A stretch of DNA of 30,984 nt from the IMG/VR virus record IMGVR_UViG_3300027833_001855, positions 1-30,984 of that record. One strand, 5' to 3'. The translations under genes were made by a program, and so were the position numbers. Numbering within the stretch: position 1 is the stretch's first letter; the number at the start of each line of letters is the position of its first letter. The notes beneath the pieces were generated by a model, which did not search any database, was not told where the DNA came from, and saw nothing but the letters and a program-made list of their open reading frames with translations. Positions 1-30,984 of the stretch are shown here, one piece after another. The DNA comes from a virus.

Positions 1-26
1 GGTTGTGTTCGACGACACAACCTTTT
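1..26 (+). terminator. Intrinsic terminator of the upstream gene
   Basis: An 8 bp perfect stem (bases 1-8 with 15-22, GGTTGTGT/ACACAACC) with a 6-base loop is followed by TTTTC. It probably ends a transcript entering from outside the window. The stem begins at base 1, so it may be longer. Confidence 0.75.
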
Positions 27-29
27 CTC

Positions 30-58
30 TTGACTAGCCTGCGTAATAGTAGTATTAT
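30..58 (+). promoter_or_regulatory. Sigma70-type promoter of prs
   Basis: The -35 box TTGACT (30-35) and -10 box TATTAT (53-58) are 17 bases apart. The site lies just after the terminator and about 40 bases before the PRPP synthetase start, so it should make prs an independent transcript read by host RNA polymerase. Confidence 0.7.
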
Positions 59-101
59 ATAAGTATTATTACTCACAACAAAGGACGGGACAAATTTGAA
101 A

Positions 102-1034
102 ATGAAAATTATCACAGGTAATGCTAACACAACATTAGCACAGAGTATTGCAGATAAATGTTTTGCTACATTAGTTCCAGCGGATGTTAAAACATTTGCA
201 GACGGAGAAACAAGTGTAGAGTTTTTAGAAAATGTTAGGGGAGAAGATGTTTTTATTATTCAAAGCACATCAAGTCCTGTTAACGACAATCTAATGGAAC
301 TATTAGTAATGATTGATGCGGCCAAGCGTTCAAGTGCTAGTCGTATTACAGCAGTTATTCCTTACTTTGGTTACGCACGTCAAGATCGTAAGAGTGCAAG
401 TCGTACTCCTATTACAGCAAAACTAGTAGCTAACTTGTTAACAACAGCAGGCGCAGATAGGATCCTTACAATGGATCTACATGCAGGGCAAATACAGGGA
501 TTCTTTGATATTCCTGTAGACGATTTAACAAGCCGTATTGTATTTGCTGAAGACATCAAAGCAAATGTAGGTACAGATGGAAGCACAGTATTTGTAAGTC
601 CAGATGCCGGCGGTGCAGTTCGTGCTAGGAAGTTTGCAGACATGTTCCATTCAGATATTGCTATTGTTGATAAGATGCGTCCTCAAGCAGGCAAGAGTGA
701 AGTTATGAACTTGATCGGCGATGTTAAAGATAAACACGCCATTCTAGTTGATGACATTGTTGATAGCGGTGGCACGTTATGCAAAGCCGCTGAAGCAATT
801 ATGAAAGCCGGAGCATTGTCAGTTCGTGCATATATCACACATGGTGTATTAAGTGGAGAGGCATGTCAGAAGGTTGAGAAGAGTGTACTCACAGAACTAG
901 TAATTACTAATACTATTACTGATCGTTGTCCTCAGAACTGTAAGAAGACACGACAGGTTAGTGTTGCTCCATTATTTGGCGAAGCAATCCGTCGTGTAAC
1001 TAACGAGGAGTCAGTGTCTAGTCTATTTGCTTAA
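102..1034 (+). CDS. prs: Ribose-phosphate pyrophosphokinase (PRPP synthetase)
   Basis: Makes phosphoribosyl pyrophosphate from ribose 5-phosphate and ATP, the entry point for purine, pyrimidine and NAD synthesis and salvage, in the cytoplasm. The product is 310 residues, close to bacterial Prs. It has the N-terminal MKIITGNAN segment, the [14 protein letters not shown] segment from about residue 125, and the PRPP-binding loop DDIVDSGGT near residue 217. The ATG at 102 gives the usual family start. A TTG at 96 is in frame and better spaced from AAGGA (81-85), so the start could be two codons earlier. With guaC, nrdAB and glutaredoxin it forms a nucleotide supply set. Family assignment is secure; the role in phage nucleotide supply is inferred. 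Confidence 0.95.
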
Positions 1035-1279
1035 TCGTAATGACCGCCTAAGACAGCAACACGGTTTATATCATTTTGATAAACTTGTTCTTCACGTTCT
1101 GCATACGCTTGATCAAAGCCTTGTTCGTGGATATACATTTCGTTGTTGCCCCAAAGTCTTTTAAAATATGAATTGTAGGTTTTTTCGACATCTTCATCGG
1201 ACCAACTTAGATCAATAAGTTTTCCTTTGATTATCCAATTAAGTCTATTGGCTTCTTTACGCACATATGGTGAACACAT
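1031..1279 (-). CDS. Conserved phage protein of unknown function (reverse strand)
   Basis: An 82-residue charged, soluble protein, and the only reverse-strand gene I accept here. Its stop overlaps the end of prs by 4 bases, tail to tail. The start is supported on the reverse strand by AAGGAG five bases before the ATG and a TAAATAC late-promoter-like box at 1308-1301. Aromatic and acidic residues are frequent ([24 protein letters not shown]). It has no signal peptide or membrane segment. I believe related small proteins occur in T4-like cyanophages, from memory only. Antisense transcription from it could run into the 3' end of prs mRNA. No function can be given. Confidence 0.75.
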
Positions 1280-1300
1280 TAGTTTCTCCTTGTTACATAT

Positions 1301-1308
1301 GTATTTAC
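1301..1308 (-). promoter_or_regulatory. Late-promoter-like box, reverse strand
   Basis: Reads GTAAATAC on the reverse strand, about 22 bases upstream of the reverse-strand gene start at 1279. It matches the TAAATAC boxes in front of several forward genes here and resembles the T4 late promoter TATAAATA. Confidence 0.5.
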
Positions 1309-1351
1309 ATAGACGGCAATTTGTTAGCGCAAACTCAGACTATTTTTGGTG

Positions 1352-1380
1352 TTGACAATACATAGACGTTGTGTTAAAAT
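1352..1380 (+). promoter_or_regulatory. Sigma70-type promoter of the 1425-5006 operon
   Basis: Perfect TTGACA (1352-1357), 17-base spacer and TAAAAT (1375-1380). Transcription should start near 1387, ahead of the gene at 1425. A second, late-type box lies at 1401-1408, so the operon may be expressed both early and late. Confidence 0.75.
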
Positions 1381-1400
1381 ACAAGAGTAATTTAAGTGAG

Positions 1401-1408
1401 CTAAATAC
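1401..1408 (+). promoter_or_regulatory. Late-promoter-like box CTAAATAC
   Basis: CTAAATAC sits 16 bases before the ATG at 1425, between the sigma70-type promoter and the gene. The same octamer precedes genes at 5094, 6660 and 19730. It resembles the T4 late promoter, which is read with gp55. Confidence 0.5.
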
Positions 1409-1424
1409 TATATCGGAGTACAGT

Positions 1425-1676
1425 ATGAAAAAACGAACACGAAGTATTTTAGAAGAACTTAATAATCTTCCCTTGCGTAAGAGTAATGATCACTTAATCG
1501 AATCTTCTGCAAATAATATTATTGAAAGTGCTATTAATTTATTAAATAGAATTAATGAACAGTACGACGAAGTAACAGCAAGCGAACTTGAAAGACGTTT
1601 TTTAAATTCTATAAGAACTGGCGATCCTAAGAAGTTTAAGCGTGTAATTGGTAAAATTATAGAGAGTAAACAATGA
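1425..1676 (+). CDS. Conserved T4-like phage small protein
   Basis: An 83-residue protein starting MKKRTRSILEELNN. The ATG at 1425 is chosen because GGAG (1415-1418) lies 6 bases upstream; the frame is open further upstream but that would overlap the promoter. It is basic at both ends and predicted mostly helical, with a central segment INLLNRINEQYDEVTASELERR cut by few turns and a terminal GDPKKFKRVIGKI. The type is familiar from T4-like cyanophage genomes as a short protein of unknown function. It is the first gene of an operon and overlaps the next by 4 bases (ATGA), which suggests translational coupling. ILE followed by E at residues 8-10 could be a prohead-protease-type site, but this is weak. 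Confidence 0.8.
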   Translation: MKKRTRSILEELNNLPLRKSNDHLIESSANNIIESAINLLNRINEQYDEVTASELERRFLNSIRTGDPKKFKRVIGKIIESKQ

Positions 1677-2893
1677 AAATAGAAGACTTATTAGAAGCAC
1701 CTAAAGCTAAAAAAGATTCAAGTTGGATTAAGAAAGCTGACGATTGGATGCGTGGTTCGTTTATGCAACAACAGATTGATAAAGCTCAATCTAAGACAGG
1801 CATGGCAGGCCCTGCCGGAACAAGTACACCGGTAAAAAAAGCAGTTAAAAAGAAGAAGCCTGGCAAAGCACAGTTTAAGAGTGACAAAATTAATACTAAG
1901 AAGATTCCAACATCAGCACAGTTTAAAGATCCAGCAAACATTGTATGGGCTTGGGAACCTTCTAGGAATTCATGGCTAGCAAATGATAAGAATAGTATTC
2001 CGTTAGATGCAAAAGCTGGAGCAGTACAATACAATAAAACAGATAGAAGTCGTAGAGGCTTTTACGAAAGTAAAGTATCTACAAAGCAAGTATTAAAAGA
2101 AGGCGGCAACATATTTAAATCTGAACCAGACAAAAAACTAATGGTTCAGCGTATTGCTACGCCAGACGTGCATCCTACTATTCAGTTTATTGAAAAGATT
2201 ACAGGCTTAGTGTTTGACGAACAAGATTGGTTAGGTACTACTGGTAAAAAAGAACATGCAGACGGGTCGGTTGAAAAGAATAGCTCAGGTGACTTGGATC
2301 TAAACACAGACGAAAACAAAGTAAGCAAGCAAGAATTAATTGCTACACTTACAGCGTGGTGTAAGAAGCAAGGCATTGCTGATGCGGATATTATGAACAA
2401 AGGCCGTACTAAGCAGGATGGTTGGATTCAGCTAGCCGGTGCCCAAGTACACTTTCGCACACCTATCAAAGGCGATGCTAAGAACGGCTTTGTTCAAACA
2501 GACTTTATGTTTTCACTTAATCCTGACTTCCAACGCGGAGCCAAGCGTGGAGGAACAGAACGGTTTGGTGGAATGGACAGAGCAATATTGTTGTCAAGTT
2601 TAGCAAGAGGCCGCGGATATAAGTTTAGTCCTGTGTTAGGTGTTGTTGATCCTAACAATGGTGACCAAGTAGTTACTAATGACTGGAGCAAAGGTATTCC
2701 AGAACTATTGTTAGGCAAGGGTGCTAAAGAAACTGACACGCACACAGTTGAAAGTATGCTTGCATTTTTAAAGAAAGATCCAAACTACGAAGAACTAATT
2801 GCTCCGTGGAAAGAAACAATGACCAAGGCTGGCAAAGAAGTACCTGAGAGTAGCAACGAAATTATTGATATGGCACACAGGATGAGCAGATGA
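1673..2893 (+). CDS. Nucleotidyltransferase-fold protein, possibly capsid-packaged
   Basis: A 406-residue protein. Residues 1-9 (MKIEDLLEA) resemble the T4 capsid-targeting sequence with an L-x-E cleavage site. A low-complexity basic linker follows (about 15-75, rich in KKAVKKKK). The conserved part starts near 140 (GGNIFKSEP). It contains LGTTGKK near residue 187 followed by SGDLDL near 206-210, which fits the polymerase-beta nucleotidyltransferase pattern hG(S/T)...DhDh. A possible third acid lies in FVQTDFMF near residue 277. Related proteins occur in T4-like cyanophages. The substrate (RNA end, protein or nucleotide) cannot be told. It overlaps both neighbours by 4 bases. The fold is inferred from motifs; the packaging is a hypothesis. 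Confidence 0.75.
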   Translation: MKIEDLLEAPKAKKDSSWIKKADDWMRGSFMQQQIDKAQSKTGMAGPAGTSTPVKKAVKKKKPGKAQFKSDKINTKKIPTSAQFKDPANIVWAWEPSRNSWLANDKNSIPLDAKAGAVQYNKTDRSRRGFYESKVSTKQVLKEGGNIFKSEPDKKLMVQRIATPDVHPTIQFIEKITGLVFDEQDWLGTTGKKEHADGSVEKNSSGDLDLNTDENKVSKQELIATLTAWCKKQGIADADIMNKGRTKQDGWIQLAGAQVHFRTPIKGDAKNGFVQTDFMFSLNPDFQRGAKRGGTERFGGMDRAILLSSLARGRGYKFSPVLGVVDPNNGDQVVTNDWSKGIPELLLGKGAKETDTHTVESMLAFLKKDPNYEELIAPWKETMTKAGKEVPESSNEIIDMAHRMSR

Positions 2894-4038
2894 GATTTGT
2901 TGAATTTAAACAACCAGTAAAGCAACCTCTTAAAGAAATGGAAGCCCGTATCCAACATGCAGAAGACCTAGTATTTTGGGAAGGCTCTAAAGGAGCAATG
3001 CGAGCAGTTGAAGCACTTCGCAGTATGTCAGGAGACGCCCATAAAGCAGTAACACTTAAATGGGACGGAAGTCCTGCAATGGTGTTTGGGCGAGACGATG
3101 CAGGCGAGTTTATATTCACAGATAAGTCAGGATTCATGGCAGTCAAAACAGATGGTAAAGCAAAGAGTGCAGAACAACTACAAGATATTATGCTTAGTCG
3201 AAGTGGCGGCAAGTACCGCGAAGATCCAAAGCGCATAGCATTTGCCGCCGAGTTATCAGGACTGTTTACTGTATACGAAAAAGCAACGCCAGCAGATTAT
3301 AGAGGGTTCTTCAAAGGCGATCTATTATATAAGTCAACACCGGTAATTAAAGAAAAGAACTATATCTTTAAGCCACAGATTGTTGAGTATGCAGTAGATG
3401 TAGACAGTGACTTAGGTAAGCGTATAGGCGCAAGTACATCCGGCATTGTAATACATAGAGAAGTAGATGCAGATGGCAATGAAAGTCCGTTTGATAGCAT
3501 TGACTTGTTTAATAATCAAAAGGATTTACTAGTAGTACCTAGTGTAACTACAGTAGCACCTGTCGAAGTTGACACAGGTGTTATTGACCAGCTCGTACAA
3601 ACTATTAAACAAAATGCCGCAGGTGTAGACGAATTACTAAATGCTAACACCTTAGCAACACAGCAAATGAAAGCACTACCTGATTTGCTGTATACATACA
3701 TGAATAGTAAAGTTGACTCAGGTCTAACTAATCTAGGTGCAGACTTTGCATCTTGGCTGGAGAACAGAAAACAAGTTTCAGATAAAATGAAAGTTAAAGT
3801 GTTACAATATATTGGTCAACACAAGGTTGCGTTCGCATCAATGTGGACTGTAGTAACAGCAGTTATGGCTACCAAGGACAATATTATTAATAAATTTGAT
3901 AGCCAAGGCGGCGAGGTTAAACAAAGCATTAACGGTCAACCAGGCGGCGAAGGCTATGTATTAGCTCACCCCAAAGGCGATATGAAGTTTACATCAAGAG
4001 CAACATTTAGTGCGGCAAATAGAGCGGTAGTAAGATGA
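2890..4038 (+). CDS. DUF6267-like protein with ligase-type KxDG motif
   Basis: A 382-residue protein from a family common in T4-like marine phages (I think DUF6267, unverified). LKWDGSPA carries K57 in a K-x-D-G context, as in motif I of ATP-dependent DNA/RNA ligases and capping enzymes. ELSGL near residue 121 could match motif III and SGIVIHRE near 184 could match motif IV. GDLLY and FKPQIVEYAV lie between these and are family hallmarks. I did not find a clear motif V. The C-terminal 170 residues are helical and of unknown role. The N-terminus MRFVEF...PLKE resembles a targeting segment with an L-x-E site. It overlaps both neighbours by 4 bases. Nucleotidyl transfer is an inference from motifs only. 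Confidence 0.75.
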   Translation: MRFVEFKQPVKQPLKEMEARIQHAEDLVFWEGSKGAMRAVEALRSMSGDAHKAVTLKWDGSPAMVFGRDDAGEFIFTDKSGFMAVKTDGKAKSAEQLQDIMLSRSGGKYREDPKRIAFAAELSGLFTVYEKATPADYRGFFKGDLLYKSTPVIKEKNYIFKPQIVEYAVDVDSDLGKRIGASTSGIVIHREVDADGNESPFDSIDLFNNQKDLLVVPSVTTVAPVEVDTGVIDQLVQTIKQNAAGVDELLNANTLATQQMKALPDLLYTYMNSKVDSGLTNLGADFASWLENRKQVSDKMKVKVLQYIGQHKVAFASMWTVVTAVMATKDNIINKFDSQGGEVKQSINGQPGGEGYVLAHPKGDMKFTSRATFSAANRAVVR

Positions 4039-5006
4039 CAGAAAAATTTACAGCATCACAATGGGCAGAGATAGAAGGTGGACACGTAATGACGCCTTCA
4101 ACTGATTATAATGATTTAATGGACGAAAGCCAAGTAGCAAAACCATACTCGTTTATTAAAGATATAAGCGAAGCAAGACTAACACGAACAGATGGCGGTG
4201 TTAAGACACTTACATATACTGACTGTAAAGAAAGAATGTATCTTACTATTCTTATGCTTGAAGTTCTTAGACAGTATCCAACTTATGCAAGGACAGCGGC
4301 AAACTATGCTAGAATGACTAAAGGCCAATACAACTACTTTGATGCTAAAAAATCTGACTTACACAACTTCATTTATTTCCTAGTAGGAGATAGCAATGCA
4401 CAAAATAAACTTAAAGATCCTGATGCGGCAAAACGTCTAAGAGAATCTACTAAAATTAATCTTAGTTTATTAAATGCTTACTTGACTAGTGTTAGTAATA
4501 ATACATTGCCAAATAGAGTAAGTGAGCTTTTAATTAAACTAGAAAGTGATCTTTCAATAACTAATACCGACTACAAAGCAGTAAGACGAATTCTTACACA
4601 GTTTAGTAGTGCTAGTTTAGGTAATAAACAGAAAGTTGTAACAAGATTGCTTATTGCGGCAAGGGCAAAGTTACGTACTAGTGATTTAATTGACGACTTT
4701 AGTAAACTAGCCGCAGATAAGAATCTAGAAACATCAGCAGTAGTAGACAACGAGCCTACAGTTAGTACACCAGACTTGGGTATGAGTGCCAAAGATGCCA
4801 GTTTGTATAGATACTTAGTAGGTACTCAAAACTTAGCACAAGCTAGACAGTTCTTAGCGTTAGCATCACAAGGACGATCAATACCAAATACATATGTACA
4901 AGCGTATTTGCCTGCTATTAAAATGATAGACGATATAGTACAAGCTGGCCCAACATATGTACAACATTTGCGTAATCTGCAACAGAGAGCCAAAAAGAGC
5001 CGATAA
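4035..5006 (+). CDS. Helical protein of unknown function, operon partner
   Basis: A 323-residue, apparently all-helical protein. It overlaps the ligase-motif protein by 4 bases (ATGA), so the two are probably translated together. Features include an N-terminal soluble segment (MTEKFTASQWAEIEGGHVM), a central helical stretch rich in Leu, Asn and Lys (about 120-230), and a basic C-terminus (LRNLQQRAKKSR). It has no signal peptide, membrane segment or recognisable catalytic motif. It could be an accessory or scaffolding partner of the two upstream proteins, or a virion protein. It is the last gene of the operon. I do not recognise a family. Confidence 0.75.
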   Translation: MTEKFTASQWAEIEGGHVMTPSTDYNDLMDESQVAKPYSFIKDISEARLTRTDGGVKTLTYTDCKERMYLTILMLEVLRQYPTYARTAANYARMTKGQYNYFDAKKSDLHNFIYFLVGDSNAQNKLKDPDAAKRLRESTKINLSLLNAYLTSVSNNTLPNRVSELLIKLESDLSITNTDYKAVRRILTQFSSASLGNKQKVVTRLLIAARAKLRTSDLIDDFSKLAADKNLETSAVVDNEPTVSTPDLGMSAKDASLYRYLVGTQNLAQARQFLALASQGRSIPNTYVQAYLPAIKMIDDIVQAGPTYVQHLRNLQQRAKKSR

Positions 5007-5028
5007 CACCTGGTTTTTTCCTTAGAGA

Positions 5029-5036
5029 CTAAATAC
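5029..5036 (+). promoter_or_regulatory. Late-promoter-like box CTAAATAC
   Basis: CTAAATAC lies in the 87-base gap before the gene at 5094. The context GACTAAATACAT is repeated exactly at 19687-19698. AGGAG follows at 5082-5086. A 6 bp hairpin (ACTCAT/ATGAGT, 5046-5063) lies in the leader. Confidence 0.6.
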
Positions 5037-5093
5037 ATATAACAAACTCATAGAGTAATGAGTATGTCCATTTAAGATTATAGGAGAAATAAA

Positions 5094-5429
5094 ATGGCAG
5101 GAATAGGTTTTGGAACTAATTATGATGCATTTGCAGGAAACGGTTTAGGCCCGCAAACACGTATTATTAACTTAGCAAAGTCAAACATGACACAAGCAGA
5201 ACTAGATGCGGCTATGCAGTATCTAACAATGACTGATGTTGCAGGTACAAACGATGCACATACTATTGCAGGTATTAGTGTATTAACTGAATCAGGTGTT
5301 TTCACAAGCGGAACAACTGACGCAGTACAAGTTGCAATTCAAGGTACAGGCGCATTTACAGCGGCTTCCAACTTTGGCACAGGTTCAACTGGTATCACAT
5401 CGACACTAGTTGCTACATTTGTAGACTAA
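5094..5429 (+). CDS. Small probable virion protein
   Basis: A 111-residue protein rich in Ala, Gly, Thr and Ser with few charges, which is typical of beta-rich capsid or tail decoration proteins. It has no signal peptide. AGGAG is well placed 7 bases before the ATG, a late-type promoter box precedes it, and a strong terminator follows at 5447-5475, so it is a single-gene transcript. That arrangement and composition suggest a product made in quantity late in infection. The next gene (5499) also starts MAG and has the same layout, but the two proteins do not align beyond that. No family was recognised; the virion role is inferred. Confidence 0.75.
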   Translation: MAGIGFGTNYDAFAGNGLGPQTRIINLAKSNMTQAELDAAMQYLTMTDVAGTNDAHTIAGISVLTESGVFTSGTTDAVQVAIQGTGAFTAASNFGTGSTGITSTLVATFVD

Positions 5430-5446
5430 TTTAGTTACAGCAATAT

Positions 5447-5475
5447 AAGGGTAACATTTATTTGTTACCCTTTTT
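5447..5475 (+). terminator. Intrinsic terminator
   Basis: A 10 bp perfect stem AAGGGTAACA/TGTTACCCTT (5447-5456 with 5463-5472), a 6-base loop, then further Ts. It ends the transcript of the gene at 5094. Confidence 0.9.
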
Positions 5476-5498
5476 AATCAATTTAGGGAGTCATTAAA

Positions 5499-5852
5499 AT
5501 GGCAGGATTAACAAGAACAAACGGCTTTGCTGATTATTTAACAGGTTCAGTAAGAACACACGGAGCAGATATTGCTTTCTTTAAAGTAACAGTGCGTTCA
5601 ACAAGCAATGCAGACAACACAGCGATCAACTTACAAACAGAAGATGACGGAGCTGATGAACTAGTAGAACTAGTAATCAGAGAAACAGGTGCAGTTGCAT
5701 CATTTGTTGCTTCTGGATCTGCTGGCGCTATGGCATTAGTATTTGATAGCCACAACCACTCAGCAGATTCACTTGCAGTAGTAATTGAAAACATTGATGG
5801 TATCGGTACAGATACAATTGTCGAAGTAGCAGACCAGTTAACTTTTAAGTAA
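5499..5852 (+). CDS. Small probable virion protein
   Basis: A 117-residue, mainly beta-type, acidic protein with Val/Ala/Asp-rich strands (for example VELVIRETGAVASFVAS and SLAVVIENIDGIGTD). AGGGAG lies just before the ATG, and the gene sits between two strong terminators, so it is a short, probably abundant transcript. No promoter box is obvious between 5476 and 5498, so it may depend on read-through of the terminator at 5447. There is no signal peptide or membrane segment. A capsid or tail accessory role is inferred from composition and setting. I do not recognise a family. Confidence 0.75.
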   Translation: MAGLTRTNGFADYLTGSVRTHGADIAFFKVTVRSTSNADNTAINLQTEDDGADELVELVIRETGAVASFVASGSAGAMALVFDSHNHSADSLAVVIENIDGIGTDTIVEVADQLTFK

Positions 5853-5871
5853 ACTAGTTACAGTATTAATT

Positions 5872-5901
5872 AAAGGTTCACTTTTAAGTGGGCCTTTTTT
5901 T
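5872..5901 (+). terminator. Intrinsic terminator
   Basis: AAAGGTTCACTT pairs with AAGTGGGCCTTT (5872-5883 with 5886-5897, two G-T pairs; the innermost pairs are probably open), followed by a T run to 5901. It ends the gene at 5499. Confidence 0.85.
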
Positions 5902-5912
5902 ATGACCTATAA

Positions 5913-5920
5913 GTAAATAC
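5913..5920 (+). promoter_or_regulatory. Late-promoter-like box touching a start codon
   Basis: GTAAATAC ends at 5920 and the ATG of the next gene begins at 5921. A transcript from a T4-type late promoter would start inside the gene, so this box either serves downstream genes or is a chance match. Confidence 0.35.
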
Positions 5921-6316
5921 ATGCAAGTAACAATACACTCATTAATAGATATAACTGAAACAAACGCTCGCAAAGGCTCTGATCGAAAGATCTATAGCCA
6001 ACAGCAAAATTATATGACTCTTATGCAAACAATTGGATTGCGCAGTAACTATGAAATAGATATACCTGTGTATATGCATCAAGTCAAAATTGATGGCAAG
6101 TTTGGCAGTAATTATACTGGTAAGCAAAACGTATGGAGTATACAGTTAAACTACCAATCAAACGATGATGTTGATGTATTGAGAAATGATTTAAACTTAG
6201 TGCCTATCATTGTTGGACTTGACGAGACTAGTATACAAGATGCAAACGTATTTAGAACTACTGATCCTATACATAAAAATCTATTAGTTAAAGTAGTAGA
6301 TAATACAATTTTATAG
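5921..6316 (+). CDS. Conserved T4-like phage protein
   Basis: A 131-residue soluble protein starting MQVTIHSLIDITETNARKG, a start familiar from T4-like marine phage proteins of unknown function, which supports the ATG at 5921. The C-terminal half is beta-rich with WSIQLNYQSNDDVDVL and ends VKVVDNTIL. There is no ribosome-binding site, and a late-type box directly abuts the ATG, so expression either depends on an upstream message that passes the terminator at 5872 or is leaderless. It lies in the virion gene block, so a structural or assembly role is possible. Nothing in the sequence gives a catalytic activity. Confidence 0.75.
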   Translation: MQVTIHSLIDITETNARKGSDRKIYSQQQNYMTLMQTIGLRSNYEIDIPVYMHQVKIDGKFGSNYTGKQNVWSIQLNYQSNDDVDVLRNDLNLVPIIVGLDETSIQDANVFRTTDPIHKNLLVKVVDNTIL

Positions 6317-6319
6317 AAC

Positions 6320-6327
6320 TATAAATA
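6320..6327 (+). promoter_or_regulatory. T4-type late promoter, perfect TATAAATA
   Basis: TATAAATA is identical to the T4 late promoter consensus and lies in the 93-base gap before the gene at 6410. Bases 6326-6333 (TACTATTA) are complementary to 6402-6409, immediately before the ATG. Confidence 0.7.
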
Positions 6328-6409
6328 CTATTACAAAAGGCATACACTATACCTCAGAAACAGTCTTCGGGCACCATACGCAAGATAACACCGACAGGAA
6401 ATAATAGTA
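6326..6409 (+). promoter_or_regulatory. Possible hairpin joining late promoter to the start of gene 6410
   Basis: TACTATTA (6326-6333) is the perfect complement of TAATAGTA (6402-6409), which directly precedes the ATG at 6410. mRNA from the late promoter would start near or after 6334 and lose the left arm. The stem is short and AT-only, so this may be chance. Confidence 0.3.
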
Positions 6410-6640
6410 ATGGCCACTGCCTTAGAAAAAAAGAATCTAGAAGCACACGTTGATCTATGCGAACAACGCTACAATGCACTTGAAGGTCGTATGGTAAAAA
6501 TTGAATCTAAAGTAGAACACATTCATATAGATATACTACATGGCAACAAAGCTATGATGAAGGTACTTATCGGAACTGCTGGTACTATTGTAGCAGGATT
6601 ATTGTCAACCATAGTCGTTATACTAATTCAATTTAGTTAG
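6410..6640 (+). CDS. XhlA/holin-like small membrane protein
   Basis: A 76-residue protein. Residues 1-47 are charged and heptad-like (NLEAHVDLCEQRYNALEGR), suggesting a coiled coil. Residues about 50-74 form one hydrophobic segment ending in ILIQFS. This coiled-coil-plus-C-terminal-anchor layout and the motif style match haemolysin XhlA-type proteins, which are linked to holins and lysis. It has its own late-type promoter (6320-6327), fitting a late lysis or membrane role. It could equally be a small membrane protein for another purpose. The only lysis-type enzyme here, the SleB-like hydrolase at 21095, is far away. Confidence 0.65.
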   Translation: MATALEKKNLEAHVDLCEQRYNALEGRMVKIESKVEHIHIDILHGNKAMMKVLIGTAGTIVAGLLSTIVVILIQFS

Positions 6641-6644
6641 TCTG

Positions 6645-6652
6645 CTAAATAC
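6645..6652 (+). promoter_or_regulatory. Late-promoter-like box CTAAATAC
   Basis: CTAAATAC ends 7 bases before the ATG at 6660. As at 5913, a late transcript from this box would begin at about the start codon, so the gene would be leaderless or read from the promoter at 6320. Confidence 0.4.
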
Positions 6653-6659
6653 AAGTGTT

Positions 6660-6947
6660 ATGTATTTAAGAGAACTCACAGATCACATCACCGAAAAACA
6701 AGTATGGGCACGTTCTGGAAAGAAGGTCGTTCGCAAATATCGCTGTTCAGGTGGTAAAAGACATGGCAGGATTGTAAGTAGTCCTGCGGCATGTTTCGCC
6801 GCGCCTGATATGAAAAAGCGCATGTTAATGAAACGTACAAAAGCCAGACTAGGTAATAGAATGGCCCGTAAGTCTAAGCGTACTAAGAAACAAAATCCAG
6901 CAAGCCGTAGAGTTCAGCAGATGAACAAGAGTAGTAGAAAAAGATGA
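6660..6947 (+). CDS. Highly basic small protein, candidate packaged DNA-binding protein (copy 1)
   Basis: A 95-residue, extremely Lys/Arg-rich protein. MYLRELTDHITE resembles a T4 capsid-targeting sequence ending in an I-T-E protease site. Then comes WARSGKKVVRKYRC, a short Gly/Arg segment with two more Cys-containing turns, and a basic C-terminal tail with KRTKKQNPASRRVQQMNK. The next gene (6944) is a divergent duplicate sharing W-x-RSG-x-K-x-VRKYRC, GRIV and ASRR. Similar basic proteins occur in T4-like cyanophages. The charge suggests nucleic-acid binding, possibly inside the head. No ribosome-binding site precedes the ATG. It overlaps the next gene by 4 bases. Confidence 0.8.
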   Translation: MYLRELTDHITEKQVWARSGKKVVRKYRCSGGKRHGRIVSSPAACFAAPDMKKRMLMKRTKARLGNRMARKSKRTKKQNPASRRVQQMNKSSRKR

Positions 6948-7309
6948 AGCTACGTGAACTAATTACTGAATGGGTATGCGGGGATTGTAGTGCTGAACCT
7001 TGCCAATGCAGTAGCTTAGACGAGGGCGCTCGATCTATTTGGGGGCGTAGTGGAACTAAACAAGTCCGCAAGTATCGTTGCACTAGTGGACAGCGTAAAG
7101 GACGCATTGTTGCAAAAGCGGCAACATGTAATGCTCCAATTAACCAAACTTCTCGTGTTACTATGAAGAAGACAAAACGGGCTAAGGCCAATAAGATAAA
7201 GATTAACACAGCAAAAACTAAGCGTACTAACACAGCTTCAAGACGGTTGTCAAGAATTAACAAACGTCCAAAGAGAAGATTTGCTAAAGGAAGGTCAAAG
7301 AAAATATGA
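6944..7309 (+). CDS. Highly basic small protein, candidate packaged DNA-binding protein (copy 2)
   Basis: A 121-residue duplicate of the preceding protein. MKLRELITE closely mimics the T4 internal-protein targeting sequence and ends in an I-T-E site. An added cysteine patch, CGDCSAEPCQC (about residues 12-22), is absent from copy 1 and could bind a metal. Then WGRSGTKQVRKYRC, GRIVAKAATC and a Lys/Arg-rich tail with NTASRRLSRINK follow. It overlaps both neighbours by 4 bases, so the genes are probably co-translated. DNA condensation in the capsid or action on host nucleic acid after entry is an inference from charge and N-terminus. Confidence 0.8.
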   Translation: MKLRELITEWVCGDCSAEPCQCSSLDEGARSIWGRSGTKQVRKYRCTSGQRKGRIVAKAATCNAPINQTSRVTMKKTKRAKANKIKINTAKTKRTNTASRRLSRINKRPKRRFAKGRSKKI

Positions 7310-7767
7310 GATATCGTGAGTTTAAAAAAGAAGCACGTACAGATGAGATCCTTCCAGCTATTGCAGGCGGCGTAGCTAAAGTAGGCGCAGGAATTGCTAA
7401 AGCAGGCGCAAAAGCAGTAGGCGGCGCAGTTGCTAAAGTAGGTGCGAAAGCAGTTAAGGCAGTTGGTAGTGCAGGCAAAAGCATGGCAACTAAAGTAGCC
7501 GGTGCTGCCGCAGATAAGTTAAGTCAAGAATTAATTAAGCGTGGATCTAAAATTCCAATGCCGACTGAAAAAGGTGCAAAAGAATTTGAAATTGATGATG
7601 TTAACGGTGACGAAGTAACGCTAGTTAACCCAGATGCATCAAAGGCTCCTGAAGAGCCAGAGAAAGTTACATACAAAAAACAAGACATTGATACTATTGT
7701 GCAAGGTCTCCAACAGGGCGCAGGCGGAAACAATCCAAATGCTACAATTGGAAACCAAAATCCATGA
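7306..7767 (+). CDS. Ala/Gly-rich amphipathic phage protein
   Basis: A 153-residue protein. The start MRYREFKKEA resembles the targeting-like N-termini of neighbours but lacks a clean (L/I)-x-E site. Residues about 18-75 repeat short units of the type AKVGAGIAKAGAKAVGG, making a long Ala/Gly/Lys amphipathic helix or hinge. The C-terminal half is acidic, with FEIDDVNGDEVTLVNPDAS, and ends in a Gln/Asn/Gly-rich tail. The repetitive Ala/Gly region could insert into or lie along a membrane, as in some ejected proteins. It overlaps both neighbours by 4 bases. No family was recognised with confidence. Confidence 0.75.
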   Translation: MRYREFKKEARTDEILPAIAGGVAKVGAGIAKAGAKAVGGAVAKVGAKAVKAVGSAGKSMATKVAGAAADKLSQELIKRGSKIPMPTEKGAKEFEIDDVNGDEVTLVNPDASKAPEEPEKVTYKKQDIDTIVQGLQQGAGGNNPNATIGNQNP

Positions 7768-7982
7768 AGATTAATGATCTTATATCAGAGTTTACAATTG
7801 CAATGAGCAATGAAGAAAAGACACTGTTGAATTCGATTAAGGGAGCAATGCCTTATGAGAGTTTTAACGAACGAGAGCAGTTCATAATGACTAATCTCAT
7901 TCGAAAGAGTCTGGTAAGTAAAGTACATAACAATGGATACACTCTGGTAACTCAAAATGGACCAAGCATCACTAATATCTGA
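7764..7982 (+). CDS. Small protein with targeting-like N-terminus
   Basis: A 72-residue soluble protein starting MKINDLISEF, again like the T4 capsid-targeting sequence with an I-S-E site at residues 7-9. The rest is helical (NEEKTLLNSIKGAMPYESF) and ends with a short polar segment. It overlaps the previous gene by 4 bases and the next by 26 bases in another frame. No catalytic motif or membrane segment. Its function is unknown; membership of a capsid-packaged set is inferred from the N-terminus and gene order. Confidence 0.7.
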   Translation: MKINDLISEFTIAMSNEEKTLLNSIKGAMPYESFNEREQFIMTNLIRKSLVSKVHNNGYTLVTQNGPSITNI

Positions 7983-8382
7983 ACTTGAAGCAATAGTTAA
8001 TAAAGGCTTCGAAGACTTCCCTTTTCCTTATGTTAAAGGGAATAGTATTCGCATAGGCAAAGTTGTCATACGTAAAAGTAAACACGGCTACTTAGTATAC
8101 AACACAGAAATTAACAAACAAACTGCACATACGTTTAGTAAAGCAAGTGCAATTGCAATGGCGAACTGCATTGCAAAAGGACGTGATAGCCAGATAACAA
8201 CTACTATTATGGATATCGATAAAACAATAGAAAAGCACTATATGGATTCACTTTATTTTAAAAATAACTATGAAAGAACCAAAGATATGTTTAGAAAAGA
8301 AGTATTATCGACTAGATTAGACCTTGCGGTATCAAATACAGAACGAGCAAGGGCTCTTCTTGATGACTATATATACAGTTAG
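7957..8382 (+). CDS. Conserved T4-like phage protein
   Basis: A 141-residue protein with the start MDQASLISELEAIVNKGFE and the segment YVKGNSIRIGKVVIRKSKHGYLVYN in pieces typical of a small protein conserved in T4-like cyanophages. The N-terminal half looks beta-rich; the C-terminal half is helical (from about residue 85, KTIEKHYMDSLYFKNNYERTK). The ATG at 7957 lies inside the end of the upstream gene (26-base overlap), so translation probably re-initiates or is coupled. Function unknown; no membrane segment or signal. Confidence 0.8.
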   Translation: MDQASLISELEAIVNKGFEDFPFPYVKGNSIRIGKVVIRKSKHGYLVYNTEINKQTAHTFSKASAIAMANCIAKGRDSQITTTIMDIDKTIEKHYMDSLYFKNNYERTKDMFRKEVLSTRLDLAVSNTERARALLDDYIYS

Positions 8383-8386
8383 ATGA

Positions 8387-8392
8387 TAAATA
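8387..8392 (+). promoter_or_regulatory. Late-promoter-like box GATAAATAA
   Basis: TAAATA in the 68-base gap before the gene at 8451. A perfect dyad TATAGCA-a-TGCTATA follows at 8407-8421, which could be a small hairpin or a protein-binding site in the leader. Confidence 0.45.
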
Positions 8393-8450
8393 ATAATAAC
8401 AGAGTTTATAGCAATGCTATACATTAGACAAATACTAGGAAGAGTTAACA

Positions 8451-9221
8451 ATGAACATTAGAGAAATAGCAAAACCGATTACAAGTGCTACACTTAACGA
8501 AAACATGGCACAGAAGTTTGGAACTAAACTAGATTTAGAAAAGTTCAACTTTGCACAGTTAGAAGATGCACGTAACAAGTTGCGGTCACAGGTTAGAGAT
8601 ATTGAAACTAACGAAAGTTTCAATGCAGTACATACAGAAAGCTATCAAAAGTCAAAATTGTTCCTAGACATTTTGAACAAAGCTATTATTGAACGAGCAG
8701 ACGAAAAAGGTATTCCTACCGCAGAAGAGCTTGCTGAAACTGTTGTTAACGAAGGCGAAGAAGATAAAGCACAATTAGTAATGGCTTCGAAAGACATGGT
8801 AGACAAACTAACAGGCTGGATGGAAGACACAGCAGAAATGCAGTCAGAGTCAATGTTAGAACTAGCTGATGCTATCCGTGACGAAATGGGCAGTGAAACA
8901 AGTGAAGCATTTACAGCGGCAATTAAACCTGCTCTTGATGCATTATATGCTGAAATGGAAGTTACTCGTGTTGCACTAACAGGCGGCGTAGGCATGTTAA
9001 CTGGCGAAGGTGAGCCTGTAGACACTATGGGTGCTGAAGAGCCAGACATGGATATGGAACCAACAGTTGACGATGCAGAAGGCGATGCTATGGCAGATGC
9101 CGGTGATGACTTTAGTGCAGATGCGGCAGCAGATGGCGGCGAAGAGCCAGCAGGACGACCTACACGTGAGTCAGTTGAGCGTTCACGCAAACTTGGACAA
9201 GTGCTTTCAAAAAAAAAGTAA
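8451..9221 (+). CDS. Acidic virion-type protein, zero-frame product
   Basis: A 256-residue protein. The start MNIREIAKPITSATLNEN is targeting-like with an L-N-E site. Residues about 22-75 (KLDLEKFNFAQLEDARNKL, ETNESF, YQKSKLFLDILNKAI) match a domain I know from T4-like cyanophage virion-associated proteins. Residues 75-175 are helical and acidic, and 180-245 are a low-complexity Asp/Glu/Ala/Met/Gly stretch. It ends in KLGQVLSKKK at a run of nine A bases followed by a stop. The reading frame at -1 continues without interruption for 102 residues, so this is probably the short form of a 358-residue frameshift product, or the gene carries an undercalled A. AGGAAGAG precedes the ATG. Confidence 0.85.
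   Translation: MNIREIAKPITSATLNENMAQKFGTKLDLEKFNFAQLEDARNKLRSQVRDIETNESFNAVHTESYQKSKLFLDILNKAIIERADEKGIPTAEELAETVVNEGEEDKAQLVMASKDMVDKLTGWMEDTAEMQSESMLELADAIRDEMGSETSEAFTAAIKPALDALYAEMEVTRVALTGGVGMLTGEGEPVDTMGAEEPDMDMEPTVDDAEGDAMADAGDDFSADAAADGGEEPAGRPTRESVERSRKLGQVLSKKK
9212..9218 (+). other. Candidate programmed -1 ribosomal frameshift site (A AAA AAG)
   Basis: The run A9209-A9217 followed by G gives A AAA AAG in the reading frame of the gene at 8451, the same heptamer used in E. coli dnaX. The zero-frame stop (9219-9221) follows at once. A short stem AACTT/AAGTT (9243-9256) lies about 24 bases downstream, which is far for a stimulator. Confidence 0.6.
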
Positions 9222-9526
9222 ATGAGGCTGTAAGTACAGACCAACTTTACAAAGTTCTTAAAGTATTATCACAAAGCAACCGTAAAACATACTCCTTCGA
9301 TGAACTCGATAAGATTATGCAAAACGCTTTGCAAGTTCAATTTACTTATGAAGTATTTAAAAGTGCATACGATGCCGATCCAGGCATCGCTGATATAGTA
9401 AAAAACTTTGACGAAACCCAAATTGAATTTAGTGATGGTGATAAAACGCCTACTGCTAATGTCAAAGGTGATAACACAGTAGCTAATATGGCAAAGTCTG
9501 CAACTAGATCAAATTCAGGACTATAA
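9218..9526 (+). CDS. -1 frame extension of the gene at 8451
   Basis: An open frame of 102 residues with no own start near its beginning. It reads VNEAVSTDQLYKVLKVLSQ, then NRKTYSFDELDKIM, then a C-terminal part with YEVFKSAYDADPGIADIV and a polar tail. The first ATG in frame is at 9317, 33 codons in, has no ribosome-binding site and would cut off a well-formed helical segment, so I read this as the C-terminal domain of a fusion with the upstream product. One extra A in the nine-A run would also fuse the frames. Function unknown; likely virion-associated like its N-terminal part. Confidence 0.65.
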   Translation, partial: VNEAVSTDQLYKVLKVLSQSNRKTYSFDELDKIMQNALQVQFTYEVFKSAYDADPGIADIVKNFDETQIEFSDGDKTPTANVKGDNTVANMAKSATRSNSGL

Positions 9527-9530
9527 TATA

Positions 9531-9593
9531 CTTGACATACTCTTAATTCCCTGCTATAATATTAATTAATTAGGAGACTTAACGTATGACAAG
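9531..9593 (+). promoter_or_regulatory. Imperfect hairpin joining promoter -35 region to start of gene 9586
   Basis: CTTGACATAC (9531-9540, containing the -35 box) pairs at 9 of 10 positions with GTATGACAAG (9584-9593, containing the ATG at 9586), followed by TTAA/TTAA (9543-9546 with 9579-9582). mRNA from the local promoter, starting near 9567, would lack the left arm. Read-through mRNA would have its start codon paired. Confidence 0.45.
9532..9560 (+). promoter_or_regulatory. Consensus sigma70 promoter of the NifU-like gene
   Basis: Perfect TTGACA (9532-9537), 17-base spacer, perfect TATAAT (9555-9560, with upstream TGC). Start expected near 9567; AGGAG lies at 9572-9576. Confidence 0.85.
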
Positions 9594-9918
9594 AACAACT
9601 GAAGAAGTTGTAGACCAAATCAAAAACTTAATCGAAACTAACGTGAAGCCAGCAGTTGCCGGACATGGAGGAATAATTGAATTCCTCTCATACAAAGATG
9701 GCAATTTAGTAGTTGAACTAGGCGGAGCATGTTCTGGATGTTCGAGTAGTATTGAAACACTCAAAATGGGTGTCGAGAATATGATTAAACATTTTGTACC
9801 GGAAGTTCTTACTGTATCATCAGAAGATGGTATTAGTGATGTAGCACCGTATTACACCGATCATTACGATGACTTCAACATGAATGACTACGGCCGTGAC
9901 GGATTAGATCATGAGTAG
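9586..9918 (+). CDS. NifU C-terminal-domain (Nfu) iron-sulfur carrier
   Basis: A 110-residue protein with the Nfu fold: VDQIKNLIETNVKPAVAGHGG then the Fe-S binding CSGCSSS (C49 and C52) and a helix SIETLKMGVENMIKHFVPEV. Nfu proteins bind a 4Fe-4S cluster between two monomers and pass it to target enzymes in the cytoplasm. A C-terminal acidic, Tyr/Asp-rich tail of about 25 residues is an addition to the core. It overlaps the PD-(D/E)XK nuclease gene by 8 bases; some RecB/Cas4-type nucleases carry an Fe-S cluster, so a carrier-client link is possible, though no Cys cluster is evident in that nuclease. It has a consensus promoter. Confidence 0.9.
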   Translation: MTRTTEEVVDQIKNLIETNVKPAVAGHGGIIEFLSYKDGNLVVELGGACSGCSSSIETLKMGVENMIKHFVPEVLTVSSEDGISDVAPYYTDHYDDFNMNDYGRDGLDHE

Positions 9919-10618
9919 TTTAATTACCCCCAAATACGAATACAAGCCAATCTCGCGCAAGCAAGTAGAAGGCAAGCGCAAATACATGACACCTGATGGA
10001 GGTGCTGTGGCAAGTGTAACAACTATCCTTGATGCAACAAGTGACAAGTCAGGACTTATGGCCTGGCGTAAGCGTGTAGGTGAAAAGAAAGCACAGGAAG
10101 TAGTTACAGAAGCGGCAGGTGTTGGCACACGTATGCACAAGTATCTTGAGGACTATGTTGACTTTGGTGAACTACCTGAACCAGGAAGCAATCCATTTGC
10201 TAAAAAAGCACACAAGATGGCACAAGAAGTAGTTAAACATGCTATGGGCGATGTTGATGAGATATGGGGGAGTGAAGTTGCTCTTTATGTTCCGCAAATG
10301 TATGCAGGTACTACCGACTTAGTAGGACAGTACAAAGGCCAACCTTGTATTATGGACTTTAAACAAACGAATAAACCTAAGAAGCTAGAGTATGTACAAA
10401 ACTATTTCTTACAGCTAGTAGCATATGCAGAAGGACACAACGAAATTTACGGAACTAATATTCGCGAAGGACATATCTTTATGTGTAGTCGCGGAGATGA
10501 TGGCATGCTCCTAGGCGGAGAAACATATCAGCAGTTTGATGTGTGGCCACATGAATATGATGAATGGCGTAATGAATGGTATAACAGAGTTTATACTTAT
10601 TACGAGAAGTTCGCATAA
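9911..10618 (+). CDS. PD-(D/E)XK nuclease, RecB/Cas4-like
   Basis: A 235-residue enzyme. GVGTRMHKYLED (about residues 72-83) supplies the family histidine. GTTDLVGQYKGQPCIMDFKQ (about 134-153) has the D and D-x-K catalytic residues. YFLQLVAYAEG follows with the Q-x-x-x-Y helix. This order is that of RecB/lambda-exonuclease-like nucleases found in T4-like marine phages, probably used in DNA recombination, repair or host DNA breakdown. The start overlaps the Nfu gene by 8 bases, so both are read from the promoter at 9532. It lacks the C-terminal Cys triplet of Fe-S nucleases. No helicase domain is fused. Confidence 0.85.
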   Translation: MSSLITPKYEYKPISRKQVEGKRKYMTPDGGAVASVTTILDATSDKSGLMAWRKRVGEKKAQEVVTEAAGVGTRMHKYLEDYVDFGELPEPGSNPFAKKAHKMAQEVVKHAMGDVDEIWGSEVALYVPQMYAGTTDLVGQYKGQPCIMDFKQTNKPKKLEYVQNYFLQLVAYAEGHNEIYGTNIREGHIFMCSRGDDGMLLGGETYQQFDVWPHEYDEWRNEWYNRVYTYYEKFA

Positions 10619-10621
10619 ATA
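10616..10621 (+). promoter_or_regulatory. Late-promoter-like box CATAAATAT
   Basis: TAAATA lies 20 bases before the tail-fibre start at 10642, overlapping the nuclease stop. AGGAG follows at 10631-10635. It fits late expression of a structural gene. Confidence 0.5.
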
Positions 10622-10641
10622 TGTTAGTATAGGAGACAATA

Positions 10642-12249
10642 ATGGCTGTAGTTCAAATTAGTAGAATTCAAGTGCGTAGAGGGCAGAAGAACGCAGGTTC
10701 AGGCCTTCCGCAATTAGCAAGTGGTGAAATAGGTTGGGCAGTAGATACCCAAGAAATGTATATTGGTAATGGTAGTGTATCAGAAGGTTCGCCGGCAGTT
10801 GGTAACAGTAAAATACTTACTGAGCATGATAACATTTTTACATTTGCAAACACTTATACCTACAAGGATACAGCATTACAAACAGGAGCGTCAGCCACAA
10901 CTCCAATTAAGCGTACACTGCAATCTAAGTTAGATGAAGTTGTATTTGCCAAAGACTTTGGTGTTCTTAATGATGGCAGTAACGTAACGGTAGCATTACA
11001 AAGAGCAGTAGATCAACTGTTTTTAAACAGTGCAACTAAAGCAAACAGTTCAAGTAGAGTTATACTACAACTTGAGCCAGGCGAGTATACAATTGATAAC
11101 ATAATCTTTGTTCCTCCGTATGCTACAATAGTAGGTGCCGGCATTGACAAAACAGTAATCAATGCAAGTACTAACACTGCATTTAAAATGGTTAACAGTT
11201 TGTCAACTCCAGGTGCTCCTGCGAATGAATCAACAACCGATACATCTAATCAGTCAAGAAACATTTTAATGCAAGGCATGACAATTAAGCAAACAACAGC
11301 ACACTCTGCTATTGAATTGCAAAGTACTAAAGACAGTACGTTTAGAGATATTAAATTTTATGGTGCTTGGAGCATTGGTGATGCATTAACATCAGGACAA
11401 ACTGCCATCAACGCAATTAGTTTAGCTACAACAGTAACAGTTTCTAATAATAAATTTGAAAACTGTACCTTTACTAAGTGGAGTTATCCAGTTAGATCAA
11501 ACGATGATATTACTAACAACATTTTTAGTAATTGTGTGTTTGATACAAATTTATACGGAGTTGTATTTGGACAAGGAACTGTTATTGGTGCACCAAATCA
11601 AGCAACTGGACCAAGTAATAATCATATTAGCCACTGTACTTTTGATAACATTGCTCGCGAAGCAATATGGGTTGAGAATGGTACGCACAATCAAAGTAAC
11701 AACAACAGATTTATTAGCGTAGGTAATGTAAACGGCACTGAAGCCGCGGCAACATATGCTATCATTAAATATGTAGACTTGCACAATGATAGTACTCATG
11801 ATTATTTTAAACGTTTTGAACAGTTGTCTTATAACTCAACGTTTAATAGCAATAAGTTTATGCCGATCATTCAAGGGTCGTGTAACAGTGAATTGAACTT
11901 CCAAGATCAACTACCTGTAGTTACACAAGATCCTGCACTACGTTATTTTAAACTACCGGGTGATGCTGATGTGTCATATAGTATTGACTATACATACGAC
12001 AGTACGGCAGTAGAAGCATACCGCAGTGGCGTAATGCATATTACAGTAGACTCCGCAAATGATAATTTGTTAGTTAGAGATGAATACGATTATGTAGGCG
12101 ATAGCAGTTATGAAACAAATCTAGTATTAACTGCAAACTATATAGACTTAGATGCAGACACAGTAAAAGATACAATTGAAATTACGATTCTTAATAGTAC
12201 TGCCGCAGATCAAGGCACTATTAAGTTCCGTGTTAGACAAAAACGCTAA
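10642..12249 (+). CDS. Tail fibre/tailspike with pectate-lyase-like beta-helix
   Basis: A 535-residue virion protein. Residues 1-60 (ISRIQVRRGQKNAGSGLPQL, ASGEIGWAVDTQEMYIGNG) form the small phage fibre head module also seen at the front of tropism determinants. Residues about 95-125 (FAKDFGVLNDGSNVTVALQ) begin a Pectate_lyase_3 type right-handed beta-helix that runs, with repeated Asn/Ser-rich turns (NNKFENCTF, NNIFSNCVF, NNHISHCTF), to about residue 400. The C-terminal 120 residues are beta-rich. The role is host receptor binding or surface polysaccharide cleavage. Catalytic residues cannot be named. No reverse transcriptase or template repeat was seen. Confidence 0.85.
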   Translation: MAVVQISRIQVRRGQKNAGSGLPQLASGEIGWAVDTQEMYIGNGSVSEGSPAVGNSKILTEHDNIFTFANTYTYKDTALQTGASATTPIKRTLQSKLDEVVFAKDFGVLNDGSNVTVALQRAVDQLFLNSATKANSSSRVILQLEPGEYTIDNIIFVPPYATIVGAGIDKTVINASTNTAFKMVNSLSTPGAPANESTTDTSNQSRNILMQGMTIKQTTAHSAIELQSTKDSTFRDIKFYGAWSIGDALTSGQTAINAISLATTVTVSNNKFENCTFTKWSYPVRSNDDITNNIFSNCVFDTNLYGVVFGQGTVIGAPNQATGPSNNHISHCTFDNIAREAIWVENGTHNQSNNNRFISVGNVNGTEAAATYAIIKYVDLHNDSTHDYFKRFEQLSYNSTFNSNKFMPIIQGSCNSELNFQDQLPVVTQDPALRYFKLPGDADVSYSIDYTYDSTAVEAYRSGVMHITVDSANDNLLVRDEYDYVGDSSYETNLVLTANYIDLDADTVKDTIEITILNSTAADQGTIKFRVRQKR

Positions 12250-12266
12250 TCATTAATGTTGGATAA

Positions 12267-12692
12267 ATGAAACAAAAAACATATGAGGATAGACTTGTAG
12301 AATGGTCTAACTTTAGAAACTCTTTGGAAAATTCCCAAGACCCAATACAAGATGTAATAGACTACTATAACCAGATTCCTATGGTTAGCATACACACAGA
12401 CCCTTATAACAAGGATATGTGGCCAAATCCGTGGGAATTAATTTACGAAAATGAGTATTGTGAGTATTGCATTTTGCTAGGAATGTGTTATACTTTACAA
12501 TTAACAGACCGGTTTTCTCGAGAGGATTTCGAGATACATATAACACTAGACGAAAACAAAAGTCAGCATTATTATCTTTTATACGTACAAGGCAGAGTTC
12601 TAGGATACGAAAAAAATAACCATGTTAACGTTAATCAAATTAAAGAAACCCTAATTTCGCAATGCGTCTATCAGATGCCGCGGCGACAATAA
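12267..12692 (+). CDS. Conserved T4-like phage protein
   Basis: A 141-residue acidic soluble protein with DPYNKDMWPNPWELIYENEY and CILLGMCYTLQLTDRFSRED, segments I recognise from a T4-like marine phage family usually found beside tail-fibre or structural genes. There are several Tyr, Trp and Cys residues and no signal or membrane segment. It lies between the tail fibre and nrdA; no ribosome-binding site is obvious, so it may be read as part of the fibre message, 17 bases downstream of its stop. A fibre-assembly chaperone is one possibility, from location only. Confidence 0.8.
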   Translation: MKQKTYEDRLVEWSNFRNSLENSQDPIQDVIDYYNQIPMVSIHTDPYNKDMWPNPWELIYENEYCEYCILLGMCYTLQLTDRFSREDFEIHITLDENKSQHYYLLYVQGRVLGYEKNNHVNVNQIKETLISQCVYQMPRRQ

Positions 12693-12695
12693 ATA
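12690..12695 (+). promoter_or_regulatory. Possible late-type box AATAAATAT before nrdA
   Basis: TAAATA overlaps the stop of the upstream gene, 29 bases before the nrdA ATG. nrdA is expected earlier than late genes, and no TTGACA/TATAAT pair is seen here, so this is weak. Confidence 0.3.
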
Positions 12696-12724
12696 TCAAC
12701 AGTAGACGAGGAGAAGATTAAAAG

Positions 12725-15028
12725 ATGTCAAACGGAATAATGGTTGTAAAGCGCAACGGAACGCAGGAAAGACTTAACATTGAAAAAATTCATGTTGTAG
12801 TACAAGAAGCATGTGACGGACTAGCAGGGGTTAGTAGTTCACAAATTGAAATGAACGCAAACTTGCAATTTTATGATGGCATGAGTACTAACGAAATACA
12901 AGAGGTGTTGATTAGATCAGCTAATGACTTAATTAACTTAGACGCTCCGAACTATCAATATGCGGCAGCACGTTTGCTTTCGTACTCTACTAACAAGCAA
13001 GTGTTTGGTGAGTACAATGCAATTCCGTTACGTAGAATGATTGACCTTAACATTGAGCGCGGACTATATGATACAAATATTCTTGTTGATTATACTGACA
13101 CAGAACTAGAAACACTCGACGGTTATATTCGTCATAAGCGAGATGAAAACTTTACCTATGCAGGCATGCGCCAAGTAGTAGACAAGTATCTTGTACAGGA
13201 TCGTTCAACAGGTGAACTATTTGAAACTCCTCAGTTCATGTATATGATGATTGCGGCAACACTATTTGCAAACTATCCAGCAGAAACACGTATGCACTAT
13301 GTAAGGAGATACTACGATGCGACCTCACTTTTTAAAATTAATATCCCAACGCCAGTCATGGCCGGAGTTAGAACACCTGTGCGACAGTTTGCTTCGTGTG
13401 TCCTTGTTGACAGTGATGACACCCTTGACAGTATCTTCGCTAGTGATATGTCGATTGGTAGATACACTGCACAAAGAGCGGGTATCGGAATCAATGCAGG
13501 CCGCATCAGAGGCGTCAACTCACGCATCAGGGGAGGAGAAGTAGCACACACAGGTATTGTCCCGTTCCTAAAGAAGTTTGAATCAACAGTACGTTGTTGT
13601 ACACAAAATGGTGTACGTGGCGGCAGTGCAACTACACACTTCCCGTTTTGGCATCAAGAGATTGAAGACATCCTTGTACTAAAGAACAACAAAGGTACTG
13701 AAGACAATCGTGTACGTAAGTTAGATTATTCGATTCAACTTAACAAAACTATGTATGAAAGATTGTTATCTGGAGGCAATATAACATTGTTCTCGCCGCA
13801 CGATGTTCCAGGGTTATACGAAGCATACTTTGGTGACCCGTTAGAATTCCAGGCATTGTACGAAAAATATGAACGTGCTACGAGCATTAAGAAACGTACT
13901 GTATCAGCAATGGAGTTGTTTTCTGCGTTGATCAAAGAACGTGCAGAAACAGGACGTATCTACATTATGAATGTTGATCACTGTAATACACACAGCTCAT
14001 TTAAAGATAAAGTTTACATGAGTAACTTATGTCAAGAGATTACATTGCCAACTAAGCCACTTAATCATATCGATGACGAAGAAGGCGAAATTGCATTGTG
14101 CATTTTGAGTGCCATTAACGTAGGTATAATTAAAGACTTAACTGACTTAGAAGAGCTATGTGAGCTTGCAGTACGGGCGCTAGAAGAAATTATTGATTAT
14201 CAAAACTACCCAATACTTGCCGCTGAAAAAAGCACAAAGGCACGAAGAAGTTTAGGTGTAGGCTATATTGGCCTAGCACACTACCTTGCAAAGAATCATG
14301 TTAAGTATGACGATCAAGAAGCATGGCAACTAGTACATGACTTGTCAGAAGCGTTCCAATATTACTTGCTTAAAGCCAGCAATAAATTAGCGCAGGAACG
14401 AGGCCCATGTGAGTACTTTAACCGTACTAAATACAGTGACGGCATCATGCCTATCGACACTTATAAGAAAGATGTTGATACTATTGTGGAGCACAAGTTA
14501 AACTATGATTGGGACAGTCTACGGGCATCTATCAAAGAACACGGCCTCAGGCACAGCACTTTGTCAGCACAAATGCCTTCAGAGAGTTCGTCCGTTGTGT
14601 CAAACGCAACAAACGGAATTGAGCCACCTAGGGGATACTTGTCCGTTAAGAAAAGCAAAAAAGGGCCTCTTAAGCAGATTGTACCACAGTATACTACACT
14701 AAAGAACCACTACACGTTGTTATGGGACATGCCATCAAACACAGGATATATAAATACTGTTGCAGTAATGCAGAAGTTTTTTGATCAAGCAATTAGTGGC
14801 AACTGGAGTTATAACCCTACGCACTTCCCAGACAATGAAGTTCCAATGAGCCAGATGATACAAGACTTGTTAACAACATATAAATTAGGTTGGAAGACTA
14901 GTTACTATCAAAATACATATGATTATAAAACAGATCCAAGTGAACTAGAAGATGATTTACCGTTAGAAGCACTAGCACCTAGTGAGATGGATATGACCGA
15001 AGAAGAATGCGAGGCATGCAACATTTAA
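12725..15028 (+). CDS. nrdA: Ribonucleoside-diphosphate reductase, class Ia large subunit
   Basis: A 767-residue alpha subunit that reduces ribonucleoside diphosphates to deoxy forms. Residues 1-90 hold an ATP-cone (VVKRNGTQERLNIEKIH), so dATP-type activity control is retained. C225 (ASCVL) and C459 (ALCILS) are the active-site redox pair. N434, C436 and E438 (NLCQEI) are the radical-site residues. The C-terminus EECEACNI carries the CxxC that exchanges with glutaredoxin, whose gene lies downstream. Length and motifs match E. coli NrdA, and no intron or split is present. GAGGAG precedes the ATG. nrdB follows after 63 bases with its own promoter. Confidence 0.97.
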   Translation: MSNGIMVVKRNGTQERLNIEKIHVVVQEACDGLAGVSSSQIEMNANLQFYDGMSTNEIQEVLIRSANDLINLDAPNYQYAAARLLSYSTNKQVFGEYNAIPLRRMIDLNIERGLYDTNILVDYTDTELETLDGYIRHKRDENFTYAGMRQVVDKYLVQDRSTGELFETPQFMYMMIAATLFANYPAETRMHYVRRYYDATSLFKINIPTPVMAGVRTPVRQFASCVLVDSDDTLDSIFASDMSIGRYTAQRAGIGINAGRIRGVNSRIRGGEVAHTGIVPFLKKFESTVRCCTQNGVRGGSATTHFPFWHQEIEDILVLKNNKGTEDNRVRKLDYSIQLNKTMYERLLSGGNITLFSPHDVPGLYEAYFGDPLEFQALYEKYERATSIKKRTVSAMELFSALIKERAETGRIYIMNVDHCNTHSSFKDKVYMSNLCQEITLPTKPLNHIDDEEGEIALCILSAINVGIIKDLTDLEELCELAVRALEEIIDYQNYPILAAEKSTKARRSLGVGYIGLAHYLAKNHVKYDDQEAWQLVHDLSEAFQYYLLKASNKLAQERGPCEYFNRTKYSDGIMPIDTYKKDVDTIVEHKLNYDWDSLRASIKEHGLRHSTLSAQMPSESSSVVSNATNGIEPPRGYLSVKKSKKGPLKQIVPQYTTLKNHYTLLWDMPSNTGYINTVAVMQKFFDQAISGNWSYNPTHFPDNEVPMSQMIQDLLTTYKLGWKTSYYQNTYDYKTDPSELEDDLPLEALAPSEMDMTEEECEACNI

Positions 15029-15031
15029 CGG

Positions 15032-15060
15032 TTGACACATTAATACTATTATAATATAAT
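15032..15060 (+). promoter_or_regulatory. Consensus sigma70 promoter of nrdB
   Basis: TTGACA (15032-15037), 17-base spacer and TATAAT (15055-15060), both perfect. Start expected near 15067. It lets nrdB and glutaredoxin be made independently of nrdA. Confidence 0.85.
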
Positions 15061-15091
15061 AATAGCATAGACACAGTAAGGAAGAAGCTAG

Positions 15092-16195
15092 ATGGCAAAG
15101 ACAATATTTAACCAAGAAAAAGTAGACTTCACAAAACAGAATATGTTCTTCGGAGCAGACATGAATACACAGCGTTACGATACATTCCGTTTTCCGGTGT
15201 TTGATAAACTAAATCAAACCATGCTGGGATATTTTTGGCGGCCAGAAGAAGTAAGTCTACAAAAAGATCGTGCAGACTTTGCTAACTTCCGCCCAGAGCA
15301 GAAGCATATCTTTACAGCAAACTTAAAGTACCAAACGCTACTTGACAGTGTTCAAGGACGCGGCCCATGCCTAGCATTTTTGCCGCATGTTTCATTGCCT
15401 GAACTAGAAGGATGTATTGTTACTTGGGACTTCTTTGAAACAATCCATTCACGTAGCTATACGCATATTATGAAAAACGTGTACGCTGATCCATCAGAAG
15501 TTTTTGATACTATACTAGATGACGAGAAAATTATTGCTCGTGCAACTAGTGTCACTAAGCATTACGATGCATTTACTGAAGCTGCCGACGCATACAATCA
15601 CAGAGGTGAAGGTAGCATGGCTGACGTTAAGAAAAAACTATATCTTGCAATGATGACAGTTAACATCCTTGAAGGATTGCGTTTTTATGTAAGTTTTGCA
15701 TGTACCTTTGGCTTTGGAGAACTAAAGCTAATGGAAGGTAGTGCTAAGATTATTAGTCTTATTGCTCGCGATGAAGCTCAGCATTTAGCGTTATCGACCC
15801 ATGTATTGAAACTATGGGCACAAGGCAAAGATGATCCAGAGATGGCTAAGATTGCTAAAGAGTGTCAAGAAGAAGTATACGAGTTGTGGCGCGAATGTGT
15901 TGAAGAAGAAAAGGATTGGGCAGACTATTTGTTCAAAGACGGGTCAATGATTGGTCTTAACACTACACTGCTTAACCAGTATGTTGAATACATTGCTAAC
16001 CGTCGACTTAAAGCACTTGGTCTTAATGCTATCTTTGATGCACCAGTAAACACTAATCCGCTTCCGTGGACACAGCATTGGTTGTCAAGTTCAGGCTTGC
16101 AAGTTGCTCCACAGGAAACAGAAGTAGAATCATATATCATCGGCGGCATTAAGCAAGATGTGTCAACTGATACACTTAAAGGATTCAGTTTATGA
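15092..16195 (+). CDS. nrdB: Ribonucleoside-diphosphate reductase, class Ia small subunit
   Basis: A 367-residue beta subunit that holds the di-iron centre and tyrosyl radical. SRSYTHI places the radical tyrosine at residue 123, as in E. coli NrdB. Metal ligands are seen in WDFFETIHSRS, in NILEGLRFY and in RDEAQHLALS. The C-terminal tail ends KGFSL, the part that docks on NrdA. Tyr123 shows that it is a class Ia, not a Mn or Phe type. It overlaps the glutaredoxin gene by 4 bases, giving coupled production of reductase and its reductant. Assignment secure. Confidence 0.97.
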   Translation: MAKTIFNQEKVDFTKQNMFFGADMNTQRYDTFRFPVFDKLNQTMLGYFWRPEEVSLQKDRADFANFRPEQKHIFTANLKYQTLLDSVQGRGPCLAFLPHVSLPELEGCIVTWDFFETIHSRSYTHIMKNVYADPSEVFDTILDDEKIIARATSVTKHYDAFTEAADAYNHRGEGSMADVKKKLYLAMMTVNILEGLRFYVSFACTFGFGELKLMEGSAKIISLIARDEAQHLALSTHVLKLWAQGKDDPEMAKIAKECQEEVYELWRECVEEEKDWADYLFKDGSMIGLNTTLLNQYVEYIANRRLKALGLNAIFDAPVNTNPLPWTQHWLSSSGLQVAPQETEVESYIIGGIKQDVSTDTLKGFSL

Positions 16196-16443
16196 TAGAA
16201 ATTTGGGGCAAACCAGCGTGTCCATTTTGCGATCAAGCAAAGGCACTCTGTGAGGCTCGACAGTTAGAGTATACCTATAAGCAATTAGGTACAGACTTTA
16301 ATCGAGAAGAAGTACTGGAAACTTTTCCAGGCGCAAGAACGTTCCCACAGATTAAAGTAAACAATGAAAATATCGGTGGGTACGACAAGCTAGGTGCATA
16401 CCTAGAAGACACTAACTATAACGGAACAGGATGGTCATTATAA
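16192..16443 (+). CDS. Glutaredoxin
   Basis: An 83-residue thioredoxin-fold redox protein. The active site CPFC lies at residues 10-13 after MIEIWGKPA, with the cis-Pro region TFPQIKV and the GGYDKL glutathione-binding turn. It most likely reduces the C-terminal CxxC of NrdA. The start overlaps nrdB by 4 bases, and the next gene begins directly after its stop. It may also serve other phage redox needs. Confidence 0.93.
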   Translation: MIEIWGKPACPFCDQAKALCEARQLEYTYKQLGTDFNREEVLETFPGARTFPQIKVNNENIGGYDKLGAYLEDTNYNGTGWSL

Positions 16444-16734
16444 ATGTTAATTGAAGCACCATATAAAGTAGGCGACACAGTCTCTTTTAAATTAAACTCA
16501 GGTGAAGAACTTGTATCACGACTTGAAACGGAAACGACAACGTCATATACATTACGTAAACCAATGGTTCTTATTGCAAACCAAGACGGACTAGGATTAG
16601 CACCGTTTATGTTTGGCGTATCTCCAGATTCAAAGTTTGTTTTGAATATCGGAGCAGTAAGTTGTGTTGCGAAAACTGAAGGCGAAATTGCCAAACAGTA
16701 CACGTCGACAACATCAGGTATTGCGTTAGCGTAA
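16444..16734 (+). CDS. Conserved T4-like phage protein, SH3/Sm-like barrel
   Basis: A 96-residue protein with MLIEAPYKVGDTVSFKLNSG, EELVSRLETET and RKPMVLIAN, a strand pattern like a small SH3 or Sm-type beta-barrel, followed by LGLAPFMFGV and CVAKTEGEIAKQY. The family is familiar from T4-like cyanophages near structural genes. It begins at the base after the glutaredoxin stop and shares one base with the PAAR gene, so these three are one transcript. Possible tail or baseplate accessory protein; no direct evidence. Confidence 0.8.
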   Translation: MLIEAPYKVGDTVSFKLNSGEELVSRLETETTTSYTLRKPMVLIANQDGLGLAPFMFGVSPDSKFVLNIGAVSCVAKTEGEIAKQYTSTTSGIALA

Positions 16735-16997
16735 TGCCAGGAGTAAGTTGTGACAATGATACTGCTGGCGGAGATTTAATTCCTAGTCAGGGTACAGTAA
16801 AAGTCGGCGGACAGTTAGTTATCGTTAGTGGTAACGGCGTTGCAGGTCACGGCCCACCTCCACACACTCCGCAAACTATTACAGCAGTACTTAACAGTAC
16901 AGTTAAAATAGGCGGAATTGCAGTTGTAGTTGCCGGCGACACAGCAGATGTTTGCGGTGAAGCGGCAACTGGATCAGCTAACGTGTCAATTGGTTAA
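16734..16997 (+). CDS. PAAR-motif spike tip protein
   Basis: An 87-residue protein made of PAAR-type repeats: MPGVSCDNDTAGGDLIPSQG, VKVGGQLVIVSGN, GHGPPPHTPQTI, VKIGGIAVVVAGD and TGSANVSIG. PAAR proteins form a zinc-bound cone that caps the central spike of contractile tails (T4 gp5.4) and pierces the host outer membrane. His and Cys residues in PPPHTP and in SCDN/VCGE could bind the metal. Its stop ends the cluster, and a new promoter follows at 17014. Confidence 0.9.
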   Translation: MPGVSCDNDTAGGDLIPSQGTVKVGGQLVIVSGNGVAGHGPPPHTPQTITAVLNSTVKIGGIAVVVAGDTADVCGEAATGSANVSIG

Positions 16998-17013
16998 TAA
17001 ATTAATTAATTAG

Positions 17014-17042
17014 TTGACAAATCATATATAATCGTATATAAT
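17014..17042 (+). promoter_or_regulatory. Consensus sigma70 promoter of the 17080-18010 cluster
   Basis: Perfect TTGACA (17014-17019), 17-base spacer and TATAAT (17037-17042). TCATAT (17022-17027) in the spacer is complementary to ATATGA (17078-17083) at the start codon, a weak version of the promoter-to-start pairing seen at 20384 and 22229. Confidence 0.85.
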
Positions 17043-17079
17043 TGTATTATAGTAATTTAACTATCAAAGGAGAAGTAAT

Positions 17080-17256
17080 ATGACAATACATGAAGAAATC
17101 GTACAAGCATTTAACAACTATCTATCAGAGCATGATAGCTGGGAAGAAAAAAGCGTGAAAGCGGCCGCGGCACGAGCACGTAAAGCATTAGGCGATTTAG
17201 GCAAATTGACCAAAGGTCGACGTGCTGAAATTCAAGATAAAAAGAACGGCATGTAA
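17080..17256 (+). CDS. Small Ala/Lys/Arg-rich protein, possibly nucleic-acid binding
   Basis: A 58-residue protein beginning MTIHEEIVQAFNNYLSEH and then SVKAAAARARKALGDLGKL, TKGRRAEIQDKK. The second half is a basic Ala-rich helix like those of histone-like and H1-like proteins. AGGAG lies 6 bases before the ATG and a consensus promoter precedes it, so early expression is likely. The next gene starts at the base after its stop. It is similar in style to small conserved cyanophage proteins; function unknown. Confidence 0.75.
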   Translation: MTIHEEIVQAFNNYLSEHDSWEEKSVKAAAARARKALGDLGKLTKGRRAEIQDKKNGM

Positions 17257-17466
17257 ATGAGCGGGCAACGGCGCTGGCTCACAACATGGGCGAGAACCGT
17301 TGGTATGCCCGTTGGTCTTACAGATAAAGATAAGCCAGAGTTTCTTCCTATATCACAACGCGATGTAAAGAAGGCTCTGGCTTTTCGATCTTTTTGGATC
17401 ATACTTCATGTACTAACATGTTGTATGATTATTACAGGTAATGGCAGAACATTAGGCTGGTGGTAG
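17257..17466 (+). CDS. Small membrane protein
   Basis: A 69-residue protein starting one base after the upstream stop. The N-terminal 40 residues are soluble and basic (RRWLTTWARTVGMPVG), and residues about 42-60 are hydrophobic (FWIILHVLTCCMIITGNG), ending in GRTLGWW. The pattern is that of a small conserved membrane protein of T4-like cyanophages. Its role is unknown; early timing is inferred from the promoter at 17014. Confidence 0.75.
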   Translation: MSGQRRWLTTWARTVGMPVGLTDKDKPEFLPISQRDVKKALAFRSFWIILHVLTCCMIITGNGRTLGWW

Positions 17467-17470
17467 TAGC

Positions 17471-17701
17471 ATGAAACCAAACGATAAATTTAAACTTACA
17501 GTACGAGATATTGAACTCATTGAACGTGCTCTGCAAGGAAAAATATCAAGGCGTGGAGTAAGTGTGGCATTAGATCCTAAGAGCGTATACGCTCCAGAAC
17601 TACAAGAAGAGATTGACGAAATGAGAGATCTATTAGGTCGCCTACATCATCAAAAGGTTTGGTACAGGCCCAAAGACGGCAGATTCCAAGGAGGTGGCTA
17701 G
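17471..17701 (+). CDS. Small helical phage protein
   Basis: A 76-residue protein with MKPNDKFKLTVRDIELIERA and LQEEIDEMRDLLGRLHHQK, two predicted helices joined by a polar segment, ending in a Gly-rich tail. No metal, membrane or catalytic motif. It lies 4 bases after the upstream stop in the same cluster. The type is common in T4-like phages without known function. Confidence 0.75.
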   Translation: MKPNDKFKLTVRDIELIERALQGKISRRGVSVALDPKSVYAPELQEEIDEMRDLLGRLHHQKVWYRPKDGRFQGGG

Positions 17702-17704
17702 AAT

Positions 17705-18010
17705 ATGAAATGTAAAGCAGGCGATTTAGCACACATTATATTTTCAATTAATCCAGCAAACACGGGCCGCATTGTTAAAGTTGTTGAATACATTGGTAGG
17801 TTTGAACAAGCAGAACAATTTCAAATGCATGGCATGGATTGTCATTGCCCAGTAACAGATCATTATTGGTGGATCGAAGCAGACGACTTAACTATTCGAC
17901 TTGGACCAAGTCCCAAAGCATATATTGCTGATACTTGGTTACAACCGATTAAGAACCCAGACGAAGAATTAAAAGAAGAAGCATCAAAAGCACTTGACAT
18001 GTTCTTTTAA
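17705..18010 (+). CDS. Conserved phage protein, SH3-like
   Basis: A 101-residue protein with MKCKAGDLAHIIFS, NTGRIVKVVEYIGRF, HGMDCHCPVTDHYWWIEADD, and IADTWLQPIKNPD, ending in an acidic helix. The strand order and the C-terminal LQPI segment fit a small SH3-type domain protein widespread in phages. The Cys/His residues near 44-52 (MDCHC) could bind a metal. It closes the cluster; the promoter of the next one overlaps its last codons. Confidence 0.8.
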   Translation: MKCKAGDLAHIIFSINPANTGRIVKVVEYIGRFEQAEQFQMHGMDCHCPVTDHYWWIEADDLTIRLGPSPKAYIADTWLQPIKNPDEELKEEASKALDMFF

Positions 18011-18022
18011 ACATGCTATAAC
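17994..18022 (+). promoter_or_regulatory. Sigma70-type promoter of genes 18045-18633
   Basis: TTGACA (17994-17999) and TATAAC (18017-18022), 17 bases apart, inside and just after the end of the upstream gene. Confidence 0.75.
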
Positions 18023-18051
18023 AGTTGTATAGAAGGAATATAATATGTCAA
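17994..18051 (+). promoter_or_regulatory. Possible hairpin joining -35 box to start codon of gene 18045
   Basis: TTGACATGTT (17994-18003) pairs with AATATGTCAA (18042-18051) at ten positions, one being G-T; the right arm contains the ATG at 18045. mRNA from the promoter at 17994 would lack the left arm. Confidence 0.4.
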
Positions 18052-18236
18052 TGAATCACGATGCAAAACCTAAAGACGATGAACTAGAACGAATGAAGGC
18101 AGAGTTTCTTGCTAAAGGTGGAGAAGTTACTAAAGGTAAAACAAAGCCTATGCCCAGTGAACTAGGTATTAGTAACAACACTTGGAATAACAAATTAACC
18201 AAGGCGGAAAAGAACGCAAAGAAAGAAGCAAAATAA
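18045..18236 (+). CDS. Small highly charged protein
   Basis: A 63-residue hydrophilic protein rich in Lys and Glu (KPKDDELERMKAEFLAKGGEV in short pieces, KAEKNAKKEAK at the end) with a central SELGISNNTWNNKL. AAGGAA lies 8 bases before the ATG. It shares one base with the next gene. No fold or family is recognised; helical and soluble. Confidence 0.7.
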   Translation: MSMNHDAKPKDDELERMKAEFLAKGGEVTKGKTKPMPSELGISNNTWNNKLTKAEKNAKKEAK

Positions 18237-18445
18237 TGCATAAAGATTTTACAATAAATGAAACTACTCGTATTAATGGTTCACCAATTTGGCAAATTAT
18301 TTATGGTGGCAAAGTTTTTACAAACTGCCGTTCTTTAAAAGAAGCAACTACATTAACAAAGAACCTTAACTTAGATTGCTATTTCTTAGAGCGCAATCAA
18401 ACACGAGCTGATCGAAAGTCTCCAACTGTGAAACGTACAGTTTAG
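18236..18445 (+). CDS. Small protein of unknown function
   Basis: A 69-residue basic protein beginning MHKDFTINETTRINGSPIW and containing IIYGGKVFTNCRSLKEATTL, ending in a Lys/Arg-rich segment. The pattern of strand, strand, helix suggests a small alpha/beta domain. It starts at the last base of the upstream stop codon. No recognisable family. Confidence 0.7.
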   Translation: MHKDFTINETTRINGSPIWQIIYGGKVFTNCRSLKEATTLTKNLNLDCYFLERNQTRADRKSPTVKRTV

Positions 18446-18462
18446 TATATTAGGGAACAAGC

Positions 18463-18633
18463 ATGGCAAAAGAAACATGTGAAGATTGTCGCATAGCAGT
18501 AACTACAGACGGCATTGAAATTGATTCAAGTCAAGGAGATATAGTAACCGAAGGTATTATACTTGGAGTTATTGTGTTTGTAGTAGCAATATTGTATATT
18601 GGCAAAAAAATGGTTGACAAGTACTTTAAATGA
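18463..18633 (+). CDS. Small single-pass membrane protein
   Basis: A 56-residue protein. The N-terminal 28 residues are acidic with CEDCRIAV (a CxxC), then a hydrophobic segment IVTEGIILGVIVFVVAILYI, then the basic end GKKMVDKYFK, which suggests N-out, C-in topology. A weak AGGGAA precedes the ATG. Its last 20 bases hold the -35 box of the tmRNA promoter. Function unknown. Confidence 0.7.
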   Translation: MAKETCEDCRIAVTTDGIEIDSSQGDIVTEGIILGVIVFVVAILYIGKKMVDKYFK

Positions 18634-18644
18634 TGTTATAAATA
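18614..18644 (+). promoter_or_regulatory. Dual-type promoter of the tmRNA
   Basis: TTGACA (18614-18619) and TATAAA (18637-18642) are 17 bases apart, with an upstream TGT. The same bases 18637-18644 read TATAAATA, the T4 late promoter consensus. The tmRNA could therefore be made throughout infection. Confidence 0.75.
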
Positions 18645-18710
18645 GTATGTAACGTTGAAACAAGCTAAACGACGAGCTGGACCCGGGGGCGGTACCCGGC
18701 AGCTCCACCA

Positions 18711-18776
18711 AAAGTACATTCTGCTTACTGTATAGCAGAAGCAACAGATCTGATAAACTGGGAATGTATTTTTGAT
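18711..18776 (+). other. Intervening segment removed from pre-tmRNA
   Basis: GTACATTC (18714-18721) pairs with GAATGTAT (18762-18769) with one G-T pair, extending the acceptor stem, and TTCTGCT/AGCAGAA forms an inner hairpin. Removal by host RNases would give the CCA end of the acceptor piece and the 5' end of the coding piece. Confidence 0.7.
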
Positions 18777-18968
18777 GGGGCTGAACTAGGATCGACAGGC
18801 GGATTAATAGGCGAGTGGAGTTACCGGGATGTAAGCGCCGTTACCGCGAACAAACTTTATAATTGCAAACGTAAATTATAACTTAGCGGCTTAGTAATAA
18901 GCACGTGGGCGCGGGTACTGCGTAGCAACAGAAGTGCCAATTTAAGTTGAGAAAATGAGTTTTCTCGA

Positions 18969-18974
18969 TAAATA
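18969..18974 (+). promoter_or_regulatory. Possible late-type box GATAAATA within the tmRNA 3' part
   Basis: TAAATA lies 69 bases before the gene at 19044. It could drive that gene late, but it lies within the tmRNA sequence and may be chance. A TATACT at 19017-19022 has no good -35 partner. Confidence 0.3.
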
Positions 18975-19043
18975 TAAGGCTGGAACGTTTCTAGCTTGGG
19001 GATAGAATATAACTTTTATACTCATTACTAACAAGGATTAAAA

Positions 19044-19628
19044 ATGAACAAAATGATGACAATTGCCACAGTGGCAATGATGGCCAGTACGTCCGCAATG
19101 GCAGGCGATTGGGACAATACAGCAGTTAAAATGACTGCGGTATCAAACGACTATTCGATTAGCGTTAAAGCACCAGAAACAGGCGCAACTGAATTTGCAG
19201 TTGGTGCATCACGTTATGGAGCAGATCTAACAGCAACATGGAAGCGCAACGGCGCTGTTGATGACTTTGCATTAAAAGCAGGCACAACAGTAGACGTATG
19301 GGGTCCGGTATATGCAGGCGGTAGCACAGAATACACGTTTGGCGACAGTACTAACTCAGACACAAATACAATAACAGTTAACCCATTCGTTGGTGCATCT
19401 GTAGCAGTTGGCAACATTACTCCATATGCAGAACTAGGTTATGCAATGAAGGCGACACAACAAGATATCTTTGACATGAATAGAGATTCTTCATACCTTG
19501 AAGTTGGTGCAAGCCTTGCAATGTCAGATGCAGTAAGTGTAAAACTTAGTGTAGTTGAAGGACGCGACATTAACTTTAAAAATGCCGGTGATCTTAATGC
19601 AACAGCAGGACTTACTTTTAAGTTCTAA
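19044..19628 (+). CDS. Outer-membrane beta-barrel-like protein with signal peptide
   Basis: A 194-residue exported protein. MNKMMTIATVAMMASTSAMA is a classic signal peptide with AMA cleavage before GDWD. The mature part shows alternating polar and hydrophobic strands with Gly and aromatic residues (YAGGSTEYTFGDS, ITPYAELGYAMKA, SSYLEVGASLAM) and ends in LTFKF, the C-terminal aromatic signature recognised by the BAM assembly machine. A small 8-strand barrel is likely. AAGGA lies upstream and a strong terminator follows. Phage-encoded outer-membrane proteins (for example Lom) are known to alter the host surface. Blocking superinfection or nutrient entry is a guess. Confidence 0.8.
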   Translation: MNKMMTIATVAMMASTSAMAGDWDNTAVKMTAVSNDYSISVKAPETGATEFAVGASRYGADLTATWKRNGAVDDFALKAGTTVDVWGPVYAGGSTEYTFGDSTNSDTNTITVNPFVGASVAVGNITPYAELGYAMKATQQDIFDMNRDSSYLEVGASLAMSDAVSVKLSVVEGRDINFKNAGDLNATAGLTFKF

Positions 19629-19646
19629 ATTACAAGAACATTAAAC

Positions 19647-19683
19647 AAAAAAGGGTTGCTTTTATTAACTGCAACCCTTTTTT
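19647..19683 (+). terminator. Intrinsic terminator
   Basis: A 13 bp perfect stem (19647-19659 with 19671-19683), AAAAAAGGGTTGC/GCAACCCTTTTTT, with an 11-base loop. It ends the barrel-protein transcript; the A/T flanks could also work in the reverse direction. Confidence 0.9.
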
Positions 19684-19687
19684 ATGA

Positions 19688-19695
19688 CTAAATAC
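19688..19695 (+). promoter_or_regulatory. Late-promoter-like box CTAAATAC
   Basis: CTAAATAC follows the terminator and lies 34 bases before the ATG at 19730. The 12-mer GACTAAATACAT is shared with 5028-5039. A small hairpin ATGAT/ATCAT (19697-19712) and AAAGGA follow. Confidence 0.55.
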
Positions 19696-19729
19696 ATGAT
19701 AAGTTAATCATTATAAAGGAGCAATAAAT

Positions 19730-20209
19730 ATGTATGAATATAATTGTGAAATAGTAAGAGTCGTCGACGGCGACACCGTTGATATCAATATTGATTTAGG
19801 CTTCGGTGTGTGGTTGAATGATGAACGTGTTCGGTTAAAGGGCGTAGACACTCCAGAATCTCGTACACGTGATAAAGTAGAAAAAGTATTTGGTAAAGCG
19901 GCTAGTGCATATGTTGTTCAGCAATTACCAGAAGGAACAAGACAACGTTTAATAACTAAAAGCTATGATTCAAAAGGCAAGTTTGGACGCATTTTAGGTG
20001 ACTTTATATTAGTCGGTGAAGATGGCCAATTTGGTGAAGATGATCAGGCTGTTAGTTTAGTTGAAAGCATTATTCAAAATGGCTACGGTGTTGTGTACAA
20101 CGCTGAGAATAAAGAAGCAGTACAAGCCGCACATTTAGCCAATAGAGCTAAACTTGTAGAGCAAGGAATTGTAACACAAGCGCAAATTAACGAAGCAGAA
20201 GGAAACTAA
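19730..20209 (+). CDS. Thermonuclease (staphylococcal nuclease family)
   Basis: A 159-residue SNase-fold nuclease. VRVVDGDTVDINIDLGFGVW (residues 9-28) opens the barrel with the calcium-binding Asp residues. ERVRLKGVDTPESR holds the catalytic Arg and Glu, and GRILGDF the second catalytic Arg. It has no signal peptide, so it acts in the host cytoplasm or in the virion. The C-terminal 40 residues form the usual helices (AAHLANRAKLVEQG). A host DNA or RNA degradation role, providing nucleotides, is likely. A 52-residue gene follows directly. Confidence 0.9.
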   Translation: MYEYNCEIVRVVDGDTVDINIDLGFGVWLNDERVRLKGVDTPESRTRDKVEKVFGKAASAYVVQQLPEGTRQRLITKSYDSKGKFGRILGDFILVGEDGQFGEDDQAVSLVESIIQNGYGVVYNAENKEAVQAAHLANRAKLVEQGIVTQAQINEAEGN

Positions 20210-20210
20210 A

Positions 20211-20369
20211 ATGTCACAAGCAATCCGTGAAACACTACCAAAAACACACACTTGGACTGATCCAAAACCGGATAAGTTTACAATTGGACGTCCGCTACCA
20301 GAAGGTTGCACTTGGGCGTACGATAAAACTACTGGCAGAAAGATCCCAGTAAAAACACCAACCAAATAG
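20211..20369 (+). CDS. Small protein following the thermonuclease
   Basis: A 52-residue polar protein (MSQAIRETLPKTHTWTDPKP, GRPLPEGCTWAYDKTTGRK) starting one base after the thermonuclease stop, so probably co-translated. The Trp, Pro and Gly content suggests a small beta domain or tail-like peptide. One Cys. No family recognised. The promoter of the next gene begins one base after its stop. Confidence 0.65.
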   Translation: MSQAIRETLPKTHTWTDPKPDKFTIGRPLPEGCTWAYDKTTGRKIPVKTPTK

Positions 20370-20370
20370 G

Positions 20371-20399
20371 TTGACATCATACTAAACTCCTGCTATACT
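20371..20399 (+). promoter_or_regulatory. Sigma70-type promoter of gene 20434
   Basis: TTGACA (20371-20376) and TATACT (20394-20399), 17 bases apart. The -10 box overlaps the left arm of a 13 bp inverted repeat whose right arm covers the ribosome-binding site. Confidence 0.8.
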
Positions 20400-20428
20400 T
20401 TACATAGTTAAAACAATAGCAGGAGTTT
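20384..20428 (+). promoter_or_regulatory. Promoter-embedded hairpin hiding the ribosome-binding site of gene 20434
   Basis: AAACTCCTGCTAT (20384-20396) and ATAGCAGGAGTTT (20416-20428) form a perfect 13 bp stem with a 19-base loop. The right arm contains AGGAG (20421-20425), 8 bases before the ATG. The left arm overlaps the promoter and would be absent from mRNA started near 20406, so only read-through mRNA can fold. Confidence 0.75.
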
Positions 20429-20433
20429 TTCGT

Positions 20434-20868
20434 ATGACAATGAGTATGGTGGGCCCTGGCCTAACAACTACATCTTATAAAAAGCGTAAGCCGACTAAGC
20501 GCACTAAGAATCAACAACTTCAATTTGAACAACAGCATCGCGAATACAATAAAAGTATGAAGCGTATACATGCGCATGACCAAATGATGAGCTTAGAAGA
20601 CTACGACTTATATGTACGTGGACTTTGGAAACCAAAAGTAAAAGCAACAAAATTTAAAGAATATAAGCCTACAGCTACATTCACAGAGCAACGTAAACAG
20701 TATCCAAGTGCAGACAACGGTGTTGGAATTGCAGTTAAGAAAGAAGCAATGCAGTACACAGGAGAGCGCAAGCTACTTGGAATCGCAACCATGCATAAAA
20801 GTAATATGGTTCCTATCTTTGAAGATAACAAACACGAAGCAATTGAAATTGCAAGGATGCGACGATGA
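20434..20868 (+). CDS. Basic conserved phage protein
   Basis: A 144-residue, Lys/Arg- and Gln-rich protein beginning MTMSMVGPGLTTTSYKKRKP. A second ATG lies 6 bases on and a third 12 bases on, but the first fits AGGAG best. QQLQFEQQHREYNKSMKR forms a helix, MSLEDYDLYVRG follows near residue 52, and the C-terminal part has GVGIAVKKEAMQYTGERKL. I have seen this type in T4-like marine phages, without function. It overlaps the next gene by 4 bases. The hairpin described at 20384 suggests strict timing of its translation. Confidence 0.8.
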   Translation: MTMSMVGPGLTTTSYKKRKPTKRTKNQQLQFEQQHREYNKSMKRIHAHDQMMSLEDYDLYVRGLWKPKVKATKFKEYKPTATFTEQRKQYPSADNGVGIAVKKEAMQYTGERKLLGIATMHKSNMVPIFEDNKHEAIEIARMRR

Positions 20869-21086
20869 ACGATATGAAATTTACAACAGCAGGTGATTAT
20901 ATGAAGGATATAGATATGATTAATGAAGAACTAAATGATGAAGTAACAGTAGAAAAAACGGCAGCAGAACGTTTGCGCAAAAGTGAAGTAGCTCGTGCTA
21001 AACGCAAAGCAGTAAAAGATACTGTTGATATTAAAACAGAAAATGAATATGCTAAGGCACGACGAGCCCGCAAAAACAAAAACTGA
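20865..21086 (+). CDS. Small charged helical protein
   Basis: A 73-residue, highly charged protein (TVEKTAAERLRKSEVARAKRK, in pieces) predicted as one long helix with a basic end ARRARKNKN. The start overlaps the stop of the upstream gene by 4 bases (ATGA); alternative ATGs exist at 20874 and 20901. Possible nucleic-acid or protein-bridging helix. Function unknown. Confidence 0.65.
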   Translation: MNDMKFTTAGDYMKDIDMINEELNDEVTVEKTAAERLRKSEVARAKRKAVKDTVDIKTENEYAKARRARKNKN

Positions 21087-21094
21087 GGTAAAAC

Positions 21095-21619
21095 ATGAAA
21101 AATGTAATTTTATCATTTGTGCTTCTTAGCATGGCTACTTTTAGTTCAGCAGGTGTTGCAGATACTTCAGGCCTTGATGCAGAAGATATTTTGTACACAG
21201 TAGAAAATCAACCATCGCTATACTGCCTAGCTGAAAATATTTACTTTGAAGCTAGAGCTGAAAACTTAGCAGGGCAATTTGCTGTTGCAGATGTAACCCT
21301 TAATCGAGTCAAAGACACTCGATATCCAAACAGTATTTGCGAAGTAGTAAAGCAAGGCAAAAAACACGCAAACGGACAAATGAAACGACACAAGTGCCAG
21401 TTCAGCTGGTACTGCGACGGAAGGTCTGACAAGATACGTGACAACGATTCATTTAAACGAGCGCAAACAATTGCGTATATGATTGTTCACTATCGTAAGT
21501 ATCGTGGTATTACAGAAGGTGCAACCCACTATCATGCAGAATATGTATCGCCTCGGTGGGCGCCAGAGTTAGACCTTGTTGGTCGCATTGGGATGCATAT
21601 CTTTTACAGGTGGCCGTAA
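21095..21619 (+). CDS. Exported cell wall hydrolase, SleB/CwlJ family
   Basis: A 174-residue secreted peptidoglycan hydrolase. MKNVILSFVLLSMATFSSAG is a signal peptide, so it reaches the periplasm by the Sec route. CLAENIYFEARAENLAGQ holds the family's catalytic Glu; TLNRVKDTRYPNSICEVV, CQFSWYCDG and GATHYHAEYVSPRWA are further family blocks. SleB-type enzymes cut the glycan strand. It is the likely lysin of this phage or a virion-associated wall enzyme. GAGG precedes the ATG. Its stop shares one base with the next gene's start. Confidence 0.9.
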   Translation: MKNVILSFVLLSMATFSSAGVADTSGLDAEDILYTVENQPSLYCLAENIYFEARAENLAGQFAVADVTLNRVKDTRYPNSICEVVKQGKKHANGQMKRHKCQFSWYCDGRSDKIRDNDSFKRAQTIAYMIVHYRKYRGITEGATHYHAEYVSPRWAPELDLVGRIGMHIFYRWP

Positions 21620-22224
21620 TGGTAACGCATTTAGTAATTGATAACTTCTTACCGCTAAGTTTGCAGAATCAACTAGCAGGAGCATTAATGAATGACTCTC
21701 CTTGGCATTATAGGGACTCATCAAGCGGTGAAGAAAGTAATATAGATCCTAATGATACAAACATAAAAGAGTCAACACAGTTCGTACACAACATATTCCA
21801 CGACAAGGAAGGTGTACAAAGTGAGGCTTGGAACTTGGCCAAGATACCTCTGATGTTCTTAGAATATTATATGAATAATTCAATTAGAATGCCACAGCGT
21901 GTAAAGGCAAACCTACTGTTACAAGATACGTTATCATTAGGAAAGTATCACGCACCGCACGTTGACTTAGCCAATAACGATGCGTTTAGCATGGTGTACT
22001 ATGTACACGACAGTGATGGCGATACTGTTATTTTTGATAATACAGTTAATAACGGACATATGAATTTAAAAGAAGTTGCTCGAGTAACTCCTAAGAAAGG
22101 CCGAGCAGTTATCTTTAACAGTAATAGATTTCATACTAGTAGTAGTCCAATAATAGAAAATCGCAGAGTAATTATTAATTATTGTTTCTTTGCTGACCCA
22201 AAGTTTTTGTCAAAAAGAACTTGA
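21619..22224 (+). CDS. 2OG-Fe(II) oxygenase, prolyl-hydroxylase-like (first of two)
   Basis: A 201-residue dioxygenase. The start at 21619 gives MVTHLVIDNFLPLS, the usual N-terminus, and overlaps the hydrolase stop. HAPHVDLAN supplies the H-x-D iron ligands, RFHTSSSP the distal His, and NRRVIINY the Arg that binds 2-oxoglutarate. These enzymes are frequent in T4-like marine phages. The target (protein, nucleobase or lipid) is unknown. It is unlike the oxygenase at 26665 in sequence, so the two are not recent duplicates. Confidence 0.85.
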   Translation: MVTHLVIDNFLPLSLQNQLAGALMNDSPWHYRDSSSGEESNIDPNDTNIKESTQFVHNIFHDKEGVQSEAWNLAKIPLMFLEYYMNNSIRMPQRVKANLLLQDTLSLGKYHAPHVDLANNDAFSMVYYVHDSDGDTVIFDNTVNNGHMNLKEVARVTPKKGRAVIFNSNRFHTSSSPIIENRRVIINYCFFADPKFLSKRT

Positions 22225-22249
22225 CAAAGTAAAATATTCATAGTATAAT
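22221..22249 (+). promoter_or_regulatory. Consensus sigma70 promoter of gene 22282
   Basis: Perfect TTGACA (22221-22226), 17-base spacer and perfect TATAAT (22244-22249). Start expected near 22256. Confidence 0.85.
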
Positions 22250-22294
22250 AGTTACTCACTACATTAACTAAGGCACATACTATGAATATTTTAC
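22229..22294 (+). promoter_or_regulatory. Promoter-embedded 18 bp hairpin covering the start codon of gene 22282
   Basis: GTAAAATATTCATAGTAT (22229-22246) and its perfect complement (22277-22294) form an 18 bp stem with a 30-base loop. The right arm covers the ATG at 22282 and the first four codons. The left arm lies within the promoter spacer and -10 box, so mRNA from this promoter cannot fold, while read-through mRNA can. Confidence 0.8.
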
Positions 22295-22722
22295 ACAACT
22301 TTTTAATTCCAGAAGCTAAACATCGAGATGCATTTTGGGCAAAGCAACCAATAGACGATCCGCAAACTATTAATGGATTTACTGGTACATTTGCATTTAG
22401 CGAACACAGTCGAATCCCACAAGGTATTACTGAGTTTTTATTAGAGTACTTTCATAAGAAATGTTTTAAGACTGCAAATAGCTGGCGAAAGAATCATATC
22501 GAAGCAATCGAACTTGATGAAATAAACGAACTGATGAACGAGATATGGGATGGTCCAGGTAGTATGAATAAGCTATCCATAATGACAAACGAAATGCGTC
22601 TTGCACGTTTATGGGAAGTTGACGAAGATGATGAATCAACTCAAGATTTTAAATCGTATTATACTCCTACTTATGAATCAGATTTAGGACAGCCAAAACT
22701 GGTTGACAAAGACGTAGACTGA
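22282..22722 (+). CDS. Protein of unknown function under hairpin control
   Basis: A 146-residue acidic soluble protein starting MNILHNFLIPEAKHRDAFW. Helical segments follow (ITEFLLEYFHKKCF, IEAIELDEINELMNEIW), then an acidic C-terminus (WEVDEDDESTQDF). No signal peptide, metal site or catalytic motif. AAGG (22270-22273) serves as a weak ribosome-binding site. Its strong promoter and the 18 bp repeat over its start suggest that timing of its synthesis matters. No family recognised. Confidence 0.75.
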   Translation: MNILHNFLIPEAKHRDAFWAKQPIDDPQTINGFTGTFAFSEHSRIPQGITEFLLEYFHKKCFKTANSWRKNHIEAIELDEINELMNEIWDGPGSMNKLSIMTNEMRLARLWEVDEDDESTQDFKSYYTPTYESDLGQPKLVDKDVD

Positions 22723-22731
22723 GTATATAGT
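22703..22731 (+). promoter_or_regulatory. Sigma70-type promoter of the lipoprotein genes
   Basis: TTGACA (22703-22708) and TATAGT (22726-22731), 17 bases apart, at the end of the upstream gene and about 40 bases before the start at 22769. Confidence 0.7.
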
Positions 22732-22768
22732 TTAAAGTATAAACAAACATAGGCACTTGGAGGCAACA

Positions 22769-23245
22769 ATGAAAAGTATTTTTAAGACAGCAACTGTGGT
22801 TGCACTAGCGGCAACTTTAGGAGCATGTAGCTCTACTGTAAAAATTGCAGAACGTGATAGCTATGCACAACCTAAATGGTATGCTAGTTGTGCGCAAGCA
22901 GGAACCGAAGGTTGGTTCTGGTGGAAAGAAGAGTATGCATATGCATGCGGTGCAGGCGAAAGTCGTTACCAGCAAGCCGCTGAAGAACAAATGTATGCCA
23001 TTGCAATGAACAATTTTGCAAAGCGTATTAACGGTCGAGTTAACAGCGAAACTAAAATTAGTTTTGTAAACGATGTTAAGAATACTACTACAGAAATTGC
23101 TTACACAGTAAGCGATACGCGAGTTACACAACACTTGGAAGAAGAGCGTGGGACTTATATCTACGCTGGCAACCATTACACGTTTGTAAAATTGCGTATG
23201 CCTAAAGCAGTGTTTGATTCATTAGTTACAACGCAGACACAGTAA
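22769..23245 (+). CDS. Lipoprotein 1 (LPP20-like)
   Basis: A 158-residue lipoprotein. MKSIFKTATVVALAATLGAC is a lipoprotein signal with C20 in the lipobox LGAC, so it is lipid-anchored, probably in the outer membrane. The ATG at 22769 follows GGAGG by 5 bases; a TTG at 22757 in frame overlaps the ribosome-binding site and is rejected. The mature part has Trp/Cys-rich WYASCAQAGTEGWFWWKEEY, then QMYAIAMNNFAKRINGRV and a beta-rich end, similar in style to LPP20-type lipoproteins. It is the first of three lipoprotein genes in a row. Confidence 0.8.
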   Translation: MKSIFKTATVVALAATLGACSSTVKIAERDSYAQPKWYASCAQAGTEGWFWWKEEYAYACGAGESRYQQAAEEQMYAIAMNNFAKRINGRVNSETKISFVNDVKNTTTEIAYTVSDTRVTQHLEEERGTYIYAGNHYTFVKLRMPKAVFDSLVTTQTQ

Positions 23246-23246
23246 C

Positions 23247-23570
23247 ATGATTAGATTAATTTCAATCATATGTGTGGTTGCCTTAGTAGGGTGCTCTAGT
23301 AATGACAAAATTGTCTACCAGACTCCCTACTGCTACACTGATCAAACGATCACAAAGCATGACGAAACAGTATCTAGTAAGTCTACTTTACAGTGTACTG
23401 ATCGCCCTGGGCAACAAATGGCAATACAACGAGCTGGCATTGATAAAGCATGTGAAGAATTTTTCTTTCCAGAAGTTAGGAATGGTGTTCGTTATAAACA
23501 AAGAGGAGTTCGTTGTGAGAAACTTGACGGTAGTTGGGAAGTTCTTAACATTGATGGTAATTTTAGGTAG
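23247..23570 (+). CDS. Lipoprotein 2
   Basis: A 107-residue lipoprotein with signal MIRLISIICVVALVGC and lipid-anchored C16. The mature protein has several Cys (YCYTDQTI, LQCTDRPGQ, KACEEF, RCEKLDGSW) that may form disulfides in the periplasm. It begins one base after the stop of lipoprotein 1. The GTG start of lipoprotein 3 lies inside its 3' end in another frame (56-base overlap). Function unknown; an envelope role is inferred. Confidence 0.8.
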   Translation: MIRLISIICVVALVGCSSNDKIVYQTPYCYTDQTITKHDETVSSKSTLQCTDRPGQQMAIQRAGIDKACEEFFFPEVRNGVRYKQRGVRCEKLDGSWEVLNIDGNFR

Positions 23571-23955
23571 TATTAGTGCTTGCAGTAGTACAACTCCTTA
23601 TCAAACAGCATCGGTACAACAATCAGTTAGCGGACCTTATAACTCTGTAAACTCATCAGTCACACTTGCATTTAATCTAATGCGAGATTATTACGGTAGA
23701 TTAACTACTGCACAAAAACAAAAACAATCAGGAGCAGTATACTCTGCTCTTGAAGGCGAGTACGGTGTAGTACATCAATGGTACGATTCTAATGCAATGG
23801 GTGCAGTAAAAGCAGTACACGGCTATCCTCAGGGTAGTGGATTCTGTAAAGTAATTTACTCTACTATTGTAGTTGATAATAAACAACGTAGCTTTGATGA
23901 AACAGCCTGCAAAGAAGCAGGGCACGACGGCTGGCGCTTTATAATTAACAGGTAA
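23515..23955 (+). CDS. Lipoprotein 3, surface-antigen-like
   Basis: A 146-residue lipoprotein with a GTG start at 23515, chosen because AGAGGAG (23502-23508) precedes it by 6 bases and gives the signal MRNLTVVGKFLTLMVILGS-ISAC with C23 in the lipobox. The C-terminal part, GSGFCKVIYSTIVVDNKQRS and TACKEAGHDGWRFI, matches the style of 17 kDa surface-antigen domains of proteobacterial outer-membrane lipoproteins. The start is embedded in lipoprotein 2, recalling overlapping spanin genes, though no i-spanin pair is evident. It may be of host origin. Confidence 0.75.
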   Translation: MRNLTVVGKFLTLMVILGSISACSSTTPYQTASVQQSVSGPYNSVNSSVTLAFNLMRDYYGRLTTAQKQKQSGAVYSALEGEYGVVHQWYDSNAMGAVKAVHGYPQGSGFCKVIYSTIVVDNKQRSFDETACKEAGHDGWRFIINR

Positions 23956-23962
23956 CTTATCT

Positions 23963-26017
23963 ATGTACGAAAGACCTAATAAATACACTACAATGTTATT
24001 AGCTATTCTCACAATGCTGACAGCACTAACTATTAGTGCGGTCGCAATATATTATTCAGTAGCGGGTCTTGTGGCAATTTTTGCCGCGGCCGCTATTCCC
24101 ATTATGATTATGGGCACAACACTTGAAGTAGCCAAACTAGTAACAGCGGTGTGGCTACATCGATATTGGTCACAAGCGGCATGGTGGCTTAAATATTACC
24201 TAGCACTTGCTGTACTTGTTCTTATGTTTATTACAAGCATGGGTATCTTTGGATATCTAAGTAAAGCACATATTGAACAGACAAGTGCAGGCGAAGAAAG
24301 TGTTGCACAAGTAGAGCGGTTGACCACTGAGATTGGCAGACAAGAAGAAATTATTGTTCGTGCAGAAACTAAGATCAATGCACTACAAACTAGCGGCACA
24401 GGCAGTGATGCTAACATACAATCACAAATAGACAAAGAGCAAGGACGTATTGACCTAGCGTTTAAACGTATTGAACCTGCTATTGCACAACAAAACGCAA
24501 CTATTGCAAGCGCAAGAACAAACGACTCTACTCGCACAAAGCCATATGAAGATCAGCTTACAAGTATTACAGCAGAGATCCTACGTTTAGAAACAAGTGC
24601 TAAAGAGTACGAGTCGACAATTAGTACACTATCAAGTGACTCGAGTGGAGTAGAGCCGTTACTTGCACAAATTGCAGGATTAGAAGCAGAGATTATTAGA
24701 GTTACTAATCAATTACAAAGTAGTGAGAAGGATCAAATACGTGCTGGACAGGCTATCATAGGCGTAAGCAGTGACGGTGCATTTGGTGGAAACACACGTA
24801 GGGCACTAGTAGCCTGGGTCGCCGCACAACGTGACCGTATAACGCAAATACAAGGCGAAGTAGCAACAGTACGCAAAGACGCAACGTCAACAGTGGACGC
24901 AGAACGTGTGCGGTTAGCAGACGTAGTTAAAGACATTCGCACAGTGCAAATACCTGCACTCAAAGCTCGTGAACTAACTATGTTAGATAAAATTAACGAA
25001 GTACGCCAAACTGAATCGCCTGTAATTGCTACAGCAAGAGATGAGATACAACGACTTCGCGAAAGTGCGGAAGCACAAGTAGCTAACAGTCAAACGCTTA
25101 TTGAACGACTACGTGGCCAGCTTGCACAAACAGATAAAACAGTTGAAATTGATGCGGCGGTTGATGAACAAGGCGAACGTATTAAAACGGCTAATGCAGA
25201 AATAGATATACTTACAGAACAGAAGTACGAACTAGAAGGCGAGTATCGTCAGCTAGAAGCAGAAGTAGGTCCAATTAAGTACATTGCTGAATTTGTGTAT
25301 GGTGAGCAAGCAGATAAAAACATGCTTGAGAAAGCAGTTACTTGGGTAATTGTAATCATTATCTTTGTGTTTGATCCACTTGCAGTGCTGTTACTAATTG
25401 CAAGTCAGTATACGTTTGACTTTGCTCGAAGGACTAAAGAAGATGATGACGATAGTGACCGCCTTCAGTCCGAGAGACAAGAATTTGAACGAGCAAGAGC
25501 ACAAGCAATAGTTAACAACATTCCTCCTGATCATGACCCTATTGAAGTTCCTGAGTTTGAAGACGTGGATCAAGAAACAATAGACAAAGAGTTTGCCGAA
25601 GAAGACAACACTAAAGAATGGCAAAAGCTATACGGTGAACTTGAAGATGACGAACCCAAAAAAAAAGTAGAATCATCGGACGAGTTAAACTTGGAAGAAT
25701 TAACCGCTGAAGAATTAGACCGCAAAGCAAACTACGAAGCTAAAGAACAAACTGAAGAATTTAAAACAGCAAAAAATGCATGGAAAGACGCAAATCCAAC
25801 TCTGACTCTTAAGATGGAAAAGAACAGGTATATAAAGGGTATGATAGACATTCTTCCTTGGGAAGTAGAAAACGAAGAATATACATACATTAAAAAGTCA
25901 AATGCATATATCAAGCAAGATGCAGAAGGCTCCCAAGTTAGAATTAAACCTGAAGGTTATCAGCAAAATGCAGAACAAAACGAAGACACCATTTTTAATA
26001 AACTTAAAAATAAATAG
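23963..26017 (+). CDS. Large coiled-coil membrane protein
   Basis: A 684-residue protein. Three hydrophobic segments lie at about 10-32, 35-60 and 74-96; a long charged coiled-coil-like region at about 100-450 (repeated ARxE/RLxxQI heptads); a fourth membrane segment near 460-480 (WVIVIIIFVFDPLAVLLLIA); and a very acidic cytoplasmic-type tail to 684. Basic residues in the loop between segments 2 and 3 (HRYWSQAAWWLKYY) and after segment 4 (ARRTK) put both in the cytoplasm, so the coiled coil should face the periplasm. Similar large proteins occur in T4-like cyanophages. It starts 7 bases after lipoprotein 3. Function unknown. Confidence 0.8.
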   Translation: MYERPNKYTTMLLAILTMLTALTISAVAIYYSVAGLVAIFAAAAIPIMIMGTTLEVAKLVTAVWLHRYWSQAAWWLKYYLALAVLVLMFITSMGIFGYLSKAHIEQTSAGEESVAQVERLTTEIGRQEEIIVRAETKINALQTSGTGSDANIQSQIDKEQGRIDLAFKRIEPAIAQQNATIASARTNDSTRTKPYEDQLTSITAEILRLETSAKEYESTISTLSSDSSGVEPLLAQIAGLEAEIIRVTNQLQSSEKDQIRAGQAIIGVSSDGAFGGNTRRALVAWVAAQRDRITQIQGEVATVRKDATSTVDAERVRLADVVKDIRTVQIPALKARELTMLDKINEVRQTESPVIATARDEIQRLRESAEAQVANSQTLIERLRGQLAQTDKTVEIDAAVDEQGERIKTANAEIDILTEQKYELEGEYRQLEAEVGPIKYIAEFVYGEQADKNMLEKAVTWVIVIIIFVFDPLAVLLLIASQYTFDFARRTKEDDDDSDRLQSERQEFERARAQAIVNNIPPDHDPIEVPEFEDVDQETIDKEFAEEDNTKEWQKLYGELEDDEPKKKVESSDELNLEELTAEELDRKANYEAKEQTEEFKTAKNAWKDANPTLTLKMEKNRYIKGMIDILPWEVENEEYTYIKKSNAYIKQDAEGSQVRIKPEGYQQNAEQNEDTIFNKLKNK

Positions 26018-26025
26018 GTCACCTG

Positions 26026-26421
26026 TTGGATAAAATTACAGTAATAACACCCCCCGATAAATTATTTAATAAAGCATATAACTTCCTTTTAATTTACCCT
26101 GATGACTTTATTAAGACTGAATTACAAAACATAATAGTAGATTGGGAGGTTGCTATTAATGTTTATGTATACGAACCTGAAGAATATGATCAAGATGTTG
26201 ATTGGCTGTTAAGTATGCACAAGATAGCCGATACTGTAATTTTGTGTGTAGACAACTGTCCTGCTAAGATACACGACCTTACATCATATTTTATTAGTAG
26301 TACTAACACTTTTTGGTTGACAAATGGTGAAGGTATGTATTATAATAAACTTAGCTTAAACAGAATATATAACTTAGATGATATATCAAATACCTTAGGA
26401 GGTAAAATTGAAGAGAAATGA
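26026..26421 (+). CDS. Conserved phage protein of unknown function, TTG start
   Basis: A 131-residue acidic protein. The start is TTG at 26026 (MDKITVITPPDKLFNKAYNF); no ATG is available before residue 69, and the sequence from the TTG forms a sound alpha/beta start. DWEVAINVYVYEPEEYDQDVD, in pieces, and ADTVILCVDNCP suggest a small Rossmann-like or response-regulator-like sheet, but key residues cannot be named. Weak ribosome-binding site. It overlaps bS21 by 14 bases; the strong AGGAGG of bS21 lies within its last codons. Confidence 0.7.
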   Translation: MDKITVITPPDKLFNKAYNFLLIYPDDFIKTELQNIIVDWEVAINVYVYEPEEYDQDVDWLLSMHKIADTVILCVDNCPAKIHDLTSYFISSTNTFWLTNGEGMYYNKLSLNRIYNLDDISNTLGGKIEEK

Positions 26422-26662
26422 TAACAAAGGCGTCCCACAAAAAGGTGGACTTTACGTCGAAGTAAGAAACAACGATATTAACTTTGCACTACGCAAGTTT
26501 AAAAAGAAAGTCCAAGAAGATGGCCTAATGCAAGAATTGCGTGAACGTGGTCACTATGTTAAGCCTAGTGAAAAACGTGCTAAAGCAAAAGCGGCAGGTA
26601 TTGCACGTTGGAAGAAAAAGCAAGCTAAGGATAATGAACTGCACGGCCCAAGGCTTCATTAG
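26408..26662 (+). CDS. rpsU: Ribosomal protein bS21 homologue
   Basis: An 84-residue protein with the bS21 core VEVRNNDINFALRKFKKKV (from about residue 17), then DGLMQELRERGHYVKPSEKR and a basic C-terminus with AAGIARWKKK. bS21 sits on the small subunit near the anti-Shine-Dalgarno sequence and helps mRNA selection during initiation. Phage bS21 genes are reported in pelagiphages and other viruses, where they may replace the host protein. The start is TTG, five bases after a perfect AGGAGG (26397-26402). It overlaps the upstream gene by 14 bases. The 16-residue N-terminal extension is Gly/Lys/Asn-rich. Confidence 0.93.
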   Translation: MKRNDNKGVPQKGGLYVEVRNNDINFALRKFKKKVQEDGLMQELRERGHYVKPSEKRAKAKAAGIARWKKKQAKDNELHGPRLH

Positions 26663-26664
26663 AT

Positions 26665-27234
26665 ATGTCAGACTTAAAGGCGGATATTTGGTTCCCTACA
26701 TTAGTATGGCATAAGAAACTTACTACAGATTTAAATGCAGTAACAAATTATGCCTTAACTTTAAAGGACAATACTAAAGGTACAAATTTAAGTAACTATG
26801 GTGGATGGCAGAGCGAAGGCACTGTTCTTCCACCAGAGCATGTTGAGTTATTAATTGAACTAGACCAAACAATTAAAACATGCTGTCAGCAAGCAGGACT
26901 ACCTCCGTTAAAGTTATATAACACTTGGTTTTGTGTTAACGGTTATGGCGATTATAACACAGTACATAATCATCAAGACTCTGTACTAAGCGGAGTAATA
27001 TATCTAAATGTACCTGATGACAAGTGCGGAGATATTGAGTTTTATAGAGACGATGACAGTAGTTATTATATTCCAGATTTAGAAAACTATAACAACTTTA
27101 CATCACAAAAGGCAACCTACACCCCCACAGTGGGGAAAATGTTAATTTTCCCCGGATGGCTAAAACACAGTGTACAAGGAAGTAGAAGCCAAGGCGAACG
27201 AGTAAGTATGTCGTTTAATTATGGAGTTAGGTAA
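26665..27234 (+). CDS. 2OG-Fe(II) oxygenase (second of two)
   Basis: A 189-residue dioxygenase of the TIGR02466-like phage type. It has [11 protein letters not shown] at the start, [20 protein letters not shown] then [14 protein letters not shown] with the iron-binding His/Asp region, [13 protein letters not shown] with the distal His, and GERVSMSFN with the 2-oxoglutarate Arg. It starts 2 bases after bS21 and its stop shares one base with guaC. Hydroxylation of a protein such as a ribosomal component is an idea suggested by the bS21 neighbour; some ribosomal oxygenases use this fold. Target unproven. Confidence 0.88.
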
Positions 27235-28334
27235 TGAGAATTGATCAAGACGTTAAACTAGATTACAAGGACGTATTAATTCGACCAAAGCGTAGTACGC
27301 TTAAAAGTCGCAGTCAAGTACGACTCGACCGTAAGTTTAAATTTAGAAACAGTAAAGCAGAGTACGAAGGCATTCCTATTATGGCAGCTAACATGGATGG
27401 TGTTGGTACATTTGCTATGGCAGACAAACTTGCCGAAGGCAGCATCTTTACTTGTCTTGTTAAAACATACAGTCAAGAAGAAATTGCGCTTTACTTTACT
27501 GAAGGCATCAAAGAGCGTACAGAAAACGTTGCTATGAGCATTGGCACAAGTTGGGAAGACTTTGACAAACTGTCAGCAGTAGTTACTATGGTTGGTGAAG
27601 AGTTGAAGTACGTATGCATGGATATTGCAAATGGGTATAGTGATCACTTTGCAGAACATGTTAAGAAAGTACGTAATGCGTTTCCAAATATTGTAATTAT
27701 TGCCGGAAATGTAGTAACAGGTGAAATGACAGAGGAGTTGATTCTTGCAGGAGCAGACATTGTTAAAGTGGGTATCGGGCCTGGTAGCGTTTGCACTACT
27801 CGTATCCAAACTGGTGTGGGATATCCACAGCTCAGTGCCGTTATTGAGTGCGCTGATGCCGCTCATGGCCTTGGTGGTCATATTATTGCTGACGGTGGTT
27901 GTACCTGTCCTGGGGACGTTGCTAAGGCTTTTGCGGGCGGGGCCGACTTTGTAATGCTCGGTGGTATGCTTGCTGGACACGATGAAGGCGGCGGCAAAGT
28001 AATTACTAAAATTTATGAAACAGATGAAGTTATTGAAACAAATGATAACTTCTATGAAGCAGTATACAAGAAAAAACAGTTTGTAGCGTTCTACGGTATG
28101 AGTAGTGATGCCGCAAACACAAAACATTTTGGTGGACTTAAAGACTATCGTTCATCGGAAGGCAGGGAAGTCTTAGTTCCTTACAGGGGCTCTGTTGGTG
28201 TAACCATACAAGATTTAACCGGAGGACTAAGATCTACCTGTACTTATGCAGGCGCAATGAAACTTAAACAACTTAGTAAGTGTACAACGTTTGTGCGCTG
28301 TACTCAACAATTTAACGGAATATATGCAAAATGA
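27234..28334 (+). CDS. guaC: GMP reductase
   Basis: A 366-residue enzyme that converts GMP to IMP and ammonia with NADPH. The N-terminus [20 protein letters not shown] and the segments [27 protein letters not shown] (catalytic C187), [20 protein letters not shown] and [12 protein letters not shown] closely follow E. coli GuaC rather than IMP dehydrogenase; there is no CBS domain. Length is slightly above GuaC. The gene overlaps the oxygenase by one base and the next gene by 4. Together with prs it redirects purines, likely from guanine toward adenine nucleotides. GuaC is unusual in a phage. Confidence 0.95.
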
Positions 28335-28996
28335 TGTACTATACACCTGTTCCAATTGAAGAACATGATGCACTACTTGGTGTTGACTTTAATAAACGAT
28401 TTACTAAAGAAATGCAAGATTACTATGCACCTTATCAACGAAAGAACCGTACAATTTGTATCGGCAAAGAAACCTGGGAGTATGCTACAGCTGATAGTAT
28501 TCCAGGCGGTGAATGGGTAGGTGCTGGTAAAAATGTTATTGATGTTAAGGCTCCGGGTATTGAGATTGATGTTAAAGGTATCAGTATTAATAAGATTAGC
28601 AAAGGATATACTACTGAAGCTAGTGTATTACAAAACAACAAGTCCGGAACAGACAATTTTATGAAATTGTTTAAAGACAAAGACTTTAATGCATTAAAAA
28701 CAATGTATGTTGATAGTTTTGTTAATAAAGTACAGTCTACAACTAACTTGCATGTATTATGTTCTGTTAGAGAAAAGTCAACAAAGAGCGTACACTACTG
28801 TCTACTTAAAGTAGAAGAAAAACAGAATGACACGTTCATCGAGGAGATGGGCGTATCAGGTAGTCGTACAGTAGACATTCCAATGATGGATCCAGAATTT
28901 GGAAAAGTTTATTTGTACATACCAAAACGCAGATTAGAACTAAGACTGAACTACCCTGGGATGTCAAAATACACAGTGTATTCACATTCGATCTGA
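28331..28996 (+). CDS. Protein with a possible PD-(D/E)XK-type nuclease motif
   Basis: A 221-residue soluble protein. [20 protein letters not shown] and EIDVKGISI (about residues 60-88) place an Asp near 70 and a D-V-K at about 81-83, similar to the D...(D/E)xK active site of restriction-type nucleases. The following [12 protein letters not shown] and a beta-rich C-terminus ([21 protein letters not shown]) would complete a small fold. I do not recognise the family and the motif may be chance. It overlaps guaC by 4 bases (ATGATG), so it is co-translated, and it lies just upstream of dnaK. Confidence 0.7.
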
Positions 28997-29002
28997 TAAA
29001 TA
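28997..29002 (+). promoter_or_regulatory. Late-promoter-like box GATAAATAA before dnaK
   Basis: TAAATA lies immediately after the upstream stop and 58 bases before the dnaK ATG. AAAGGAG follows at 29048-29054. I saw no sigma32-type heat-shock promoter and no good TTGACA/TATAAT pair in this gap. Confidence 0.4.
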
Positions 29003-29060
29003 ACTTTGTAACGCCGAAAGGGTTGCAAAATTATATCTTGCTTTTTTAAAGGAGAAAAAC

Positions 29061-30983
29061 ATGGGAAAAGTAATAGGTATCGATCTCGGTACTACAAACA
29101 GTTGTCTAGCAGTGGTAACAAGCTCGGCACAAAAAATCATAGAAAATAAAGACGGCCAAAGAACAACACCTAGTATTGTTGCGTACACAGACAACGAAAC
29201 ACTAGTTGGTATGCCTGCTAAACGACAGGCAGTAACAAATCCAAAAAACACAATATATGCGGCAAAGAGACTTATTGGTCGCAAATTTAAAGACGAAGTA
29301 ATTCAAAAGGACATTAAGAATTCGCCCTTTGATATCTGTGAAGCTGGAAACGGTGATGCATGGGTTAGAGTCAATAGTCAAGAAATAGCACCACAACAAG
29401 TTAGTGCTGAAATACTTCGTAAAATTAAAGAGTCAGCAGAATCATATCTTGGCGAAACAGTAAGCCAAGCAGTTATTACAGTGCCGGCATACTTTAATGA
29501 CGCACAAAGACAAGCAACAAAAGACGCAGGTAAAATTGCAGGATTAGAAGTCCTACGTATTATCAATGAGCCTACAGCGGCGGCACTTGCTTATGGTGTG
29601 GACCAACAACTTAAAGGTGATAGAACTATTGCAGTTTATGACCTAGGTGGTGGTACATTTGATATTTCAGTTATTGAGATCTCTGAACAAGATGGTGAGA
29701 AGCAATTTGAAGTATTGTCAACTAATGGTGATACATTCTTAGGTGGTGAAGATTTTGACAATGCTCTACTAGATCATTTAGTAGACGAATTTAAAAAGTC
29801 AGATGGCTTTGATCTAAAGACTGATTCAATGGCACTACAGCGTTTAAAAGAAGCCGCTGAAAAAGCAAAAGTAGAACTTAGTAGCACAACGCAAACAGAA
29901 ATAAGTTTGCCATACGTTACTGCTGATGCTACAGGACCTAAGCACTTAACAATTAGTATTACAAGAGCTAAGTTTGAATCACTAGTAGAAAAACTAATAT
30001 TGCGTTCAATCAAACCTTGTAAGACTGCATGTAAAGACGCAGGCATTGAAGCAAAGAACATTGACGAAGTTATACTAGTTGGTGGACAAACACGTATGCC
30101 AGCAGTACAAACAGCAGTTGAAAACTTCTTTGGTAAAGCACCTCGTAAAGATGTTAACCCAGATGAAGCAGTTGCAATGGGTGCGGCTATTCAAGGTTCA
30201 GTACTAAGTGGAGAAACAAATGACGTACTATTGTTAGACGTTACTCCTCTGTCATTAGGTATTGAAACAATGGGTGGTGTGATGACTAAGATCATCGATA
30301 AGAACACAACTATTCCTACTAAGAAGTCACAAACTTTTAGTACGGCAGAAGACAATCAACCTATCGTAACTATTACAGTTGGACAAGGTGAGCGTGAGTT
30401 TGTACGTGATAATAAAGTACTAGGACAGTTTAACCTAGACGGTATTAGACCAGCACGTAGAGGCGAACCACAAATTGAAGTTACCTTTGACTTAGATGCA
30501 AACGGTATCTTGAATGTGTCAGCAATGGATACTGCAACACAAAAGAAACAAAACATTGTGATTAAGGATTCAAGCGGACTTAACGAAAGCGAAATTGAGC
30601 AAATGATCAAAGACGCTGAAGCTAATGCTGACAAAGATAAGACTGCAAGGGAACTAGTAGATACTAAGAACCTAGCAGAAGGAACCATTTCACAGTTTAA
30701 GAAAGACTACGAAGCAGTTAAAGACAACGAAACACTAAGAGATTTAGATGTTGAAGTGTTTAATGCTAGTATAGAAAGTCTTGAAGAAGCGTGTAAAGGT
30801 GACGACAAAGTTGTAATTGACGAAGCGTTCGCAAAACTTCAAGAGGCTATGCGACCTATATTTGCTATTAAAGATAGCTCAGAACAGGATCAAGCTCAAG
30901 AAGAATTCGATGTTACTGACACTGAAAAAGATGAACACATCGTTGATGCAGAATTTACTGAAGGTAATACTGATGATAAATAA
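29061..30983 (+). CDS. dnaK: Full-length Hsp70 chaperone DnaK
   Basis: A 640-residue Hsp70, as long as E. coli DnaK. The ATPase domain has [15 protein letters not shown] at the start, [30 protein letters not shown] and [11 protein letters not shown]. The linker is [15 protein letters not shown]. The substrate domain runs to about 510 and includes GILNVSAMD, followed by the helical lid. The acidic tail ends [14 protein letters not shown], like the conserved bacterial DnaK tail. No dnaJ or grpE is present here, so host co-chaperones would be needed. All signature motifs are intact, so it should be active. The stop ends one base before the window edge. It is probably acquired from a host. Confidence 0.97.
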
Positions 30984-30984
30984 A

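What the first reader, a model, noticed from the sequence alone, without database searches (positions are those of the whole stretch)
1425..5006. Nucleotidyltransferase-fold plus ligase-motif operon: a candidate new system
Genes at 1673 (LGTTGKK...SGDLDL, polymerase-beta-type) and 2890 (KWDG, possible motif I of ligases) overlap by 4 bases, and a helical partner (4035) overlaps in turn. Pairs of nucleotidyltransferase and ligase are typical of RNA end repair and of covalent modification of proteins or RNA. The targeting-like N-termini raise the idea that both act at once after injection, as T4 Alt does. Both families are conserved in marine T4-like phages yet, to my knowledge, have no assigned function.
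Basis: inference. Interest (0 to 1): 0.8.

Follow-up and report, generated by a model that had tools for sequence, protein, structure and literature searches.

The report
Head-packaged polymerase-like and ligase-like enzyme pair
A large marine virus of bacteria carries neighbouring genes for a polymerase-like and a ligase-like enzyme that appear to be packed inside the virus particle and delivered with its DNA, probably to mend broken nucleic acids at the very start of infection; neither family has an assigned function.

Summary
NT (1673-2893) is a divergent family-X (Pol beta) nucleotidyltransferase. Foldseek ranks 1-39 are all Pol X. A profile match to bacterial Pol X gives E 1.3e-5, against 0 of 40 shuffles. 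The catalytic Asp triad is invariant in 165/165 sequences. It is not in Pfam or PHROGs and does not resemble RlaP. LIG (2890-4038) is Pfam DUF6267, whose motif-I lysine and motif IV/V residues are invariant. Its closest non-family folds are tRNA/RNA ligases, though the statistics are weak. In jumbo phages an RNA-ligase-like protein sits in the same slot beside NT. NT and LIG are adjacent in 101/108 testable contigs and fused in both orders. NT, LIG and the helical partner HEL carry an N-terminal [LI]xE|[AG], the T4 gp21 prohead-protease site, in 94/67/67% of homologues, against 7% in other genes. In fusions the sites fall at domain joints. A PA5oct NT homologue is annotated as a virion protein by mass spectrometry. 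Best reading: head-packaged end-repair enzymes, fill/tail plus seal, delivered with the DNA. Substrate (RNA or DNA) and activity are untested. Closest prior idea: RNA ligase plus RlaP, not described as packaged.

The parts
1425..1676 (+). Small conserved first gene (83 aa, MKKRTRSILEELNN...). PHROG 11854 'virion structural protein'; homologues follow the gp41-type helicase in jumbo phages
   Evidence: E=4.3e-15; PA5oct, Phosso, SCTP-2 and others; helicase neighbour; start codon
1673..2893 (+). NT: Pol X-like nucleotidyltransferase, core residues ~144-395, with a basic N-terminal extension
1673..1696 (+). NT first propeptide MKIEDLLE|A, prohead-protease-like site
   Evidence: sequence; enrichment; T4 site L/I-X-E in PMC9026906
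2090..2101 (+). NT second site VLKE|GGN, just before the core. Free-standing homologues begin here (M-I-L-x-E|GGN). Region 132-143 is disordered in the model
   Evidence: (133/138 distinct N-termini)
2231..2245 (+). NT nucleotide-binding loop LGTTG (187-191)
   Evidence: aligned to the Pol X GS loop
2285..2302 (+). NT metal-binding motif SGDLDL (D207, D209)
   Evidence: invariant 165/165; aligned to Pol X GDID
2495..2503 (+). NT third catalytic acidic residue QTD (D277)
   Evidence: invariant 165/165
2890..4038 (+). LIG: DUF6267, covalent-nucleotidyltransferase (ligase)-like protein
2890..2937 (+). LIG propeptide MRFVEFKQPVKQPLKE|M (residues 1-19 disordered in the model)
3058..3069 (+). LIG motif I KWDG (K57 = predicted covalent AMP/GMP lysine)
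   Evidence: invariant wherever sequence is present
3316..3330 (+). LIG motif III-like GDLLY (D144)
   Evidence: D144 163/163; motif name is inference
3943..3960 (+). LIG motif IV GGEGYV (E354, G355)
   Evidence: 163/163; aligned to jumbo-phage RNA-ligase-like EGVVI
3985..3987 (+). LIG motif V lysine K366
   Evidence: 163/163; aligned
4035..5006 (+). HEL: predicted helical partner, fold unknown, conserved downstream also in jumbo phages Phosso and Atu_ph07
4164..4172 (+). HEL site ISE|A, prohead-protease-like

Best explanation
NT and LIG are two nucleic-acid enzymes packed into the phage head and delivered with the genome. They are made with short N-terminal propeptides that target them to the prohead core. 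The T4-type prohead protease cuts after [LI]xE, leaving the mature enzymes inside the capsid. On infection they enter the cell and act before any phage gene is expressed. NT, a Pol X-type nucleotidyltransferase, adds or restores nucleotides at broken ends; LIG, a ligase-type enzyme that becomes nucleotidylated on K57, seals them. The likeliest substrate is RNA, for example tRNA cut by host defence nucleases, with damaged or gapped incoming phage DNA next. Shown by computation: fold of NT, catalytic conservation, coupling, site enrichment, virion annotation of an NT homologue. Inferred: ligase activity of LIG, cleavage in this phage, delivery, substrate, purpose.
For: NT fold: Foldseek ranks 1-39 all Pol X, probability up to 0.98, E 0.014. 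Profile match to 23 bacterial Pol X sequences E=1.3e-5, 124 columns, 0/40 shuffles. Catalytic triad 165/165. LIG fold: model pLDDT 90; best PDB hits fungal tRNA ligase adenylyltransferase domains, with ASFV DNA ligase and capping enzyme further down; in BFVD the RNA ligase of Atu_ph07 at rank 15, E 0.007, leads a series of RNA ligases. An RNA-ligase-like gene of the same length lies directly beside the NT and HEL homologues of Atu_ph07, and its counterpart does so in Phosso. Coupling: LIG within 1.5 kb downstream of NT in 101/108 contigs; fusions NT-LIG (777 aa) and LIG-NTase-NTase (990 aa). Packaging: [LI]xE[AG] in residues 2-45 of NT 94%, LIG 67%, HEL 67%, against 7% of 1279 other genes and 5-11% of shuffled N-termini. 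In the 990-aa fusion all three such sites lie at domain starts/joints (residues 19, 385, 720; expected about 1.2 anywhere) and in the 777-aa fusion both do. S77 prohead protease is found in four relatives. The PA5oct NT homologue gp253 is annotated 'structural protein, ESI-MS/MS'. T4 logic: PMC9026906.
Against: No activity shown. LIG fold statistics are weak (best PDB E 0.05; sequence-profile matches to RNA ligases E 0.0026-0.053, mostly short and local). LIG itself was not among the 30 proteins detected in S-SZBM1 virions although its neighbour cytidylyltransferase was (PMC9146016). The PA5oct RNA-ligase-like gp256 bears no mass-spectrometry note. In the window LIG has Met, not Ala/Gly, after the cut site. 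The prohead protease was not found in this 31-kb fragment. Pol X similarity points to DNA, RNA-ligase similarity to RNA. HEL has no known role.
Confidence: 0.5

Rival explanations
1. Packaged DNA repair kit: NT fills short gaps as a minimal Pol X and LIG seals nicks in the incoming phage genome (damage from sunlight, nuclease or restriction cuts, packaging nicks), like Pol X plus ligase in base-excision or end-joining repair.
For: NT is closest to DNA polymerase X by fold and profile. ASFV DNA ligase is among the fold hits of LIG. In jumbo phages the operon follows the DNA primase/helicase gene. Marine surface phages suffer DNA damage (general knowledge).
Against: LIG's nearest named folds are RNA/tRNA ligases, not DNA ligases. 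T4-like phages normally carry their own DNA ligase (general knowledge). No DNA-binding HhH or OB domain was recognised in either protein by the Pfam scan.
Confidence: 0.22
2. Covalent modification pair: the enzymes attach nucleotides to host proteins or RNA (AMPylation, UMPylation or RNA-protein joining) to take over the host at entry, as T4 Alt does with ADP-ribose.
For: Delivery at entry suits host takeover. DUF6267 is fused to an HxGH cytidylyltransferase in S-PM2, so nucleotide transfer chemistry recurs. Protein-targeting NTases exist in the Pol beta superfamily (general knowledge).
Against: NT is closest to Pol X, a polymerase, not to a protein-modifying NTase, and keeps the Pol X C-terminal region. 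RNA-ligase-like proteins occupy the LIG slot in jumbo phages.
Confidence: 0.13
3. NT, LIG and HEL are head core or structural proteins that keep old enzyme folds but no enzymatic job.
For: The first gene and the PA5oct NT homologue are annotated as structural/virion proteins. Prohead core proteins carry gp21 sites too (PMC9026906).
Against: The catalytic residues are invariant across deep divergence (NT 165/165; LIG motif I, IV, V invariant), which a purely structural role does not explain.
Confidence: 0.07
4. The enzymes act inside the infected cell late or during head assembly and their [LI]xE stretches are not cut; presence in virions is incidental.
For: Authors of cyanophage proteomes warn of carry-over after CsCl purification (PMC10665884). 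LIG not detected in S-SZBM1 virions.
Against: Site enrichment in three unrelated neighbouring families and at fusion joints. An NT homologue is annotated as detected by mass spectrometry.
Confidence: 0.08

Closest known systems
RNA ligase + RlaP (RNA ligase-associated Pol beta NTase) RNA-repair pairs in jumbo phages (PMC7824862)
   Same: Polymerase-beta-fold NTase working beside an RNA ligase; proposed to restore lost nucleotides before sealing
   Different: NT does not match Pfam RlaP (PF10127) nor align with RlaP profiles (hhalign E 0.59, no better than shuffles); LIG is DUF6267 rather than Rnl1/Rnl2/RtcB; head-packaging signals are not described for RlaP in the passages read
DNA polymerase X (Pol beta/mu/TdT; bacterial PolX)
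   Same: Palm fold, GS loop, DxD plus third Asp, and the following helix/C-terminal segment align
   Different: No match to curated Pol X families; lacks the RRG of the classic signature; carries propeptides; fused to or beside a ligase-like protein
T4 RNA ligase 1 / Rnl2 and phage RNA-ligase-like proteins of Atu_ph07, Phosso and PA5oct
   Same: Motif I KxDG, motif IV EGxV, motif V K; local profile matches at the corresponding motifs of the jumbo-phage proteins; same operon neighbourhood in jumbo phages
   Different: Large helical insertion between motifs III and IV; weak global similarity; Asp instead of Glu in the motif-III-like segment
T4 internal head proteins and Alt (capsid targeting sequence, gp21 cleavage)
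   Same: Short N-terminal propeptide ending in [LI]xE before the mature protein (PMC9026906)
   Different: Cargo here is a polymerase/ligase-type pair, not an ADP-ribosyltransferase or antirestriction peptide; cleavage not yet shown
Cyanophage virion cytidylyltransferase/NMNAT-like proteins (S-SZBM1, S-CREM2, S-SCSM1)
   Same: Nucleotidyltransferase found in virions; encoded next to DUF6267 in S-SZBM1, and such a domain is fused to DUF6267 in S-PM2
   Different: HxGH fold, unrelated to Pol X; authors propose NAD metabolism

Membership tests
DNA polymerase X / Pol beta superfamily (NT) | Palm-type NTase fold | tested here: met
   Foldseek ranks 1-39 all Pol X; hhalign E=1.3e-5, 0/40 shuffles
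DNA polymerase X / Pol beta superfamily (NT) | GS loop, DxD and third catalytic Asp conserved | tested here: met
   D207/D209/D277 165/165; G188 153/165
DNA polymerase X / Pol beta superfamily (NT) | Passes a curated Pol X family model | tested here: not met
   No Pfam or PHROGs Pol X match; distant relative, so filed as Pol X-like only
DNA polymerase X / Pol beta superfamily (NT) | Polymerase/transferase activity | not testable with these tools
   needs purified enzyme
RlaP (PF10127) | Sequence/profile membership | tested here: not met
   No Pfam hit; hhalign vs 18 RlaP sequences score 12.7, shuffles mean 13.2
DUF6267 (PF19782) | Pfam model over gathering score | tested here: met
   109.8 bits against 27, E=2.6e-31
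Covalent nucleotidyltransferase (ligase/capping) superfamily (LIG) | Motif I KxDG lysine invariant | tested here: met
   159/159 with sequence there
Covalent nucleotidyltransferase (ligase/capping) superfamily (LIG) | Motif IV EG and motif V K invariant at the right places | tested here: met
   E354, G355, K366 163/163; aligned to jumbo-phage ligase-like motifs
Covalent nucleotidyltransferase (ligase/capping) superfamily (LIG) | Significant fold or profile match to known ligases | tested here: inconclusive
   Ligases lead the functionally sensible hits but E >= 0.007; profile E 0.0026 (jumbo) and 0.035 (Rnl1), each 0/60 shuffles
Covalent nucleotidyltransferase (ligase/capping) superfamily (LIG) | Covalent lysine-nucleotide intermediate and sealing activity | not testable with these tools
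   needs purified enzyme
T4-type internal head protein | N-terminal propeptide with [LI]xE site | tested here: met
   94/67/67% of NT/LIG/HEL against 7% background; window LIG has Met after the site
T4-type internal head protein | Prohead protease of the gp21 type in the same phage | tested here: inconclusive
   Not found in the 31-kb fragment but present in G002, HTVC008M, S-SZBM1 and PA5oct
T4-type internal head protein | Found in mature virions | tested here: inconclusive
   PA5oct NT homologue annotated ESI-MS/MS; LIG not seen in S-SZBM1

The most novel reading that the evidence does not exclude
A virion-delivered nucleic-acid repair machine, Pol X-like NTase plus DUF6267 ligase, in some phages made as one polyprotein cut into separate enzymes by the prohead protease. 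It undoes host nuclease attack on RNA or DNA before any phage gene is expressed. It would be a new kind of counter-defence cargo shared by marine T4-like and jumbo phages.
Probability: 0.35. Interest if true: 0.85.

Novelty: new variant of a known kind. Interest (0 to 1): 0.66.

Why it matters
Linking them to Pol X and ligase folds, to each other, and to the head gives an immediately testable role: enzymes that act at the moment of entry. Repair of host-inflicted damage before phage transcription would be a distinct counter-defence strategy, and the fusions with internal protease-like sites would be a polyprotein-like way of loading enzymes into a capsid.

Tried and rejected
Sequence search of PDB with NT and LIG profiles: only chance hits; HEL likewise. 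RlaP membership of NT: rejected. NT truly lost in the L007-L016 group: rejected for four contigs, where a divergent NT lies elsewhere on the contig; the 149-kb contig G002 shows none but may be incomplete. Homologues in bacterial genomes: none for NT with the patterns used; four LIG hits in marine MAGs, possibly phage contigs. LIG versus Rnl2 profile: no better than shuffles. T4 gp30 DNA ligase as relative: not supported. Scan for relatives of the Phosso RNA-ligase-like protein in viral contigs: nothing. DUF6267 in the literature: no paper held. First motif test with residue 5 as lower bound undercounted NT and was redone.
Full report
OBSERVATION. Four overlapping genes run on the + strand: 1425-1676, 1673-2893 (NT), 2890-4038 (LIG), 4035-5006 (HEL), each overlapping the next by 4 bases. 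The quoted motifs are present. The same order recurs: of 170 sequences examined (169 fetched viral loci and the window itself), 130 held all four families. Of 108 NT-query loci with at least 2.5 kb downstream, 101 have LIG starting within 1.5 kb, and one of the rest is an NT-LIG fusion. Some loci come from overlapping stretches of the same contig, so these counts are not all independent.

NT. Free-standing homologues start at M-I-L-x-E-GGN, so the window protein has an extra basic N-terminal extension of about 140 residues. AlphaFold2 gave a confident core. Foldseek against PDB returned Pol X structures (Pol beta, TdT, Pol mu) for ranks 1-39, E from 0.014, probability up to 0.98. A profile of 23 bacterial Pol X sequences, found through Pfam PF14791, aligned with the NT core over 124 columns at E=1.3e-5; none of 40 column shuffles reached the score (43.6 against a maximum of 19.1). 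The alignment pairs SGDLD with Pol X GDID and the downstream thumb-side segment with the Pol X one. D207, D209 and D277 are invariant in 165/165 distinct sequences. NT matches no Pfam or PHROGs family above cut-off and does not resemble RlaP. It is a distant Pol X-like protein, not a curated member.

LIG. It belongs to Pfam DUF6267, a family without function. The model has pLDDT 90 with residues 1-19 disordered. Against PDB the leading hits are fungal tRNA-ligase adenylyltransferase domains, with ASFV DNA ligase and human capping enzyme lower; E-values are weak (best 0.05) and many helical chance hits intervene. Against viral models, after family members, several RNA ligases appear, led by 'RNA ligase' of phage Atu_ph07 at E 0.007. 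That Atu_ph07 entry has 324 residues, as does the gene directly upstream of the Atu_ph07 NT homologue (E 2.5e-28) and HEL homologue; I take them as the same protein by phage, annotation and length. Phosso has the same arrangement, and PA5oct has a KIDG/EGYV protein (gp256) three genes after its copy of the first gene (gp259) and three genes before its NT homologue (gp253). Profile comparison gives local matches at motif I and at motifs IV-V between DUF6267 and these jumbo-phage proteins: suggestive, not conclusive. K57, D59 and G60 are invariant wherever sequence is present (159/159) and E354, G355, K366 in 163/163.

COUPLING. Fusions exist in both orders: NT-linker-LIG (777 aa, L203/L282) and LIG-NTase-like-NT (990 aa, five full-length loci). 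The middle domain of the latter aligns with the NT core at E=4.8e-5 and the last domain at 2.3e-20. In cyanophage S-PM2 LIG is fused instead to an HxGH cytidylyltransferase, and in S-SZBM1 it lies beside one.

PACKAGING. T4 gp21 cuts after L/I-X-E and internal proteins carry 10-19 residue N-terminal targeting propeptides (PMC9026906). [LI]xE followed by A/G lies in residues 2-45 of 94% of NT, 67% of LIG and 67% of HEL distinct N-termini, against 7% of 1279 other genes from the same loci and 5-11% of shuffled N-termini. These are related sequences, so percentages are not independent events, but the residue before E varies widely while L/I and E are kept. In the 990-aa fusion the only three sites fall at residues 19, 385 and 720, that is before LIG, after LIG and before the last NTase domain; in the 777-aa fusion the two sites precede NT and LIG. 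A Peptidase S77 gene is found in G002, HTVC008M, S-SZBM1 and PA5oct; the window itself is only a 31-kb fragment and shows none. PA5oct gp253, an NT homologue at E=3e-23, is annotated 'structural protein, ESI-MS/MS'. In S-SZBM1 the cytidylyltransferase next to DUF6267 was detected in virions but DUF6267 was not (PMC9146016), and authors caution about carry-over (PMC10665884).

MECHANISM. Shown by computation: folds (NT strongly, LIG moderately), invariant catalytic residues, coupling, site enrichment. Taken from annotation: virion presence of one NT homologue. Inferred: proteolytic maturation in this phage, delivery, end repair by fill/tail and seal, and the substrate. I favour RNA because LIG's nearest named folds are RNA/tRNA ligases, RNA-ligase-like proteins occupy its slot in jumbo phages, and an NTase plus RNA ligase pair is an existing RNA-repair proposal in jumbo phages (RlaP; PMC7824862). 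DNA repair remains a serious rival because NT's closest relatives are DNA polymerases X.

NOVELTY. The two components resemble known kinds, and both packaged enzymes and NTase-ligase repair pairs are known ideas. The combination, with DUF6267 as the ligase-like partner and prohead-protease-like sites on all parts, I did not find described in the papers searched. Hence new variant of a known kind.

Noticed in passing
window 6660-6947, 6944-7309, 7306-7767, 7764-7982: Four further small genes have targeting-like N-termini (MYLRELTDHITE, MKLRELITE, MRYREFKKEA, MKINDLISE). The first two look like paralogues, very basic, sharing RKYRCxxGxRxGRIV; possible internal head or DNA-binding proteins.
   Followed up: partly
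L310 7727-8386 (HTVC008M gp129): Zeta-toxin/AAA_33 type P-loop kinase beginning MIPFILKE|G, in the DUF6267/cytidylyltransferase operon: a possible polynucleotide-kinase-like third enzyme with the same kind of site.
   Followed up: partly
L311 5983-7755 (S-PM2): DUF6267 fused to an HxGH cytidylyltransferase; virion proteomes of several cyanophages contain such cytidylyltransferases.
   Followed up: partly
L207 7943-8533; L029 9137-10162: HxGH cytidylyltransferase-like genes starting MRLRELFEA / MKLRQLFES directly after LIG in marine contigs.
   Followed up: no
L007-L016, L022, L024: LIG about 80% identical to the window's but NT not adjacent; in four contigs a divergent NT lies elsewhere, suggesting recombination of the cassette.
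   Followed up: partly
window 1697-2100; also L017, L021, L244, L246: The NT N-terminal extension (W[IV]KKADDW...) is shared by homologues whose NT cores are very different, so extension and core seem to be swapped as modules; flanked by two [LI]xE sites it could be released as a separate peptide.
   Followed up: no
window 96-1034, 9586-9918, 12725-16195, 27234-28334, 29061-30983: Other genes: PRPP synthetase, NifU-like, ribonucleotide reductase large and small subunits, IMP dehydrogenase-like, and a phage HSP70. No tRNA genes.
   Followed up: partly
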